Source: an uncultured Eubacteriales bacterium (GTDB taxonomy: Bacteria; Bacillota; Clostridia; Christensenellales; CAG-138). Taken from it: a DNA stretch of 64,000 bases. The position numbers and the translations under genes were made by a program. Below, piece by piece: positions 1-64,000 of this stretch; within the stretch, counting starts at the first letter, position 1; each line of letters starts with the position of its first letter. Location: contig CACWYB010000003.1 in the NCBI GenBank assembly GCA_902765005.1, forward strand, positions 186,001-250,000, written 5' to 3'. The notes below the pieces were generated by a model that did not search any database, was not told where the DNA came from, and saw only the letters and a program-made list of their open reading frames with translations.

Positions 1-632
1 CTATCCGGGATGTCGTCATGCTCAATGTAGCGCTTCTCGATGGTGTAGATGTTGCGCATGAGCTGGGCCGGGTCCCCCTCCGGGTCGGGGAGGGGCGCCT
101 CCCCCGTCTTTTCCACGGTGTTGCACAGCTGGGGCACCTCCGCGAAAAGCTCCGGCAGAGCGGAATTCAGGCGGGCGTAGTAGTCGGAGAGCTTTTTCAC
201 GTTCTCCTCCGCCTGGCGGGCCTGCTCCTTCATGGACTCGTTGAACTGGTTCAGCAGCTGCACGTAGGCACCCACGGCGGCCTCCGTGTCCTGTATCTTC
301 TTCTGGCTGGCAGCCTCCGCGTCCTTGACGATGTCCCGGGCGTTCTGGTAGGCGTTCTCCACCATCTGCTCCCCCTTCTTCTGGGATTCGAGGAAGGCCC
401 GCTGGGCGGAATCGTGGATGTCGTCGGACTCCTTCTGGGCGTCGGACACGATGCGGGAGGCGGTCTCGGCGGCGTCGGTGATGGCCCGGGAGATGGCGTA
501 TTCCCGCTGCTGATACGTCTCCAGCTGGGCATTGACGCTATCCAGCTGCTCCTGCTGGACCCGGAGCCGCTCGTTCAGCTCCGCGATGGTTTTATTCTGG
601 GCTTCGATACGCTTTTTCTTCTTGAAAAACAT
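1..632 (-). CDS. DivIVA-like coiled-coil protein, 3' truncated by window edge
   Basis: The reading frame starts at an ATG at 632-630 and runs off the window after 210 codons with no stop. The start lies 4 bases after the ruvB stop, and a GGAGG ribosome site sits inside the end of ruvB, so the two are probably co-translated. The protein opens with a short basic stretch (MFFKKKKR) and then forms a long Gln/Glu/Ala-rich heptad-like helix over residues 8 to about 170, with repeated A-Q-K-E/D-A type segments like the C-terminal coiled coil of DivIVA-type proteins. I see no N-terminal membrane-binding DivIVA motif, so membership is only inferred. A role in cell-pole or septum organisation is possible. 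No enzymatic motif is visible. Confidence 0.75.
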   Translation of the reverse strand, partial: MFFKKKKRIEAQNKTIAELNERLRVQQEQLDSVNAQLETYQQREYAISRAITDAAETASRIVSDAQKESDDIHDSAQRAFLESQKKGEQMVENAYQNARDIVKDAEAASQKKIQDTEAAVGAYVQLLNQFNESMKEQARQAEENVKKLSDYYARLNSALPELFAEVPQLCNTVEKTGEAPLPDPEGDPAQLMRNIYTIEKRYIEHDDIPD

Positions 633-636
633 GGGT

Positions 637-1677
637 TCAAACCTCCAGTTTCATCTGTTGGGGGGCGTTGGCGGATTCCGGCACGGGGTAATCCAGATGG
701 ACGTAGGCGTCCGGCAGGACGATCCGGCCCCGGTTGGTCCTGGCCAGGAAGCCCAGCTTGAGCAGGTAGGGCTCATACACGTCCTCGATGGTGCCCGCGT
801 CCTCCCCGGTGTAGGCGGCGATGGTGTCCAGGCCTACCGGACCGCCCTTGAAGATGGTGATCATGGCCATGAGCATGCGCCGATCCACCGCGTCCAGCCC
901 CAGCTCGTCGATGGCCAGCATGTTGAGACCCTTCTGGGCGGTGATAAGATCCACGCAGCCGGTGCCCTTCACCTGGGCGTAGTCCCTCACCCGGCGCAGC
1001 AGCCGATTGGCGATGCGGGGCGTGCCCCGGGAGCGGGAGGCGATCTCCAAGGCCCCCTCCTCATCGATCTCGATGCCCAGGATCTGGGCGCTGCGGACGA
1101 TGATCTCCTTGAGCTGCTCGGGAGAATAGAGCTGAAGCTGCTCCTTGATGCCGAACCGATCCCGCAGCGGGGAGGAAAGCATGCCCAGGCGGGTGGTGGC
1201 GCCGATCAGGGTGAACTTAGGCAGATCCAGCCGGATGCTCCGGGCGCCCGGGCCCTTGCCGATGACGATGTCCAGGGCGTAGTCCTCCATGGCGGGATAG
1301 AGCACCTCCTCCACGGCGGGGTTCAGGCGGTGGATCTCGTCGATGAACAGCACGTCCCCGGGGGCCAGGTTGGTGAGGATGGCGGCCAGGTCCCCCGCGT
1401 GGCTGATGGCCGGGCCGCTGGTGACCCGAAGGTTCACCCCCATCTCGTTGGCGATGATGCCGGCCAGGGTGGTTTTGCCCAGGCCCGGCGGGCCGTAGAG
1501 CAGGGCGTGATCCAGGGATTCGCCCCGGGATTTGGCGGCGGAGATATAGATGGAGATATGCTCCTTGGCCTCGTCCTGACCGATGTACTCGCTCAGGAAC
1601 TTGGGGCGCAGGCTGTAATCGTTTTTCAGGTCCTCCTCCCGCATGGAGGAGGTGATGATGCGATCGTCCTCTTTCAT
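637..1677 (-). CDS. ruvB: Holliday junction branch-migration ATPase RuvB
   Basis: RuvB is the hexameric AAA+ motor that drives branch migration of Holliday junctions together with RuvA. The 346-residue length is normal for the family. Walker A (GPPGLGKTT) is at residues 62-70, Walker B (LFIDEIH) at 110-116, the sensor-1 ATTR at 160-163, and the arginine-finger region (LRDRFG) follows at about 171. The C-terminal winged helix binds DNA. It is the third gene of a ruvC-ruvA-ruvB operon, 9 bases downstream of ruvA. Order and spacing suggest one transcript starting upstream of ruvC. Confidence 0.98.
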
Positions 1678-1686
1678 CGTGCCTCC

Positions 1687-2280
1687 TTACCTGGCCAGCT
1701 TCCGCAGGGCTTTGGTGATCATTTCCTCCACGTTTTTGGCCTCCTCCACGGCGGAGACGGCCCGGGAGGCGGTGAGCCCGTCGTAGCCCAAAGCCACCAG
1801 GGCCTGGACCGCTTCGGAGCGGATGTTCTCGGGAATAGTGGCCTGAACGGTCTGCCCGGCCTTGCCCGCGGGCACTGGGACGTCCTTCACCTGCTCCTTC
1901 AGCTCCAGGATGACCCGCTGGGCCATCTTCCGCCCCATGCCCTGAACGGGGTCGAAGGCGGTGGGGTTGTCCGTGACGACGGCGGAGATCACGTCCGACG
2001 GCTCCATGACGGACAGGACGCTGACAGCCAGCTTGGGCCCCACCCGGCTGATGTTGATGAGGCGGCGGAACATCTCCCGCTCCTCCTCGGTATAAAAGCC
2101 GTAGAGGGCCTGGACCCCCTCCGCCAAATGCAGATGGGTAAAGAGCTTGGCTTCCTCCCCGGGGATGAGCTTTTCCAGGGTCTTCCTCCCGGCGAAGAGC
2201 TCATAGCCCACGCCGGCGGCCTCCAACACGGCCCGATCGGCGAACACGTCCGCGACGATGCCTCGAATATAGGCGTACAT
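1687..2280 (-). CDS. ruvA: Holliday junction DNA helicase subunit RuvA
   Basis: RuvA is the tetrameric junction-binding subunit that loads RuvB. The 197-residue protein begins MYAYIRGIVAD, typical of the N-terminal OB fold, has the helix-hairpin-helix pair in the middle (around residues 70-135, including VGPKLAVSVLS and GMGRKMAQRVILELK), and ends with the small three-helix domain that contacts RuvB. It lies 12 bases downstream of ruvC and 9 bases upstream of ruvB, with GGAGG upstream of the start. No unusual features. Confidence 0.97.
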   Translation of the reverse strand: MYAYIRGIVADVFADRAVLEAAGVGYELFAGRKTLEKLIPGEEAKLFTHLHLAEGVQALYGFYTEEEREMFRRLINISRVGPKLAVSVLSVMEPSDVISAVVTDNPTAFDPVQGMGRKMAQRVILELKEQVKDVPVPAGKAGQTVQATIPENIRSEAVQALVALGYDGLTASRAVSAVEEAKNVEEMITKALRKLAR

Positions 2281-2292
2281 GGCTTCCTCCTG

Positions 2293-2790
2293 TTATCGGA
2301 TACGGAATTGCTCCGCGGCAGGCTGAGCCGTGGAGCTGTGGCAGAGAGCGGCGGCCAGGGCGTCCGCCGCGTCGTCCGGCTTGGGAACGGTCTTCAGGTT
2401 CAGCAGGAGCTTGACCATGTGCTGGACCTGGGTTTTGTCCGCGTGACCGTTGCCGGTGACGGCCAGCTTGATCTCCATGGGGGTGTACTCATACAGGGGC
2501 AGGCCCTGCTGCTGGGCAGCCAAAATAGCCACGCCTCTGCCCGCGCTCACGGAGATGGCGGTGGTGATGTTGTGGTAGAAGAAGAGCTCCTCGAACACGG
2601 CGCAGTCCGGCCGATACATCTCCACCAGCTGCTTCACCCCGTCGTAGAGCCGGGAAAGCCGCTCGGGAAAGGGCACGCCCGCCTTGGTCTCCACCACGCC
2701 GAAATCCACGGCGGTGCTGACGCGGCCGTCGGTGTCGATCACGCCGTAGCCCAGCAGCGCATAGCCTGGGTCAATCCCTAAGATCCGCAT
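2293..2790 (-). CDS. ruvC: Crossover junction endodeoxyribonuclease RuvC
   Basis: RuvC is the dimeric Holliday junction resolvase. The 165-residue protein has the RNase H-like fold signature IDPGYALLGYG at the N terminus. The four acidic residues expected for two-metal catalysis are visible as D7, a glutamate in FEEL (about E67), and the D-x-x-D pair D140/D143 in PDDAADALA. It is the first gene of the ruvCAB operon. A TTGACA-like -35 element at 2837-2842 on the minus strand lies upstream with a weaker -10. Confidence 0.96.
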   Translation of the reverse strand: MRILGIDPGYALLGYGVIDTDGRVSTAVDFGVVETKAGVPFPERLSRLYDGVKQLVEMYRPDCAVFEELFFYHNITTAISVSAGRGVAILAAQQQGLPLYEYTPMEIKLAVTGNGHADKTQVQHMVKLLLNLKTVPKPDDAADALAAALCHSSTAQPAAEQFRIR

Positions 2791-2836
2791 AGAGCCCTTC
2801 CTTTCATATTCCGCTATAGTATATCATGTTCGTTTC

Positions 2837-2842
2837 TGTCAA
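2837..2842 (-). promoter_or_regulatory. -35 element of a likely ruvC operon promoter
   Basis: TTGACA reads on the minus strand here, about 47 bases upstream of the ruvC start. An AT-rich stretch follows (CTATAG at a 17-base spacing, or TACTAT at 15), so the -10 assignment is ambiguous. Confidence 0.5.
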
Positions 2843-2862
2843 ACAAGATATAAATATCGGGA

Positions 2863-3216
2863 TCACATACGGAAGAAGCCCTCCAGATATTCAATAATGA
2901 TATACGCGGGGGCCACCAGAAGGCAGCGAAAGAGAGCGTAGGGCCCGGCGGGATACAGACAGCGAACGGCCGGCCGCTCCTTTGTAAAGAGGGTTTGAAA
3001 AAAGGTGAGGATATAGTGGGACGAGAGCAGGATGAGCACCCCAAATAGGCACAGGGCGGCCCTGTTCCCGCCGGGAAAGCGCAGCAGGATCCGCCGCAGA
3101 AGGAGCATGTCCAAGCCGCTGCCCAGGATGCTCACGAGGCGGCCCCTCCCCTGCCAAAAGAATTCGCTTACGGCCCCCAGGCCCGCCCCGGTGCCGAAGA
3201 TGATGAGTCGTTCCAT
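2863..3216 (-). CDS. Small hydrophobic membrane protein, unknown
   Basis: This 117-residue frame has the GC-rich third positions of its neighbours and no competing frame fits better, so I take it as real. It contains about three hydrophobic segments (around residues 3-20, 55-75 and 95-110) separated by basic stretches, suggesting a small integral membrane protein, loosely like the spore-cortex YabQ-type proteins in layout but without recognisable motifs. The Shine-Dalgarno sequence is weak. It stands alone between ruvC and the lamin-tail lipoprotein. Function unknown. Confidence 0.55.
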   Translation of the reverse strand: MERLIIFGTGAGLGAVSEFFWQGRGRLVSILGSGLDMLLLRRILLRFPGGNRAALCLFGVLILLSSHYILTFFQTLFTKERPAVRCLYPAGPYALFRCLLVAPAYIIIEYLEGFFRM

Positions 3217-3253
3217 AGGCTCAGTTTACCCCGAACCAGGCCGTTTCTTGCGC

Positions 3254-3279
3254 AAAAAAAGCCCGGATATGCTCCGGGC
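3254..3279 (-). terminator. Intrinsic terminator of the lamin-tail lipoprotein gene
   Basis: GCCCGGA (3261-3267) pairs with TCCGGGC (3273-3279). On the minus strand the hairpin is followed by seven T residues. Confidence 0.85.
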
Positions 3280-3294
3280 GCAGGCGGCAGAGGG

Positions 3295-4815
3295 TCATTT
3301 GCCGGTGTTCAGCGGGGTGCCGTTTTCCTCCAGGGGCGTGGGGTGGCTGTAGTAGACCAGCACGCCCGCCGCGTCCCGGCCCACGGACACGTTTTCGGCG
3401 GTCTCGGGGATGGGGAGCGAGTCGAACCGGCGGTGGACGCTGTCGTAGAGGCACAGGGTCTCCCCCGCGTGGAGGGAGAAGGAGGCGTGGAGCTCCCCGG
3501 TTTTTCTGTCCTTGCCGGAGAGGAACACAAGAAGATATTCCCCGGGCGCCAGGGATAGATCCGGCAGGGGCCACTTGGTGAGCTTATCCGGGTTGTCGCT
3601 CAGATACCAGCCCGAAAGGGACACCGCTTCCCCGCCGGCGTTATACAGCTCCACGAAGTCGGACCTGTCCCCGTCCTCGTCCAGGATGCTCAGGGTGTTG
3701 CGGTACAGGGCTTCGCTGATATGCAGGGATCGGAGGGGCGCCTCCATGGGCTGAGGGGAAAGATCCGCCACAAAGGCGGCTTCCTCCGGGGCGGTCCCGG
3801 GGGTGGGCGCCACGCAGTAGTGCCAGGCCCCGTCCGTGCCCTTGGCCCAGGAAACGTCCGCCGGCAAAGCCGGGAAGGCCACCGTGTCCAGCAGATTCCC
3901 GTTGGGATCGAACAGGAACAGCTCCTCCCCCTTGGCGGACAGGCCCAGATCGATGCGCATATGTCCCTCCGCGGCGCAGGGACCGCGGCCGCAGCAGATC
4001 AGGGCGTACTGGCCGGGCAAGAGCGCCCGCTCCGGCAGAGGCTTGGATTTTTCGTTGGTCATGTCGTCCGTCAGGGCGTATCCCAGGAGGGACACGGCCT
4101 CCTCGTTGGGATTATAGAGCTCGATCCACTCGGTGCAGCCCTGGCAGCCGTCAGCCTGGAGGGAGGAAACGTTCTTTGACACCACCTCGGTGATGAGGAT
4201 CGCGGGGGACCGCGGGGCTTCCGTGGCCGCCTCTTCCTCCTCCGCCTCCTTCACAAGCTGGGAGGAAAGGGGCATGACGTCCTGAATGTTGTCCCCGTTA
4301 TCCGCCCCGGGGGTGGGCAGGTCGCAGAAGCCGTAGGTGCCGTCCGCCCGGCGGGCATAGGAAACGTCCCGGATGAGGGCGGGGATCACCAGCGTGGTCA
4401 CCTCCTCCATGCGGGCGTTGAGGATGGATAGGGTCTCGCCGTTCCGCTTAAGGGAGAAGTCCAGGCAGTTGGGGCGGTCCTTCTTGTTGGCGAAGAGGAC
4501 CAGATATTCTCCCGGCTGCAGCTCCACCTCCGGGAGCCGGGTGGCCTTCTGGGGGGCTGCCACGTTGTCCGTCAGAAAGTAGTTGCTCAGTTGGATGGGA
4601 GCCGAGGTGCCGTTGTAGAGCTCGATCCAGTCCGGGCTGCCGTAGACCTCGTCCTGAAGGCTGAGCTGGTTGCTGGTGACCACCTCGTTAATGCAGAATG
4701 GCTCCTGCTTCGTTTCGGCAAAGAGCGCCTTCACCCTGTCGCAGGCGGACAGGGGCAGAAGGCTCGCCAGGCTCAGCAGCAGAGCGCATATGCGGTTCAG
4801 GACGGATTTGCTCAT
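3295..4815 (-). CDS. Lipoprotein with three tandem lamin-tail domains
   Basis: The 506-residue product starts with a lipoprotein signal (hydrophobic run ending PLSAC, lipidated Cys at 25). Three copies of a bacterial lamin-tail-like (LTD) beta-sandwich domain follow, roughly at residues 42-170, 205-330 and 365-495. Each has the pattern I-x-E-V/A, a D/E-W-I/F-V/I-E-L-Y-N core, a G/N-Y/W-x-L-S/T-D segment and a late L-P-G-E/Q-Y strand. LTD domains in bacteria usually belong to secreted or surface proteins, often nucleases or adhesins; no catalytic domain is visible here. A GAAGGGG ribosome site precedes the start. It lies downstream of the DUF2877 gene with a 76-base gap. Confidence 0.85.
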   Translation of the reverse strand: MSKSVLNRICALLLSLASLLPLSACDRVKALFAETKQEPFCINEVVTSNQLSLQDEVYGSPDWIELYNGTSAPIQLSNYFLTDNVAAPQKATRLPEVELQPGEYLVLFANKKDRPNCLDFSLKRNGETLSILNARMEEVTTLVIPALIRDVSYARRADGTYGFCDLPTPGADNGDNIQDVMPLSSQLVKEAEEEEAATEAPRSPAILITEVVSKNVSSLQADGCQGCTEWIELYNPNEEAVSLLGYALTDDMTNEKSKPLPERALLPGQYALICCGRGPCAAEGHMRIDLGLSAKGEELFLFDPNGNLLDTVAFPALPADVSWAKGTDGAWHYCVAPTPGTAPEEAAFVADLSPQPMEAPLRSLHISEALYRNTLSILDEDGDRSDFVELYNAGGEAVSLSGWYLSDNPDKLTKWPLPDLSLAPGEYLLVFLSGKDRKTGELHASFSLHAGETLCLYDSVHRRFDSLPIPETAENVSVGRDAAGVLVYYSHPTPLEENGTPLNTGK

Positions 4816-4891
4816 GGGTTCCCCTTCATTCGGTTCGTTTTTCCAATAGTTTGCGCAAAACGGACAAAACCATGCAAAACCCGGCGAAAGC

Positions 4892-5782
4892 TCAGGCCAG
4901 GGCGTTCTTGAGATACAAATCGTAAAGGGCGACGCTGATGCCCACCAGGGTGTTCACGCCGTTGGTGCCCTTGGCGGTGCGGTTGCCCCAGGCGGACAGG
5001 GACGTGTAGGGGATGTCGGAAAACAGGCTCCGCAGCAGCTGGAACACGTCCTCCGCCACGATGCCCTCCCCCGCCTGCAGCAGGGCGACGGCGCCGTTTT
5101 CGTTGGTGTTGGTCACGGCCCCCTGGGCGGCGGCCCGGGTTAGGCTCAGCACCGTGTCCCGGCTGCGCCCCAGGGCGTAGGAAAGGCAGGAGAAGCAGGC
5201 CAGATACCCGCATAAAAAGGCGTCGGATGCGGGCACCAGCCCCCCGCCGAAGCCGGAGCAGGCAGCGGCGGCGGAACGGATGTGATCCAGGTCCTGCTCA
5301 AAGAAGGCGGCGGACAAATCCGCCATGGGCCCCACCAGCTTCTTCAGGTTCGGGGCGCTGTCCGGGGCGATGACCAGGAGGGAAAGATCCTCATTGGCGG
5401 AAAACTGCTCGATGATCCTATGGATATACCGGGCGCGGATGGACAGATCCACGGGCAAAAACAGGTTCACCATGCCTTCGATGGTCAAATCCACATCCTC
5501 CGCCATGGTCACGTCCACATACAGGTCCACATCGGGGATGTCGATGCCCTTTTGATCCAGCATCACGTCCATGCCCGGTTGAATGTTCATGGCCGTAAAG
5601 GGCTGGACCCCGCTGATGCGGCAGGAGAAGGGCTGCAGCGCCCCGCCGCTGACCAGGCTAACGGTGCCGAAGGCGGTCTCCACGTCCACCCGTTCCCCCG
5701 TGACGGCGGTGACCCGGCCGGCGTATTCCCCGGCGCGCAGATAGGAATGAAACCGTTTGCAGATCCGTTCGGCAGTTTCCAT
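4892..5782 (-). CDS. DUF2877 family protein (AllH-like oxamate carbamoyltransferase subunit)
   Basis: The 296-residue protein resembles DUF2877/AllH proteins: a beta-rich N-terminal half, then a Gly-rich segment (SGFGGGLVPASDAFLCGYL, about residues 190-210) matching the family's G-x-G-L-T-P-S-G-D-D-F-L-x-G motif, but degenerate (VPASDAF). AllH family members are linked to oxamate carbamoyltransferase in allantoin use and to FdrA-like systems. Here no fdrA partner is adjacent, but a carbamate kinase gene lies 1.5 kb away beyond the lgt-like gene. Domain assignment is moderately secure; the reaction is not established. Confidence 0.7.
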   Translation of the reverse strand: METAERICKRFHSYLRAGEYAGRVTAVTGERVDVETAFGTVSLVSGGALQPFSCRISGVQPFTAMNIQPGMDVMLDQKGIDIPDVDLYVDVTMAEDVDLTIEGMVNLFLPVDLSIRARYIHRIIEQFSANEDLSLLVIAPDSAPNLKKLVGPMADLSAAFFEQDLDHIRSAAAACSGFGGGLVPASDAFLCGYLACFSCLSYALGRSRDTVLSLTRAAAQGAVTNTNENGAVALLQAGEGIVAEDVFQLLRSLFSDIPYTSLSAWGNRTAKGTNGVNTLVGISVALYDLYLKNALA

Positions 5783-5827
5783 AAGCAGTTACCTTCTTTG
5801 TCATAGATAGGTAAAGTTTAGAACAGG

Positions 5828-5851
5828 AAAAAAGCGCTGTAAAGCGCTTTT
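5828..5851 (-). terminator. Intrinsic terminator downstream of the lgt-like gene
   Basis: AGCGCT repeats at 5833-5838 and 5843-5848 form a short hairpin, flanked by A residues on the plus strand that read as a T tail on the minus strand. Confidence 0.65.
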
Positions 5852-5884
5852 GGGGGAATTCACGTTTTGTTCATCGATTGAAAG

Positions 5885-7153
5885 CTACGCGGGATTGAAA
5901 GGGGCCACCTGCTCGATGACGGCGGAAAGGGCCTGCACGTCCACTTCGGAGAGGATCTCGGCGTAGATGCGGTTTTCGCCCACGGCAAGGGTCAGCCCGC
6001 CCTCGGCGGTGTGCAGAGCACCGAAGCCGACCAGCTTCCCGTCGGCGTCGTAAAAACAGATGCGGGCTTCCCCGGTGAGGGTGCCGTCAAAGGCGTTCAG
6101 GCAGAGGCCGTCCAGGTAGGTGTAGCCCTCCTCCTCATAGACCCTCATGTCATAAAAGGAGAGGTAGTAGGTGAAGTAATGGGTGTCCTTGTCCAGGATA
6201 GGGATGCCCTTGCGGTCCGTGAGGAAGTCCTCTCCCAGGACCGGCTCAAAGGTGATGGTCACGGGCTCCCGGGTGGGCGAAGGCGTATGGATGGCGGTAG
6301 TGGTTGGCTGCGGGGTCTCCGGGATCCGGTAGGAGAGCCAGGCGTCCTGCCGGACGCAGCCGGCGAACAGCCCCAGCATCAAAAGCAGGGCGGCGGCGCC
6401 GGGGCGAAGAAGCTTTTTGTTGCGCATGATAAGGAGAAAGCAGAGCGCGAAGAGGCCGACCTCGCACCATTGGTCGAAGGAAAGCGGGCCGGCGGGGATG
6501 CCGTCCACCCGGATGCAGTCGATGAGATAGCGGCCCAGGCAGAAGAGCATGACCAGGAGCAGGAATCTGTCCTCCTTCCCCTTCACCCGGCGGCGCACCC
6601 ATGTATAATACAGGAGCACCAGCAGGAGGCAGAGCAAAAACTCATAGAAGAAGGCGGCGTAGTGGATCTGAAGGTCGCTGCCGAAGGTGGCCAGGGGGAA
6701 CCATTTGTGGGCGGACGTCTCCACCAGGGGGCCATAGTGGCTGCGGTTGAAGAAATCGCCCCAGACCCGGATGCCCAGGCCCAGGAACACCCCGGGAGCC
6801 GCCGCGTCCAGAAGCTCGCTGACGTCCGCCTTCCGCAGCGCAAGATACAGGAGGATGGCCCCGGCGGCAAAGCTGAGCCCGCCGAAGAGGGACAGCCCCG
6901 GATAGCTTAGATCAAAGAAGCGGCTCCAGGAGACGCTGCCGGAGAGGCAGGCAAAAAGCCTGGCCCCCAACACCCCGAAGGGCACGCCCAGGATGCACAG
7001 ATCCAATGAGATCTCCTTGGGCAGGGGGCGCTTTTGGACCCGCCTGTCGGTGAGGAGCACGGCGGCGGCGATGCCGGCGACCACCAAAAGGGCATACCAG
7101 TACACATGAAAGGAACCGATGGAAAATGCGATGTCAAAATCCGGCCGAGTCAT
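5885..7153 (-). CDS. Lgt-like membrane protein fused to a lipobox-bearing domain
   Basis: I place the start at 7153, after a GGGAGG site; the longer frame would begin inside its own promoter. Residues 1-242 form a multi-pass domain homologous to prolipoprotein diacylglyceryl transferase, with a WYALL-type first helix, a degenerate R-x-W-G-D-F-F-N segment ending in HYG, and GRYLIDCIRVD near the end. The usual SFHGG histidine motif reads SLFGG, so a residue considered important in Lgt is missing. From residue 243 (MRNKKLLRP) the same frame continues into a textbook lipoprotein signal with lipobox LFAGC (Cys about 266), a Thr/Pro linker and a roughly 130-residue extracytoplasmic domain. The internal ATG (6427-6425) has no Shine-Dalgarno, favouring a true fusion. 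A degenerate Lgt paralogue is likely. Confidence 0.75.
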   Translation of the reverse strand: MTRPDFDIAFSIGSFHVYWYALLVVAGIAAAVLLTDRRVQKRPLPKEISLDLCILGVPFGVLGARLFACLSGSVSWSRFFDLSYPGLSLFGGLSFAAGAILLYLALRKADVSELLDAAAPGVFLGLGIRVWGDFFNRSHYGPLVETSAHKWFPLATFGSDLQIHYAAFFYEFLLCLLLVLLYYTWVRRRVKGKEDRFLLLVMLFCLGRYLIDCIRVDGIPAGPLSFDQWCEVGLFALCFLLIMRNKKLLRPGAAALLLMLGLFAGCVRQDAWLSYRIPETPQPTTTAIHTPSPTREPVTITFEPVLGEDFLTDRKGIPILDKDTHYFTYYLSFYDMRVYEEEGYTYLDGLCLNAFDGTLTGEARICFYDADGKLVGFGALHTAEGGLTLAVGENRIYAEILSEVDVQALSAVIEQVAPFNPA

Positions 7154-7180
7154 GTGCGCCTCCCTGCTTTTGTCCCCCGT

Positions 7181-7209
7181 ATCATAGCACATCTTCCGCC
7201 CTTGTTCAA
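7181..7209 (-). promoter_or_regulatory. Promoter of the lgt-like gene
   Basis: On the minus strand TTGAAC (7209-7204), a 17-base spacer and TATGAT (7186-7181). Its -35 is 10 bases from the -35 of the divergent carbamate kinase promoter. Confidence 0.75.
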
Positions 7210-7219
7210 CCTTTCAAAG

Positions 7220-7248
7220 TTGACACTATGTGTTTCCTGCTCTATAAT
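7220..7248 (+). promoter_or_regulatory. Consensus sigma-A promoter of carbamate kinase
   Basis: TTGACA at 7220-7225, 17-base spacer, TATAAT at 7243-7248: a perfect match to the housekeeping consensus, suggesting strong transcription. Confidence 0.9.
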
Positions 7249-7292
7249 AATGGTACGGATTGAATCAAATCTTGCAAAAAGAAAGGACAGCT

Positions 7293-8234
7293 ATGAAAAG
7301 GATCGTGATCGCCCTGGGCGGAAACGCGCTCCAGGAAGCCGGCAAGCCGGCCACCGCTGAATCTCAGCTCGAGGTCGTGGAAAAGACCTCTACGTACATT
7401 GCGGACATCATCGAAGCCGGGTATGACGTGGTCATCGCCCATGGCAACGGGCCTCAGGTGGGCCGCATCGTGCTGCAGAACGAGTCTGCTTCCAACGTGA
7501 CCCCCGCCATGCCGTTTGACGTGTGCGGCGCCATGAGCCAGGGGTACATCGGCTACCACATCCAGCAGGGGCTCTCCAAAGTCCTGCGCCAGCGGGGCAT
7601 CCAGAAGCAGGTGGTCACCCTGGTCACCCAGGTGGTGGTGGACAAAAACGACCCCAAGTTCCAGAATCCCAGCAAGCCCATCGGCCCCTTCTACTCCCAG
7701 GCGGAGGCGGAGAAGATCGCCGCGGAGAAGGGCTATGTGATGAAGGAGGACGCGGGCCGTGGCTATCGCCGGGTGGTGGCCTCTCCCCTGCCGGTTGAGA
7801 TCGTGGAGCTGGATGCCGTGAAGGCTCTGGAGAAGGACGGCTTCGTGGTCGTCACCGTGGGCGGCGGCGGCATCCCCGTGATCAGGAATGCGGACGGCAC
7901 CCTCACCGGCACGGCGGCGGTCATCGACAAGGACCTGGCCAGCGAGAAACTGGCGGAGGATCTGGACGCGGACGCCCTGGTCATCCTGACGGCGGTGGAA
8001 AAGGTGTCCGTCAACTACAAGAAGCCCGATCAAAAGGATCTTTCCCGGATGACCGTGGCCGAAGCGAAAAAATACATCGGCGAGGGCCAGTTCGCCCCCG
8101 GCTCCATGCTGCCCAAGGTGGAGGCCGCCATCAAGTTCGCCGAGAGCAAGGCGAACCGCCAGTGCATCATCACCTCCCTGGAAAAGGCTGTGGACGCCCT
8201 GAACGGAACCGCCGGCACCACCGTATCCCTGTAA
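7293..8234 (+). CDS. arcC: Carbamate kinase
   Basis: The 313-residue protein makes ATP from carbamoyl phosphate and ADP (or the reverse). Family hallmarks are the N-terminal VIALGGNAL motif, AHGNGPQVG, the long GGGGIPV loop, and VIDKDLASEKLAEDLDAD with the catalytic lysine, followed by a C-terminal segment FAPGSMLPKVEAA. The start at 7293 is chosen because GAAAGGA lies at the right distance and KRIVIALGG is the family N terminus. It has a perfect consensus promoter. No arcA/arcB genes accompany it, so it is not in an arginine deiminase operon; purine or allantoin catabolism is an alternative. Confidence 0.96.
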   Translation: MKRIVIALGGNALQEAGKPATAESQLEVVEKTSTYIADIIEAGYDVVIAHGNGPQVGRIVLQNESASNVTPAMPFDVCGAMSQGYIGYHIQQGLSKVLRQRGIQKQVVTLVTQVVVDKNDPKFQNPSKPIGPFYSQAEAEKIAAEKGYVMKEDAGRGYRRVVASPLPVEIVELDAVKALEKDGFVVVTVGGGGIPVIRNADGTLTGTAAVIDKDLASEKLAEDLDADALVILTAVEKVSVNYKKPDQKDLSRMTVAEAKKYIGEGQFAPGSMLPKVEAAIKFAESKANRQCIITSLEKAVDALNGTAGTTVSL

Positions 8235-8251
8235 CGCACAGGTTTTCCTTG

Positions 8252-8278
8252 TTGTCCACACTATCCACGTTATCCACA
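8252..8278 (+). promoter_or_regulatory. Three contiguous DnaA-box-like 9-mers
   Basis: TTGTCCACA (8252-8260), CTATCCACG (8261-8269) and TTATCCACA (8270-8278) abut head to tail with no spacing. The third matches the DnaA consensus TTATNCACA exactly, the first has one mismatch and the middle two. They lie 27 bases upstream of the aminotransferase start. Confidence 0.6.
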
Positions 8279-8304
8279 ATTGAACATCTTATAAGGAGGA
8301 AAGT

Positions 8305-9579
8305 ATGAAACCCTACGCTTCTATGACACGGGATGAGCAAGTTGCGGAGCTCAAGGCTCTGCAGGAGAAGTACGCCGAGATCAAAGCCCAGGGCCTGAGC
8401 CTGAACATGGCCCGCGGCAAGCCCTCCTCGGAGCAGCTGGACATCGTCAGCGACATGCTGACCGTCCTCTCCAAGCCCGAGGACTGCTACGACGGCAAGC
8501 TGGACGTGCGCAATTACGGCGAGCTGCTGGGCATCCCCAGCGCCCGGGCCCTGTTCGCGGACATCCTGGACACCGTGCCCGAGAAGGTCATCGTGGGCGG
8601 CAGCGCCTCGCTGCAGCTCATGTTCGACCTCATCAGCAAGGCCTACACCCACGGCCTGCTCCACTCGCCCGCTCCCTGGGCCAAGCTGGACAAGGTCAAA
8701 TTCCTGTGCCCCGCCCCCGGCTACGACCGGCATTTCACCGTGAGCGCCACCTTCGGGATGGAGCTGATCTACGTGCCCATGACCGAGTTCGGCCCGGATA
8801 TGGACTTCGTGGAGAACGCCGTGAAGGACCCGGACGTGAAGGGTATCTGGTGCGTGCCCAAGTACAGTAACCCCGACGGCATCATCTACTCCCCCGAGAC
8901 CATCGACCGGTTCGTCCATCTCAAGCCCGCCGCCCCCGACTTCACCGTCATGTGGGACAACGCCTACTGCATCCATGAGGTCATCGGCGACTACGTGCCC
9001 TTCCCCGACATCCTGTCCCTGGCGGCCGCCGCGGGCACGGAGGACATGTTCTATGAGTTCGCCTCCACCAGCAAGGTCACCTATCCCGGCGCCGGCATCT
9101 CCTGCATGGCCACCAGCCTTGCCAACGTGGACCACATCAAGAAGATCCTCACCGCCCAGATCATCAGCTACGACAAGGTGAACCAGCTGCGCCACGTGAA
9201 GTACCTGAAGAACAAGGAGAACACCCTGGCCCTCATGAAGAAGCACGCCGCCGTGCTGGGGCCCAAGTTCATCGCCGTGCTGGACGCTTTGGATAAGGAG
9301 ATCGCGCCTTTGGATATCGCCACCTGGCGCCGGCCCAAGGGCGGCTACTTCGTGAGCTTCTACGCCATGCCCGGCACCGCGAAGCGAATCTTCACCCTGG
9401 CCAAGGAAGCGGGCCTGGTGATGACCAACGTGGGCGCCACCTACCCCTACGGCAAGGATCCGGACGACAGCAACCTGCGCATCGCCCCCTCCTATCCGCC
9501 TCTGGCCGATTTGAAGAAGGCCATGGAGATCTTCTGCGTGTGCGTGAAGATCGCCGCCCTGGAGAAGCTGGTGGGCTAA
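8305..9579 (+). CDS. PLP-dependent aminotransferase (aspartate aminotransferase, class I-c type)
   Basis: The 424-residue protein fits the Asp_aminotransf (PF12897-like) group of fold-type I transaminases. Visible PLP-site residues are the YSNPDG segment (Asn 189), MWDNAY (Asp 218) and the Schiff-base lysine in STSKVTYPGAG (Lys 257). Substrate preference (aspartate or alanine) cannot be read from sequence. AAGGAGG precedes the start. It follows carbamate kinase by 70 bases, but a triplet of DnaA-box-like sites fills that gap, and an intrinsic terminator follows the stop. Confidence 0.9.
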   Translation: MKPYASMTRDEQVAELKALQEKYAEIKAQGLSLNMARGKPSSEQLDIVSDMLTVLSKPEDCYDGKLDVRNYGELLGIPSARALFADILDTVPEKVIVGGSASLQLMFDLISKAYTHGLLHSPAPWAKLDKVKFLCPAPGYDRHFTVSATFGMELIYVPMTEFGPDMDFVENAVKDPDVKGIWCVPKYSNPDGIIYSPETIDRFVHLKPAAPDFTVMWDNAYCIHEVIGDYVPFPDILSLAAAAGTEDMFYEFASTSKVTYPGAGISCMATSLANVDHIKKILTAQIISYDKVNQLRHVKYLKNKENTLALMKKHAAVLGPKFIAVLDALDKEIAPLDIATWRRPKGGYFVSFYAMPGTAKRIFTLAKEAGLVMTNVGATYPYGKDPDDSNLRIAPSYPPLADLKKAMEIFCVCVKIAALEKLVG

Positions 9580-9592
9580 CTCCCAATCTGAG

Positions 9593-9621
9593 AAAGGAGC
9601 CGCGAAATGCGGCTCCTTTTT
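9593..9621 (+). terminator. Terminator of the aminotransferase gene
   Basis: AAAGGAGCCGC pairs with GCGGCTCCTTT and is followed by a T run. Confidence 0.9.
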
Positions 9622-9627
9622 GATATG

Positions 9628-9658
9628 AAAAAAGCAAGCCCGAAAGCTTGCTTTTTTT
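9628..9658. terminator. Bidirectional terminator next to tRNA-Leu
   Basis: A-run, AGCAAGC / GCTTGCT hairpin, T-run. It works for the minus-strand tRNA and could back up the aminotransferase terminator. Confidence 0.85.
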
Positions 9659-9660
9659 GC

Positions 9661-9744
9661 TGGTGCGGTGGACGAGACTTGAACTCGTACGCGCGAAGCA
9701 CACGCACCTCAAACGTGCCTGTCTGCCAATTCCAGCACCACCGC
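9661..9744 (-). tRNA. tRNA-Leu (anticodon GAG)
   Basis: The minus-strand transcript has a 7-bp acceptor stem (GCGGTGG / CCACCGC), encoded 3' ACCA, a long variable arm with a CGCG-type stem, and a TTCAAGT T loop. The anticodon stem CACGT/GCGTG closes a loop TTGAGGT, giving GAG, which reads CUC and CUU leucine codons. Confidence 0.95.
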
Positions 9745-9823
9745 GTGCTTTTGAATTATAGCGAAGCGGAACGCGTTTGTCAATCCTTCGTGTAAAAAAG
9801 TTTTTTTCGCGCATACTACGACC

Positions 9824-11029
9824 ATGAAACACGCTTTAATTTTTCTCATTCTATTGGGGCTCCTGTCCGGATGCGCACAGGCGTCCGGGAGTCGGGCGGA
9901 TTTGGACGCGGCCCGGACCCCCTGCAGCCCTACCCCCTCCCCAACGCCCCTGGACGTGTCCCAGGTATCCCTGGAGGTGTGCGTTGAAAACGACGTGCTG
10001 CGCTATCGCCTGTCGGACATGGGCGTGATGGTGGGGGCCGCCGGGGCGCTGACCTTGGATAAGGCCGCCTTCTCCGCCTTCTGCGATGGCCTCAACGAGA
10101 CCTACGGAAAGCCGGCCCAGGACGCCAAAGTGGCCTACTCGGAGGATCCGGAATCCCCCTTTGACATCGAGCCGGAGGCGGCGGGCCGGCGGATCGACGA
10201 AGACTCGCTGGCAAAAGCCCTCCTTTCCCTTGGGGACAGGCGGAAGATCGACCTGCCCCTGCAGTCCCTTTCGCCACAGGTGACGGCGGCGAAGCTGGCG
10301 GAAAGCTACCGGCTCCTGTCCGAGTTCTCCACCTCCTTCAAGGGTTCCACCCTGGGGCGAAAGAACCGGGTGAACAACATGGCCCTGGCCGTGGAGAGGA
10401 TCAACGGGGTGGTGGTGGCCCCGGGCGAGGAGTTCAGCATGAACCAAACCATTCTGGACCGAACCAAAGAAAACGGCTACTACCTGGCCCCGGCCATCCG
10501 CAACGGCACCTATGAGAAGGAATACGGCGGCGGGGTCTGCCAGGTGTCCTCCACCCTCTTCAACGCGGCCATGATGGCGGACCTTACCATCACCGAGCGG
10601 CATCACCACAGCTGGCCCATGACCTATGTGCCCATCGGCCGGGACGCCACCATCTCCACCGGGTATAAGGATTTCAGGTTCGTCAACTCCACGGCGGGGG
10701 ATCTGCTCATCTTCGCCAGTTTGGATAGATCGGCAAAGACCGTCACCGTCCGGCTCTACGGCCTCAAATCCGGGGATTTCGACCACATCAAGGTCACCTC
10801 CAAGCGGACCGGCTCCCTGCCCGCCAAGGGCACCAAGGTGCTGCTGGACGAAAGCCTGCCCGCCGGGTCCCGGGTGGAGGAGCGAAAGGAGCGCCGGGGC
10901 AAAACCTCCGAGACCTACAAGGAGTATTATGACGAAATCGGTGCCCTCCTGCGCCGGGAGAAGGCCTTCGAGGACAGCTATCCCTCCATCGAGGGGCTGG
11001 TATACGTGTCGGCGGACATGTATCGATAG
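9824..11029 (+). CDS. VanW-domain lipoprotein
   Basis: The 401-residue protein begins with a lipoprotein signal ending LLSGC (Cys 17). The N-terminal half (to about residue 160) looks like a peptidoglycan-binding-4 type domain often found before VanW. The VanW domain spans about residues 180-330, with NNMALAVERINGVVVAPGEEFS and the conserved GGGVCQVSSTLFNA motif. VanW proteins accompany vancomycin-resistance clusters but are common in Clostridia with unknown envelope roles. There is no Shine-Dalgarno; a CATACT -10-like hexamer ends 7 bases before the ATG, so the mRNA may be leaderless. Confidence 0.92.
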   Translation: MKHALIFLILLGLLSGCAQASGSRADLDAARTPCSPTPSPTPLDVSQVSLEVCVENDVLRYRLSDMGVMVGAAGALTLDKAAFSAFCDGLNETYGKPAQDAKVAYSEDPESPFDIEPEAAGRRIDEDSLAKALLSLGDRRKIDLPLQSLSPQVTAAKLAESYRLLSEFSTSFKGSTLGRKNRVNNMALAVERINGVVVAPGEEFSMNQTILDRTKENGYYLAPAIRNGTYEKEYGGGVCQVSSTLFNAAMMADLTITERHHHSWPMTYVPIGRDATISTGYKDFRFVNSTAGDLLIFASLDRSAKTVTVRLYGLKSGDFDHIKVTSKRTGSLPAKGTKVLLDESLPAGSRVEERKERRGKTSETYKEYYDEIGALLRREKAFEDSYPSIEGLVYVSADMYR

Positions 11030-11032
11030 CGT

Positions 11033-11061
11033 TTGACGGACGGGGCGATCGGTTGTATACT
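11033..11061 (+). promoter_or_regulatory. Promoter of the yqeB-like gene
   Basis: TTGACG at 11033-11038, 17-base spacer, TATACT at 11056-11061; it begins 4 bases after the VanW stop. Confidence 0.8.
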
Positions 11062-11090
11062 CAAGAAAAAACAACGGGAGTGTACAACAG

Positions 11091-11876
11091 ATGATCCTCA
11101 TTCGCGGCGCAGGCGACATGGCCAGCGGCATCGCCGTACGGCTGTTTCGGTGCGGCTTTCGGCTGGCTATGACAGACCTGACTTCCCCCACCTCCATCCG
11201 GCGGACCGTGTGCTTTTCGGAGGCCATCGTCCATGGCCAATGCATGGTGGAGGACATCACAGCCGAAAAGGCCGCTTCCCAGGCGGTCGCCGACTTAATC
11301 TGGCAGCGAGGCCACATCCCCGTCTTTGCGGACGATGAGGGGACCGCCCTTTCCCTGCTTCACCCCCAGGCCGTTGTGGACGCCCGGCTGGCCAAGGTAA
11401 ACCTGGGCACGTCCATGGAAGATTCGCCCATCGTCATCGGCGTGGGACCGGGGTTCACCGCCGGGAAGGACTGCCACGCGGTCATCGAGACCCAGCGGGG
11501 CCACTATCTGGGCCGAGCCATCTATGAAGGCAGCGCCGCGGCCAACACCGGCATCCCCGGGAACATCGGCGGCTATACCGTGGAGCGGCTCATCAAAGCC
11601 CCCCAGGCCGGGGTGTTTCACCCGGTGAAGGCCATCGCCGACACGGTGAGCGCCGGGGAGATCGTGGCCTATGTGGACGAAGCCCCCGTCCGCTGCCAAA
11701 TCGGCGGCATCCTGCGGGGGATCCTGCCCGAGGGCACAGAAGTATACGCCGGCATGAAGAGCGGCGACGTGGACCCCCGCTGCCGGGCGGAGCACTGCCT
11801 GTGCGCTTCGGACAAGGCCCTCTCCGTAGGCGGCGGGGTGCTGGAAGCGCTGCTGCATTTCGGCTACAAAGAGTAA
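11091..11876 (+). CDS. yqeB: YqeB/EF2563-family selenium-dependent molybdenum hydroxylase system protein
   Basis: The 261-residue protein starts ILIRGAGDMASGIA, a Rossmann-like GxGDxxxG motif typical of the EF2563/YqeB family, and has the conserved GVGPGFTAGKDCHAVIET segment in the middle. Members are encoded with selenium-dependent molybdenum hydroxylases (xanthine dehydrogenase type) and appear in purine-degradation loci; the exact biochemical role is unclear. Here the gene stands alone with its own promoter and a GGGAG site, with no hydroxylase subunits in the window. A strong terminator follows. Confidence 0.88.
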   Translation: MILIRGAGDMASGIAVRLFRCGFRLAMTDLTSPTSIRRTVCFSEAIVHGQCMVEDITAEKAASQAVADLIWQRGHIPVFADDEGTALSLLHPQAVVDARLAKVNLGTSMEDSPIVIGVGPGFTAGKDCHAVIETQRGHYLGRAIYEGSAAANTGIPGNIGGYTVERLIKAPQAGVFHPVKAIADTVSAGEIVAYVDEAPVRCQIGGILRGILPEGTEVYAGMKSGDVDPRCRAEHCLCASDKALSVGGGVLEALLHFGYKE

Positions 11877-11882
11877 AAAATC

Positions 11883-11907
11883 GGACCGGTTGAACCGGTC
11901 CTTTTTT
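11883..11907. terminator. Bidirectional terminator between yqeB and mntP
   Basis: GGACCGG (11883-11889) pairs with CCGGTCC (11895-11901), with A residues before and T residues after; serves both convergent genes. Confidence 0.9.
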
Positions 11908-11908
11908 G

Positions 11909-12475
11909 TCAGAATGGCAGATAGCCCAAATGCTCCAAGAGGATCTTGATGCCCAGCAGGATGAGGATTACCCCGCCCAGGCATTCCGCTTTGCTCTTGT
12001 ATTTCGTGCCGAAAATGCTGCCGATCTTCACCCCCAGGGCGGACAGGCAGAAGGTGATAAGCCCGATGGACAGAATGGCGGGCAGGATTCTGACCTCCAG
12101 GAAAGCGAAGGTCACGCCCACAGCCAGCGCGTCGATGCTGGTGGCGACGGCCATAAGGAGCATGGTCCGAAAGCCCAGGGAGGGGTTCACGTGCTCCGGG
12201 TTTTTGTCCAGGGACTCCCGGATCATGTTGGCGCCGATGAGGGTCAGCAGGATCATGGCGATCCAGTGGTCCACGGCGGCGATATAGGCGGCGAAACGGC
12301 TGCCCAGTAAATAGCCGATCAGGGGCATCAGGGCCTGAAAACCGCCGAACCACAGGCCCACGATAGCCGCATGTTTGATTTGGATGCGGCCGATGGCCAG
12401 CCCCTTGCACACGGCCACGGCGAAGGCGTCCATGGACAGGCCTACGGCCAGGATGACCAGTTCCAATACCGTCAT
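11909..12475 (-). CDS. mntP: Manganese efflux pump MntP
   Basis: A 188-residue six-helix protein of the MntP (DUF204) family that exports Mn(II). Conserved acidic motifs lie in helices 1 and 4: [13 protein letters not shown] near residue 15 and [14 protein letters not shown] near residue 115. The start at 12475 is preferred over an upstream alternative because AAGGAG lies 8 bases before it. I do not recognise a yybP-ykoY manganese riboswitch in the short upstream stretch. The gene is divergent from the DUF4097-like gene. Confidence 0.94.
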
Positions 12476-12553
12476 ACGTTCTCTCCTTAACAAAAGCACT
12501 GTGCATTTTACTAAAAAAATGCCCAAAAATCAAGAGCCACAGGGCATTTGGGA

Positions 12554-12582
12554 TTGCTTTTTCCGTTATAAAAAAGTATACT
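12554..12582 (+). promoter_or_regulatory. Promoter of the DUF4097-like gene
   Basis: TTGCTT at 12554-12559, 17-base spacer, TATACT at 12577-12582. Confidence 0.7.
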
Positions 12583-12616
12583 ATAAAATAAGGTTCAAAT
12601 AATGGGAGGAAAGGCC

Positions 12617-13609
12617 ATGAGTAAAACCGGATGGATCATCCTGATCGTCTGTATGAGTTTGCTCTTCTGTGCCATACTGGGCTTTTACCTGGCGGGCAGG
12701 CTCGCCGGTCCCCTGTCCCTGGGTCAGAAGGCCACCAAGGTGGACACAGGCATCACAAAGGAGTATAAGAACCTGAAGAGCCCCTATGCTGCCGACGGCC
12801 GCTATACCGTGGAAATGGACCAGCTCAAGGAGCTCTCCATCGACTGGATCAGCGGCTCGGTGGCAGTGGAGCTGACGGATGAATCCAGCATCCGGTTCGA
12901 GGAAACGGCCGTAAAATCCATCCCTGAGCGGGACGCCCTGCGCTATGGCATCAGCGGCGGGAAGCTGCGCATCCAGGCCTGCAAGAAGAACTATGTGGGC
13001 AAGCTCCCCCTCAAGAACCTGGTGCTCTATCTCCCCCGCTCCCTGGTCAATGACCTGGAGGAGTGTGAGTTTGACCTGGTCTCCGCCGCCCTCCATTTGG
13101 ATGGGCTTTCCCTGCAGGAGCTGGAGGTGAACACCGTTTCGGGCAAACTGGATCTAAGCAACCTGACCGCCAATAAGGCGGAGATAGACTGTGTCTCCGC
13201 TGACGCGGTCATTCGGGACTGCGCCTTTGGCTCCCTAAGGCTGGACGATGTATCGGGCCTGATGAGCGTCCATGGCAGCATCCAGAAGGTCAAGGCCTCC
13301 TCCGTTTCCGGCTCGGTGCAGCTGTTCCTCCAAGACAGCCGGGAGATCCAGGTCAGCACCATGTCCGGCATGGTGGCCCTGATGCTGGACTCGACGCCGG
13401 AGGATGCCCAGATCAGCACCACATCCGCCGACGTGGAGCTCGTCCTGCCTAAGGACGCTTCCTGTCAGATCCGACTGGATTCCCTGTCCGGCAAGCTGTA
13501 TCATGATAAGGAAGCGGTGAGCGCCAGGGAGCTGATCCTGGGCGACGGCGCGGGGCGCTTTTCCATCGACTCCCTTAGCGGCAACGTGTGGGTGTACGCA
13601 AACCACTGA
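12617..13609 (+). CDS. DUF4097-like beta-helix membrane-anchored protein
   Basis: The 330-residue protein has one N-terminal membrane anchor (residues 5-28) and then an extended series of short beta strands with repeating V-S-G / D-x-V-S turns, as in DUF4097 (putative adhesin or bactofilin-like right-handed beta fold). The start at 12617 follows GGGAGGAAAG; an upstream ATG in frame overlaps that ribosome site and is rejected. DUF4097 proteins often act with PspC or anti-sigma modules in envelope stress, but none is adjacent here. Function is inferred only as extracytoplasmic structural or sensing. Confidence 0.85.
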   Translation: MSKTGWIILIVCMSLLFCAILGFYLAGRLAGPLSLGQKATKVDTGITKEYKNLKSPYAADGRYTVEMDQLKELSIDWISGSVAVELTDESSIRFEETAVKSIPERDALRYGISGGKLRIQACKKNYVGKLPLKNLVLYLPRSLVNDLEECEFDLVSAALHLDGLSLQELEVNTVSGKLDLSNLTANKAEIDCVSADAVIRDCAFGSLRLDDVSGLMSVHGSIQKVKASSVSGSVQLFLQDSREIQVSTMSGMVALMLDSTPEDAQISTTSADVELVLPKDASCQIRLDSLSGKLYHDKEAVSARELILGDGAGRFSIDSLSGNVWVYANH

Positions 13610-13625
13610 CCCTTTCCCTTTGAAA

Positions 13626-13654
13626 TTGACGAAACCGAAACGACCTGGTATTAT
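13626..13654 (+). promoter_or_regulatory. Promoter of degV
   Basis: TTGACG at 13626-13631, 17-base spacer, TATTAT at 13649-13654. Confidence 0.8.
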
Positions 13655-13681
13655 TTTGTTAGCAATTAGGAGGTTATTTTC

Positions 13682-14539
13682 ATGTCACGGCAAGTAAAGA
13701 TCACCGCGGACGCCCCCTGCGATATCGGACCCATGCTGAAGGAGCGGTATGACGTTGAGATCATCCCCCTCCACGTCACCATGAACGATCAGGAATATCT
13801 GGACGGTGTGAATATCACCAATGAAATGATCTATGAGAACTGGGAGAAGACGGGAAGCCTGCCCAAGACCAGCGCGGTGAGCGTGGGCGAATATGAGGAG
13901 GTCTTCCAGCGCCTCACCGACCAGGGATACGACGTTATCCACTTCTCCCTGGGGTCCGGTCTGTCCGTGACCCACCAGAACGCGGTCCTGGCTGCCCAGG
14001 AGGTCCCCGGGGTCTATGTGATCGACTCCAAGAGCCTCTCCACCGGCATCGGCCTGCTGGTCTGTGAGGCCGGGGAACGGGTGAAGCAGGGCCTGGACGC
14101 GGCGGCCATCGTGAAGGAAGTGGAGCCCCTCAACGAAAAGACTTCCGCCAGCTTCATCCTGGATACCCTGGATTTTCTCCACGCCGGCGGCCGCTGCTCA
14201 TCCCTGGCCCACATGGGGGCGAACCTCATGAGCATCAAGCCCAGCATCCGGGTGCTCAACGAGCAGAATGGCAACATGACCGTGGGCAAAAAGTATTTCG
14301 GCAAGCTGAAGAAATGCATCCTTTCCTACATTCACGACCAGCTGGACGGCCGCACGGATATCGTGCGGGATCGGATCTTCATCACCCACTCCGGCTTCCC
14401 CGCCGAGGACGTGGAATGGATGAAGGCGGAGGTGGAGAAATACGGCCCCTGGGGCGAGATCATCGTGACCACGGCGGGCAGCACCATCTCCTCCCACTGC
14501 GGGCCGGGGTGCATCGGCGTGCTGTTTTTGACGAAATAA
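13682..14539 (+). CDS. DegV family fatty-acid-binding protein
   Basis: The 285-residue protein has the DegV two-domain layout: the N-terminal EDD/DegV fold with TADAPCDI and a Thr/Ser pocket (SLPKTSAVSV at about residues 58-67) and FSLGSGLSVTHQNA, then the C-terminal domain with the L-x-A-G-G-R-x-S-x-x-x-A motif. DegV/FakB proteins bind fatty acids and present them to the FakA kinase. No fakA is in the window. AGGAGG precedes the start. A terminator follows the stop. Confidence 0.94.
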   Translation: MSRQVKITADAPCDIGPMLKERYDVEIIPLHVTMNDQEYLDGVNITNEMIYENWEKTGSLPKTSAVSVGEYEEVFQRLTDQGYDVIHFSLGSGLSVTHQNAVLAAQEVPGVYVIDSKSLSTGIGLLVCEAGERVKQGLDAAAIVKEVEPLNEKTSASFILDTLDFLHAGGRCSSLAHMGANLMSIKPSIRVLNEQNGNMTVGKKYFGKLKKCILSYIHDQLDGRTDIVRDRIFITHSGFPAEDVEWMKAEVEKYGPWGEIIVTTAGSTISSHCGPGCIGVLFLTK

Positions 14540-14562
14540 AACGTTTACACTTTTTCAACACG

Positions 14563-14589
14563 CAAGACCCTCCTTTTGGGAGGGTTTTC
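14563..14589 (+). terminator. Terminator of degV
   Basis: ACCCTCC (14567-14573) pairs with GGGAGGGT (14578-14585), followed by TTT. Confidence 0.85.
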
Positions 14590-14644
14590 TATTTTCAAAC
14601 CGGGGCGGGCCATGATATAATGGAACTCAAAGATTGGAGGTAGT

Positions 14645-16990
14645 ATGATCCTGTCCATCCTCTATCTGCTGTTCTTCGCCCTCTGCGGCATAGCCATCGG
14701 CAGGTATGTGTTTTCATCGGAATCCTTCGCCCGGCAGATTTGGCTGGGGCTCACTTTGGGGCTCTTTGGGAGCATATGGCTGCCCAGCCTGTTTGCCTTT
14801 GCGCTTCGCTTCGGCGCCCTCAGCCACATCCTGGGGGCGGCCGTCATGGGCATGCTGGCCGTATTTAGCGCCTGCAGCAAAAGGGCGCGCTTCGCTTCAC
14901 CGAAAAAGGACGCTGCTTCCCTTGCCTCCGCGCTGATCCTGCTGCCCCTCTTTCTGCTGGGGGCCTATCTCTTCTCCACTCACATCCTCCAGCCCCAGAG
15001 CGACGGGCTGTACGTGGGCCAAACCACCTACGGGGATCTGGCCATGCACCTGGGGTTCATCTCCAGCATCGCCGAGCAGGGCTTCTTCCCGCCGGAGTAC
15101 AGCATCTTCCCAGGGCACAGGGTAAACTACCCCTTCCTGTGCGAGGTGCCCAGCGCCTCCCTGTTCCGGTTCGGAGCCAATCTGCGCTGGGCCTATCTGC
15201 TGCCCGCCCTCTACGCCTACGGCCTGGTCATCCTGGGCGTGTTCTTCGCCTTCAAGGCGTGGCTGAAGCGGGCGGATAGGGCCCGATTCGCCACCTACCT
15301 CTTCTTCCTGGGCGGGGGCTTCGGCTTCCTCTATTTCTTCGACCGGCTGGGCGGCGCCTCCACCGTGGGAGCCCTCATCGACGAGAGCGGGTATGCTACC
15401 AACCTCTCCTTTCTGCTGAACGACTTCTATGTGACCCCTACCAACCTGCCCCGGATCGGCCTTAGGTGGGTGAACCCCATCGTGGACATGCTCATTCCCC
15501 AGCGGGCCACTCTCTTTGGCTGGGCGTTTTTGTTCCCCTGTCTGTACCTGCTGCTCCGGTTCGCCTTTTCCCGGCAGGAGAAGGCCCTCCCGCCCCTTAT
15601 CCTGCTGGCCGGTGGCCTGCCCCTCATCCACACCCATTCCTTTTTGGCCCTGGGCATCGTGAGCGCCGTGTACTGCCTGCAAGATTTAATCGGCCGCTTC
15701 AGCAAACAACGGCTCCTGCAATGGCTGAGCTATGGGCTTATCGCCGTGGTGTTGGCCGCGCCCCAGCTCTTTGGATTCGCCTTTGCCCAGGCCTCGGAAA
15801 GCGGCATGGTGCGGCTCCACTTCAACTGGGCAAACGAGGTGGACGGCTTCCTCTGGTTCTATTTGAAGAATCTTGGTTGGCTGTTTATCCTGCTGCCCTT
15901 TGCCCTGCTGCTCCTCTCCCGTCGGGATCGGAAGATCGCCGGCGGGTTCCTGACCCTGTGGCTCATCTCCGAAGTGGTGGTGTTCCAGCCCAACATCTAC
16001 GACAACAACAAGCTCCTGTTCGCCTGGTTCTTCTGCCTGTGCGCCCTGACTTCCAAGCTCCTGGGGTATCTGGCCCACCGGGCGAGGGCCTACCTTAAGA
16101 TGACCCCCGCCCAAAGGCGCGCCGCCCTGGGTAAGCTGGGGGCCCTGGCGGCGGGGCTGGGCATCGCCTTCTATCTCACGGTCTTTTTTGACCGGCAGGG
16201 CGGTGCCCTGATGCTGCCGGCCGCCGGAATCCTGACGGAATTGGTCGTGCTATCCCTGCTGCTGTATGTGCATGTGCTGGCCCTGCGGGAGGCGGACTCA
16301 GCGAGAACCGCCCTTGTCAGCTGCCTTAGCGCCGCCGTCATTGCGGCCCTGATGGTCATCCTGCTGAACCTTCTGATCCGCAACAGCGACAGACGGACCA
16401 TCCCCCTCTCCCTCCCCTACGGCCTGCTGCTCCTGGGGGCGGGGGTTGCTTTGCTTCTGCTGTGCCTGCCGCTGACCTGGGCCCAAAGCGATCCAAAGCC
16501 CGGGCGGGCCGGGGCCTATCTCTGCCAGGTGCTTATCAGCTTTCTGCTGGGGCTCTCCCTCTTTCTCTCCGGGCCCATGACCATCCTGCGGGAATGGCGC
16601 AGCTCCTACATGGCATTCACCCGGGCGGATATGGCGGCGGCTAACTTCATCCGGGAGAACACGGACCCCCATGACCTCTTTTTGACGGACTACAGCTGGC
16701 ATCTGAACACGGTTTCCGTGCTCACGGGGCGCAGCATCGTGTGCGGGCCGGATCTGTTTCTGTACTACCACGGCATCGACACCGGCGAGCGTCGGGCGGA
16801 TGTAACGGCCATGTTCGAATCCCCCAGCGAAAGCGAAGAACTGTTTAGGGACTACGGTGTGCGCTATGTGTACATCGGCCATTCGGAGCGGGCCAACTTC
16901 GACATCGACACGGCCTACTTCAACGAAAACGCGACACTCGTCTACCAAGAGGACGGCATTTGGATCTACGATTTAGCCTATGAAGGATAA
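14645..16990 (+). CDS. Large multi-pass membrane protein, probable GT-C glycosyltransferase-like
   Basis: The 781-residue protein has roughly 15 or more predicted membrane helices and a C-terminal soluble tail (about residues 655-781). A long first extracytoplasmic loop carries TTYGDLAMHLGFISS (about residues 130-145), with an aspartate where GT-C enzymes have their catalytic acid, followed by FPGHRVNYPFL. The tail has AANFIRENTDPHDLFLTDYSWH, a pattern seen in YfhO and O-mannosyl-type proteins. A lipid-linked-sugar transferase role is an inference. TTGGAGG precedes the start; TATAAT is at 14616-14621 with a weak -35. Its end overlaps the next gene by 11 bases. Confidence 0.8.
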   Translation: MILSILYLLFFALCGIAIGRYVFSSESFARQIWLGLTLGLFGSIWLPSLFAFALRFGALSHILGAAVMGMLAVFSACSKRARFASPKKDAASLASALILLPLFLLGAYLFSTHILQPQSDGLYVGQTTYGDLAMHLGFISSIAEQGFFPPEYSIFPGHRVNYPFLCEVPSASLFRFGANLRWAYLLPALYAYGLVILGVFFAFKAWLKRADRARFATYLFFLGGGFGFLYFFDRLGGASTVGALIDESGYATNLSFLLNDFYVTPTNLPRIGLRWVNPIVDMLIPQRATLFGWAFLFPCLYLLLRFAFSRQEKALPPLILLAGGLPLIHTHSFLALGIVSAVYCLQDLIGRFSKQRLLQWLSYGLIAVVLAAPQLFGFAFAQASESGMVRLHFNWANEVDGFLWFYLKNLGWLFILLPFALLLLSRRDRKIAGGFLTLWLISEVVVFQPNIYDNNKLLFAWFFCLCALTSKLLGYLAHRARAYLKMTPAQRRAALGKLGALAAGLGIAFYLTVFFDRQGGALMLPAAGILTELVVLSLLLYVHVLALREADSARTALVSCLSAAVIAALMVILLNLLIRNSDRRTIPLSLPYGLLLLGAGVALLLLCLPLTWAQSDPKPGRAGAYLCQVLISFLLGLSLFLSGPMTILREWRSSYMAFTRADMAAANFIRENTDPHDLFLTDYSWHLNTVSVLTGRSIVCGPDLFLYYHGIDTGERRADVTAMFESPSESEELFRDYGVRYVYIGHSERANFDIDTAYFNENATLVYQEDGIWIYDLAYEG

Positions 16991-18341
16991 GAAAAGTATC
17001 AAGCGAATCATCCTGTTTGCGATCATCGGCGGGGCCCTGCTCTGCGCCCTGCTGCTGCCCGTCAGCCGCTTCGGTTTCGCGCTGCTGCGGGGGGATCCGG
17101 AGGCGGCCGGCGCCTTCTACGGGAAAATGAACGAAGGTTCACTCATGAAGCGGGGGGCTTTCTCCCTGCTGGACAGCTATGCGAACCGGCAGATGGCAAG
17201 GTATCAAGCGGAAAAGATCCCCTATGAGGAGGCGCTGAACCGGCTCACCGTCCTTGCCCAGGCGGAGCCGAAGGTCCAGGCTATACAAGAGGCGCTTGTG
17301 GCTGCCCAAACCGCTCGGCAGGAGCTTTCGGAAGGGGATGCTCTCTTTGCCCAGGGGGCCTACGCCCAGGCCATCCCCCACTATCGCCTGGCGCTCCAAG
17401 GCAATGCGGAAGCGGCGGGCAAGCTCTATCAGGCCCAGGACGCCTATCGGAACCAGGTGCTGGACCTGGCCATTGGGCTTATGAAAGATAAGAAATATGA
17501 GGAGGCCCAGGCGGCCCTGCAGGCGGGTTTGACCGTTTTTGAGGGGGACGAAAGCTTCACGGCCGCCCTGGCGGACGCCCAGGTGCTGTTCGATCAAAAG
17601 GTCTTTTCGGACATGAGTGCCTCCGTCACGATCGACGCCCAGAGCCCGGCGGACGCCCTTGCCTATGTGGCCCAGCAGCGTTCCCTTGCCCCACAGGACG
17701 AGCGCTGGGCGTACCTGGAGCAGCAGCTCCGCGCCCAGGTGGAAGAAGAAACCTATGAAAAGGCCCAGGCCCTTCGGGAACGGGGGGCCTATCCGGCGGC
17801 GGTGGCAGCCCTTGACGAGGGGCTGGCCCTGGTTGATTCCCCCCGGCTGCAGGCCCTCAAGGGCGAAATCGAAGCCCTTATCTCCTATTGGCTCTGCGAG
17901 CTCACCCCTTCCCGAGACGACACCGGCAGCCCCCGAACCGGGGCGGCGAGCACCGTTTTGCGGGACCAGGTTCAGTCGGACAACCGGGCGAATCTGTATG
18001 ACCACAGCCTGAGCGCGGATATCGGCTCCCTCACCTTCTCCCTTGGGGGCGGGTTTTCCGCCTTTACCGGCACGGTGGCTATGCCCTTCGGGTCCAGCAG
18101 CGACTACCTCCGTCAAAGCGCAGACTTGCGCATCTACGGGGACGGGCAGCTTTTGGCAGAATTTAAGGGCATGGACAGCCAAAGCGAGCCCATGCCCTTC
18201 GAAATCTCCGTGGAAAATGTGAATGAACTGACCCTCTTTTGGACCAGCCAGGGGGCCAACGGCTGGGCGGACTGGGGCCGCTTTGCCACCGTGTTCGACG
18301 GCAGGCTCCTGCCCGCAGGCGTCCAAAGCGCCGGGGAATAA
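16980..18341 (+). CDS. Membrane-anchored TPR-type protein
   Basis: The 453-residue protein has an N-terminal membrane anchor (residues 9-35), then Ala/Gln-rich helical repeats resembling tetratricopeptide repeats (about residues 75-300, with Y-x-x-A-x-x-x-Y/L spacing), and a C-terminal domain of about 150 residues with beta strands ending in a jelly-roll or NPCBM-like sheet (SLTFSLGGGFSAFTGTVAMP). NPCBM/CBM51-type domains bind carbohydrate, and the combination suggests an extracytoplasmic glycan-associated partner of the upstream GT-C-like protein. The 11-base overlap implies translational coupling. Confidence 0.75.
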   Translation: MKDKKSIKRIILFAIIGGALLCALLLPVSRFGFALLRGDPEAAGAFYGKMNEGSLMKRGAFSLLDSYANRQMARYQAEKIPYEEALNRLTVLAQAEPKVQAIQEALVAAQTARQELSEGDALFAQGAYAQAIPHYRLALQGNAEAAGKLYQAQDAYRNQVLDLAIGLMKDKKYEEAQAALQAGLTVFEGDESFTAALADAQVLFDQKVFSDMSASVTIDAQSPADALAYVAQQRSLAPQDERWAYLEQQLRAQVEEETYEKAQALRERGAYPAAVAALDEGLALVDSPRLQALKGEIEALISYWLCELTPSRDDTGSPRTGAASTVLRDQVQSDNRANLYDHSLSADIGSLTFSLGGGFSAFTGTVAMPFGSSSDYLRQSADLRIYGDGQLLAEFKGMDSQSEPMPFEISVENVNELTLFWTSQGANGWADWGRFATVFDGRLLPAGVQSAGE

Positions 18342-18346
18342 ACAGC

Positions 18347-19063
18347 TTACAACAATTCAGACAGCGCCTTGATCTCCTGGCAGGTGCCCGGCAAATACGT
18401 GGGCCGGCTGGGAGATTGCTGCGTGTGGATGTAGCGGCTGTGCACGCCCAGGTTGTGGGCGGGCTTGATGTCGTCCCCCAGGTCGTTGCCGATCATCAGG
18501 CACTCCGCCGGATCGAGCGCATAGGTCTTGAGCAGATGCTCGAAGATGGCGGGGGCGGGCTTTTTCAGGCCCACCTCGGAGGAGATGACGATGCCGTCAA
18601 AAAGGGTGTCCAGGCCGATGGCCTTCAGCTCCGGCCGGGTAAAAGCGGCCTGGGCGTTGGTCAGCAGATAGACCCCGCAGCCCTTCTCCTTCAGGCCCTT
18701 GATGACCTTCATAGCGTCGGGATAGAGCCAGATCCGGGACAGGGACAGGGTGCGGAAAAAGAGGGCGGCATGCTCCACCATTTCGTCCGAAACCTGAACG
18801 TCCTTCTTCTCGTAGAGCCGGCGGAAGACCTGAAGGATGTCCGGCTCGATATGCTCCTTGGGCACGTCGGGGCAGCGGGCCTGCGCCTCCGCCACCAGGC
18901 TTTCGATGGCCGCCTGATAGGCCTTGTACATCTCCCCCGGGGCGTAGCGGGCGCCGGAGAAGGCGTAGAGCAGGGCCATGCGCTGCCAGAGCTTGAGATC
19001 GGTTTCATCCGTGTGGATGTCGACGAGGGTTCCGTAGAGATCAAAGATGTAGTTGCGAATCAT
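18347..19063 (-). CDS. HAD superfamily hydrolase
   Basis: A 238-residue haloacid-dehalogenase-like phosphatase of the YjjG/PpaX-like type. Motif I is FDLYGTLVD (nucleophile Asp 8, acid/base at the GT step), motif II LLTNAQ, motif III KKPAPAIF and motif IV MIGNDLGDDI. The alpha-helical cap lies between motifs I and II. It follows the large surface-protein gene with a 4-base ATGA overlap, so the two are translationally coupled, although their functions are not obviously linked. Substrate unknown. Confidence 0.92.
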   Translation of the reverse strand: MIRNYIFDLYGTLVDIHTDETDLKLWQRMALLYAFSGARYAPGEMYKAYQAAIESLVAEAQARCPDVPKEHIEPDILQVFRRLYEKKDVQVSDEMVEHAALFFRTLSLSRIWLYPDAMKVIKGLKEKGCGVYLLTNAQAAFTRPELKAIGLDTLFDGIVISSEVGLKKPAPAIFEHLLKTYALDPAECLMIGNDLGDDIKPAHNLGVHSRYIHTQQSPSRPTYLPGTCQEIKALSELL

Positions 19064-21423
19064 AGGCGTGATACGAAGACGACCTCCTGTTTTACTTTGG
19101 GTATGACACGGGGGGCGGGCTTGGTTTCCACCACCCGAGGCTGCACGAAGGGAGCTTCCTCCTCTGCCGGGGATTCAATTTCCGGCGTCATTTGGGAAAC
19201 GGGCTCAGCTGCAGGCTGCACTTCCGAAATAGGATCAGGCATCGCTTCCGGAACAGCTTCAGACGCCGGCCGGTCCGCCGGGACGGGCGCCGACGCGGGG
19301 TCCGCCTCCGGCACAGGCACAAAGACCGGTTCCCGCCGCAGGATGAGGGTGGGCTGAGCCTCCTCCTCCCTGACGGAAAGGGGCTCGGCCTTTTTTTCTC
19401 TGATAGGCTTGGCCTTTGGCTTGGGCCTTTCCTGCGCAGCGGGCGCTTTTTCCGCCTCTGTTGCGTCCATATCCTCATGGACGGCAGGGAACGGCATGGT
19501 ATGGTCCGAGGACATCATGGCCGGGCGCTGGCGCTGCTTCCTGATGGAAACGGCGGTGATGTCGCCCCGGGTCCGGCTCTGACGCTCCGGCTGCGGGGGC
19601 GGGGCCGCCTGGGCCATGGTGTTGGAGCGGATCTCCACGGCCTCCGGGGGGATGACGCCCTCCTCTCCCCCTTCTACCAGGGGGATCCGGTCCGTCCGGT
19701 CCATATAGCGAAGCTTGGCCGGCTGCATGTAGCCGAACTGGGCCCGGACCGTATCCGTATCGCTTCGGGACGGGATGGGGCCGGTGGGCGTTTTCCTGGG
19801 GCCGAAGGGGCGGCGGACCGCCTCCTTGGGCAAAAAGCGGCGGATGTTCAGCTCGGCCACCCGGAAGATGACCGAAAGAAGCAGGAACATGAGGGTCAGC
19901 GCCAGCACGATGAGGGCCGTCATCCTGAGGATCCGGGCGTAACGCTCCGTGTCGTAGATGGTGCCGGTGGTGTCCACGGTCTTGCCGGGCTGGATCTGGG
20001 GCAGGCTGGTGGGCTTGGGCGCCGTCAGCGGCGACAGGTCCAGCGTCATGGGCACGGTGGCGTACTGGGTTTGGGCCGGGTCCATGGCGGACATGACGAA
20101 GGTCAGGGAGCGGGTGCCGGCGGGGACGGTGAACTCCTTCTCAAAGGTGGTGGTGCCCGTGCTCAGGGACCCGTATTCGTTGACCACGGATTTGAAGTAG
20201 TCCGCCTCGGTGATGACGGCGTTGGAGATGGGCACCCTGGAATCGTTCCGGATTTCAAACAGGAGCTTCAGGCGGTTGGAGCCGTCGTCGTTCTGGGCGG
20301 AACCGGTGAGGGACACGGAGAGGTTGAGCCGCACCTGGTCGGAATCCACGTAGGGCAGCACCTCGTAGGCGGAGGGGCTCTTAACGGTGCAGACGCCGCC
20401 GAGGCCGTCCCGGCCCGTGGCCTCAAAGGAGATGTAGCGGACGGAGCTGGCGGACACGGCGGAGGGCACGGTACAGGAGATGGTCCTCTCGTTCCCCGCC
20501 TCCAGGGCGATGCCATCGGCGATCAGGGTGCCGATCTCGTCCACGATGCGGATGTCCGTCATGGGGTGGGAACCGGCGTTGATGAGCTTGATACGGAAGA
20601 GCGTTCCCTCCGCGGTGGCCGGGTACTTCTCCACCTCCATCTTCAGCTCCACGTCCACATATTCCACGGTGATGGCGCCGGAAGCGAAGGCCGCGGACTC
20701 GATGCCCCGGACGGTGTACCGGGTGGAGGGCATGAATTCCAAATTGCCGGTGCCCATGATGGCGGTGGCCACCACCTGCATCCGCTCTCCGGCCAGCAGG
20801 GTATTCTTCTCCAGGGGCACGGTGCCCTGGGGCATGGCCGGGTCCTGGAGGGTGATGTTGGTCATGTCGAACTTGGTATCGTTGAAGAGGGTATAGGTGA
20901 CGGTGACCATGTCCCCCTCCCGGGCAAGGAGCACGTCCGTTTCCAAACTCACCGTCATGACGGGCTCCACGAACCGCTCCACCCTGACAGTGGAAAGGAT
21001 GCTGTGGTTCAGGGTGATGGGGTCCAGGTGCTCCGAATCCTCCTCGGCGTAGGCGGTGGTGTGCCAGGTGAGCTGAAAGGCCAAGTCCCTATCGAATTCG
21101 TCCTCGTCGATGTGCACGCTCTCCAAGGTGAACTCCATCACGTCGTTGGCGGCCAAAGACAGGCTTTCGCCGATGAGCTTGGGCTCGTCCAGCAAGTCCC
21201 CCCGGAGGGTCAGATCGTTGAACACATATTCCGCATCGGAGGTGTTTTTCAGGGTGAAGCGGAAATAGGTCATCTCCCCCGCCGCACTGAGCAGGCATTC
21301 CGGGTCCGCCTCCACGGTGAGCTCCAGGGGCTCCTCCGTTTCGGCGGCAGCGGGAACGGCCATCCATATAAGAAGGATGGCAAAAAGCAGGATATGGAGC
21401 TGAAACCGTTTAGTTGCCTTCAT
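19060..21423 (-). CDS. Large surface-anchored protein with Ig-like/CARDB repeats and a Pro-rich cytoplasmic tail
   Basis: The 787-residue product has a signal peptide (about 1-28, ending VPAAA), then repeated extracytoplasmic beta-sandwich domains of DUF11/CARDB type to about residue 480, each with an I-N-A/F-N-D-T and later V-x-Y-T-L-F-N-type strand. A single membrane helix lies near residues 500-525, followed by a basic stop-transfer segment. The last 260 residues are low complexity, rich in Pro, Glu and Ala, and would be cytoplasmic. No catalytic motif is visible. It overlaps yigZ upstream by 14 bases and the HAD gene downstream by 4. Confidence 0.8.
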   Translation of the reverse strand: MKATKRFQLHILLFAILLIWMAVPAAAETEEPLELTVEADPECLLSAAGEMTYFRFTLKNTSDAEYVFNDLTLRGDLLDEPKLIGESLSLAANDVMEFTLESVHIDEDEFDRDLAFQLTWHTTAYAEEDSEHLDPITLNHSILSTVRVERFVEPVMTVSLETDVLLAREGDMVTVTYTLFNDTKFDMTNITLQDPAMPQGTVPLEKNTLLAGERMQVVATAIMGTGNLEFMPSTRYTVRGIESAAFASGAITVEYVDVELKMEVEKYPATAEGTLFRIKLINAGSHPMTDIRIVDEIGTLIADGIALEAGNERTISCTVPSAVSASSVRYISFEATGRDGLGGVCTVKSPSAYEVLPYVDSDQVRLNLSVSLTGSAQNDDGSNRLKLLFEIRNDSRVPISNAVITEADYFKSVVNEYGSLSTGTTTFEKEFTVPAGTRSLTFVMSAMDPAQTQYATVPMTLDLSPLTAPKPTSLPQIQPGKTVDTTGTIYDTERYARILRMTALIVLALTLMFLLLSVIFRVAELNIRRFLPKEAVRRPFGPRKTPTGPIPSRSDTDTVRAQFGYMQPAKLRYMDRTDRIPLVEGGEEGVIPPEAVEIRSNTMAQAAPPPQPERQSRTRGDITAVSIRKQRQRPAMMSSDHTMPFPAVHEDMDATEAEKAPAAQERPKPKAKPIREKKAEPLSVREEEAQPTLILRREPVFVPVPEADPASAPVPADRPASEAVPEAMPDPISEVQPAAEPVSQMTPEIESPAEEEAPFVQPRVVETKPAPRVIPKVKQEVVFVSRL

Positions 21424-22072
21424 GTTCCTCTTTGGGTCGGTATACCCGGTCCGTGACCCGGCCGGTCAGGGTGCCGGCGCTCTGGTCAAAGACGGATTGC
21501 AAAAAGCTGATTGTCTGCGCCGCGTCCACCGCGGCCTGGCAGCGGATGATCTCCCCGTAGTCTGGCGTGAGGGCGGCGTCGTATTTTCTGGCCTCCGCCT
21601 GCAAAAGGGACCACTGGGCGTAGGGCACCTCAAAGGCCACCAGGTCGCTGGGGACCATGCGCACCACGCCGGCGCTGCGGATGGCTTCGGCGCAGGATTT
21701 GGAATAGGCCCGCACCAGGCCCCCGGTGCCCAGCAGGATGCCGCCGAAATAGCGAGTGACCACGCACAGCACGTTGGTGACCCCGGCCCCCCGCAGGGCT
21801 TCCATCATGGGCATGCCGGCGGTGCCGCCGGGCTCCCCGTCGTCGGAAAAGCGGGCGACGGCCCCCTTCTCCCCGATGGAGTAGGCGTAGCAGTTGTGGG
21901 TGGCGTCCCAATACTGCTTCTTCAGAGCCGCCAGGGTCTCCAATGCCTCCGCTTCGCTTGACACGGGATAGCACTGGCCGATGAAGCGGGATTTGTTGAT
22001 CACCAGCTCGATGCGGGAGGGCGCCTTCACGGTGCGATAGGGTATGAGTTCCGCCATAGGCCTGCTTTTCAC
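21410..22072 (-). CDS. yigZ: YigZ/IMPACT family protein
   Basis: The 220-residue protein has the UPF0029 N-terminal domain with the ATHNCYAY and FSDDGEPGGTAGMP motifs and the VTRYFGGILLGTGGLVRAYS segment typical of YigZ, plus the C-terminal DUF1949 ferredoxin-like domain. IMPACT-family proteins are linked to translational control in eukaryotes; the bacterial role is unclear. The start is uncertain: a GTG at 22072 with GGAAGGGAG just upstream, or ATG at 22057. Downstream genes overlap, suggesting a three-gene operon. Confidence 0.93.
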   Translation of the reverse strand: MKSRPMAELIPYRTVKAPSRIELVINKSRFIGQCYPVSSEAEALETLAALKKQYWDATHNCYAYSIGEKGAVARFSDDGEPGGTAGMPMMEALRGAGVTNVLCVVTRYFGGILLGTGGLVRAYSKSCAEAIRSAGVVRMVPSDLVAFEVPYAQWSLLQAEARKYDAALTPDYGEIIRCQAAVDAAQTISFLQSVFDQSAGTLTGRVTDRVYRPKEEHEGN

Positions 22073-22099
22073 CCGCTCCCTTCCACAGTATTCGTCGAT

Positions 22100-22128
22100 A
22101 TAGTAGCAAATTTGCGGGATAAAAGCAA
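22100..22128 (-). promoter_or_regulatory. Promoter of the yigZ operon
   Basis: Minus strand TTGCTT (22128-22123), 17-base spacer, TACTAT (22105-22100). Confidence 0.65.
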
Positions 22129-22144
22129 GTTTGGGGCGGATTTG

Positions 22145-22987
22145 TTACAAATTGTCCACGGCTTCGCCCCGCAAAAGGGCGATCTCCCGGGCGTAGCCGC
22201 TCAGGTCCTCCTGGGGCGTTTCCAGGATCATGGGCAGGTCCTTCAGCGCCGGGTGCTCCACCAGCCGCAAAAAGGCGTCCAGGCCTATGTGCCCCTTGCC
22301 GATGGGCGCGTGGCGGTCCTTGCGGCTGCCCAGGGGAAAGAGGGAGTCGTTCACATGGAGGGCTTTGAGTTTATGGATGCCGATGGCGTCGTCGAACAGG
22401 CCCAGCACCCCGTCCAGGTCGTTCACGATGTCGTATCCGGCGGCAAAGACATGGCAGGTGTCCAAACACACCCCCGCCTTTTCCGGCAGGTCCAAGAGGC
22501 GAAGGATGGCGGCGATCTCCCCAAAGGTCCCGCCGATCTCGCTCCCCTGCCCCGCCATGGTCTCGATGAGCACGGTGGCAGATATATCCGGCGTCAGGAG
22601 GGAATTGACGAGGGCGGCCGTCTTCTCAACGCCCGCTTCCGCGCCCTGGCCCACATGGCTGCCGGGATGGAAGTTGTAGAAGTTTCCCGGGAAATGCGAC
22701 AGGCGCAAGAGATCGTCGGCCATGACCATGGCGGCGAACTCCTTCACCCGCTCCTCCTTGGCACAGGGGTTCAGGGTATAGGGGGCGTGGGCCAGGATGG
22801 GCAGCATGTCCCTCTCCCGCAGCAGGCCCATGAGGGCGTCGGCGTCCCCTTCCTCCAGTGGCTTTGCCTTGCTGCCCCGGGGGTTGCGCAAAAAGAACTG
22901 GAAGGTGTTGGCCCGGATGGACAGGGCGTCCTTTCCCATGGCCAGATAGCCCTTGGACGGGGAGAGATGGCAGCCGATGCGGATCAT
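22145..22987 (-). CDS. nfo: Endonuclease IV (AP endonuclease, TIM-barrel)
   Basis: The 280-residue protein cleaves DNA 5' to abasic sites in base-excision repair. Metal ligands and signatures of the AP endonuclease 2 family are present: NFHPGSHVGQG, VLIETMAGQGSEIG, VCLDTCHVFAAGYD and LHVNDSLFPLGSRKDRH with the catalytic Glu/His/Asp set for a trinuclear Zn site. The start MIRIGCHLS is usual for the family. It stands alone between a terminator for the upstream acyl-CoA ligase and the yigZ promoter. Confidence 0.95.
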   Translation of the reverse strand: MIRIGCHLSPSKGYLAMGKDALSIRANTFQFFLRNPRGSKAKPLEEGDADALMGLLRERDMLPILAHAPYTLNPCAKEERVKEFAAMVMADDLLRLSHFPGNFYNFHPGSHVGQGAEAGVEKTAALVNSLLTPDISATVLIETMAGQGSEIGGTFGEIAAILRLLDLPEKAGVCLDTCHVFAAGYDIVNDLDGVLGLFDDAIGIHKLKALHVNDSLFPLGSRKDRHAPIGKGHIGLDAFLRLVEHPALKDLPMILETPQEDLSGYAREIALLRGEAVDNL

Positions 22988-23002
22988 GGATGTTCTCCTT
23001 CC

Positions 23003-23034
23003 AAAAAGGGCCGCTGCCCGTTTGGCGGCGGCCC
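23003..23034 (-). terminator. Terminator of the acetoacetyl-CoA synthetase gene
   Basis: GGGCCGCTGCC (23008-23018) pairs with GGCGGCGGCCC (23024-23034), with a minus-strand T run at 23007-23003. Confidence 0.85.
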
Positions 23035-23049
23035 GAGGGTTTTGATACT

Positions 23050-25011
23050 TTACTTCTGCAGCTCCGGCAGGAGGGCTTCGAAATAGTCCAGGGATTCCGG
23101 GTTGCCCAGGGCTTCCCGGTTGGTGATGCGGCGGCCGTTGACCAGGTTGGTGACGGCGGACTCCACTTTTTTGCCGTTGAAGGTCTTGGGCAGATCCGGC
23201 ACGGCGAAGATGAGGGCCGGCACATGGCGGGGAGACGCCTTGGTGCGCAGCTCCTTCTTGATGCGCTTCTTCAGCTCCTCGGTGAGCTCCGCCCCGGGGG
23301 CCAGCTGAACGAAGAGCAATATCCGCTGATCGTCGTGGTACATCTGCCCGATGGCCAGGCTGTCCTGGATCTCGGGGAGCTTCTCCACGATGTTGTAGAT
23401 CTCCGCGGTGCCGATGCGCACGCCGGAGGGCTTCAAAACGGAGTCGGACCGGCCGAAGTAGGACACGCCGCCGGTCTCGGTGTTGAATTGGACATAGTCC
23501 CCGTGGTGCCAGATGCCGGGGTACACCCGGAAATAGGCGTTCATGTACCGCTCGCCGTCCGGGTCGTTGGCAAAGTAGATGGGCATGCTGGGCTCGGGGA
23601 TCTCGCAGACCAGCTCGCCCTGGGTGTCCCGGACGGGCTTTCCGTTTTCATCGTAGCACTCGATCTTCATGCCCAGGCCCGGCGCCTGGAGCTCGCCCAC
23701 GTAGACCGGGCTCAGCAGGTTGCCGATGCAGAAGCAGCCGTTGATGTCCGTGCCGCCGGCGATGGAGTTGAAGTGCAGATCCTCCTTGATTTCCCGGTAG
23801 ACGAAGCGGAACCCCTCCTCGCTGAGGGCGGAGCCGGTCTGGGAGATCATGCGCAGCTTCGAAAGGTCTGCGTGTTCCTTGGGGTTGAAGCCCGCGGCCA
23901 TGAGGGTGTGGATATAGCTGGCGGAAAGGCCGAAGACCGTGACCTGCTCCTCCTCCAAAATCTTCCAGATGGCGTCCAGATCCGGGTAGGAGGGGTTGCC
24001 GTCGTAGAGGACGATGGAGCTGCCCGCGCCCAATGTGGCGGCCTGCCAGTTCCACATCATCCAGCTGCAGGTGGTGATGTAGAGCATCCGGTCGGAGGGC
24101 TTCATGTCGTGGTGGAGGACCAGCTCCTTGAGCTGGTTGATGAGCAGCCCGCCCACGGACTGGACCATGCACTTGGGCTTGCCCGTGGTGCCGGAGGAGA
24201 ACATGACCACGGTGGGGTCGTTGAACTCCCGCTGAGCATAGAGGAAGGGCTCGGGGACCTTGTCGGCCAGGAAGTCGTCATAAAGGATTGCGTTGGGCAC
24301 CGCAGCGATCCGGCTGCTGTCGCCGGCGTAGTGGACCACCACCACCTTCTTGAGCTCGCCCATGCGGGCGGCCACCTGGGCGGCGTTGTCCAGGGTGTCG
24401 AACTCCTTGCCCTTGTAGTAGTAGCCGTCGGTGGTGAAGAGGACCTTGGGCGAGACCTGGCCCAGGCGGTCGAAGGCCGCACCGGGGCCGATATCCGTGG
24501 CGCAGGAGCACCAAACGCCCCCCACCGCCGCCGTGGCCAGCATGGCGATGACGGTTTCAGGCAGGTTGGGCAGGTACGCGGAAACCGCGTCCCCCTCCCC
24601 CACGCCCAGGGCCCGCAGCGCCGTGGCCAGGCGCAGCGTCTCCTCCTTCACTTCCTTCCAGCTCAGGACCCGGCGGACCTTATCCTCCCCCCGGAAGATG
24701 AGGCAGGGCTCGTCGTTAGCTTCATGGCGCAGGAGGTTTTCGGCGTAGTTCAGCCGGCAGCCGGGGAACCACTTGGCCCCGGGGAACCTATGGATGTCGT
24801 CCACCGTCTTCTCATAGGGCGTGGAGTGGGCGATGTCCAGATACCGGAAGAGAATATCCCAAAAGGCTTCCGGCTCCTCCACGCTGAAGCGGTAGAGCTC
24901 CTTGTAGTTCTGATAGCTTGTGCCCATTTCGGCATTGACCATCTTCATGAAAGCGTACATGTTGGACGCTTTTTTCGTCTCCTCGCTGGGGGTCCACAAC
25001 AGCTCGCGCAT
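23050..25011 (-). CDS. Acetoacetyl-CoA synthetase
   Basis: The 653-residue protein activates acetoacetate (or a related short acid) to the CoA ester using ATP. It has the ANL adenylating core: the P-loop-like FSSGTTGKPKCMVQS at about residue 265, SSIVLYDGNP, the GGTDINGCF motif A5, and FGRSDSVLKPSGVRIGTAEIYN near residues 510-535. The N-terminal FPGAKWFPGCRLNYAENL segment and the length of about 650 match acetoacetyl-CoA rather than acetyl-CoA synthetases. It has its own promoter and terminator. Substrate assignment is from family resemblance. Confidence 0.93.
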   Translation of the reverse strand: MRELLWTPSEETKKASNMYAFMKMVNAEMGTSYQNYKELYRFSVEEPEAFWDILFRYLDIAHSTPYEKTVDDIHRFPGAKWFPGCRLNYAENLLRHEANDEPCLIFRGEDKVRRVLSWKEVKEETLRLATALRALGVGEGDAVSAYLPNLPETVIAMLATAAVGGVWCSCATDIGPGAAFDRLGQVSPKVLFTTDGYYYKGKEFDTLDNAAQVAARMGELKKVVVVHYAGDSSRIAAVPNAILYDDFLADKVPEPFLYAQREFNDPTVVMFSSGTTGKPKCMVQSVGGLLINQLKELVLHHDMKPSDRMLYITTCSWMMWNWQAATLGAGSSIVLYDGNPSYPDLDAIWKILEEEQVTVFGLSASYIHTLMAAGFNPKEHADLSKLRMISQTGSALSEEGFRFVYREIKEDLHFNSIAGGTDINGCFCIGNLLSPVYVGELQAPGLGMKIECYDENGKPVRDTQGELVCEIPEPSMPIYFANDPDGERYMNAYFRVYPGIWHHGDYVQFNTETGGVSYFGRSDSVLKPSGVRIGTAEIYNIVEKLPEIQDSLAIGQMYHDDQRILLFVQLAPGAELTEELKKRIKKELRTKASPRHVPALIFAVPDLPKTFNGKKVESAVTNLVNGRRITNREALGNPESLDYFEALLPELQK

Positions 25012-25045
25012 ATGCTTCTCCTTTGTCGCAAAAATATCTGTTTAT

Positions 25046-25075
25046 ATGATATCGCAAACCCGCGCCCTCTGTCAA
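25046..25075 (-). promoter_or_regulatory. Promoter of acetoacetyl-CoA synthetase
   Basis: Minus strand TTGACA (25075-25070), 18-base spacer, TATCAT (25051-25046). Confidence 0.75.
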
Positions 25076-25094
25076 TGAAGGCCGGGTTATATAC

Positions 25095-25117
25095 AAAAAA
25101 GGAGGCCGGCGGCCTCC
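25095..25117 (-). terminator. Terminator of the DUF362 gene
   Basis: GGAGGCC (25101-25107) pairs with GGCCTCC (25111-25117); six A residues on the plus strand read as a T tail on the minus strand. Confidence 0.85.
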
Positions 25118-25126
25118 CGTTTCCAT

Positions 25127-26299
25127 TCAGCGTATCCTTTCCAGGAGCTTGCTTAGCCCGGTCCTGCGCACCTTCATGGCGCCGATGGGGCAGAATTCCT
25201 GGCAGCAGAAGCAGCGGATGCACTTTTTATAGTCGATGTCGGGCTTCCTGTCCACCATGGTGATGGCCTTGGCGGGGCAGACCTTGAAGCACTCCCCGCA
25301 GCCGATGCAGTCCTCCCCCTTCACCTGGGGCCGGGGCTGGACGGCGGCCTTCAGGATGCCGGCCCAGGCTTTGCCCACAAGGCCCTTGGATTCGTCGGTG
25401 AAGAGCAGGCCCCGCTTCACGCCGATGGTCTCGAAGCTGGGGCAGATGAACCGTTCCCAGCCCTCGGACACGGCCAGCTCCTGGACCGTGGCGGGGATGA
25501 GTCCCCGCTCGAAAGCGGCTTCCAGGGTGGGCACGTCGCTTCGATCCATGTGGATGAGGGCGGACAGAACCAGATCCAGCTTGTGGGGGGACCGGGAGGC
25601 CGCGATAAGCCCCATCTTCCGGGGCTTGCCCTGGGAGGGGCCGTTGCCCTCCATGGCCATGACGCCGTCGCAAATGGTCAGCACGGGCTTAAAATAGGCG
25701 TTGATGTCCACCAGCATCCGGGAGAAGTCCGTGGGGTTGGGATAGCGATAGTGGTACTCGGGCTTGTCCGTGCCGGGTATGGCGCCGAACATGTTCTTGC
25801 AGCCGCCGGTGAGGCCCATCATGCCGTGGGTCTTGAGCTTGCAGAAGTCGATGATATAGTCGCAGTCCGCAAGATACGCCGTGTAGGTGAAGTGCTTCAT
25901 CACCTTGGCCTCGGGGAAGTCCGTCTCTTTTATGTCCGTGTTCTGGTTCAGCACGGCGCCGGCCTTCTCACAGTCCGTGAGCCCCGTGGCGGCGTAGACC
26001 CGCTTGAGATAGGGCAGGGAGAAGGGCCCGCCGGGGCTGTCGCCGATGACGACCTGGGCGCCCCGTTCCAGAAGGAGCTCCGAGAGGGCCGAGAGCAGCA
26101 CCGGATGGGTGGTGGCGGCCTTGTCGGGCTTCAGGAAGGTGATCAGGTTGGCCTTGACGACCACCTTATCCCCGGGCCGGATGAAATCCAGGCCGCCCAG
26201 GGGGGCAATGGCTTCCAGCAAGGCGGCTTTAGCCAGGGCCGGTTCATAGGCGTCGCAGGGGACGACGGTCACATCAAGGGGACGGGTTTGGGTTTCCAT
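25127..26299 (-). CDS. DUF362 domain protein with 2[4Fe-4S] ferredoxin domain
   Basis: The 390-residue protein combines a DUF362 domain (about residues 1-300, with NLITFLKPDKAATTHP, GDSPGG and CKLKTHG) and a C-terminal ferredoxin-like domain with two clusters of the C-x-x-C-x-x-C-x-x-x-C-P type (CIGCGECFKVCP and CIRCFCCQEFCP). Such proteins are common in anaerobes; the redox partner and substrate are unknown. The gene begins 18 bases after mgtE, so it may be cotranscribed with it, although no magnesium link is known. A terminator follows. Confidence 0.9.
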   Translation of the reverse strand: METQTRPLDVTVVPCDAYEPALAKAALLEAIAPLGGLDFIRPGDKVVVKANLITFLKPDKAATTHPVLLSALSELLLERGAQVVIGDSPGGPFSLPYLKRVYAATGLTDCEKAGAVLNQNTDIKETDFPEAKVMKHFTYTAYLADCDYIIDFCKLKTHGMMGLTGGCKNMFGAIPGTDKPEYHYRYPNPTDFSRMLVDINAYFKPVLTICDGVMAMEGNGPSQGKPRKMGLIAASRSPHKLDLVLSALIHMDRSDVPTLEAAFERGLIPATVQELAVSEGWERFICPSFETIGVKRGLLFTDESKGLVGKAWAGILKAAVQPRPQVKGEDCIGCGECFKVCPAKAITMVDRKPDIDYKKCIRCFCCQEFCPIGAMKVRRTGLSKLLERIR

Positions 26300-26317
26300 A
26301 GGGTCGGTTCCTTTGCT

Positions 26318-27673
26318 TTATAGTCCGATGATGGCCTTGGCGATGCTGAAGAAGGTGAGCAGGGACAAGGCGTCCACCACGGTGGTGATGAAGGGGCTGG
26401 CCATGACCGCCGGGTCGAAGCCCAGCTTCTTTGCCAGCATGGGGAGGGTGCAGCCGATGAACTTGGCGATGGTGACGGTGAGCATCAGGGTGAGGGACAC
26501 GGCCAAGGATACCAGCACGCCCACCCGATCCAGGAACATGAGCTTCAAAAAGCTCACGGCGGACAGGCTGATGCCGCAGAGGACGGCCACCCGCACTTCC
26601 TTCCAGATGACGGTGAAGATATCCTTGAAGTGGATCTCGTTCAGGGACAGGCCGCGGATGATGGTGACGGAGGCCTGGCTGCCGGAGTTGCCGCCGGTGT
26701 CCATGAGCATGGGGATGTAGGCGGTGAGGACCAGCTGGGCGGCCAACGCCTCCTCGAAGCTGCTGATGATGAGGCCGGTGAAGGTGGCGGAGACCATGAG
26801 CAGCATCAGCCAGGGGATGCGGTGCCGGAAGATCTCCCACACGCCGGTCTTCAAATAGGGCTTGTCGGAGGGGGTGATAGCGGCCATCTTCTCGATATCC
26901 TCCGTGGCCTCCTCCTCCATGACGTCCATGGCGTCATCGACGGTGACCATGCCCACCAGACGGTTTTCCCCGTCCACCACGGGCATGGAGGTCAGGTCGT
27001 ATTTCTTGAACTTTTGGGCCACGGTCTCCTGGTCGTCCATGGTGTTGACGGAGACCACGTTGGTGTCCATCAGGTCGCTGACCAGGTCGTCGTCCTGGGA
27101 GAGGATCAGGGTGCGGATGGAGATGATGCCTTCCAGGCTCCGGCCGGGGCCGGTGACGAAGCAGTCGTTGATGGTCTCCTTCTCCAGGCCCGTGCGGCGG
27201 ATGGTCTTGATGGCATCCTCCACGGTGTAGCTCATGCCCAGCTCCACGAACTCCGTGGTCATGATGGAGCCGGCGCTGTCCTCCGGGTATTTCAGCAGCT
27301 CGTTGATGAGCTTGCGGGTCTCCGGGTCCGCCTGATACAGAATACGCTTGACCACGTTGGCCGGCATCTCCTCCACCAGGTCCACAGCGTCGTCGATGTA
27401 GAGCTCGTCGATGACCTCCTTGAGCTCCGTATCGGAGAAGCGGGTGATGAGCAGCTGCTGCTGGTCCGGGTCCATCTCCACGAAGGTCTCGGCGGCCAGC
27501 TCTTTGGGCAGCAACCGAAACAGCAGGGGCAGCATCTCCGGCTCCAGTTCGGCAAAGATAGCCGCGATATCCGCGGCGTTCAGGGTGATGAGAATGTCCT
27601 TGATGGTGGAGTACCGCTTGTTTTCAAGCAGGGTACGGATGGTGATCTCAAGGGAATATGTTTTTTCCGACAT
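26318..27673 (-). CDS. mgtE: Magnesium transporter MgtE
   Basis: The 451-residue protein forms a homodimeric Mg(II) channel. The N domain of HEAT-like helices (residues 1-130) is rich in L-x-x-L-x-P repeats, the CBS pair follows (about 131-255, including MVTVDDAMDVMEEEATEDIEKM), and the pore domain has five helices from about 285, with PMLMDTGGNSGSQASV, the conserved selectivity segment. A promoter at 27889-27918 leaves a leader of about 200 bases containing a small ORF. A GGGAAGGAGG site precedes the start. Confidence 0.96.
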   Translation of the reverse strand: MSEKTYSLEITIRTLLENKRYSTIKDILITLNAADIAAIFAELEPEMLPLLFRLLPKELAAETFVEMDPDQQQLLITRFSDTELKEVIDELYIDDAVDLVEEMPANVVKRILYQADPETRKLINELLKYPEDSAGSIMTTEFVELGMSYTVEDAIKTIRRTGLEKETINDCFVTGPGRSLEGIISIRTLILSQDDDLVSDLMDTNVVSVNTMDDQETVAQKFKKYDLTSMPVVDGENRLVGMVTVDDAMDVMEEEATEDIEKMAAITPSDKPYLKTGVWEIFRHRIPWLMLLMVSATFTGLIISSFEEALAAQLVLTAYIPMLMDTGGNSGSQASVTIIRGLSLNEIHFKDIFTVIWKEVRVAVLCGISLSAVSFLKLMFLDRVGVLVSLAVSLTLMLTVTIAKFIGCTLPMLAKKLGFDPAVMASPFITTVVDALSLLTFFSIAKAIIGL

Positions 27674-27882
27674 GATGCTGTTGGCCTCCTTCCCGTATTG
27701 TCCCCAGAGGGTGATAAATAGGAGTAAGGCACAGGGAAATATCGGTTATATGCGGCGGCACACCATGGCTGCGGTGCATCGATGTATATGACCGGTCGAT
27801 CCGCTTGTGCCGCTACTACTGCCTGCGTCCATGGTGTCCACCTCTCTTTCCGTATGAATTGTTTGGGGCATACGCCCACAGC
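27674..27882 (-). promoter_or_regulatory. Long structured 5' leader of mgtE
   Basis: From the predicted start of transcription near 27882 to the mgtE ATG there are about 209 bases. The leader holds a hairpin GGGCGTATGCCC, a 28-codon ORF with its own ribosome site, and a 9-bp inverted repeat (27760-27768 with 27829-27837). I do not see the conserved M-box (ykoK) core sequences, so if this is a Mg sensor it is a different one. Confidence 0.55.
27746..27832 (-). CDS. Putative 28-aa leader peptide of mgtE
   Basis: This 28-codon frame (MDAGSSSGTSG... ending VCRRI) lies in the mgtE leader, about 73 bases upstream of the mgtE start. AGAGAGGTGG provides a good ribosome site 5-7 bases before its ATG. 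Its start codon region ACACCATGG (27837-27829) is perfectly complementary to CCATGGTGT (27768-27760) near its own 3' end. Translation or ribosome stalling could therefore switch the fold. The peptide is Ser/Gly-rich then His/Arg/Cys-rich; no known leader-peptide family is recognised. Whether it is translated is unproven. Confidence 0.4.
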   Translation of the reverse strand: MDAGSSSGTSGSTGHIHRCTAAMVCRRI

Positions 27883-27888
27883 ACTAAA

Positions 27889-27918
27889 ATTTTACAACCT
27901 GCCCTTCCCTCTTGTCAA
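27889..27918 (-). promoter_or_regulatory. Promoter of mgtE
   Basis: Minus strand TTGACA (27918-27913), 18-base spacer, TAAAAT (27894-27889). Confidence 0.75.
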
Positions 27919-27958
27919 CCTTTTGGGTGAGAAAAGGGCGCATTTTTATCGTGGCGCG

Positions 27959-28678
27959 TTACCTGTCCCTGAGGGCGAGGGCCTTGTCCGGATAGTTGGT
28001 GATGATGCCGATGCCGTGGCGGATGCACAGGGCCATGATCTCTTCGTCGTTGACGGTCCAGGGGTTGATGCCCACGCCGGCGGCGAGGGACCCTTCGATC
28101 AGCCCCGGATACAGGAGCGTGCGCCAATGGGGGTGGATGTATTTCGCGCCGATGGACCGGGCATACTTCCAGGGCTCAAAGAGGCCGTCGCTGTAGAGGA
28201 TGCCGAACTTCACGTCGGGCTGGATGGCTTTGAGCTCCTGCAGGGTGTAGTGGTTGAAGGAGGAATAGAGGATGCGGCCCTCCATGCCCTTCTCCTGCTC
28301 CAGTTTCAGCACCTTTTCGGCGATGCCGGGATAGACGATCTGATCGGTCTTGATCTCCACGTTGACCACATGGCGGGTGTTGCGGATGAGGTCGTAGAGC
28401 TCCCCCAGGGTGGGGACCTTGGCGCCCTTGAAGGCAGGCATGCCGTTGCAGGCGTCCAGTTGCTTCAGTTCCTTCAGGGTGAAGGACTGGATGGGGCCGG
28501 AGCCGTCGGTGGTCCTGTCCACGGTCTCGTCGTGCATGACGATGAGCTCCCCGTCCTTTGACAGGTGCACGTCCAGCTCGAAGCCGTCCGCTCCCTGCTC
28601 CATGGCCAGTTTGAAGGCTTCCAGCGTGTTTTCGGGGGCGTAACCGGAGGCGCCCCGATGACCCAAAACGATTGACAT
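27959..28678 (-). CDS. Glycerophosphodiester phosphodiesterase
   Basis: The 239-residue cytoplasmic enzyme hydrolyses glycerophosphodiesters to glycerol 3-phosphate and an alcohol. The N-terminal HRGASGYAPENTLEAF motif and ELDVHLSKDGELIVMHD carry the catalytic His pair and metal-binding Glu/Asp; the rest fits a TIM barrel of normal GDPD length. The start at 28678 is chosen because the family begins right before this motif and GGGGAG lies upstream; the longer frame runs back into the divergent sfsA region. It is divergent from sfsA. Confidence 0.94.
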   Translation of the reverse strand: MSIVLGHRGASGYAPENTLEAFKLAMEQGADGFELDVHLSKDGELIVMHDETVDRTTDGSGPIQSFTLKELKQLDACNGMPAFKGAKVPTLGELYDLIRNTRHVVNVEIKTDQIVYPGIAEKVLKLEQEKGMEGRILYSSFNHYTLQELKAIQPDVKFGILYSDGLFEPWKYARSIGAKYIHPHWRTLLYPGLIEGSLAAGVGINPWTVNDEEIMALCIRHGIGIITNYPDKALALRDR

Positions 28679-28746
28679 ACTGTCTGTTCTCCCCTCTTGT
28701 CGGTGGTATGATTGTACTCCCCTTCCCCCGCCCTTGCAAGTGCGCA

Positions 28747-28775
28747 TTGCATTTTGGCGGAACAAAAGATATACT
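28747..28775 (+). promoter_or_regulatory. Promoter of sfsA, predicted to give a leaderless mRNA
   Basis: TTGCAT (28747-28752), 17-base spacer, TATACT (28770-28775). The predicted first transcribed base falls on or next to the A of the sfsA ATG at 28783. Confidence 0.65.
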
Positions 28776-28782
28776 TACCCTC

Positions 28783-29460
28783 ATGAAGTATGAGCGCGTC
28801 GAGGAAGGGGTCTTTGTAGACAGGCCCAACCGGTTCATCGCCCATGTGCTGGTGAACGGAGAACCCCAGGTTTGCCACGTGAAGAACACGGGCCGCTGCC
28901 GGGAGCTGCTTGTGCCCGGGGCCAGGGTGATCCTGAGCCGGGGAACGAACCCCCAGCGGAAGACGGCCTTTGACCTGGTGTCCGTATATAAGGGGGATCG
29001 GCTCATCAACATGGACTCCCAGGCACCCAACGACATCGCGGTGGAGTATCTGCCCGCCCTGTTTCCCGATTTGACGGAGCTGAGGCGGGAGGTGACCTAT
29101 GGATCGTCCCGGTTCGACTTCTGCGGGGTCAGGGGCGGCCGGCCCTTCTACCTGGAGGTGAAGGGCGTGACGCTGGAGCAGGCGGATCGGGTCTACTTCC
29201 CCGACGCCCCCACGGAGCGGGGGCTCAAGCACCTGAAGGAGCTGACGCGGCTTTGCCGGGAGGGCACGGACGCCTATGTGCTCTTCATCGTGCAGATGGA
29301 GCGCGTCCTCTCCCTGCAGGCCAACCGCGCCACCCACCCCGCCTTTGCGGACGCGCTGCAGGAGGCTCACCAGGCCGGTGTGCAGGTCCTGGCGGTGGAC
29401 TGCCGGGTGACCCCGGATTCAGTCACGGCACGCCGCCCCGTCCCTGTCGAATACGTATAA
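28783..29460 (+). CDS. sfsA: SfsA (sugar fermentation stimulation family) protein
   Basis: The 225-residue protein has the SfsA signatures: the N-terminal FVDRPNRFIAHV, HVKNTGRCRELLVPGARV, SRFDFCG, the nuclease-like FYLEVKGVTLE and VYFPDAPTERGLKHLKELT. SfsA proteins bear a PD-(D/E)xK-like nuclease core and were named for maltose-gene stimulation in E. coli, but their true role is unclear. The start at 28783 is supported by the family N terminus. No Shine-Dalgarno is present; the -10 ends 7 bases before the ATG. Confidence 0.95.
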   Translation: MKYERVEEGVFVDRPNRFIAHVLVNGEPQVCHVKNTGRCRELLVPGARVILSRGTNPQRKTAFDLVSVYKGDRLINMDSQAPNDIAVEYLPALFPDLTELRREVTYGSSRFDFCGVRGGRPFYLEVKGVTLEQADRVYFPDAPTERGLKHLKELTRLCREGTDAYVLFIVQMERVLSLQANRATHPAFADALQEAHQAGVQVLAVDCRVTPDSVTARRPVPVEYV

Positions 29461-29462
29461 TA

Positions 29463-29495
29463 AAAGCCCGCTTCCTTTGGGGAAACGGGCCTTTG
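29463..29495. terminator. Terminator between convergent sfsA and antiporter genes
   Basis: GCCCG (29466-29470) pairs with CGGGC (29486-29490) with an inner TCC/GGG extension; A residues before and T residues after. Confidence 0.75.
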
Positions 29496-29497
29496 CT

Positions 29498-30889
29498 TTA
29501 TTTTCCGTTCTTTTCCGGGTGTTTGGCGATCTTCTTCTTTCGCCATTCGATGTTTCGCTTGGCCTGCTTCATGCTGGCCGGGGAAACGGTATTCTGCTCC
29601 ACGGCCTCCTGGAACTTGTTCATCCGTCGGGTGCTGACGTTCACGGCGGAGGGCTGGATGTCGCCGGACTTGGTCAGAGCCCACTTGGTGAGCAGCGGCC
29701 CGAAGAGCTCGTAGATCAGGACGCTGAAGAGAACGATGTTCCGAATGAGCACCCCGTCCGCGTTGCCCAGCTTGGCCGCGGTGACGCACATGCCCAAGGC
29801 CACGCCCGCCTGGGGCAGCAGCGTGATGCCCAGATACTTGGTGACCAGGGGATCGCATTTCGTGGCCTTGCAGCTCATGTAGGCGCCGATGTACTTGCCC
29901 AGGGAGCGGGCCAGGATGTAGATGACGCCCACCAGGATCACGGCGCCGCTGGACAGCACCTCCAGCTCCAGCTCCGCGCCGCTGAGGACGAAGAACAGGG
30001 CGAAGAGGGGCGCGGTCCACTTGTCCGCCCGCTCCATCAGATCGTTGGACAGGGGGCAGATGTTGCAGAAGACGGTGCCCAGCATCATGCAGACAAGGAG
30101 CGTGGAGAAGGAGATCTTCACCCCGCCCACGGTGAAGGAGAGCATGGACAGGGCCACGGTCAGCACCACAAAGGCGATGGTCAGGGACAGACGGTTGGAG
30201 TTGGAGAAGAAGGTTCTCTCCAGCATGGTCAGCACCCAGCCCAGCAGGGAACCGAGAGCCAGGGAGGCCACGATCTCGATGAGTGGCTCCACGATGATGC
30301 CGACAAGGTCCGTCTTGCCTGTAACAAGGGAGTTGGCGATGCCGAAGGAGATGGCGAACACAGTCAGGCCCACCGCGTCGTCCAGAGCCACCACGGGCAG
30401 CAGGATGTCGGTGAGCTTGCCCTTGGCCTTATACTGGCGCACGACCATGAGGGTGGCCGCCGGGGCGGTGGCCGTGGCGATGGCGCCCAGGGTGATGGTG
30501 GCCTCGATGGAGAGGGTGCCGGGAATGATGAAATGGAGGATGACCAGGGCCACGTCAACCAGGATCGTAGCGGCCAGGGCCTGAATGATGCCCACCACCA
30601 CGGCCTGCTTGCCGATGGTCTTGAGCTGGGAGAGCAAAAATTCGTTGCCGATGGAGAAGGCGATGAAGCCCAGGGCGGTGTTGGTGATCACGTTCAGGTT
30701 CTCCACCTCCTCATAGGAAGTGAAGCCGATGCCCTCGATGCCCAGGCGCCCCAGGCAGTAGGGGCCCACGATGAGGCCGGCGATGAGGAACGCCGTCACG
30801 TCCGGCAGATGCAGATGCAGGATCTTGAAAACACGGGTCATCAGCAGACCGATGAGCAGGGCTAATGCCGATGACAGCAAAGTGGCCAT
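29498..30889 (-). CDS. Cation:proton antiporter (CPA2 / KefB-like)
   Basis: The 463-residue protein has about 12 membrane helices of the Na_H_Exchanger family. Recognisable parts are the DVTAFLIAGLIVGPYCLG segment in the first helices, ATAPAATLMVVRQ near residue 145 and ALDDAVGLTVFAI near residue 170, where paired acidic residues usually form the ion site. There is no C-terminal TrkA-N domain; the protein ends in a short basic Lys/Arg-rich tail, so regulation differs from KefB/KefC. GGGAGG precedes the start. Transported ion (Na or K) is not determinable. Confidence 0.9.
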   Translation of the reverse strand: MATLLSSALALLIGLLMTRVFKILHLHLPDVTAFLIAGLIVGPYCLGRLGIEGIGFTSYEEVENLNVITNTALGFIAFSIGNEFLLSQLKTIGKQAVVVGIIQALAATILVDVALVILHFIIPGTLSIEATITLGAIATATAPAATLMVVRQYKAKGKLTDILLPVVALDDAVGLTVFAISFGIANSLVTGKTDLVGIIVEPLIEIVASLALGSLLGWVLTMLERTFFSNSNRLSLTIAFVVLTVALSMLSFTVGGVKISFSTLLVCMMLGTVFCNICPLSNDLMERADKWTAPLFALFFVLSGAELELEVLSSGAVILVGVIYILARSLGKYIGAYMSCKATKCDPLVTKYLGITLLPQAGVALGMCVTAAKLGNADGVLIRNIVLFSVLIYELFGPLLTKWALTKSGDIQPSAVNVSTRRMNKFQEAVEQNTVSPASMKQAKRNIEWRKKKIAKHPEKNGK

Positions 30890-30925
30890 GTATACATACC
30901 TCCCGATTTATTCAAACAAGGGTGT

Positions 30926-30953
30926 ATCATAGCACAAAAAACCAAATAGTCAA
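30926..30953 (-). promoter_or_regulatory. Promoter of the antiporter gene
   Basis: Minus strand TTGACT (30953-30948), 16-base spacer, TATGAT (30931-30926). Confidence 0.75.
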
Positions 30954-31008
30954 GGGGAAAAAGAGGCGGCGGTGGGAAATGGCGCGTCGGGAGGTGAGAA
31001 ATATAAAA

Positions 31009-31029
31009 TGGCGAGAAAGTGGGATTTGA
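31009..31029. repeat. Imperfect copy of the tRNA-Ser(GCT) 3' end at the array's left edge
   Basis: The 21 bases here match 31608-31629, which cover the CCA, discriminator, acceptor stem 3' strand and part of the T arm of tRNA-Ser(GCT), with one base missing. They mark the left edge of the repeat array, whose right edge is that tRNA. Confidence 0.8.
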
Positions 31030-31562
31030 CCCGGACTGCGGTCCGGGCCATGGGCACGGCTCTGGATCGCCACCGGCGATCCATTCACTTCCGTGCCCGT
31101 TCAAATCCCGCCTTACTTCAATACTATGCAAGTGGGATTTGACCCGGACTGCGGTCCGGGCCTTGGGCTGGGCTCTGAAGCCCCACTGGGGCTTCATTCA
31201 CTACCCAGCCCGTTCAAATCCCGTCTTACTTCAATACTATGCAAGTGGGATTTGACCCGGATTGCGGTCCCGGGCCTTGGGTTCGGCTCTCAGCATCCAC
31301 TGGATGCTGATTCACTACCGAACCCGTTCAAATCCCACCTTACTTCAATACTATGCAAGTGGGATTTGACCCGGACTGCGGTCCGGGCCATGGGCTGGGC
31401 TCTGAAGCCCCACTGGGGCTTCATTCACTACCCAGCCCGTTCAAATCCCGCCTTACTTCAATACTATGCAAGTGGGATTTGACCTTCGCTGCGGCGAAGG
31501 CCATGGGCACGGCTCTGGATCGCCACCGGCGATCCATTCACTTCCGTGCCCGTTCAAATCCC
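31018..31562. repeat. Tandem array of five ~113-bp structured units with compensatory stem changes
   Basis: Units start at 31018, 31131, 31244, 31358 and 31471; spacing is 113-114 bp and the last unit ends at 31562 without the 20-base inter-unit linker. Each unit folds the same way: an outer stem GGGATTTGA / TCAAATCCC; hairpin A with loop TGCG (stem CCCGGAC/GTCCGGG, but CCTTCGC/GCGAAGG in unit 5); and a two-part stem B with 8-bp outer and 8-bp inner helices and a 3-base loop ACC or ACT. Stem B outer is GGGCACGG, GGGCTGGG or GGGTTCGG and inner is GGATCGCC, GAAGCCCC or CAGCATCC, each with a perfect complement. The internal-loop strands CTCT and ATTCACTW stay constant. About 13 base-pair positions differ between units and all keep pairing (unit 3 hairpin A alone has a one-base bulge). 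Either strand could be the functional one. I do not recognise the family. Confidence 0.85.
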
Positions 31563-31572
31563 TTTCGGAGGC

Positions 31573-31608
31573 AAGAATAAAGGGAGGGTAATCCCTCCCT
31601 TTATTCTT
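31573..31608 (-). terminator. Terminator of the tRNA-Ser operon
   Basis: A perfect 16-bp inverted repeat (31573-31588 with 31593-31608) with loop TAAT directly follows tRNA-Ser(GCT) on the minus strand and separates it from the array. Confidence 0.85.
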
Positions 31609-31700
31609 GGCGGAGAAAGTGGGATTTGAACCCACGCTGCCCTCATCGAGCACTACTCCCTTAGCAGGGGAGCCCCTTATAGCCACTTGGGTATTTCTCC
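31608..31700 (-). tRNA. tRNA-Ser (anticodon GCT)
   Basis: The minus-strand transcript has acceptor stem GGAGAAA/TTTCTCC, discriminator G and encoded CCA, a long variable arm, and T arm GTGGG/CCCAC. Anticodon stem CTCCC/GGGAG closes loop CTGCTAA, giving GCT, which reads AGC and AGU serine codons. Confidence 0.96.
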
Positions 31701-31705
31701 ATATA

Positions 31706-31793
31706 TGGCGGAGATGGTAGGATTCGAACCCACGGGCACTTGCATGCCGACGGTTTTCAAGACCGCTTCCTTAGACCACTCGGACACATCTCC
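31706..31793 (-). tRNA. tRNA-Ser (anticodon TGA)
   Basis: Acceptor stem GGAGATG/CATCTCC with encoded GCCA, long variable arm, T loop TTCGAAT. The anticodon loop CTTGAAA gives TGA, which reads UCA and other UCN codons. It is 5 bases upstream of tRNA-Ser(GCT) and shares its promoter. Confidence 0.96.
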
Positions 31794-31822
31794 GTGATGC
31801 TCCCCGCTTCCGTCCGAAGGGA

Positions 31823-31851
31823 AGTATACCAAAGAGAGTATGAAATGTCAA
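31823..31851 (-). promoter_or_regulatory. Promoter of the tRNA-Ser pair
   Basis: Minus strand TTGACA (31851-31846), 17-base spacer, TATACT (31828-31823). Confidence 0.85.
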
Positions 31852-31874
31852 TGGTTTTCCGGAAGGGACTTTTT

Positions 31875-32711
31875 TCAATACTCGTCCACGCAGAAGCAGG
31901 GCAAGCCCCCTTTCTCCATGGCGGTCCACACCCATTCCGGGGCCAGCATCACGTTTTGGGGCCGCACCTCCCCCTCCGCCTCCGCGTCCGGAGGGAGCTT
32001 GGCGCTGGCCTGCCGCCCCCCGGCCCTCACGCGAAGCTCATGCAGCATGGGGCCGTAGGAGGAAAGGCTCAACACCTCCTCGCCGTAGACCGAATCCCCG
32101 TCGTAATAGACGCAGTACCCCACCGGGCTTCCCTGCGCATACATCATGAAGCCCTCTGCGCCGTCGGTGAAATAGTCCTGGAGCTTTTGATGGAAGGCCT
32201 CCGGGCTCCGCATAGCAAAGCCGGCGTAGCGGGCGGACATGCGCCGATAGATGCTGTAGGCCGCCGCCTCTGAAAAGGGGCCGATCTCCCCCGCCGCCGG
32301 CGCGCCGCCCCCCTGCCAGTACTTGGTAAACGTGCTGTTTCGAAAGCCCAGCCGAGCGTAGGAGCCGGGGGTTTGGGGGTGGTTGAAGAGAGCCTCTATG
32401 CCCTGAGCCTTGGCGTGGGCCTGCAAAAAGCGCATGGCTTCGTGCATGTGGCCCCGCCCCCGCTCCGCCGGGACCGTGGCTACCCCGGAGGTCATGAGGG
32501 CCATACAGGAGCCGCCGCCCAGGCTCAGCTCCATGGGCGTGCCGTGGATGGCGGTGATGAGCTTCTCCCCTTCAAACAGGCCCACGGACCATTCCGGCCG
32601 ATAGCGGTTTGCAAAGAACCAGTCCACGAAGGCGTCGGAATCCGAAAAGGTTTCCCGCCAGAGGGCCTTGGCCAAAGGCTTATCCGCGTTGGTGAGCAGG
32701 CGCGGCTTCAT
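31875..32711 (-). CDS. GNAT N-acetyltransferase (Eis-like)
   Basis: The 278-residue protein has an N-terminal GNAT domain (about residues 1-130) with the acetyl-CoA-binding strand-loop VATVPAERGRGHMHEAM (R/Q-x-x-G-x-G/A type, around residue 80), and a second, divergent GNAT-like half, the arrangement of Eis/YkkB-type proteins. Substrate unknown; Eis relatives acetylate amines such as aminoglycosides or polyamines. Its ATG overlaps the rodA stop (4-base overlap), placing it last in the pgi-rodA-GNAT operon. Confidence 0.88.
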   Translation of the reverse strand: MKPRLLTNADKPLAKALWRETFSDSDAFVDWFFANRYRPEWSVGLFEGEKLITAIHGTPMELSLGGGSCMALMTSGVATVPAERGRGHMHEAMRFLQAHAKAQGIEALFNHPQTPGSYARLGFRNSTFTKYWQGGGAPAAGEIGPFSEAAAYSIYRRMSARYAGFAMRSPEAFHQKLQDYFTDGAEGFMMYAQGSPVGYCVYYDGDSVYGEEVLSLSSYGPMLHELRVRAGGRQASAKLPPDAEAEGEVRPQNVMLAPEWVWTAMEKGGLPCFCVDEY

Positions 32712-33877
32712 TGGATCTGCCCCCGGTTGTAGGCCCGATAGTTCACCGAAAGGACGATGGCGATGGTGGTCAGGGTGGCCATCATGTTGGACCCCCCGTA
32801 GCTGATGAGGGGCAGCGGGATGCCGGTGACGGGCATGAGGCCCATGTTCATGCCGATGTTTTCAAACACATGGAACCCCAGCATGGCCACCGTGCCCGCG
32901 CACAGGCACCGGCCGAACATATTCTTCGACCGGCGGGCCACCAGCAGCACCCGCAGCAGCAGCAGGAAGAACAGCAGGATCAAAATGGCGGCGCCCACGA
33001 AACCCACCCCCTCGGCGATGCCGGAGAAGATGAAGTCCGTCTGCCGTTCGGGCACGTATTTTTTCTGGGCCAGGGTGCCGGGGGTGAAATATCCCTTGCC
33101 GAACAGGCCCCCGGAGCCCACCAGCTCCTTGGACCTGAGCACGTTGTAGCCGTCCCCCTCCAAATCCAAAGAGGGGTCCAGAAAGACCCGGATGCGGGCC
33201 CGCTGGTCGTTGTCCAGGATATAGCGGTAGATGAGGGGCAGGCTCAGCACGGCCGCCGTGCCGCCGCCCAGGATGTAGAGCCAGTTGATGCGGGCGGCAA
33301 AGACCACGCCCATATAGATGGCCGCAAAGACCATGGCGGTGCCGTAGTCCGGCTGGCGCATGACCAGCACGAAGGGCACGGCGAAGATGAGCAGGGATTG
33401 GAGCACGTCCCAGAAGTTGTTGAAATGTCCCCGGCGGTCATAGGCCTCGGAGACGAACTTGGAGAGGGCCACCAACAGCACCACCTTGGCGATCTCCGAG
33501 GGCTGGAAGGACCGGGAGGTGCCGATCTTGTACCAGCCGAAGACGCCCCGGGTGTTCACCTTCACGATGAGCAACAGCACAAGCAGGCCGCAGGTGACCA
33601 GGTAGGCGGTCTTCACGAAGGGCTTATACTTGTCGTAATCCAGCAGGGCAATGGGCACGGCCACGGCCAGGGAGATGAGGATGCTCACCAGCTGGCGGTT
33701 GAAATACTCCATGTTGAGCCGGCTCAAAAAGCCCTCCAGGCCCACCTCCGTGCCGTCGAAGGGATCGGAGAGGACGTTGAGCAGGGACACAAGGCCAAAA
33801 AGGAGCAGCACCGTCACCAGGGTGATGATGACGATGTCCACTCCTTTGGTTTGCTGCTTTTTGCCCTGCTTCGCCAT
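32708..33877 (-). CDS. rodA: Rod-shape / elongasome SEDS glycosyltransferase RodA
   Basis: The 389-residue SEDS protein polymerises lipid II during lateral wall growth. About ten membrane helices are visible, with FQPSEIAKVVLLVALSKFVSEAY, the MRQPDYGTAMVFAAIYMG segment and the C-terminal MGLMPVTGIPLPLISYGGSNM signature. Length and motifs fit RodA more than FtsW or SpoVE, though these are hard to tell apart. The start directly abuts the pgi stop. The same operon carries pgi and a GNAT enzyme. Confidence 0.93.
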   Translation of the reverse strand: MAKQGKKQQTKGVDIVIITLVTVLLLFGLVSLLNVLSDPFDGTEVGLEGFLSRLNMEYFNRQLVSILISLAVAVPIALLDYDKYKPFVKTAYLVTCGLLVLLLIVKVNTRGVFGWYKIGTSRSFQPSEIAKVVLLVALSKFVSEAYDRRGHFNNFWDVLQSLLIFAVPFVLVMRQPDYGTAMVFAAIYMGVVFAARINWLYILGGGTAAVLSLPLIYRYILDNDQRARIRVFLDPSLDLEGDGYNVLRSKELVGSGGLFGKGYFTPGTLAQKKYVPERQTDFIFSGIAEGVGFVGAAILILLFFLLLLRVLLVARRSKNMFGRCLCAGTVAMLGFHVFENIGMNMGLMPVTGIPLPLISYGGSNMMATLTTIAIVLSVNYRAYNRGQIQ

Positions 33878-35296
33878 TTAGAGGATGAACGCAGGGTCCT
33901 CCGCGGGCCGGGCGTTGAGCTCCGCCCGCTTCTCGTCGAAGCCGGGCTTGCCCAGCAGCGCGTAGGTGGCCTTCTTCCCCTCCTCCACGCCGGGCTGGTC
34001 AAAGGCGTCGATGCCCAGCAGCTCGCCGGTGAAGGCCGTGGCGACCTCGAACATATAGAGGAGCTCGCCCACGGTGAAGGGGTTCACCTCGGGAAGGGTG
34101 ATGGTGTAGTTCACATGCCCGCTCTTGGTGAGGGCGTAGGCCGTGGCGGCCTGCTCGGCGGCGATGAGTTCGTTGTGGGTGTGGCCGCTGAGGAAATGGA
34201 CGTCCGGGATATCCGGGTAGCCCTCGGGGATGGGGGTCACGGCGCGGAACTTCTCCACGCCCAGGAAGGTGACCACCTTATCGAAGGGGCCCTCGGTGTA
34301 GAGCTGGACCTGGGAGTGCTGATCGGTGACGCCCAGGGCCTTCACCGGGGTCTGGCCGGCGTGGGTCACAGAGCCGTCCAGGGCGAACTTCTTGCCCAGG
34401 GACTCGGCCCAAAGTTGGGCGTACCAGTCAGAAATATATTTGAGGGAGTCTGCGTAAGGCATCATCACATGGATGTTCATGCCGTTGTCCATGGCCACCT
34501 TCTGCAACGCGCCCAGGACCACCGCGGGGTTCTGCAGCAGGTTTTCATTCTCGGTGAGCCCGTCCATGTAGGCGGCGCCGGCCAAAAGCTCCCGGATGTC
34601 GATGCCGCAGACGGCGGCGGCCACCAGGCCCACCGGGCACAGCTCGGAGAAGCGGCCGCCCACCCCATCGGGGACGATGAAGGTGGTCAGATTCTCCTGC
34701 TTGGCGATCTTGATGAGGTTCCCCTTTTCCTTATCCGTGGTGGCGATGAGGTGGCGGGAGATGTCCTCCCCCACGGCCTTCTTCAAAAGATCCACGGCGA
34801 TGAGCAGCTGGGACATGGTCTCCGACGTGCTGCCGGATTTGGTGATCACGTTGAAGACGGTCTTTTTGATGTCGATCACGTCCAGAAGGGCCGCGAAGCG
34901 CTCCGGGTCCACGTTGTCCAGCACGTAGAGCCGGGGGCCGCCCCGCTTCTCCCGGGGCAGCTCGTTGTAATTGAGGTGCCGCAGGGCCTGATGGACCGCG
35001 ATGGGGCCCAGGGCGCTGCCGCCGATGCCCAGCACCACAAAGGCTTCCGCCTCCTCCCGGACCCAGGCGGCGGTCTGTTCGATCTTCTCGACGATCTGCT
35101 CCTGGTTATAGGGCAGCTCCCGCCATTTGAGCTGGGGGCGCTTGGCCTTCAGGGACGCAAAGGCGCTCTTAAGGGGCAGGGCCTTGATCTGCTCGGCGGT
35201 GAAGCCGTTGGGGAGCAGGGCGCTCTTCATCATGTTGTTGTAGTTGATCTTCAGGCGCATGCCCTGCTGCCAGGAAGGGGACGCATAGTCTTTCAT
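33878..35296 (-). CDS. pgi: Glucose-6-phosphate isomerase
   Basis: The 472-residue enzyme interconverts glucose 6-phosphate and fructose 6-phosphate in glycolysis. SIS-domain signatures are present: FVVLGIGGSALGPIAVHQAL, NVITKSGSTSETMSQLL, VPDGVGGRFSELCPVGL, and a C-terminal segment with the catalytic His/Lys region. It is close to the length of the short bacterial PGI. The start at 35296 is taken because GGAGG lies 8 bases upstream; an earlier TTG at 35311 is part of that site. It is first in an operon with rodA. Confidence 0.96.
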   Translation of the reverse strand: MKDYASPSWQQGMRLKINYNNMMKSALLPNGFTAEQIKALPLKSAFASLKAKRPQLKWRELPYNQEQIVEKIEQTAAWVREEAEAFVVLGIGGSALGPIAVHQALRHLNYNELPREKRGGPRLYVLDNVDPERFAALLDVIDIKKTVFNVITKSGSTSETMSQLLIAVDLLKKAVGEDISRHLIATTDKEKGNLIKIAKQENLTTFIVPDGVGGRFSELCPVGLVAAAVCGIDIRELLAGAAYMDGLTENENLLQNPAVVLGALQKVAMDNGMNIHVMMPYADSLKYISDWYAQLWAESLGKKFALDGSVTHAGQTPVKALGVTDQHSQVQLYTEGPFDKVVTFLGVEKFRAVTPIPEGYPDIPDVHFLSGHTHNELIAAEQAATAYALTKSGHVNYTITLPEVNPFTVGELLYMFEVATAFTGELLGIDAFDQPGVEEGKKATYALLGKPGFDEKRAELNARPAEDPAFIL

Positions 35297-35323
35297 CGGT
35301 GATACCTCCAAAAAATTTTGTTT

Positions 35324-36136
35324 TTATATATCGGACAGTTGGGATCGGATATAGGTGAAGGATTCCCGGAGCTGATCGAGGCTTTGGAACATGTCGCTGT
35401 AGACCTCGATGAAGGCGGGGCCGGAATACCCCTTTTCCACCATGGCCTGCCCCAGGGCCCGAAAATCGCACTGGCCGCGGCCGGGCATCTTCAAGGAGAG
35501 CTTGCCCTCCGGGGAAAAGGCGTAGTCGCACAGGTGCCAGTTTTCCAGATCCTCCCCCACCGCCTCCACGAAGGCGAAGGGGTCCTCCCCGGAGCGGACG
35601 GCCTGCTTGATGTCCAGCACGAACTTCAGCCGCCGGTCCCCCAGCAGGCGCCTGAGCTCCCGGCCGAAGGCGGGGGCGTGGAAAAAGCACCAGCTCACGT
35701 TTTCCAGGCACAACGTGATGCCGTATTCCTCCGCCACGTCCAGCAGCTCCCGGAACACGGGCACGATCCGCTCGAATTCCAGATTCTTGGCCGTGCCGCC
35801 CAGGTGGGGGGAGCCGTGCATCACATAGTGGGTGGCCCCCAGGATGCGCCCGGCGTTGAGGGCGTCCCGGTAGACCGAAAAGGCGTCCTCCTTCTGCCGG
35901 GGATGGATGGAAAAGAGCTGGGCCTCGAACTGATTGCTCATGGGATGGACGCTGTAGACAGTCAGGCCCTGCTCGTCCAGCCGCCGGCGCACCAGGCGCA
36001 CAAAATCCGGGCGGTACTCGCTGAAGGTGTTCAAAAACACCTCCACAAGCGAACAGCCCATGGGCGCAAGCATGGCGGGCACGTCCTCCACCATGGCCTT
36101 ATTGAATATGCTGGCTGTGGAAATCCCAACGTTCAT
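35324..36136 (-). CDS. Sugar phosphate isomerase/epimerase (xylose-isomerase-like TIM barrel)
   Basis: The 270-residue protein fits the AP-endonuclease-2/xylose isomerase-like fold. Conserved Glu/His/Asp candidates for a metal site appear in LCLENVSWCFFH, FVLDIKQAVRSGED and HLCDYAFSPEG, and near the end in AFIEVYSD. Substrate cannot be named; a sugar phosphate or inositol derivative is likely. It starts 28 bases after the rnpB 3' end with no Shine-Dalgarno, and a seven-T run follows rnpB, so its own start of transcription is unclear. It lies 27 bases upstream of pgi. Confidence 0.88.
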   Translation of the reverse strand: MNVGISTASIFNKAMVEDVPAMLAPMGCSLVEVFLNTFSEYRPDFVRLVRRRLDEQGLTVYSVHPMSNQFEAQLFSIHPRQKEDAFSVYRDALNAGRILGATHYVMHGSPHLGGTAKNLEFERIVPVFRELLDVAEEYGITLCLENVSWCFFHAPAFGRELRRLLGDRRLKFVLDIKQAVRSGEDPFAFVEAVGEDLENWHLCDYAFSPEGKLSLKMPGRGQCDFRALGQAMVEKGYSGPAFIEVYSDMFQSLDQLRESFTYIRSQLSDI

Positions 36137-36163
36137 AGAGCAGGGGCACTTTCAAAAAAAGAT

Positions 36164-36505
36164 GTAACGAGCAAGCAGTAAGCCGAGTTCTGTCATGGGG
36201 GTTGCCCACGGACGATTATCTATCTAAGGCCCTCTGTTGCCAAAGGGCTCATGCGATTATCAGGAGCGCAGCGGGCCGCTGTTGAATGCTCCCATTCCAA
36301 TCTTGCACCGGGTGGGGTTTACATGGCCGGTCCGTCGCCGGATCCTTACCTCGCCTTTCCATCCTTACCTCCCGCGGGAGGCGGTTTGTTTCTGTTGCAC
36401 TTTCCCTGATGTCGCCATCGCCGGGTGTTACCCGGCACCCTGCCCTGCGGTGCTCGGACTTTCCTCAGCCCACGAGGGGCCGCAATCGTCTTGCTTACTC
36501 GTTAC
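36164..36505 (-). ncRNA. rnpB: RNase P RNA
   Basis: On the minus strand the RNA has the P1 helix formed by its two ends (GTAACGAG with CTCGTTAC), the conserved GAGGAAAGTCC of CR I, the AAAGTGCAACAGAAA core region, TAGATAGATAATCGTC and the 3' ACAGAACTCGGCTTAC, all diagnostic of bacterial RNase P RNA. The length of about 342 bases fits. It is the ribozyme that matures tRNA 5' ends. It starts only 19 bases after the zinc-ribbon gene, so it may be transcribed with it or from a promoter inside it. Confidence 0.97.
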
Positions 36506-36524
36506 AAAGGGGGAAACTTGGTTG

Positions 36525-37241
36525 CTATTGCTGATAGAGGATGCGGCCGCAGTTCTCGCATTCCATCACGCTCTGCTGGCCGGCAAGCTTCTTGATGACC
36601 GCCATGGGGATGGACATGTTGCAGCCGCTGCATTTTTCGTTGACCACGGGGACCACGGGCATATTGTGGTGGACCCGGGCCCGCTTATACTTGGCCAGGA
36701 AGGTGGGGTCCACCTGCCGCTCCACGGTGTCCATCTCCTTGGAGGCCACGGCGATCTCCTCGGCGCTCTCCTCCTTCTCCACCTCGCAGACGGCCTTGAG
36801 CCGGTCGTATTCCTTCTTGGCTTTGCCGGCCAGAGCGCGGGTCTTCTGATACTCGGCGATGGTCTTTTCCATCTGCTCCAGGAGGGCCTTGGCGTCCTTC
36901 TCCATGCGGCCCATCTCCCGGTTGAGCTTTTCCACATCGGTGCGGAACTCCGTCAGCTCCTCCGCCGTGACCTCCTCATCCCCTTCCAGGGTCTCCATCT
37001 CGGAGCTGTTCAGCTCCAGGTCGTGGGCCAGGCTCTCCTGCTGGGAGACGAGCTTAGAGAGGGAAAGCTGCTGGGCCTCGGCCTCCTCGGTGAGGCGCTG
37101 GATGGCCGCCTTCTGCTCCCGCAGGAGCTTGGTGAGCTTGTTGAGCTTCTGCCGGCTCTCCGTGTTCTTCACGGCGTTTTCCAGCTGCTGCTTTTTGAGG
37201 TCAGCCTTCTGGTACATGAGCAAGTATTCCAATTTCGTCAT
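36525..37241 (-). CDS. Coiled-coil zinc-ribbon protein (DUF164/CdsZ-like)
   Basis: The 238-residue protein has a long antiparallel coiled coil (about residues 5-175, rich in Leu, Glu, Lys) and a C-terminal C4 zinc ribbon with CSGCNMSIP and CENCGRILY. This is the zf-RING_7/DUF164 family, in which related proteins such as CT398/CdsZ act as nucleic-acid or secretion regulators; bacterial housekeeping function is uncertain. It lies 14 bases after nif3 and directly upstream of rnpB, an arrangement consistent with an RNA-related role. Confidence 0.9.
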   Translation of the reverse strand: MTKLEYLLMYQKADLKKQQLENAVKNTESRQKLNKLTKLLREQKAAIQRLTEEAEAQQLSLSKLVSQQESLAHDLELNSSEMETLEGDEEVTAEELTEFRTDVEKLNREMGRMEKDAKALLEQMEKTIAEYQKTRALAGKAKKEYDRLKAVCEVEKEESAEEIAVASKEMDTVERQVDPTFLAKYKRARVHHNMPVVPVVNEKCSGCNMSIPMAVIKKLAGQQSVMECENCGRILYQQ

Positions 37242-37255
37242 GGGATTACCTCCTT

Positions 37256-38010
37256 TCAGGAGAAAAGCAGGGGCGCCTTCTCCCGAAGCGTTATAGAATA
37301 TTGTACATCAGGCGCGAGAATTTGTAAACGGTTCCGCAAAGATTTCAAAACCACCCGCTCCGTTTCATAATGGCCGCAGAGGATGAGGGGCAGGTCCCGC
37401 TCATAGGATTCCAGGATCTCGTGGTGCTTGGCTTCCCCGGTGAGGTAGGCGTCGGCCCCCGCGGCCTGGGCATACCCTAAATCCCCGCCTCCGGCCCCGC
37501 CCAGGACCGCCAGGCGTAAGATGAGCCGGTCCGGGTCGCCCGTATAGCCTCCGTGGCTGTCCAGCAGTTGGTTGCAGCGGGCCAAAAGCGCCGAGAGCTT
37601 CATGGGCGCGGGCAGGGTGCCCACCCGGCCGATGTTCTCCGGGGGAATGGGCGAAACGTCCGTCAGACCGAGCAGGGCAGCCAACGTGTCGTTCACCCCG
37701 CCCGAAGCCGCGTCCAGGTTGGTATGGGCGGCAAAGTGGCCGATGCCGTGGCGCAGCAAAATGGCCGCCGCCCCGGTGACGGGCGACGAAAAGCCGATGC
37801 TCTTCACCCCGTGGAAGAACTGGGGATGGTGGGTGATGAGCAGATCCGCCCCCAGCTCTACCGCCTCCCGGGCCGTTTTTGAGGTGCAGTCCAGGGCCAG
37901 CAGGACCTTCTTGATCTCGCTGTGGTCCGGCTCCACGAGCAGGCCCACGTTGTCAAATTCCAGCGCCAGATCCCGGGGCGCGATCTCTTCCATGATTCGG
38001 CAGAATTCCC

Positions 38011-38020
<10 letters not shown>
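37256..38020 (-). CDS. Nif3-like dinuclear metal centre protein
   Basis: The 254-residue Nif3/YqfO family protein has the metal-ligand motifs ITHHPQFFHG, HTNLDAASGGVNDTLA and the C-terminal CGHYETERV with His and Glu. The family forms hexameric toroids with two metal ions and is annotated as a GTP cyclohydrolase I type 2, although the substrate is unsettled. It is the short form without the central PII-like insertion. Its start overlaps the trmK stop by 10 bases, a pairing frequently seen in Bacillota. Confidence 0.95.
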
Positions 38021-39873
<1,853 letters not shown>

Positions 39874-39899
39874 TTATGCCCTTGTTTGGGCCCTCACCC

Positions 39900-40097
39900 T
39901 CAGACGCCGCAGGTCCTGCCGATGGTGTTGGCGCCGCCGCAGCCGCAGCCGCAGCCCATGTCGTTGCCGCCGCAGTAGCGGGACAGGAGCAGCAGCCAGA
40001 TGAAAGTGTCGCAGCTGGCGCAGCCGCCGTTGTTGCCGTCGCCCAGGATGAGCAGGAGAAGCAGGATCCACATCATGTTATTGCTGCCAAAGTTCAT
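39900..40097 (-). CDS. Tiny cysteine-rich hydrophobic peptide
   Basis: A 65-residue frame starting MNFGSNNMMWILLLLLILG with GGAGG 8 bases upstream. After one hydrophobic segment come two Cys clusters: CASC near residue 24 and CGCGCG near residue 48, plus later CG and a final Cys. Small Cys- and Gly-rich proteins of this kind (chorion-like, spore-coat-like annotations) occur in Clostridia. No function is known to me; a spore-coat or metal-binding role is an inference. It lies between mnmA and the divergent glyS. Confidence 0.6.
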   Translation of the reverse strand: MNFGSNNMMWILLLLLILGDGNNGGCASCDTFIWLLLLSRYCGGNDMGCGCGCGGANTIGRTCGV

Positions 40098-40164
40098 GTT
40101 TATATCCTCCTTTTTTCGGGCGTTTTTCATGCCCGTATACATCATAGTACGTTCTCCTTTTCCT

Positions 40165-40192
40165 TGACAAATCGGGGCGGCCGCATATAATG
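40165..40192 (+). promoter_or_regulatory. Promoter of glyS
   Basis: TTGACA (40165-40170), 16-base spacer, TATAAT (40187-40192). Only about 35 leader bases precede the start, too short for a T-box. Confidence 0.85.
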
Positions 40193-40234
40193 GTAGGGAA
40201 TACTGTGCCCAGAGAATGAGAAGGAGGGCAAAAC

Positions 40235-41626
40235 ATGAGCGAATTGACGATGGACAAACTGGTTTCCCTGTGCAAAGGCAGAGGCTTTGTGTTTGCTGGG
40301 AGTGAGATATACGGAGGGCTCGCCAACACCTGGGACTACGGTCCCCTGGGCGTGGAGCTGAAGAACAACATCAAGAAGGCCTGGTGGAAGAAGTTCGTCC
40401 AGGAGAGCCCCTACAATGTGGGCTTGGACGCGGCTATTTTGATGAACCCCCAGACCTGGCAGGCCTCCGGTCACCTGGGCGGTTTTGCCGACCCCCTCAT
40501 GGACTGCCGGGAGTGCAAGGAGCGGTTCCGGGCGGATAAGCTCATAGAGGACTGGGCCGCCGAGCATGGCGTAACCTTGGAGAAGCCCCTGGACGCCTTC
40601 ACCCAGGCGGAGATGAAGGACTTCATCGAATCCAACCAGATCCCCTGCCCCTCCTGCGGCAAGCACAATTTCACGGACATCCGCCAGTTCAACCTGATGT
40701 TCAAGACCTTCCAGGGCGTGACCGAGGACGCCAAGAACACCGTGTACCTGCGGCCGGAGACGGCCCAGGGCATCTTCGTGAACTTCGCCAACGTCCAGCG
40801 GACCACCCGCAAAAAGCTCCCCTTCGGCATCGGGCAGATCGGCAAGTCCTTCCGCAACGAGATCACCCCGGGGAACTTCATCTTCCGGGTCCGGGAGTTC
40901 GAGCAGATGGAGCTGGAATTCTTCTGCGAGCCGGGGACCGACCTCAAGTGGTTCGACTACTGGCGCAGCTACTGCCACAACTTCCTCCTCTCCCTGGGCA
41001 TCAAGGACGAAAACCTGCGCCTCAGGGACCACGATCCGGAGGAGTTGGTGTTCTACTCCAAGGCCACCACGGACTTCGAGTTCCTCTTCCCCTTCGGCTG
41101 GGGCGAGCTGTGGGGGGTGGCGGATCGGACGGATTACGACCTGACCCAGCATCAGAACGCCTCCGGCAAGGACCTCTCCTACTTCGACACGGAGAAGAAC
41201 GCCCGCTATGTCCCCTATGTCATCGAGCCCTCCCTGGGCGTGGAGCGCACGTTCCTGGCGGTGCTGTGCAACGCCTATGAGGAGCAGGAGCTGGACAAGG
41301 GCGACGTGCGGGTGGTGCTCCATCTGCACCCGGCCCTCGCTCCCTTCAAGGCGGCGGTGCTGCCGCTGAGCAAGAAGCTGGGCGAGCAGGCCATGGCCAT
41401 CCACGCGGAGCTTGCCAAATACTTCCCCGTGGATTACGACGAGACCGGCTCCATCGGCAAGCGCTACCGCCGGGAGGACGAGATCGGCACGCCCATGTGC
41501 ATCACCTACGACTTCGATTCCGAAAATGACCATTGCGTCACCGTGCGGGATCGGGACACCATGGAGCAGGTGCGCCTGCCCATCGACGAGCTCAAGGCCT
41601 ACATCGAAGCGAAGCTGGCGTTTTAA
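40235..41626 (+). CDS. glyS: Glycyl-tRNA synthetase (dimeric type)
   Basis: The 463-residue class II synthetase charges tRNA-Gly. Motifs seen are the N-terminal [38 protein letters not shown] (motif 2 region), [28 protein letters not shown] and [10 protein letters not shown] (motif 3). Length and motifs fit the eukaryote-like alpha2 type, not the alpha2beta2 type. A near-consensus promoter and GAAGGAGGGC site precede it. No T-box is visible. Confidence 0.97.
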
Positions 41627-41642
41627 CAAGAGGATCGACCCG

Positions 41643-41673
41643 ATGCCCGCCCCCTTTCGGGCGGGCATGTTTT
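41643..41673 (+). terminator. Hairpin between glyS and the exporter gene
   Basis: ATGCCCGCC (41643-41651) pairs with GGCGGGCAT (41660-41668), followed only by GTTTTG. The T tail is short, so read-through into the next gene may be partial. Confidence 0.6.
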
Positions 41674-41686
41674 GAAAGGATGACCT

Positions 41687-42538
41687 ATGGCGTTTTTGGA
41701 GCTGGTTTGGGATGTGTTCTATGAGGATTGCCTCATCCTGCTTCCCATTCTGTTTTTCACGTTTTTCTTCATAGAGTTTCTGGAGCACCGGGCCGGCAAG
41801 CGGTTCCTGTCCCAGGTGGAGAAGGCCGAGAAGACCGGCCCCCTTTGGGGCGCCCTCATCGGCTGCGTGCCCCAGTGCGGGTTCAGCGTGTCCTGCGCCC
41901 ACCTGTTCAACGGGGGCATCGTCACCGCGGGGACCCTCATCGCCGTGTTTCTCTCCACCTCCGACGAAGCGCTGCCCGTGCTCCTCTCCCACCGGACGGC
42001 CCTGCCCGTCATCTGGAAGCTGCTGCTGGTGAAGGTCGTTCTGGCCATCCTGGCCGGATACGCCGTGGACTTCCTCTGGAAGCGGGAGAAGCAGCGGCAG
42101 AGCTTTGAAAAGAAGCACATCGAGCACGAGTGCCACGTGCAGCAGAGCTCTTTGAAGGAGCTGCTGATCGAGTCCTTCAAGCGGACCATGGAGGTGTGGG
42201 TGGCTCTCTTTTTGGTGTCCATCGCGCTCACCTTCCTCATGGAGAAGGTGCCCAAGGAGAGCATCCAGCGGTTTTTACTGGGCGGGTTCTTCCAGCCGTT
42301 CCTGGCGGCCCTGTTCGGGTTCATCCCCAACTGCGCCGTGTCGGTGGTGCTGGTGGAGCTGTACCTATCGGACCTCATCAGCTTCGGCGCCGTGGTGGCG
42401 GGCCTCTCCTCCGCCGCGGGCCTGGGCATCATCGCCCTGCTTCGGGGCAAGCGGGGCATCAAGACCTATGCCGGCATCCTCGGCGCCTGCTACCTGGCGG
42501 CGGCCCTGGCCGGCACGCTGATCCAGCTATTTGAATGA
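41687..42538 (+). CDS. ArsP_2-type putative heavy-metal exporter
   Basis: The 283-residue protein has about eight to ten predicted helices and a His-rich cytoplasmic loop (KKHIEHECHVQQ, about residues 145-156). It fits the PF11449-like ArsP_2 group: paired repeats with ALIGCVPQCGFSVSCAHLF near residue 58 and LFGFIPNCAVSVVLVELY near residue 210, each with a cysteine and proline. Export of arsenic or another metal is proposed for the family but unproven. A GGATGACC site precedes the start. It ends 1 base before the recD2 ATG. Confidence 0.75.
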   Translation: MAFLELVWDVFYEDCLILLPILFFTFFFIEFLEHRAGKRFLSQVEKAEKTGPLWGALIGCVPQCGFSVSCAHLFNGGIVTAGTLIAVFLSTSDEALPVLLSHRTALPVIWKLLLVKVVLAILAGYAVDFLWKREKQRQSFEKKHIEHECHVQQSSLKELLIESFKRTMEVWVALFLVSIALTFLMEKVPKESIQRFLLGGFFQPFLAALFGFIPNCAVSVVLVELYLSDLISFGAVVAGLSSAAGLGIIALLRGKRGIKTYAGILGACYLAAALAGTLIQLFE

Positions 42539-42539
42539 C

Positions 42540-44729
42540 ATGGAGATTTCAGGCGTAGTCGACAGGATCATATTTCGGAATACCGACAACGGGTACACCG
42601 TTTTGTCGCTGCGCCGGGAGGATGGCCAGGGGGACATCACCGTCTGCGGCACGCTGCCCCTCGCCTCCGTGGGGGAACAGCTGCGGCTGGAGGGCACGGT
42701 GAAGCATCACCCCAAGTACGGCCAGCAGTTCTTGGCCTCCTTCGCCGAGACCATGGCCCCCTCCACCCTCTCCGCCATCGAAGGGTATCTGTCCGGCGGC
42801 ACCATCAAGGGCATCGGCCCGGCCATGGCCCGGCTCATCGTGAACCGGTTCGGCATGGACACCCTCCGGGTCATGGAGCGGGAGCCGGAGCGGCTGCTGG
42901 AGATTTCGGGCATCGGGAAAAAGAAGCTGACCATGATCTCCGCTTCCTTCAACGAGAATCGGTCCATGCGGGAGATCCTGCTGGCCCTGGCCCCCTACGG
43001 GGTCACGGTGAACCAGGCCTACCGCATGTTCAAGGTGTATGGGGATCTGGCCCTGGCCAAGGTCCAGGAGAACCCCTATCAGCTCATCGACGATGTGGAC
43101 GGCATCGGCTTTATGACCGCCGACGCCATCGCCCAGCGGGTGGCCGGGTTTGAGACCAACTCCGCGGCCCGACTCTTCGCCGGCATCAAGTACGCCCTGC
43201 AGGACGCCCGGGCGGAGTACGGCCACACCTATCTGCCCCAGGACAAGCTGGTGATCAAGGCCAGCGGTCTGCTGGGGGTGGAGCAGGAGATGATCACCGA
43301 CGCCGTGGACGCCATGATCTACGAGGGCACCCTGGTGGAGCAGTTCGTGGGCGAGCAGCGGGGCATCTTCCTTCCCTTCATCGCCCGCATGGAGACGGCC
43401 ATCGCCCAGAAGCTGGCGGAGCTCTCCGCGCCCCCGGCGGCCAATCCCCTCTGGGACGTGAACCAATATGAGATGGACCTCGGGCTGACCCTGTCCGCAA
43501 GCCAGCGGGAGGCGGTGATGGCGGCGCTCGACGCGGGGGTCATGATCATCACCGGCGGCCCCGGCACGGGCAAGACCACCATCATCCGCATCATCACCCA
43601 CGCCCTGTCCGGCATGGGCATGACCTTCGCCCTGGCGGCGCCCACGGGCCGGGCGGCCAAGCGCATGACCGAAGCCACCGGCGCCGACGCCAGCACCATC
43701 CACCGGCTCCTGGAATACAACCCTCAGGAGGGCTTCGTCCGCAATAAGGACAATCCTCTGGTCTTCGATATGGTCATCGTGGACGAGATGAGCATGGTGG
43801 ACGTGCCGCTGATGCACGCCCTTTTGAACGCTCTGCCCCGGGGCACCCGCCTTCTTCTGGTGGGGGACGCGGACCAGCTTCCCCCCGTGGGCTGCGGGGA
43901 CGTGCTCAGGGACTGCATGGACAGCGGCCGGCTGAACGTGATCCGCCTGACGGAGATCTTCCGCCAGGCCACCGAGAGCCGGATCATCACCAACGCCCAC
44001 CGGATCAACCAGGGGCTGATGCCCGTGCTGAGCCAAGAGTCCTCCGACTTCATCTACGAGGAGATCCTGCCCCCGGAGCGGATCTTGCAGCGGGTGACGG
44101 AGCTGTGCCGGAGGGAGTGCGGCCGGCTGGGCACCAGCGAGCCCCTCATGGACGTGCAGGTCCTCTCCCCCATGAAAAAGGGCATGCTGGGCGTGGAAAA
44201 TCTGAACCGGGTGCTCCAGGAGGCCCTGAACCCGGCGGCCCTGGATAAGCCGGAGCATGTGTTCGGCGAAACCATGTTCCGCCAGGGGGACAAGATCATG
44301 CAGATCAAAAACGACTACAAGGTCTCCTGGCAGAAGGTGGATAAAAAGGGCGTCCTGCAGGAGGGCGCCGGGGCCTTCAACGGGGATCTGGGCACCCTGT
44401 ACCGGGTGGACAACCTGAACCGTGTTCTTTATGTGCTCTTCGACGACGGGCGGCTGGCGGAGTATGACTTCACCCAGTCGGACGAGCTGGATTTAGCGTA
44501 CTGCATCAGCATCCACAAGAGCCAGGGCAGCGAATTCCCCACGGTACTGCTGCCGCTGGCCGGCGGGCCGGCCATGCTGCTGAACCGGAACCTGCTCTAT
44601 ACCGCGGTGACCCGGGCCAAGCGCCTGGTCTACTGTCTGGGGCATCGGGACACCATCGCCCGCATGGTGCGCACGGTCCAGTCCCGCCGCCGGTTCACCT
44701 CCCTGTCCGTTCGCCTGCAGGAGGTGTAA
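42540..44729 (+). CDS. recD2: RecD2-like ATP-dependent DNA helicase
   Basis: The 729-residue SF1B helicase unwinds DNA 5' to 3'. The N-terminal OB and helix-hairpin-helix region (about residues 1-200) precedes the Walker A GGPGTGKTTIIR near residue 340, DEMSMVD (Walker B), GDADQLPPVG and the C-terminal motifs SIHKSQGSEFPTV and YTAVTRAKR. No RecB/RecC partner is present, fitting RecD2. The ATG at 42540 is preferred to an upstream TTG at 42531. No clear Shine-Dalgarno; translational coupling with the preceding stop is likely. Confidence 0.95.
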   Translation: MEISGVVDRIIFRNTDNGYTVLSLRREDGQGDITVCGTLPLASVGEQLRLEGTVKHHPKYGQQFLASFAETMAPSTLSAIEGYLSGGTIKGIGPAMARLIVNRFGMDTLRVMEREPERLLEISGIGKKKLTMISASFNENRSMREILLALAPYGVTVNQAYRMFKVYGDLALAKVQENPYQLIDDVDGIGFMTADAIAQRVAGFETNSAARLFAGIKYALQDARAEYGHTYLPQDKLVIKASGLLGVEQEMITDAVDAMIYEGTLVEQFVGEQRGIFLPFIARMETAIAQKLAELSAPPAANPLWDVNQYEMDLGLTLSASQREAVMAALDAGVMIITGGPGTGKTTIIRIITHALSGMGMTFALAAPTGRAAKRMTEATGADASTIHRLLEYNPQEGFVRNKDNPLVFDMVIVDEMSMVDVPLMHALLNALPRGTRLLLVGDADQLPPVGCGDVLRDCMDSGRLNVIRLTEIFRQATESRIITNAHRINQGLMPVLSQESSDFIYEEILPPERILQRVTELCRRECGRLGTSEPLMDVQVLSPMKKGMLGVENLNRVLQEALNPAALDKPEHVFGETMFRQGDKIMQIKNDYKVSWQKVDKKGVLQEGAGAFNGDLGTLYRVDNLNRVLYVLFDDGRLAEYDFTQSDELDLAYCISIHKSQGSEFPTVLLPLAGGPAMLLNRNLLYTAVTRAKRLVYCLGHRDTIARMVRTVQSRRRFTSLSVRLQEV

Positions 44730-44732
44730 CAT

Positions 44733-45371
44733 ATGGACCGCGTCCAGGAGCTGCTTCTCTCCCTTCTTTCGCCGCCGCCTCACCTGTGCTATCTGTGCGA
44801 GAGGGAGTGCGAGCCCAGCGAGGACGGCCTCTGCGACGACTGCCGGCGAAAGCTGAAGCTGGCCATCGCCCCCGCCCCGCCGGAATATGTGGACGGGCTC
44901 ACCGCCGGGCTTCAATACTGCGAGGAGCTGGGGACCCTATTCTATCGCTTCAAGGTGAACGAGCGGCGGGACTACACCCCGTTTTTAGCCCAATTCATCT
45001 CCATTCCCCAGGAGTGGCGGGCGGAGCTTCTGCTGCCCGTGCCGCTGTATCGCTGGCGGGAATACCAGCGGACCTACAACCAAAGCTATCTTTTGGCCCA
45101 ATATGTTTCCTCCCGGTATCAAATTCCCATCTGCCGGGAGCTGCTGACGCGCACCCGGTCCACGCCCCAACAGAAGCTGCTCCCCTCCAAGCAGCGGAAA
45201 AAGAATCTGCGGGGTGCCTTTCTGGCGGCACCGGAATGCAAGGGCCGGTCCATCGTGCTCATCGACGACGTGGTGACCACCGGCACCACCATCAGCGAAT
45301 GCGCGCGGACGCTAAAAAAGGCAGGGGCATACAAGGTGTACGCCGCCTGCGTGGCCTGCTCCGGGCGCTGA
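44733..45371 (+). CDS. comF: ComF family phosphoribosyltransferase-like protein
   Basis: The 212-residue protein has an N-terminal zinc-finger-like double CxxC (CYLCERECEPSEDGLCDDC) and a C-terminal PRTase domain with VLIDDVVTTGTTISECA, the PRPP-binding loop. ComF is needed for DNA uptake in Bacillus and may remodel forks during transformation. It begins 3 bases after recD2, a pairing that keeps DNA-handling genes together. No catalytic base for a known PRTase reaction is assigned. Confidence 0.92.
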   Translation: MDRVQELLLSLLSPPPHLCYLCERECEPSEDGLCDDCRRKLKLAIAPAPPEYVDGLTAGLQYCEELGTLFYRFKVNERRDYTPFLAQFISIPQEWRAELLLPVPLYRWREYQRTYNQSYLLAQYVSSRYQIPICRELLTRTRSTPQQKLLPSKQRKKNLRGAFLAAPECKGRSIVLIDDVVTTGTTISECARTLKKAGAYKVYAACVACSGR

Positions 45372-45374
45372 GGG

Positions 45375-45629
45375 CTACGCCCCTGTCCCTTGCCTATACT
45401 TTTCCTTTGTGGCCTGACCGCCCCGCAAGTGGCGTTCGGCCTTGTTTTTATCCAAAACCTGGCGCACCTGGGCGAAAAGAGCCGGATCGGCGGTCTTCAG
45501 CTGCCCGGTGAGCAGCTTATGGACCGTGGACTTGCTGGTCCCGAAAAAGTGGGCCGTCTCCCGGACCGTGGCCCCGTTGTGCACCATGAACCGACCGTAC
45601 TCGCAGGATCTTTCGTTTCGACTGCGCAT
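45375..45629 (-). CDS. spoIIID: Sporulation transcription factor SpoIIID
   Basis: The 84-residue DNA-binding protein has the SpoIIID helix-turn-helix (ATVRETAHFFGTSKSTVHKLL) followed by VLDKNKAERHLRGGQATKEKY, the diagnostic C-terminal motif. SpoIIID activates and represses mother-cell genes with sigma-E and sigma-K, so the organism likely sporulates. GGGGGAG precedes the start. It is convergent with comF with a 3-base gap. Confidence 0.95.
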   Translation of the reverse strand: MRSRNERSCEYGRFMVHNGATVRETAHFFGTSKSTVHKLLTGQLKTADPALFAQVRQVLDKNKAERHLRGGQATKEKYRQGTGA

Positions 45630-45692
45630 CCATCACTCCCCCATCCCTGCCGTTTGCTCATGTATATGCGGCGGGATGGGCTGGTATGCGCC

Positions 45693-46493
45693 TTAGAACT
45701 GCTCGATGTTCACCTTCTGCACGTTGTCGGCCCTGACCGCGTCCAGATACCGGCGGGCGATCTCTAAAAAGCCCGTGTCCTCATCGCTGACGAAGTAGGA
45801 CACCCGGTTGGGGGTCTTCTCCTCCGGCATCCGGAAGGAGGCCGTGAGCCGGCGGGATAGGGCCTTGCCCACGTTGATGAAGGTGACCTCCGGCATAAAC
45901 CGTTCCAACGTCTCGGTCAGGAAGGGATAGTGGGTGCAGCCCATGATGATGGTGTCCACCCCCGTGTCCCGGAAGGCGGACAGATACCGCTCCACCGTCA
46001 TGACGGTGATGGGGTCGTCCGGGGCGAAGCCGTTTTCGATAAGGGGCACGAAAAGGGGGCACTCCACGCCCCAGGTCCTAACTTCGGGCCTAAGCTCCCG
46101 GATGCGGCGCTCGTAGGCTCGGGAATTGACGGTAGCCCGGGTTCCGATGACCCCGATGCGGTTGGTCTTCGTGGCGGCAAGGGCCGCCTCGCAGCCCGCG
46201 TCGATCACGCCCACGATGGGGAGCGAGAAGGTTCTTTTCAGGGCGGGCAGGCAGTTGGTGCTCACGGTGCCGCAGGCGATGAGGATGGCCTCCACCCCCT
46301 CGGAGAGGAGGAAGCGCACATCCTGCTCGGCGTAGCGGTTGATGGTCTCCACCGTGCGGGAGCCGTAGGGGACACGGGCCGTGTCCCCGAAGTAGACCAC
46401 GTCCAGGCCGGTGTTGTATTTGCAGATCTCGTTCAGGACGGTCAAGCCGCCAAGACCGCTGTCGAAAACGCCCAATCGCTTCAGGGTTTCCAT
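45693..46493 (-). CDS. murI: Glutamate racemase
   Basis: The 266-residue enzyme makes D-glutamate for peptidoglycan. GVFDSGLGGLTV is at the N terminus, and the two catalytic cysteines lie in IACGTVSTN and MGCTHYPFL. The motif ACGT replaces the commoner ACNT, a known variant. It follows a small acidic protein gene by 9 bases and probably shares its promoter. Confidence 0.95.
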   Translation of the reverse strand: METLKRLGVFDSGLGGLTVLNEICKYNTGLDVVYFGDTARVPYGSRTVETINRYAEQDVRFLLSEGVEAILIACGTVSTNCLPALKRTFSLPIVGVIDAGCEAALAATKTNRIGVIGTRATVNSRAYERRIRELRPEVRTWGVECPLFVPLIENGFAPDDPITVMTVERYLSAFRDTGVDTIIMGCTHYPFLTETLERFMPEVTFINVGKALSRRLTASFRMPEEKTPNRVSYFVSDEDTGFLEIARRYLDAVRADNVQKVNIEQF

Positions 46494-46502
46494 GGATGTG
46501 CT

Positions 46503-46814
46503 TTACTCCCACTCGATGAGCCCCGCGCGCTCCAGATACGCTTCGTCATACTCCATGTAGTCCTCCACAAAGCGCATGGCGTACATCTTCTGCTCGGGGA
46601 AGGCTTCCTGGAGCTTGTGCATCATGTAATCGAAGGCCTGATCGTCGTCGTAGACGGCGCCCTCGTTCACGCCGGATTCGGCCATGAACGCTTCGTCCAG
46701 GGCCATGACGGCGTCCAGCATCCGCTCGAACACGTCCTTGGGGAGGATGTTGAAATCTCCCTGCTCCCTGAATTTATCGGCGATGAACGCTCTTGCTTCG
46801 TTGGGGTTTTCCAT
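46503..46814 (-). CDS. Small acidic protein, unknown
   Basis: A 103-residue, strongly acidic (Glu/Asp-rich) and alpha-helical frame with a GGAGG site upstream. No signal peptide, membrane helix or known motif is visible. Third-base GC bias supports it as real. It lies 9 bases upstream of murI; operon partners often share timing, not function. Function unknown. Confidence 0.75.
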   Translation of the reverse strand: MENPNEARAFIADKFREQGDFNILPKDVFERMLDAVMALDEAFMAESGVNEGAVYDDDQAFDYMMHKLQEAFPEQKMYAMRFVEDYMEYDEAYLERAGLIEWE

Positions 46815-46848
46815 GCTGCTGCCTCCTGTTTTGCTTCAAATCGGATAC

Positions 46849-46877
46849 AGTATATCATTATGTGGGCCGTTCGTCCA
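46849..46877 (-). promoter_or_regulatory. Promoter of the acidic protein-murI operon
   Basis: Minus strand TGGACG (46877-46872), 17-base spacer, TATACT (46854-46849). The -35 is weak. Confidence 0.5.
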
Positions 46878-46927
46878 TGAACCGGATATGAATTTTTCGT
46901 TTTGCGAAAAGTTCACGGCCCTTTCAC

Positions 46928-46956
46928 TTGCCTATTGCGGCGTTTTCCTGTACACT
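46928..46956 (+). promoter_or_regulatory. Promoter of the MBL lipoprotein, predicted leaderless
   Basis: TTGCCT (46928-46933), 17-base spacer, TACACT (46951-46956). The ATG at 46964 is 7 bases after the -10. Confidence 0.6.
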
Positions 46957-46963
46957 TTCATAT

Positions 46964-47776
46964 ATGAAAACGTTTGTTTGTGTTTTATTGTGTCTGGCGG
47001 CCCTGACGGGCTGCGCCGCCCCCTCCACCGCCGGGGGCATGGATATCTACACCTTCTCCATCGGGAAGGCGGACTGCTCCCTTCTGTCCTTCGACGGAGT
47101 GAACGTGCTCATCGACGCCGGAGAAAGCGAAGACGGGCAGGACATCCTCAGGGACCTTGAAAAGCTGGGCGTGAAGGAGCTGGATCTGGTGATCCTGACC
47201 CACTTTGACAAGGACCACATCGGCGGCTTCCCCGCCATCGCCCGAGCCCTCCCCATCGGCGGGGTCATCCTGCCCGATTACGTGCGGGAAAGCGAGCGGT
47301 ATGAGGCGATGATGGAGGCCATCGAGGAAAAGGCTATCCCCGTCCGGCGGCTCAGCGCGGACACGGGCCTCACTCTGAAGAACGCTGCCTTCACCTTCTA
47401 CACTTCTACCCAGCCCTACGACCCGGAGAAGGGCAACGACAACGAGCTCTCCCTTATCACCGCCGTGACCTACGGGCAGATGAAGCTCCTGTTCATGGCC
47501 GACGCGGAGGATAAATGGCTCAACGACCTGTGCTACAAGGGATATGACCTGAGCTGCGATCTCATGAAATTCCCCTACCACGGCAAGTGGCAGAAGGATC
47601 TGCCCGCCCTGCTGGCCCTGAGCCTGCCCAGCTATGTGATCATCACGGATTCGGGAAAAAATCCGGCGGCGATGAAGACCCTGAACGCCCTGAAGACCAT
47701 GGATATCCCGGCCCTGCGCACGGCGGAGGGCGATGTGCATCTGTTCACCGACGGCAGGAAGCTGACGATCCGCTGA
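46964..47776 (+). CDS. ComEC-like metallo-beta-lactamase-fold lipoprotein
   Basis: The 270-residue protein has a lipobox ending LTGC (Cys 17) and then the MBL fold similar to the C-terminal domain of ComEC: LIDAGESEDG, LTHFDKDHIGG (His and Asp ligands) and a later MKFPYHG. It could be a secreted hydrolase or a nuclease-like domain; the substrate is unknown. The start is at 46964, not further upstream, because the lipoprotein signal begins there. No Shine-Dalgarno; the -10 lies 7 bases upstream, so the mRNA may be leaderless. Confidence 0.88.
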   Translation: MKTFVCVLLCLAALTGCAAPSTAGGMDIYTFSIGKADCSLLSFDGVNVLIDAGESEDGQDILRDLEKLGVKELDLVILTHFDKDHIGGFPAIARALPIGGVILPDYVRESERYEAMMEAIEEKAIPVRRLSADTGLTLKNAAFTFYTSTQPYDPEKGNDNELSLITAVTYGQMKLLFMADAEDKWLNDLCYKGYDLSCDLMKFPYHGKWQKDLPALLALSLPSYVIITDSGKNPAAMKTLNALKTMDIPALRTAEGDVHLFTDGRKLTIR

Positions 47777-47808
47777 GCTAAGGGTGCTCATACTATACAT
47801 TTACTATG

Positions 47809-47841
47809 AAAAAGGTGACGGCCGAATGACCGTCACCTTTT
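47809..47841. terminator. Bidirectional terminator
   Basis: AAAGGTGACGG and CCGTCACCTTT form a long stem between the convergent MBL lipoprotein and cohesin-like genes. Confidence 0.9.
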
Positions 47842-47850
47842 GCGTTCTGT

Positions 47851-48828
47851 TTACTTCTTGATCCGGCGGACGATCTGGATGGGCGGCTCGTCGTCCTCAT
47901 CCTCCTCCACCGGGGGCCGTTTCTTTTTCTTGGGCTTGGGGGGCGCTTCCTCGTAGGGTTCCTCGTCGTAGGGCTCTTCGTCGTAGGGCTCCTCGTCCAT
48001 GCCCTCGTCCTCATATTCGATGGATTCCATCTCCTCCTCGTCATCCCCCAGCAGGGCCTGGTTCCGGGCGTTCTTTCCCCGGCGCACGATCATGAGGGTG
48101 AGGACCACGCAGATGAGGATGGCCACCACGATGAACAAACCGAAGACGATGTAGGCCAAGGTGTCGCTGCCGCTCTGCTCCTCCGGCTCAGGGGAGGGGC
48201 TGACCCCGGGGGCCAGGGTGACCTCGGACACGGGGTAGCGGGGCTGCTCGGTGGCGGGGGCCGTGGGCTCCGGGCTGTCGCCGGGAGAGACGGACGGAGG
48301 CGCCACGGTGGTGGGGGCGCTTTCGCCGGTGACCCGGCCCAGGTTGATGGTGCCGCCGGTGTAGCCCCGCTGGCTGCCGGAGTTGGTGGTGACGAAGGAA
48401 TAGGAAACCTTCTTCAGCACCAGGATGGTGCTCACGGCGGAGAGAATCTTGAAGCGGACATGCATGAGCAAGCCGGACCCGGAGCAGCCGGCGGAGGCCG
48501 CCGCCGTGAAGGCCACGCTGCCGGCCTTGGTGGCCACGTTGCAGGTGAACTGGGCCCCCAGGATGCTGATGCTATCCCCGGACACCTCCTGGATGTCCAC
48601 AAACTCCAACGCCGCGCTGTCATACTCCAACACGAACTGGAGGGAGTCCATGGTCTGCCCCACCTTGGGGGGCTCCACGGTGATGTTCAAGGTGGCCGTC
48701 ACCGTCTCCCCCACCTTGCCGCGGACATCCTCGGAGGTGATGGTCACCGGGGCGTTGTCCGCATGGGCGAAGGCCGCGGGCAGGAGCAGCAACAGGGCCA
48801 TCAAAACGGAAATGATCCTACGTTTCAT
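47851..48828 (-). CDS. Cohesin-domain-like membrane protein with acidic repeats
   Basis: The 325-residue protein has a signal peptide (about 1-22, ending AFAHA), a cohesin-type beta-sandwich (about 25-160), a Ser/Thr/Pro-rich linker, one membrane helix near residues 218-243 and a cytoplasmic tail with tandem acidic D-E-E-P-Y repeats and then Lys-rich motifs. The start at 48828 follows GGAGAAAAG; upstream in-frame ATGs lack a site. Cohesin-like domains are common in gut Clostridia, not only cellulosomes; no dockerin is seen here. Its promoter is back to back with that of cysS. Confidence 0.85.
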   Translation of the reverse strand: MKRRIISVLMALLLLLPAAFAHADNAPVTITSEDVRGKVGETVTATLNITVEPPKVGQTMDSLQFVLEYDSAALEFVDIQEVSGDSISILGAQFTCNVATKAGSVAFTAAASAGCSGSGLLMHVRFKILSAVSTILVLKKVSYSFVTTNSGSQRGYTGGTINLGRVTGESAPTTVAPPSVSPGDSPEPTAPATEQPRYPVSEVTLAPGVSPSPEPEEQSGSDTLAYIVFGLFIVVAILICVVLTLMIVRRGKNARNQALLGDDEEEMESIEYEDEGMDEEPYDEEPYDEEPYEEAPPKPKKKKRPPVEEDEDDEPPIQIVRRIKK

Positions 48829-48907
48829 TCTTTTCTCCTTCATGTTTCCATGCGCACCGCATTCCACATGCGTTCGTTCGATTCATGCCATGCATAGTAT
48901 ATGCAGT

Positions 48908-48936
48908 ATTGTACTATCCTTCCGGCCATAAGTCAA
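48908..48936 (-). promoter_or_regulatory. Promoter of the cohesin-like gene
   Basis: Minus strand TTGACT (48936-48931), 17-base spacer, TACAAT (48913-48908). Its -35 lies 7 bases from the cysS -35. Confidence 0.75.
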
Positions 48937-48943
48937 ATTCGGA

Positions 48944-48972
48944 TTGACAACCTCTGGTAAATTTCATATAAT
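48944..48972 (+). promoter_or_regulatory. Promoter of cysS
   Basis: TTGACA (48944-48949), 17-base spacer, TATAAT (48967-48972): perfect consensus. Confidence 0.9.
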
Positions 48973-49011
48973 TTTCTAAATCGTTACGGATTGTTTTCAT
49001 AAAACCGACGC

Positions 49012-49045
49012 AAAGCGGCTTTTTGAAAAAGCTGCTTTCTTTTTG
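49012..49045 (+). promoter_or_regulatory. Terminator-like attenuator hairpin in the cysS leader
   Basis: AAAGCGGCTTT and AAAGCTGCTTT form an 11-bp stem (one G-U pair) with loop TTGAA, followed by TTTCTTTTT, located in the roughly 85-base leader before the cysS ribosome site. Confidence 0.5.
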
Positions 49046-49063
49046 AGAGGGAAAGGAGATAGC

Positions 49064-50455
49064 ATGTACATCTACAACACCATGACCCGCAAGAAGGAAC
49101 TCTTCGTGCCCCTGCAGGAGGGCAAGGTTTCCATGTACGCCTGCGGTCCCACGGTTTACAACTTCTTCCATATCGGCAACGCCCGTCCCTTTATCGTGTT
49201 CGACACCCTGCGGCGGTATCTGGAATACCGGGGATACGAGGTCACCTTTGTGCAGAACTTCACGGACATCGACGACAAGATGATCCGCCGGGCCAACGAG
49301 GAAGGCATCACCGTCAAGGAGCTGGGCGACCGGTTCATCAAGGAATACTACACCGACGCGGACGCCCTGGGCGTGAAGCGGGCCACGGTGAACCCCCGGG
49401 CCACGGAGCACATCCAGGATATCATCGACCTGGTTCAGACCCTGGTGGAAAAGGGCCACGCCTACCCCGCCGCCAACGGCGACGTGTATTTTTCCGTGCG
49501 CAGCTGGCCCGGCTACGGCAAGCTCTCCGGCCAGAACATCGACGACTTGGAGAACGGCGCCCGGGTGGACCCCACCGAGGAGAAGCGGGACCCCCTGGAC
49601 TTCGCCCTTTGGAAGGGGCAGAAGCCCGGCGAGCCTGCCTGGCCCTCCCCCTGGGGCATGGGCCGCCCCGGCTGGCACATCGAGTGCTCGGCCATGAGCA
49701 TGTCCATCCTGGGCAAGAGCTTCGACATCCACGGCGGCGGGCAGGATTTGATCTTCCCCCACCACGAGAATGAGATCGCCCAGTCCGAAGCCGCCACGGG
49801 CAAGCCCTTCGCCCACTACTGGATGCACAACGGCTTCATCAACGTGGACAATCAGAAGATGAGCAAGTCCCTGGGCAACTTCTTCACCGTCCGGGACATC
49901 GCCAAGGAGTTCAGCTTGGACGTGGTGAGGCTGTTCATGCTCAGCGTCCAGTACCGCAACCCCATCAACTTCTCCCGCGACCTTATCCAGCAGGCGGCGG
50001 TGGCCCTCCAGCGGCTCAGGACCGCCCTTGACAGGCTGAAGGAAGCCCCGGTGGCCGATGCCCCCGCCGAGGATGAGCAGGCCTTTTTGGACGCGCTTTC
50101 CGGCTACCGCGACCGGTTCAACGAGGCCATGGACGACGATCTGAACACCGCGGACGCGTTGGGCGTGCTGTTCGACCTGGCCAGGGCGGCCAACACCTTT
50201 GTGAGCGTGCCCCGGACGAAAGCCGCCATCCAGGCCGTGACCAAGGCCTATACGGAGCTTCTGGACGTGCTGGGCCTTTTGCCCAGGCAGAGCGAGGAGG
50301 AATTCCCGGCGGAGGTGCTCGCCCTCCTGGAGGAGCGGCAGCAGGCCCGCAAGGACAAAAACTACGCCCGGGCCGACCAGATCCGGGAGCAGCTCAAGGG
50401 TCTGGGCTACGCCATCGAGGATTCCCGCCAAGGGGCCAAGCTCAAGAAACTGTAA
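49064..50455 (+). CDS. cysS: Cysteinyl-tRNA synthetase
   Basis: The 463-residue class I synthetase has [16 protein letters not shown] (HIGH-like) near residue 30, zinc-site residues such as HIECS, and QKMSKSLGN (KMSKS) near residue 265. The C-terminal DALR-like helical domain ends with [12 protein letters not shown]. The start at 49064 follows GGAAAGGAG. Its consensus promoter and leader hairpin suggest attenuation control, but no T-box specifier is visible. Confidence 0.97.
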
Positions 50456-50479
50456 TTTGCGCCGAGGAGGAAGATAATC

Positions 50480-51151
50480 ATGCTGTTCTGCATCATTCTG
50501 CTGGCGATCGCCGTGTACCTGGCCATTCCCGTGATCAGCGGCAAGGGCAAGCTCCTGGCCGTGGAGAACATCAAGAAGGGCAAGGAAAAGACCTACGTTA
50601 AGTACCTGCGGCTCATCTATTTGGTCCTGCTCATCGCGGTGCTGCTCATGGCCGCCTTCAACTTCGTGGAGCAGGTGGCCTACGAGACCACCTACCACTA
50701 CGAGTTTACCGAGGATTATGAGGGCGCGGACGGCGTCGTCCACCCCGCCGGGGAAAGCCACACGGCCACGGAGATGCGGGAGATTTTGATCCCCACGGAG
50801 TCCTCCGGGAGCCTATGCGCGCCGGTGGACGCCTCCACCCAGCCCTACCGCTACACCGAGACCACCCACACCCTGAAGGCCCGGTATAGCTTCCTCTCCT
50901 TCCTGCCCTATGAGACGGCCCATGTGCTGAACTTCATCTCCCTGGGCCTGTCCATGATCACGGTGGTGGGCCTGTTCTTGTTCATCAACCTGATGACCGA
51001 CAAGGAGGCCAAGAAGAAAGCGCAGGCGGCCCGCACCTCCCCCGTCCGGCCCTCCATGCCCAAGGGCGCCTTCGACTTCTCCGACTACGAGGACGAAGTC
51101 CAGGTCCCGGCGGACAGCCTGGGCGAGGAGCCCCCGGCCAAGAAGAAATAA
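50480..51151 (+). CDS. Membrane protein of unknown function
   Basis: The 223-residue protein has membrane helices at about residues 3-22, 45-66 and 155-178, with an extracytoplasmic domain between the second and third helices (about 68-150, rich in Thr, Tyr and Glu) and a charged cytoplasmic C-terminal tail. It follows cysS by 24 bases, with a GAGGAGGAAG site, so it probably shares that transcript. No family is recognised. A strong terminator follows. Confidence 0.8.
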   Translation: MLFCIILLAIAVYLAIPVISGKGKLLAVENIKKGKEKTYVKYLRLIYLVLLIAVLLMAAFNFVEQVAYETTYHYEFTEDYEGADGVVHPAGESHTATEMREILIPTESSGSLCAPVDASTQPYRYTETTHTLKARYSFLSFLPYETAHVLNFISLGLSMITVVGLFLFINLMTDKEAKKKAQAARTSPVRPSMPKGAFDFSDYEDEVQVPADSLGEEPPAKKK

Positions 51152-51160
51152 CCACTAACC

Positions 51161-51189
51161 AAAAAAGGACCGGCCCGCCGGTCCTTTTT
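51161..51189 (+). terminator. Terminator of the cysS-membrane protein operon
   Basis: GGACCGGC (51167-51174) pairs with GCCGGTCC (51177-51184), with T run after. Confidence 0.9.
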
Positions 51190-51215
51190 CATTTGCATTG
51201 ATAGGCGATACCATA

Positions 51216-51244
51216 CAAAAACAGCCACCGGAAACGGCGGCTGT
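51216..51244 (-). terminator. Terminator of gap
   Basis: ACAGCC-A-CCG and CGG-C-GGCTGT form the stem; minus-strand T tail at 51220-51216. Confidence 0.8.
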
Positions 51245-51263
51245 TTTGGGTTCCGATATGAGA

Positions 51264-52331
51264 TTACAGCTCGGCGAAGTACTTGATGGTGCGGACCATC
51301 TGGCTGGTGTAGCTGTTCTCGTTGTCGTACCAGGACACGACCTGGACCTGATAGGTGTCCTCGTCGATCTTCTGGACCATGGTCTGGTTGGCATCGAACA
51401 GGGAGCCGTAGGTCATGCCGATGATGTCGGAGGAGACCAGCTTCTCGGTGGTGTAGCCGAAGGACTCGCTCTCCTGGCTCTTCATGGCGGCGTTGACCGC
51501 TTCCTTGGTGATGTCCTTGCCCTTGACGACGGCCACCAGGATGGTGGTGGAGCCGGTGGCTACGGGCACCCGCTGGGCGGAGCCGATGAGCTTGCCGTTG
51601 AGCTCGGGGATGACCAGGCCGATGGCCTTGGCGGCGCCGGTGCTGTTGGGCACGATGTTGGCGGCGCCGGCGCGGGCCCGCTGCAGATCGCCCTTCTTGT
51701 GGGGGCCGTCCAGGATCATCTGATCGCCGGTGTAGGCATGGACGGTGGTCATGATGCCGGACACGATGGGGAAGTTGTCGTTGAGGGCCTTGGTCATGGG
51801 CGCCAGGCAGTTGGTGGTGCAGCTGGCGGCGGAGATGATCTTGTCCTCCTTGGTGAGGATGTTGTTGTTCACGTTGTAGACCACGGTGGGCAGGTCGTTG
51901 CCCGCGGGGGCGGAGATAACGACCTTCTTGGCGCCGGCGTCAATGTGCGCCTGGGCCTTGGCCTTGCTGGTGTAGAAACCGGTGCACTCCAGCACCACGT
52001 CCACCTTCAGCTTTTTCCAGGGCAGGTTCTGGGCCTTGGGCTCGGCATAGATGGTGATCTCCGTGCCGTCCACGGTGATGGAGCCGGGAACCTTCACGGT
52101 CTTGCCGTCTTCTTCAAAGATGGGCTCCTTGGAGGTGACGGTGTGCTTGTTCTCACCGATGACGCCGCAGTAACCCTTCTGGGCGGTGTCATACTTCAGC
52201 AGGTGAGCGAGCATAGCGGGGCTGGTCAGATCGTTGATGGCGACGATCTTGTACCCTTTTGCGCCGAACATCTGACGGAACGCGAGACGGCCGATGCGGC
52301 CAAATCCGTTAATAGCAACTTTGATAGCCAT
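51264..52331 (-). CDS. gap: Glyceraldehyde-3-phosphate dehydrogenase
   Basis: The 355-residue glycolytic enzyme has the NAD-binding [14 protein letters not shown], the catalytic [13 protein letters not shown] and [15 protein letters not shown]. At about 355 residues it is slightly longer than the usual 335, with an insertion near the C-terminal half of the NAD domain. AAAGGAGG precedes the start at 52331; the upstream in-frame extension is inside the ribosome site. Own promoter and terminator. Direct partner of fba 1.2 kb away in the pathway. Confidence 0.96.
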
Positions 52332-52359
52332 AATAGCCTCCTTTATCAATTTCGCACAT

Positions 52360-52388
52360 ATTATATACTACAGATTCCCTGTTTTCAA
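52360..52388 (-). promoter_or_regulatory. Promoter of gap
   Basis: Minus strand TTGAAA (52388-52383), 17-base spacer, TATAAT (52365-52360). Confidence 0.85.
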
Positions 52389-52402
52389 CAGAAAAGATAT
52401 AA

Positions 52403-53356
52403 TTATTTTTCCGCCGCTGATACAAAATCCGTATTGAGTTTTTCGGCGATGATGTACAGGGGCCTCCCCTTGGATTCCTCAAAGATCCGGCCCATGTAGG
52501 CCCCCTGGACCCCCAGGCAGAGCAGGGTGATCCCCTGCACCAGCAGCACGCCCCACAGCCCCCAGAGCCAGGGCGCCGCCCCCACGCTGAAGGCGCAGAC
52601 GATGAGGGCGATGAGGCCCAGGGCGCAAAGCCCCGTCAGGGTCCCGCCCAGGAGGAAGGGCAGCGTCAGAGGCTTGGTGGAAAAGCCGGTGATGCCGTCC
52701 AGGGCCAGCTTGAGCATCTTTTTCAGGGTGTACTTGGTCTTCCCCGCGGCCCGCTCCTGCCGCACGTATTCCAGGGGCACGCTCTCAAACCCCATCCAGG
52801 CGGACATGCCCCGCAGGAACCGGTCGTGCTCCCGCATGCGCAAAAAGACGTCCGCCACGTTCCGGCCGATGAGGCGGAAGTCCCCCGTGTCCAGGGGGAT
52901 CGGGTAGGCGCTCATGGAGGACAGGAGCCGATAGTAGCAGGCGGCGGTGAATTTTTTGAGGAAGGTCTCCCCCTCCCGCTTCTTCCGCTTGCCGTAGACG
53001 ATGTCCGCCCCCTGTTCCCAAAGCTTGACCATGTCCGGGATGAGCTCGGGGGGGTCCTGCAGATCCGCGTCGATGATGATGAGGGCGTCGCCGCTGGCCT
53101 CATCCATGCCGGCGGTGACGGCCAGCTGATGGCCGAAGTTCCGGGAGAAGGACAAAACCTTCACCCGCTTATCCTCAGCGGCGATTTTACGCAGGGCCTT
53201 CATGGTGCCGTCCCGGCTGCCGTCGTTGATGAAGATGATCTCATAGGCGTACCCGGTCCGCTCCATGGCTGCCTTCATGCGCGGATAGGCGACGGGCAGC
53301 ACCTCTTCCTCGTAGTACACGGGGACGATCAGGGAAAGCGTCTTTTCCTCTGGCAT
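52403..53356 (-). CDS. Family 2 glycosyltransferase (polyprenyl-phosphate sugar transferase type)
   Basis: The 317-residue protein has the GT2 fold with VPVYYEEEVLP, IIFINDGSRDGT, and IIIDADLQDPPELI (D-x-D), and two C-terminal membrane helices (about residues 232-256 and 265-290). This matches GtrB/DPM1-like undecaprenyl-phosphate glucosyl- or mannosyltransferases. The start at 53356 has AAGGAG upstream. Donor sugar not determinable. Divergent from fba. Confidence 0.92.
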   Translation of the reverse strand: MPEEKTLSLIVPVYYEEEVLPVAYPRMKAAMERTGYAYEIIFINDGSRDGTMKALRKIAAEDKRVKVLSFSRNFGHQLAVTAGMDEASGDALIIIDADLQDPPELIPDMVKLWEQGADIVYGKRKKREGETFLKKFTAACYYRLLSSMSAYPIPLDTGDFRLIGRNVADVFLRMREHDRFLRGMSAWMGFESVPLEYVRQERAAGKTKYTLKKMLKLALDGITGFSTKPLTLPFLLGGTLTGLCALGLIALIVCAFSVGAAPWLWGLWGVLLVQGITLLCLGVQGAYMGRIFEESKGRPLYIIAEKLNTDFVSAAEK

Positions 53357-53390
53357 GTACAAGGCTCCTTTTCGGTTTTCTTTTATGCAA

Positions 53391-53419
53391 AGTATACCAG
53401 TTCGAAGGAGGCAAAGCAA
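53391..53419 (-). promoter_or_regulatory. Promoter of the GT2 gene
   Basis: Minus strand TTGCTT (53419-53414), 17-base spacer, TATACT (53396-53391). Confidence 0.65.
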
Positions 53420-53453
53420 ACGCCAGGAAGAGTTTTTGCATTTTTGTTACATG

Positions 53454-53482
53454 TTGCAATTTTCCCCGTCGGTTGGTATACT
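53454..53482 (+). promoter_or_regulatory. Promoter of fba
   Basis: TTGCAA (53454-53459), 17-base spacer, TATACT (53477-53482). Confidence 0.8.
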
Positions 53483-53491
53483 ATAACCGAC
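53468..53491. promoter_or_regulatory. Operator candidate over the fba -10
   Basis: GTCGGTT (53468-53474) and AACCGAC (53485-53491) are 7-bp inverted arms around the -10 hexamer, a typical repressor arrangement. Confidence 0.45.
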
Positions 53492-53520
53492 ACAAAAAAA
53501 ACGAATAAGGAGAGTACACT

Positions 53521-54504
53521 ATGGCAATCGTCACAACGAAAGATATGTTTGCAAAAGCCTACAACGGCGGCTACGCCATCGGCGCCTTCAACGTGAACAA
53601 CATGGAGATCATCCAGGGCATCACCGAGGCCGCCATCGACCAGCGGGCTCCCCTCATCCTGCAGGTGAGCAAGGGCGCCCGGGCCTACGCCAAGCACGTC
53701 TACCTCATGAAGCTTATCGAGGCCGCCATCGAGGACGCGGAGCAGACCGCCGGTTTCGACCTGCCCATCGCCGTCCATCTCGATCACGGCGACACCTTCG
53801 AACTGTGCAAGAACTGCATCGACGGCGGCTTCTCCTCCGTCATGATCGACGGCTCCAGCAAGCCCTACGAGGAGAACATCGCCCTGACCCGCAAGGTCGT
53901 GGAATACGCCCATGACCACGGCGTGGTGGTGGAAGGCGAGCTGGGCACCCTGGCCGGAATCGAGGACGAGGTGAAGGTGTCCGCCGAGGATTCCTCCTAC
54001 ACCCGCCCCGAGGAAGTGGAGGACTTCGTGACCCGCACCGGCGTGGACTCCCTGGCCATCGCCATCGGCACCAGCCACGGCGCCTACAAGTTCACCGCCG
54101 CCCAGTGCACCCGCAACGCCGAAGGCCAGCTGGTGCCCCCGCCCCTGCGCTTCGACATCCTCCGCGAGGTGGAAAAGCGCCTGCCTGGCTTCCCCATCGT
54201 GCTCCACGGCTCCTCCTCCGTGCCCCAGGAGTTCGTGAAGATCATCAACGAGTGCGGCGGCAAGATGCCCGACGCCGTGGGCATCCCTGAAGAGCAGCTT
54301 CGCGAAGCGGCCCGCATGGCCGTGTGCAAGATCAACATCGACTCCGATCTGCGCCTTGCCATGACCGCCTCCATCCGCAAGCACTTCGTGGAGCATCCGG
54401 ATCACTTCGATCCTCGCCAGTATCTCAAGCCCGGCCGGGAAGCCATCAAGGCCATGGTCACCCACAAGCTGGTGAACGTGCTGGGCTGCAACGGCAAAGC
54501 ATAA
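53521..54504 (+). CDS. fba: Class II fructose-bisphosphate aldolase
   Basis: The 327-residue zinc enzyme splits fructose 1,6-bisphosphate. Zn ligands and active-site motifs: VHLDHGDTFELCKNC, the helix GGFSSVMIDGS, GELGTLAGIED, AIGTSHGAYKF and VLHGSSSVPQE. A near-consensus promoter with an inverted repeat and AAGGAGAG upstream of the start. A terminator follows. Glycolysis step next to gap 1.2 kb away. Confidence 0.96.
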   Translation: MAIVTTKDMFAKAYNGGYAIGAFNVNNMEIIQGITEAAIDQRAPLILQVSKGARAYAKHVYLMKLIEAAIEDAEQTAGFDLPIAVHLDHGDTFELCKNCIDGGFSSVMIDGSSKPYEENIALTRKVVEYAHDHGVVVEGELGTLAGIEDEVKVSAEDSSYTRPEEVEDFVTRTGVDSLAIAIGTSHGAYKFTAAQCTRNAEGQLVPPPLRFDILREVEKRLPGFPIVLHGSSSVPQEFVKIINECGGKMPDAVGIPEEQLREAARMAVCKINIDSDLRLAMTASIRKHFVEHPDHFDPRQYLKPGREAIKAMVTHKLVNVLGCNGKA

Positions 54505-54520
54505 GAACTCCATACGATCA

Positions 54521-54551
54521 AACGCAGTCTGGCTTCCAGGCTGCGTTTTTT
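54521..54551 (+). terminator. Terminator of fba
   Basis: AACGCAG (54521-54527) pairs with CTGCGTT (54541-54547), then T run. Confidence 0.85.
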
Positions 54552-54595
54552 CTTCCTTCCCGCAACCGATCCCCCTTTCTTCGGCTCTATATGGA

Positions 54596-54609
54596 TGTAA
54601 GCGCTTACA
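54596..54609. promoter_or_regulatory. cre-like palindrome upstream of the sigma factor gene
   Basis: TGTAAGCGCTTACA is a perfect 14-bp palindrome that matches the catabolite response element consensus at all but the last flanking position. It ends 15 bases before the sigma start. Confidence 0.55.
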
Positions 54610-54624
54610 GAAAGAGAAAAAAGA

Positions 54625-55155
54625 ATGGATCAACAGTATTTTGATCGAATCTACGAAACCACATACCGGCCCATGCTCAAGTACGCCATCCTGCATTTGA
54701 GCGACCCTACGGACGCGGAGGACGCCCTGCAGAACGTGTACCTCAGCTTCTACCGCCGCATCGAGCGCTACGGCCATCTGGACGTGCTGTTCCCCAAGGC
54801 GTTCCTGCTGAAGATGCTCAAGCGGGAGATCATCGAGCAGTACGCCCAGCGGCAGAAGCGGAACCTGCGCCCCTTGGAGGACGTGCCGGAGGAGCGGCTC
54901 AAGGATGATTGGGTCTTCGAGGACGGGGTACTGGACCGAGCCCTGGCGGAGGATATCCTCCTGGAGGCGAAGAAGCTGCCCCGGGAGACCTATCGCGTCT
55001 TCGTGCTGTACTACGGGTATGAAATGACCATATCCGAGATCGCCAGGGAGCTGGGCCTGGGCCAGGAGGCCGTGAAAAGCCGGCTGTTTCGGGGGCGAAA
55101 CGCCATCCGGCAGTATTTGACGGCGGAGGATGCGGATTCGGATTCCGGGAGGTAA
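54625..55155 (+). CDS. RNA polymerase sigma-70 family (ECF-like) factor
   Basis: The 176-residue protein has sigma region 2 (DPTDAEDALQNVYLSFYRRIERY, about residues 30-52) and region 4 helix-turn-helix (YGYEMTISEIARELGLGQEAVKSRLFRGRNAIR, about 131-163), but no regions 1 or 3: an ECF layout. It overlaps nothing and ends 4 bases before the anti-sigma-like gene, so the pair is coexpressed. The only regulatory sign upstream is a cre-like palindrome. Promoter sequence recognised is unknown. Confidence 0.92.
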   Translation: MDQQYFDRIYETTYRPMLKYAILHLSDPTDAEDALQNVYLSFYRRIERYGHLDVLFPKAFLLKMLKREIIEQYAQRQKRNLRPLEDVPEERLKDDWVFEDGVLDRALAEDILLEAKKLPRETYRVFVLYYGYEMTISEIARELGLGQEAVKSRLFRGRNAIRQYLTAEDADSDSGR

Positions 55156-55159
55156 GAGC

Positions 55160-56794
55160 ATGAAAGAAACGAAATTCTACCAAAAAGCATTGAATATGTC
55201 GCTGCTGGACGGCAAGGCCGTCAAGGCGGCGCTAAACGAACAGATCGCACGGGAGCCCAAGAAAGCGCGGGAAACCGCCGGCTTCCCCTGGCGGCGGGCG
55301 GGCATGGTGGCGGCAGCCATTCTGGTGTTGTTCGTCACCACCGTCATGGCCATCCCCTCCGCCCGGGCGGAGGTCCTCTCCTGGCTTGGGATCATTACAC
55401 GCCCCGACGAGTATCTGACGGCGGACCCCTCCGAGCGGCCCAGCATCCCGGCACTGGAGGGCATGATCGCGGAAGCGAAGCCGGAGGATACGGAGGTGAA
55501 GGTCATCGAGATCGACCGAACAAACTCCCAGGCGGTGAACAGCGAAGGAGCGCTCAAGGTGGCGGAGCTGCTCAAAAAAGATGTGCGGATCACGGTGGGC
55601 GACACCCTCTTTGACGGGAACACGGCCTATGTATCATTGCGCCTGGGGGGCACGGCTGCCCTGCCTCTGCTGGACAGCTGGACCGGCGGCGGCGCTACCC
55701 TGGTGGAGGTGGACCCCCAGCGGATGTATGATTTCTTTGAAGGCGGCCCGGGCGAAGATTACCTTTCCGGCAAGAAGGAGATGTATTGGCGGCCCACGTC
55801 GGAGCTCCTGTTGGAGTTCAACGATGGGTCCAGGATGTCCGGCTTCCTGGATCAGTCCGAAACGGAATCGTTCAAGGCTCACTGGGCAGCCCTGGAAGCG
55901 AAAAAATTTCATTGGGACGACCTGAGCCCGGCGGAAGTGGCCGAGATCGACCGCATGAATCAGGTTTTCCTGGAGAAGAACGAGATCGTGGCCTATACGA
56001 TGATATCCGAAGCGTCGAAGGTGCTTGAAAAGAACGCCGACGAGAACGGAGAAGTCACCGCCAAAGCCTATTTCAAGGTGTTCGTGGAGGAGGATTACGA
56101 CCTGCCCGCCACGGAGCTGCTGAACGTGGAGGTGGGCACGGTGCGGTTCAATGTGGCCGGGTACAAGGCCATGGAGCAGCGCCCCGTGCAAGCGGAGGGA
56201 CAAAAGGTCTTTTGGAAGGGCGACACCGTCATCACCTATATGGAGCTGGTGGACCCGCAGGACCATAGCAAAGAAGCCACGGATTGGAACACCGCCGTGC
56301 AGATGTACACCAGCTACCCCGTCTCTCTGAACGGCATGACGCTGGAAGCCCTGCCCCATGCCCACGCCGATGATTTGGGCATCTATGATCTGGATGTACA
56401 GATCACCCTGCCGGACAGCATCCAAGGGGAAGCCCGGGCCGCCTGGACAGGCTTTGCTTCCATATTCCCCATCGACTTCAAGATCCTGATCGACGGACAG
56501 GAGGGCAGTTGGTACCCCCGCGGCTTCGGCATGACCGAGAATGAGGACGGCACCTTCACCTATCACATTGTGAGCATCGTGGGACTGGATTTGGAGAGAA
56601 TCGACCAAATCAAGACCGTCACCCTTGTTCCTGTGCTGCGGTATGTGAAGGGCTTTGAGGATAGGGACCAACGCTTTACGGAGCTGCCCCTCAACACCCG
56701 CACGGCGCAGCCGCCAACAGGGGACGGCTATATGGGCGCCCGGTTCGCGACCACCGAGTACCCCGAGTACGCCCTCACCTTCACCCTGGGATAA
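55160..56794 (+). CDS. Large DUF4179-like anti-sigma factor / sensor
   Basis: The 544-residue protein has a short cytoplasmic N terminus (about 1-45), one membrane helix (about 48-65) and a roughly 475-residue extracytoplasmic region. The N-terminal part resembles anti-sigma domains of DUF4179-type proteins found next to ECF sigma factors. The large outer region has repeated beta-strand patterns but no recognised enzyme or ligand domain. GGGAGG overlaps the sigma stop; the start is at 55160. Inference: the outer domain senses a signal and releases the sigma factor. Confidence 0.8.
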   Translation: MKETKFYQKALNMSLLDGKAVKAALNEQIAREPKKARETAGFPWRRAGMVAAAILVLFVTTVMAIPSARAEVLSWLGIITRPDEYLTADPSERPSIPALEGMIAEAKPEDTEVKVIEIDRTNSQAVNSEGALKVAELLKKDVRITVGDTLFDGNTAYVSLRLGGTAALPLLDSWTGGGATLVEVDPQRMYDFFEGGPGEDYLSGKKEMYWRPTSELLLEFNDGSRMSGFLDQSETESFKAHWAALEAKKFHWDDLSPAEVAEIDRMNQVFLEKNEIVAYTMISEASKVLEKNADENGEVTAKAYFKVFVEEDYDLPATELLNVEVGTVRFNVAGYKAMEQRPVQAEGQKVFWKGDTVITYMELVDPQDHSKEATDWNTAVQMYTSYPVSLNGMTLEALPHAHADDLGIYDLDVQITLPDSIQGEARAAWTGFASIFPIDFKILIDGQEGSWYPRGFGMTENEDGTFTYHIVSIVGLDLERIDQIKTVTLVPVLRYVKGFEDRDQRFTELPLNTRTAQPPTGDGYMGARFATTEYPEYALTFTLG

Positions 56795-56805
56795 ATCGAC
56801 AGACA

Positions 56806-56838
56806 GCAAAAGAGCCGGGCTTCTCCCCCGGCTCTTTG
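56806..56838. terminator. Bidirectional terminator
   Basis: AAAGAGCCGGG (56809-56819) pairs with CCCGGCTCTTT (56827-56837) between the convergent anti-sigma and nrdD genes. Confidence 0.9.
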
Positions 56839-56851
56839 CGTTTGCCTATGC

Positions 56852-58963
56852 TTAGCAGGCGCCGTGCTCGCGCGCCAGCTCGCTCTCGTCCAGGACGAAC
56901 TTCTTGCGCAGCACGTACTCCTCCTTCTTCCCCGCGTTATAGTTCTGCACGGGCCGCAGGTAGCCCACCACCCGGCTCCACACCTCCGTGGGCCGGCCGC
57001 ACTCCGGGCAGGTGAAATGCTCGCCGGAGATGTAACCGTGCGCCTCGCAGACGGAGAAGGTGGGCGTGATGGAGATGTAGGGCATCTTATACTTGGTGAA
57101 GATGGTGCGAATGAGATCCTTCACCGTCTCCACGTCGCGGATTCGCTCCCCCAGGTACAGGTGCTGGACCGTGCCGCCGGTGTACAGGGACTGGAGCTCG
57201 TCCTGCAGGTCCATGCACTCAAAGATGTCGTCCGTGTAGGTGACGGGCAGCTGGGTGCTGTTGGTGTACTGGGGCTCGTCCTGGCCGCTCTGGATGATGT
57301 TGGGATACTTCTCCTTGTCCAGCCGGGCCAGCCGATAGCTGGTGCCCTCGGCGGGGGTGGCCTCCAGGTTGTAGCTGTGGCCCGTCTCCTCCTGAAATTC
57401 CACCATGAGATCCCGCAGAAAGTGCATGACCTCCAGGGAGAAGCTGAGGCCCTCTTGGCTGCCGATGTCCTTGCCCAGGAAGTTGAGGCAGGCTTCGTTC
57501 ATACCCACCAGACCGATGGTGTTGAAGTGGTTGAACCAATATTCCCCCGTCCGCGCTTTCACGTGGCGCAGGTAGTGGGCGGAATAGGGGTACAGGCCCC
57601 GGTCCGTCTGTTGCTCGATGATCTTGCGCTTGATCTCCAGGCTCACCTTCCCCAGCTCCGCCACCCGCCTGAGGCGGGCGAAGAAATCCGCCTTATCCGT
57701 GGCCAGATACCCGATCCGGGGCAGGTTGACGGTGTACACGCCGATGCTGCCCGTCATGGGGTTGGAGCCGAAGAGGCCGCCGCCCCGCTTTCTCAGCTCC
57801 CGCTTGTCGAGCCTGAGCCGGCAGCACATGCTGACAGCATCCTCCGGGGATAGGTCGGAATTCACATAGTTGGCAAAGTAAGGGATGCCGTACTTGCAGG
57901 TGATCTCCATGAAGCTGTTGACCACGGGGCTGTCCCAGTCGAAATCCTTGGTGATGTTGATGGTGGGTATGGGGAAGGTGAACACCCGGCCCTTGGAATC
58001 CCCTTCCAGCATAACGGCGCAGAAGGCTTGGTTGAAAAGATCCATCTCCTGCTGGAACTCGCCGTAGGTCTTGTCCTGATACTCTCCGCCGATGATGACG
58101 GGCTGGTCCTTCAGGGTGCCGGGCACCCTGATGTCGAAGGTCAGGTTGGAGAAGGGGCACTGGAACCCCACCCGGGTGGGCACGTTGATGTTGAACACGA
58201 ACTCCTGCAGGCACTGCTTCACCTGCTCGAAGGTCATGTTGTCGTAGTAGATGAAGGGGGCGCAGTAGGTGTCGAAGGAGGACCAGGCCTGGGCGCCGGC
58301 GGTCTCCCCCTGGGTGGTGAAGGTGGAGTTGACCACCTGCCCGAGGAAAGAACGGAGATGCTTGGCGGGGCTGGACTCCACCTTGCCCTCCACGCCGCCG
58401 AAGCCGTCCGTGAGGAGCTGGCGAAGGTCCCAGCCCGCGCAGTAGGGACCGAAGAAGCCCAGGTCGTGGATATGGGCGTCGCCGGATTCATGGGCCCGGC
58501 GCACGTCCTCGGGATAGACCTTGTACAGCCAGTATTTCTTGGTGAAGGACTCCCGGACGTAGTTGTTGAGGCCGTTGACGCTGCGCTGCATGTTGGCGTT
58601 TTCCTTGGTGCCCCAGTCCTTTTCGTCCAGGTAGTCGGCGAACATGTCGATGGTGGCGCCGATCATGGCGTTGATCTCCCGGGTGGCCCGGCGCTTTTCC
58701 CGATAGAGGATGTAGGCCTTAGCGGTGCGGGCGTGGCCGTTTTCGATGAGGACCTTCTCCACGATGTCCTGGATGTCCTCCACCTCGGGCACGGCGTCGG
58801 TGAAGCGGGCGGCGGCGATCTCAACGGCCTGATCCGCCAGGTCCTCGGCGATGGCCTCGTTGGTGCCGCCCACGGCTTTAGCCGCCTGCCAGATGGCGTT
58901 TTTGATCTTCTCCCGGTCGAAGGATTCGATGCGTCCGTCCCGTTTTTTGATCTGCCGTATCAT
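56852..58963 (-). CDS. nrdD: Anaerobic ribonucleoside-triphosphate reductase
   Basis: The 703-residue glycyl-radical enzyme reduces NTPs under anaerobic conditions. An N-terminal ATP-cone (about residues 1-95, RDGRIESFDREKI) precedes the catalytic core. The C-terminal zinc site (CEAHGYISGEHFTCPECG) and the glycyl radical loop RVVGYLRP are present. The start at 58963 has GGGGAGG upstream. No nrdG activase is in the window; it may lie elsewhere. A near-perfect NrdR box overlaps its promoter. Confidence 0.96.
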   Translation of the reverse strand: MIRQIKKRDGRIESFDREKIKNAIWQAAKAVGGTNEAIAEDLADQAVEIAAARFTDAVPEVEDIQDIVEKVLIENGHARTAKAYILYREKRRATREINAMIGATIDMFADYLDEKDWGTKENANMQRSVNGLNNYVRESFTKKYWLYKVYPEDVRRAHESGDAHIHDLGFFGPYCAGWDLRQLLTDGFGGVEGKVESSPAKHLRSFLGQVVNSTFTTQGETAGAQAWSSFDTYCAPFIYYDNMTFEQVKQCLQEFVFNINVPTRVGFQCPFSNLTFDIRVPGTLKDQPVIIGGEYQDKTYGEFQQEMDLFNQAFCAVMLEGDSKGRVFTFPIPTINITKDFDWDSPVVNSFMEITCKYGIPYFANYVNSDLSPEDAVSMCCRLRLDKRELRKRGGGLFGSNPMTGSIGVYTVNLPRIGYLATDKADFFARLRRVAELGKVSLEIKRKIIEQQTDRGLYPYSAHYLRHVKARTGEYWFNHFNTIGLVGMNEACLNFLGKDIGSQEGLSFSLEVMHFLRDLMVEFQEETGHSYNLEATPAEGTSYRLARLDKEKYPNIIQSGQDEPQYTNSTQLPVTYTDDIFECMDLQDELQSLYTGGTVQHLYLGERIRDVETVKDLIRTIFTKYKMPYISITPTFSVCEAHGYISGEHFTCPECGRPTEVWSRVVGYLRPVQNYNAGKKEEYVLRKKFVLDESELAREHGAC

Positions 58964-58993
58964 AGGCCCCTCCCCGTTTCTCATTGCACTTGC

Positions 58994-59022
58994 AGTATAA
59001 TCGCCACTATATTTAGTGTCAA
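58994..59022 (-). promoter_or_regulatory. Promoter of nrdD
   Basis: Minus strand TTGACA (59022-59017), 17-base spacer, TATACT (58999-58994). Confidence 0.85.
59004..59019. promoter_or_regulatory. NrdR box
   Basis: CCACTATATTTAGTGT matches the NrdR 16-bp palindrome consensus ACACTATATNTAGTGT at all but the first position and lies across the -35/spacer of the nrdD promoter. A second box at the usual spacing was not found. Confidence 0.8.
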
Positions 59023-59044
59023 CCGTCGAAAATGAATACAACAT

Positions 59045-59308
59045 CTTGAACGGGTTTTGGGTATACGCTGTATAAAAGATGTGGAAAAACCAAAAGCGGC
59101 TCCCAAAAGGCGAGCCGCCGTTTCTTTTGGCTATTCACCGGAACCGGGTTCTATTCAGTCTGCGCTGCATAGGGGTTGAATGGGGGCGAATACCTATAAA
59201 AATTGTTTAAGGGGTGTTCATAATCGGGTCATGAGCCATTCAATTTTGCGTCATGGTCCATTCAATATCTTGTGTATGAACTGTGAACGGTCCACAAGCC
59301 CTGGGTCC
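59045..59308. other. Intergenic stretch with a hairpin and a short direct repeat
   Basis: Contains the hairpin at 59096-59128 and two near-identical 17-bp direct repeats at 59228-59244 and 59250-59266 (15 of 17 identical, period 22). No gene is supported. The repeats resemble the terminal repeats of some insertion sequences, but no transposase remnant is visible. Confidence 0.4.
59096..59128 (-). terminator. Distal terminator of the amidohydrolase gene
   Basis: GCGGCTC (59096-59102) pairs with GAGCCGC (59112-59118); on the minus strand it is followed by a T-rich tail. It is about 190 bases beyond the amidohydrolase stop. Confidence 0.5.
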
Positions 59309-60655
59309 TCAGGCAAGGAGCCGGCGGATCTCCCGGGCGCCCTCTTGGTACAGCTTCTCCTCGTCCACCCCCAGGAGCCGCCCATCCTGCACGGTGAGCT
59401 TTCCGTTCACGAACACCAGCTTGCAGGGCCTATGGTAGCCCACGTTGCCGAACAGGTCCTCCGGATTCAGCTCCGCGCAGAGCAGGTCCGGCTGCTCCAA
59501 ATCGATCAGGAAGCAGTCCGCCCGCATGCCCTCCTCGATGCGGCCGATGTCATCCCGGCCCAGGAGGGCGGCGCTGCCCGCCGTGGCCAGCTTGACAAGC
59601 CGGTAGCCCGTGGGGGCCTTCTCCCCCCAGGCAAGCCGATGGAGCAGGAAAGCGGAGCGGATCTCGTCCATCATATTGCTGCCGTCGTTGCTGGCGGAAC
59701 CGTCCACGGCCAGGCCCACCCGAACGCCCCTTTCGAGCATGTCCGGCACCCGGCACACGCCGCTGTGGAGCTTCATGTTGGAGTTGGGGCAGTGGGCTAC
59801 CCCCGTCCCCGTGGCCGCCAGCAGATCCAGCTCCTCGTCGTTCATATGGATGCCGTGGGCGTACCACACGTCCGGCCCCACCCAGCCCAGGGATTCCATG
59901 TAGGCCACGGGCCGCAGGCCGAAGCGGGAAAGGGTGTAGTCCTCCTCGTCCCTGGTCTCCCCCACGTGGGTGTGGAGGCGGACCCCGTAGGCTCTTGCCA
60001 GGCCGGCGCTCTGCCGCATGAGGTCGCCGCTGACGGAGAAGGGCGAGCAGGGAGCCAGGACGATGTCGTGCATATGGTCCTTTTCCGGGCGATGCCAAGT
60101 CTCAATGAGCCGCCGGCTGTCCGTCAGGATCTCATCGATGGTCTGGACCACGCTGTCCGGCGGCAGGCCCCCGTCCTTCTTCGAAAGGTCCATGCTGCCC
60201 CGGGAGGCCACGAAGCGGATACCCAGCCTGTCCGCCGCCGCCATCTGCCGTGCGATCAAGTCCCCGGCGCCCCGGGGGAAGACGTAGTGGTGGTCGAAGC
60301 AGGTGGTGCAGCCGTAGCGCATGAGCTCCCCCATGGCCGCCAGGGAGGAAAGATAGACCGTGTCCCCGTTCAGGTTTTTCCAGATCTCATAGAGGGTTTT
60401 GAGCCAGTCAAAGAGCTCCATGCCCTGCACGGCTTTCAAACTCCGGTTAAAGTATTGGTAGAGATGATGGTGGGTGTTCACAAAGCCCGGGTAGAGGGCC
60501 ATGCCCCGGCAGTCGAAGACGGCGTCGGGGGTTTCGTCCAGGTCCCCGATCCGCGCAATGATCCCGTCCCGGAACCAAAGGTCCGTGTCGCGGTAGATAT
60601 TGTCCTTTGCATCGCAGGAGACGATCGTGTGTATGCGCTTAAGTTGCGTCAGCAT
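59309..60655 (-). CDS. Amidohydrolase, 8-oxoguanine deaminase-like
   Basis: The 448-residue metal-dependent hydrolase has the TIM-barrel amidohydrolase motifs: NTHHHLYQ with the metal His pair (about residues 62-64), LHTHVGE, AHGIHMNDEE, and AVDGSASNDGSNM with the catalytic Asp. The latter and the overall length match 8-oxoguanine deaminase/SsnA-like proteins. SsnA-type enzymes occur in anaerobic purine degradation. AAAGAGGTG lies upstream. Substrate is inferred, not shown. Confidence 0.85.
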   Translation of the reverse strand: MLTQLKRIHTIVSCDAKDNIYRDTDLWFRDGIIARIGDLDETPDAVFDCRGMALYPGFVNTHHHLYQYFNRSLKAVQGMELFDWLKTLYEIWKNLNGDTVYLSSLAAMGELMRYGCTTCFDHHYVFPRGAGDLIARQMAAADRLGIRFVASRGSMDLSKKDGGLPPDSVVQTIDEILTDSRRLIETWHRPEKDHMHDIVLAPCSPFSVSGDLMRQSAGLARAYGVRLHTHVGETRDEEDYTLSRFGLRPVAYMESLGWVGPDVWYAHGIHMNDEELDLLAATGTGVAHCPNSNMKLHSGVCRVPDMLERGVRVGLAVDGSASNDGSNMMDEIRSAFLLHRLAWGEKAPTGYRLVKLATAGSAALLGRDDIGRIEEGMRADCFLIDLEQPDLLCAELNPEDLFGNVGYHRPCKLVFVNGKLTVQDGRLLGVDEEKLYQEGAREIRRLLA

Positions 60656-60722
60656 ATGCCCACCTCTTTTCCTGCTTTACAGTATACCACAGACTCTCCT
60701 GCCTGCGCATTCCTTTTTTCTC

Positions 60723-60751
60723 TTGTTTTACAGACGCCGTCCTGATATAAT
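60723..60751 (+). promoter_or_regulatory. Promoter of the ecf operon
   Basis: TTGTTT (60723-60728), 17-base spacer, TATAAT (60746-60751). Confidence 0.75.
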
Positions 60752-60774
60752 AAGCTGATTATGGAGGAGAAAGC

Positions 60775-61596
60775 ATGATCGAGTTCAAAGGCGTAACCTT
60801 CCGATACGACAGCGAAGGGTCCGATGCCCTCAAGGGCATCGATCTACAGATTCCGGACGGGGTCTTTCTTGTGATCGCCGGCCACAACGGCAGCGGCAAG
60901 AGCACCCTGTCGAAGCATATCAACGGCCTGCTGCTCCCGGCCCAGGGGCAGGTGCTGGTGAACGGCCTGGACACGAAGGACGAAGCCTCCCTTCTGGCCA
61001 TCCGTCAGCAGGTGGGCATGGTGTTCCAAAACCCGGACAACCAGCTGGTCACCACCATCGTGGAGGAGGACGTGGCCTTCGGGCCGGAGAATCTGGGCAT
61101 CCCCTCCCCCGAGATCCGGGCCCGGGTGGACAAGGCCCTCCAAAAGGTGGGCATGACCGCCTACGCCGGCAGCGCCGCCCATAAGCTTTCCGGCGGACAA
61201 AAGCAGCGCATCGCCATCGCCGGCATGCTGGCCATGGAGCCGGATATCCTGGTGCTGGACGAGGCCACCGCCATGCTGGACCCCAAGGGCCGGGAGGAAC
61301 TCCTGTCCACCGTTCGGGACCTGAACAAAAAGAACGGCATGACCGTGGTCATGATCACCCAATATATGGAGGAGGCGGTCATGGCGGACCGGCTGATCGT
61401 TATGAGCGACGGGCAGATCGTCATGGACGACACCCCCCAACAGATCTTCACCCGGGGAAGCGAGCTGCGCACCCTGGGGCTGGACGTGCCGGAGATCGTG
61501 CGCATCCGGGAGGATCTGGCCGAACGCGGCATCCCCCTCTCCCCCAGCGTGCTCACCGATTCTGACCTTGCGGAGGCCGTATGCCCATTGTTATAG
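60775..61596 (+). CDS. ecfA1: ECF transporter ATPase EcfA1
   Basis: The 273-residue ABC ATPase has Walker A GHNGSGKS (36-43), Q-loop VGMVFQNPDNQ, signature LSGGQKQR and Walker B ILVLDEATAMLD. Together with EcfA2 and EcfT it powers vitamin and metal uptake modules; the substrate-binding EcfS protein is encoded elsewhere, as in group II ECF systems. It overlaps EcfA2 by 16 bases. TGGAGGAG precedes the start. Confidence 0.97.
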   Translation: MIEFKGVTFRYDSEGSDALKGIDLQIPDGVFLVIAGHNGSGKSTLSKHINGLLLPAQGQVLVNGLDTKDEASLLAIRQQVGMVFQNPDNQLVTTIVEEDVAFGPENLGIPSPEIRARVDKALQKVGMTAYAGSAAHKLSGGQKQRIAIAGMLAMEPDILVLDEATAMLDPKGREELLSTVRDLNKKNGMTVVMITQYMEEAVMADRLIVMSDGQIVMDDTPQQIFTRGSELRTLGLDVPEIVRIREDLAERGIPLSPSVLTDSDLAEAVCPLL

Positions 61597-62426
61597 ATCA
61601 TCTGTCCCATACCTATTCCGACGGGGCCTCCTATCTGGTGGCTTTGAAGGACATCTGCTTCACCGTGAACGAAGGTGAGTTTTTGGCCATCATCGGCCAC
61701 ACCGGCTGCGGGAAGACCACCCTTGTTCAGCATCTCAACGGGCTCCTGCTCCCCGGCTCCGGCCGGGTGCTGGTGGACGGGCTGGACACGGCGGACAAGA
61801 AGCTGCGGCCCCGAATCCGCTCCCTGGTGGGCATGGTGTTCCAGTACCCGGAGTATCAGCTCTTTGCGGACACGGTCCGGGAGGACGTGGCCTTCGGCCC
61901 CAAGAACATGCAGCTTTCCGAGGCGGAGGTGGCCCTCCGGGTCAGCGAAGCCATGGCCATGGTGGGGCTGTCCATGGAGGCGTTCGCGGAAAAATCCCCC
62001 TTTGAGCTCTCCGGCGGCGAGAAGCGCCGGGCGGCTCTGGCGGGCATCCTGGCCATGCGGCCCAAGTATCTGGTGCTGGACGAACCCATGGCGGGCCTGG
62101 ACCCCCAGGGGCGGCAGAGCATCCTCTCTATGCTGGAAGAGCTTCGAAAGCAGACCGGCTGCAGCATCATCATGGTGTCCCACTCCATGGAGGACGTGGC
62201 CCGGCACGCGGACAGGATCCTGGTCATGAGCCGGGGGGAAGTGAAGTATGTGGGCACCCCCCAGGCCGTCTTCTCCCACAATGAGGAGCTGGAAAAGCTG
62301 GGCCTTTCCCTCCCCGCCCCCTGCCGGGTGGCCGCCATGCTCCGGGCCCGGGGCATCGACGCCCCTGAGGATGTGTGCACCCGGGAGGACCTGGAGGCGT
62401 TTTTGTTGAGGAGGCTGCAGAAATGA
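61581..62426 (+). CDS. ecfA2: ECF transporter ATPase EcfA2
   Basis: The 281-residue ATPase has Walker A GHTGCGKT, LSGGEKRR and YLVLDEPMAGLD, and the longer C-terminal segment typical of EcfA2. It shares the operon and overlaps ecfA1 upstream by 16 bases and ecfT downstream by 4 (ATGA). Confidence 0.97.
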   Translation: MPIVIDHLSHTYSDGASYLVALKDICFTVNEGEFLAIIGHTGCGKTTLVQHLNGLLLPGSGRVLVDGLDTADKKLRPRIRSLVGMVFQYPEYQLFADTVREDVAFGPKNMQLSEAEVALRVSEAMAMVGLSMEAFAEKSPFELSGGEKRRAALAGILAMRPKYLVLDEPMAGLDPQGRQSILSMLEELRKQTGCSIIMVSHSMEDVARHADRILVMSRGEVKYVGTPQAVFSHNEELEKLGLSLPAPCRVAAMLRARGIDAPEDVCTREDLEAFLLRRLQK

Positions 62427-63235
62427 CGGATATCACCTTGGGTCAGTTCATTCCCGGCAACTCCTGCATCCATCGGCTGGACCCCCGGACGAAGATCGTG
62501 CTGATGCTGGTCTATATCGTCATGGTGTTTTTGGTCAAGTCCCTGGCGCTGTTCCTGGTGCCCCTTGCCTATGTGCTGCTGAGCCTGTGGCTGGGGCGGA
62601 TCCCCTTCGGCTACTTCGGCAAGGCCATCAAGCCCATCCGCTTTCTGCTGGTGATCATGTTCCTGCTGAACCTGTTCATCACCCCCGGGGAGAAGGTGCT
62701 GCTTCGCTGGCAGTTCATCACCGTCACGGAGGAGGGGCTCCTTCAGGCGGTGTACATCTCCCTTCGCCTCATCCTGCTGGTGACGGGAGCCTCCCTCATG
62801 ACGCTGACCACCTCCCCCATCGCCCTCACCGACGGGCTGGAGCGGATGCTCTCACCCCTGAAGGTGTTCCGTTTTCCCGCCCACGAGCTGGCCATGATGA
62901 TGACCATCGCCCTTCGGTTCATCCCCACCCTCATGGAGGAGGCGGACAAGATCCGCAAGGCCCAGATGGCCCGGGGCGCGGACTTTGAATCCGGAAACAT
63001 CATCTCTCGGGCCAAGGCCATGATCCCCATCCTCATCCCGCTATTCGTCTCCGCCTTCCGCCGGGCGGACGAGCTGGCCATGGCCATGGAATCCCGGTGC
63101 TACCACGGCGGCGAGGGCCGGACCAAGCTCCATCAGCTGAAGTTCACCCGGGGCGATCTTTTGGCCGCCCTGGTGACGGCGGCGTTTTTGGCCGCGATCC
63201 TCATTATACAGGGGCTTTTCCCGGGGCTGATCTGA
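62423..63235 (+). CDS. ecfT: ECF transporter transmembrane protein EcfT
   Basis: The 270-residue protein has about five to six helices and the two cytoplasmic A-R-G/S coupling motifs characteristic of EcfT: QMARGADF near residue 193 and a second in the MAMAMESRCYHG region near residue 228. It links the EcfA pair to exchangeable S components. Start at 62423 within the ecfA2 stop; no separate ribosome site is needed. Confidence 0.96.
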   Translation: MTDITLGQFIPGNSCIHRLDPRTKIVLMLVYIVMVFLVKSLALFLVPLAYVLLSLWLGRIPFGYFGKAIKPIRFLLVIMFLLNLFITPGEKVLLRWQFITVTEEGLLQAVYISLRLILLVTGASLMTLTTSPIALTDGLERMLSPLKVFRFPAHELAMMMTIALRFIPTLMEEADKIRKAQMARGADFESGNIISRAKAMIPILIPLFVSAFRRADELAMAMESRCYHGGEGRTKLHQLKFTRGDLLAALVTAAFLAAILIIQGLFPGLI

Positions 63236-63237
63236 TC

Positions 63238-64000
63238 ATGCGGCGGATTCGGACCATACTTTCATACGACGGCACAAACTATGTGGGCTGGCAGACCCAG
63301 CCCAACGGCGTTGCCGTGCAGGAAAAGGTGGAGCAGGCCATCTTTGAGGTGACCGGCGAAAAAGTGAGCCTCCAGGGCAGCGGCCGCACGGACTCCGGCG
63401 TCCACGCCCGGGCCCAGGTGGCCCACTTCGACACGGCGGCGCGGATGGGAGCGGACAAGTTCGCCATCGCCCTGAACACCCACCTGCCCGGGGACATCCG
63501 CGTCCTCTACTCCGAGGAGACGGCCCCGGCCTTCCACGCCCGGTTTTCCGCCAAGGAAAAGCAGTACCGCTACTTCGTGCAAACCGGCCCCCACGCGGAC
63601 GTTTTCTTGCGCAAATACGCCCTCCACGCCTACATGCCCTTGGACCTGGATCTGATGAACAAAGCCGCCGCCCTGGTGGTGGGCACCCACGACTATTCCG
63701 CCTTCATGTCCACGGGCCGGGAGGTGGAGAGCGCGGTGCGGACCGTGACTCTCTCCCGCTGGGAAAAGCAGGGGAACCTGCTGGTGTATTCGGTCCAGGG
63801 CAACGGGTTCTTGTATAACATGGTGCGGATACTGGTGGGCACCATGCTGGGTATGGGAAGCGGCCGCCTTCCCGCCGACGCCATGGAAAAGGCCCTCTCC
63901 TCCCTCTCCCGAAAGGACGCCGGCCCCACCGCCCCGCCCCACGGGCTGGTGCTCTGGCGGGTGAAGTATCCGGATTTTGACACGGAGGAGGTGCTCGGCC
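63238..64000 (+). CDS. truA: tRNA pseudouridine(38-40) synthase TruA, 3' end outside window
   Basis: The frame starts at 63238 (MRRIRTILSYDGTNYVGWQ) and runs to the window end with 254 codons, close to the full length of TruA. The catalytic aspartate lies in GSGRTDSGVHA (Asp 52); KQYRYFV and GNGFLYNMVRILVGTMLGMG follow. It modifies U38-40 in the anticodon arm. It follows ecfT by 2 bases; the ecfA1-ecfA2-ecfT-truA order is common in Bacillota. Confidence 0.95.
   Translation, partial: MRRIRTILSYDGTNYVGWQTQPNGVAVQEKVEQAIFEVTGEKVSLQGSGRTDSGVHARAQVAHFDTAARMGADKFAIALNTHLPGDIRVLYSEETAPAFHARFSAKEKQYRYFVQTGPHADVFLRKYALHAYMPLDLDLMNKAAALVVGTHDYSAFMSTGREVESAVRTVTLSRWEKQGNLLVYSVQGNGFLYNMVRILVGTMLGMGSGRLPADAMEKALSSLSRKDAGPTAPPHGLVLWRVKYPDFDTEEVLG

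Follow-up and report, generated by a model that had tools for sequence, protein, structure and literature searches.

A five-unit array downstream of tRNA-Ser(GCT)

The window, i.e., the whole analysed stretch of 64,000 nt, holds a tandem array beside two tRNA-Ser genes. Since these genes lie immediately upstream on the minus strand, the array is best read on that strand, where tRNA-Ser(GCT) is followed by a terminator-like palindrome and then by five units. The features are:

31706-31793, minus strand: tRNA-Ser gene
31608-31700, minus strand: tRNA-Ser(GCT), the gene preceding the array (ARAGORN, Rfam RF00005)
about 31609-31631, minus strand: X of tRNA-Ser(GCT), i.e., its T-loop-to-end segment (from the sequence)
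31573-31608, minus strand: terminator-like palindrome T, separating tRNA-Ser(GCT) and the array
31470-31562, minus strand: unit 5, closest to the tRNA, 93 bp; X' 31552-31562, core 31504-31551 (model R1 match G000:C3:217504-217551), hairpin A 31483-31500, X start 31470-31482
31357-31469, minus strand: unit 4, 113 bp; core 31391-31438 (model R1)
31243-31356, minus strand: unit 3, 114 bp, hairpin A longer by one base; core 31278-31325 (model R1)
31130-31242, minus strand: unit 2, 113 bp; core 31164-31211 (model R1)
31017-31129, minus strand: unit 1, most distant from the tRNA, 113 bp; core 31051-31098 (model R1), hairpin A 31030-31047
31010-31029, minus strand: displaced near-complete copy of the tRNA-Ser 3' end that closes the array (by-eye comparison with 31609-31629)

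Tandem Repeats Finder places the repeat at 31017-31562 with a period of 113 and 4.8 copies. Together with our comparison of the units, this confirms what a sequence-only reading of the window had described, i.e., five tandem units with shared loops and replaced stems. Each unit combines an outer stem, a core hairpin of 48 nt whose inner-loop bases are conserved, and hairpin A as the second hairpin. Common to the units, the outer stem (GGGATTTGAAC...TCAAATCCC on the minus strand) is a copy of the adjacent tRNA's T-arm region. The cores fall into the three stem types already reported by that reading: one in units 1 and 5, another in units 2 and 4, and a third in unit 3. Its observations on hairpin A also hold, namely that four of seven pairs differ in unit 5, all of them compensated (pairs compared by eye), and that an irregularity, the extra base, occurs in unit 3 only. 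The closing tRNA copy is by eye one base shorter than the tRNA-Ser 3' end. Towards the tRNA, the palindrome T forms together with the flanking tRNA end and the X' remnant an inverted repeat (31562-31619) with 27-nt arms at 31562-31588 and 31593-31619 that are 85% complementary.

The repeat overlaps with ORFs, the longest of 129 aa, which are presumed to be incidental. At gathering score, the Rfam matches of the window are restricted to tRNA and RNase P, the latter an ordinary bacterial class A RNase P RNA (36164-36501, minus strand), and a permissive scan over the array gave nothing convincing; the array is thus without a recognised family, as had been stated. The location beside tRNAs extends beyond this locus, i.e., a DNA search of the window's own genome found more copies beside tRNA-Glu, tRNA-Ser(GGA), tRNA-Val, tRNA-Leu and tmRNA. 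The tandem arrangement amounts to a single local amplification of a unit that recurs at the ends of numerous tRNA operons in this genus of gut bacteria.

Conservation of the core fold

A pattern describing the core has 14 exact matches in the window's genome (G000) compared to 0 for the backward pattern, and thus counts as more than chance. We built the covariance model R1 from 13 cores (alignment A2). Within A2, which is the model's own alignment, 97.7% of the cells are paired; 50 cells are changed on both sides (12.0 in shuffles) and none on one side only. For a set of 108 distinct cores, which leans towards the model given that the cores were found with it and the alignment was fitted to it, 94.7% of the pair cells are standard (72.0% in shuffles) and 372 cells are changed on both sides (101.8 in shuffles). 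Sliding the partners by 1-3 columns leaves a pairing of 32-42% in this set. Its inner helix is paired in 99.2% of the cells and few broken chimeras are seen, i.e., broken stems are by no means as frequent among the relatives as paired ones. The refuting outcome named by the sequence-only reading is therefore not observed, and this check speaks for it. We also collected cores by the loop pattern alone, i.e., blind to the stems. Here, 974/996 inner cells are Watson-Crick, with 55 different stem arms among 166 distinct cores. The covariation of the core is strong.

As RNA control for the pair chemistry we used the terminators between tRNA and element. Their 59 hairpins contain 695 Watson-Crick, 31 G-T, 2 A-C and 7 other cells, i.e., a G-T share of 4.2% (31/735). 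The inner core stem of 201 distinct cores shows 1762 Watson-Crick, 8 G-T, 12 A-C and 8 other cells, such that G-T makes up 0.4% (8/1790). As read on the tRNA strand, the inner stem has about one tenth of the G-T share of the terminators (p 7e-11, with cells that are not independent), and its G-T cells do not outnumber A-C (8 vs. 12, p 0.5). For the outer core stem of the 201 distinct cores (1375 Watson-Crick, 28 G-T, 14 A-C, 85 other), a weak excess of G-T over A-C is observed (28 vs. 14, p 0.04), and part of the mismatches resembles by eye a tandem G-A variant.

Given the rarity of G-T in the inner stem relative to the terminators, we infer that the structure is kept either as DNA or via both strands. 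The sequence-only reading had proposed a folded RNA or single-stranded DNA. Its conserved fold stands, its RNA half is disfavoured for the tRNA strand by the terminator control, and its interpretation as a whole is partly supported. First counts (A-C 10 and 11 vs. G-T 2 and 3) hinted at folding of the antisense strand. This signal was lost in the larger model-based set given above (A-C 12 vs. G-T 8), and we thus claim no strand for the folding. A k-turn in the inner loop of the core was weighed by eye and dropped. At three loci (L377, L323, L266), the apical loop of the core hairpin holds by eye a further inserted hairpin.

Arms that copy the local tRNA

Each tRNA-linked unit has the layout tRNA - terminator T - X' - module M - X, where X is a copy of the end of its own tRNA (T-loop to CCA) and X' is the reverse complement of X. 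The arm comparison covered 62 distinct cores that have a tRNA or tmRNA at most 130 nt upstream on the same strand. Sixteen kinds are among them, i.e., fifteen amino-acid types and tmRNA. On average, X' matches the reverse complement of its own tRNA 3' end over 12.0 nt and X matches that end directly over 17.4 nt, while tRNAs of other types yield means of 6.4 (X') and 6.3 nt (X) in 3436 comparisons. The core starts 62-83 nt past the gene in 54/62 cases. Measured from the G of the T-loop GTTC, 36 of the 54 placeable X copies begin 0-4 nt downstream, and 34 of the 54 extend to the annotated gene end or past it. The boundary placement of X' is contaminated by terminator sequence and was excluded from the results.

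Among 184 distinct cores, 69 are located at most 200 nt downstream of a tRNA on its strand, 114 have no tRNA within 200 nt, and one (L133) is near a tRNA on the opposite strand. For the 132 matches listed from the genome collection, an upstream tRNA within 800 nt is present for 59 and absent for 55, with 18 starting at most 300 nt from the start of their stretch. By eye, many of the 55 tRNA-free matches are nested in other hairpin repeats.

We further surveyed 124 operon-end entries of five genomes (G000, G039, G044, G045, G047). Both arms are found for 57, X only for 18, X' only for 11 and neither for 38, such that 86/124 operon-end tRNAs show at least one arm. The respective numbers for 1115 comparisons with mismatched tRNAs are 6, 22, 77 and 1010, i.e., any arm in 105/1115. 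In 9/124 entries, 21-24 of 26 nt of X' match, such that X-T-X' is nearly one long palindrome there; a remnant thereof is kept in the window. The modules vary by eye and comprise type A (the window), type B, which has no GTGAAT core (e.g., at Pro(CGG) and Leu(TAA)), type C (at Lys and Ser(GGA)) and others. Some frames look old, e.g., that of Thr(GGT), for which both arms are present in 5/5 genomes.

Distribution

The covariance search of related genomes recovered R1 matches in 42/103 genomes of the family. These comprise all 12 analysed genomes of the genus, which contain 5-20 copies per genome, and 30 other family genomes with 1-4 copies each. In an even draw of the order, which includes the window's own genus, 21/396 genomes show matches. 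A scan of the genome collection found at least 119 stretches with matches. The labels of 80 of them name uncultured or metagenome-assembled Clostridia, Clostridiales, Oscillospiraceae, Ruminococcaceae, Oscillibacter, Christensenella and Candidatus Limivicinus, with one of the same 80 from an unspecified bacterium; 16 stretches with cores are from viral contigs. The occurrence is patchy in Clostridia, with one rich genus.

One of the viral contigs carries two cores (L172:11932-12112) whose arms resemble a tRNA 3' end, with no tRNA called on the stretch. A second five-unit array (L148:5982-6501), with five model matches spaced by 111-136 bp, is located downstream of tRNA-Ala(CGC) in another genome than that of the window.

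Insertion and turnover between species

A clear empty site is available for one locus only, tRNA-Arg(CCT). It is filled in G044 (tRNA-T-X'-M-X-flank) and empty in G047 (L297) and G046 (L292), where the flank directly follows the tRNA. The flanks of filled and empty sites are 98.75% identical over 80 bp from the gene end, and the filled site shows one complete extra T-X'-M-X with a different terminator and a precise boundary. The two empty-site tRNA copies may be island-borne, given their unusual 5' part; the orthologous tRNA-Arg(CCT) gene in G047 (L286) shows 81% identity over 80 bp. In G000, anticodon-to-CCA copies of tRNA-Arg(CCT) are found at C13:12135, 20484 and 33995 with the tRNA at 39535, and their spacing of 5-14 kb suggests tandem islands at this gene.

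Further loci differ by whole units or modules. For Pro(CGG), what follows the tRNA in G045 is found in G039 behind a displaced copy, with 98.2% identity over 113 bp. An equivalent displaced match is observed for Arg(ACG) between G044 and G047 (95.1% over 103 bp). Both cases amount to an extra tRNA-proximal unit in one species, or its loss in the other. For Ser(GGA), the flanks of G000 and G039 are 98.3% identical over 120 bp, with modules of type A and type C, respectively. Other pairs, e.g., those of Thr(GGT) and Leu(TAA), are instead in accordance with duplication within the array.

By eye, the window's tRNA locus holds five units in G000, two each in G044, G043 and G046, one in G045, G039, G047, G040, G042 and G041, and none in G038; G048 is without a matching locus. 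Chimeric units at this tRNA have a broken outer stem in G040 and G042 and a broken inner stem in G043, and one unit of G046 carries a nested insert (all by eye). The genus has two T-arm versions of tRNA-Arg(ACG) (L357, L392 vs. L348, L378, L369), and the downstream copies in G047 retain a version since lost from the gene itself.

Search for a mobilising enzyme

An integron integrase (TIGR02249) over cut-off is found in none of the 103 genomes of the family, and the weak matches, which occur in 100 of these genomes, look like ordinary recombinases. The Y1 (HUH) transposase PF01797 is present in 2/12 genus genomes and absent from the other 10, with cores in all 12. A five-seed search for tyrosine recombinases, run with no positive control, found none beside the elements among 4877 stop-to-stop ORFs of 156 core-bearing loci. 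By eye, none of three tyrosine recombinase-like ORFs of G000 could be linked to the elements.

Discussion

We put about even chances on the reading that the units are gene-free integrative cassettes at tRNA/tmRNA T-loops, which are kept as DNA hairpins and moved by a recombinase encoded elsewhere. Such a cassette would bring along X, i.e., the tRNA 3' end copied from T-loop to CCA, and a terminator T of its own, followed by X'-M-X, where the module M would comprise the core hairpin with its conserved inner loops and the second hairpin. On entry at the T-loop, the tRNA would retain an intact end and a terminator and the old end would be displaced downstream. The layout tRNA(X)-T-X'-M-X is what is expected to remain of a cassette that crosses over in the T-loop with its own end and terminator. 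Arrays like that of the window would result from further insertion and recombination between X copies. The hairpin would act as DNA (single-stranded or cruciform) and probably be the recombination site itself, and the mobilising recombinase would be encoded elsewhere. With regard to the matching of the arms to a new tRNA we can only guess: X might be copied in a self-primed manner from the folded strand, which could yield arms with a common start at the T-loop and a variable extent in the direction of CCA.

The cassette reading draws on both arms matching their own tRNA with X starts clustering at the T-loop (36/54), on arms at 86/124 operon ends, both in 57, compared to 105 and 6 of 1115 mismatched comparisons, on the near-absence of G-T in the inner stem relative to the terminators, and on the patchy occurrence (42/103 and 21/396). 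It further rests on the empty and filled states of tRNA-Arg(CCT), the extra units at Pro(CGG) and Arg(ACG), and the module exchange at Ser(GGA). Against it stand the single clear empty site, whose two best empty copies are in unusual, possibly island-borne tRNAs, and the searches for integron integrase (0/103), Y1 transposase (2/12) and, with five seeds and no positive control, tyrosine recombinase beside 156 loci, from which no recombinase was identified. The 114/184 cores without a tRNA within 200 nt, the 38/124 armless operon ends, old-looking frames such as Thr(GGT) and the few broken chimeric stems count against it as well. Part of the species differences could be due to ordinary homologous recombination.

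A bolder version, which we think has a slim chance, is a second integron-like platform. Here, T-loops of many tRNA genes and tmRNA would serve a recombinase as double-stranded targets and the folded single-stranded X'-M-X as structure-recognised cassette sites, such that many tRNA genes of the genus would be supplied time and again with new 3' ends and terminators.

A possible but rather unlikely source of the same picture are passive repeats, i.e., hairpin modules of the MITE or REP kind. They would have entered the tRNA downstream regions long ago, with local tandem duplication and template switching making X/X' and keeping the stems perfect, i.e., with no dedicated tRNA-targeting recombination. 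This would accommodate the modules that sit within other hairpin repeats at a distance from tRNAs, the perfect stems and long X-T-X' palindromes, the tandem copies of whole units, and integrase, Y1 and tyrosine recombinase searches that end without candidate. In contrast, the complete unit and precise boundary of the empty/filled pair do not fit well, since its own, different terminator goes beyond what local duplication supplies, nor does a T-loop position that is conserved across 16 kinds of tRNA/tmRNA.

We consider it improbable that the unit is a structured RNA, made by read-through of the tRNA transcript (or from the other strand) and acting on tRNA processing or folding, with X' pairing with the tRNA end or the downstream X. 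The strong covariation, the conserved inner loops, the complementarity of X' to the tRNA 3' end, the weak G-T excess of the outer stem (28 vs. 14) and the orientation of 69/70 cores at most 200 nt from a tRNA, i.e., downstream on its strand, are in accordance with it. However, the unit is located past a terminator, many copies are distant from any tRNA, and the inner stem shows tenfold less G-T than the terminators and no more than A-C.

Integration at tRNA ends usually leaves the gene restored. For this reason, and because a decoy needs neither X' nor a conserved module, we regard it as very unlikely that the units are host-beneficial decoys, i.e., spare tRNA 3' ends that draw phage or island integrases off the gene, even though X is the sequence type that integrases target (available part of PMC3146451), tRNA-Arg(CCT) appears to be an island hotspot and one viral contig (L172) carries two cores with tRNA-like arms.

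If the cassette reading is true, a gene-free mobile unit lands on many tRNA genes of one genome and supplies them with new 3' ends and terminators. With stems that vary under a kept fold almost without G-T steps, the unit would then be a natural test case for the maintenance and recognition of DNA hairpins. It would also give concrete ground to seek a structure-reading recombinase outside integrons.

Comparison with known systems

Modular hairpins, mosaics and nested insertion are known from MITEs and from modular repeats, e.g., BOX elements. The units share these features. Unlike in MITEs, their inverted ends are not constant for the family, as the arms follow the local tRNA in the tRNA-linked copies assessed. 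With integron cassettes and attC sites they share arrays at a fixed target, gain of units next to that target, inverted arms flanking a hairpin, and stems that vary while unpaired features stay; unlike integron cassettes, the unit holds no gene. Membership is rejected, since the attC boxes R'' RYYYAAC and R' GTTRRRY are found in 0/62 tRNA-linked cores and no integron integrase passes the cut-off (0/103). REP/RAYT elements are short palindromic repeats with many copies and a G-N-R-G foot (available part of PMC3733652). The units are likewise short, palindromic and numerous, with a G-N-R-G foot in some copies, but they have tRNA-matched outer arms, and 10/12 genus genomes lack a resident Y1 transposase, such that we also reject this assignment. 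Given that the defining features were tested and not found, kinship to integrons and REP is one of form only.

The direct repeat of the gene 3' end from the T-loop, as in CIME-type T-loop accretion elements, is seen here for 36/54 copies, and an empty site in a relative at one locus, tRNA-Arg(CCT), with the caveat of its unusual tRNA copies. As far as the available part of PMC3146451 describes them, the Dehalococcoides ssrA islands show T-loop insertion, 20-bp repeats and accretion; they bear genes, use one target gene (tmRNA) and have a serine recombinase. In contrast, the units studied here are gene-free, roughly 115-180 bp long, use many tRNA targets, and have their own terminator, an inverted copy X' and a conserved hairpin module. 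That is, according to these partial sources, T-loop insertion with repeats and accretion is already known, while size, lack of genes, T, X', the module and the number of targets differ. A literature search over titles and abstract openings, which covers subscription papers thinly and leaves absence unproven, returned no description of such cassettes.

Atypical copies

The core near a tRNA on the opposite strand (L133:3150-3450) lies inside a duplicated 5' part of tRNA-Leu and is the sole such case among 70. In G000, a tRNA-Cys-like 5' part (L006:341-391), uncalled by ARAGORN, runs straight into element sequence, which is a real truncation or an assembly fault. At L354 (G000:C3:273500-274700), five copies of the tRNA-Leu(TAA) 3' end, spaced by about 119 bp, are located downstream of the gene, with a module other than that of the window (type B).
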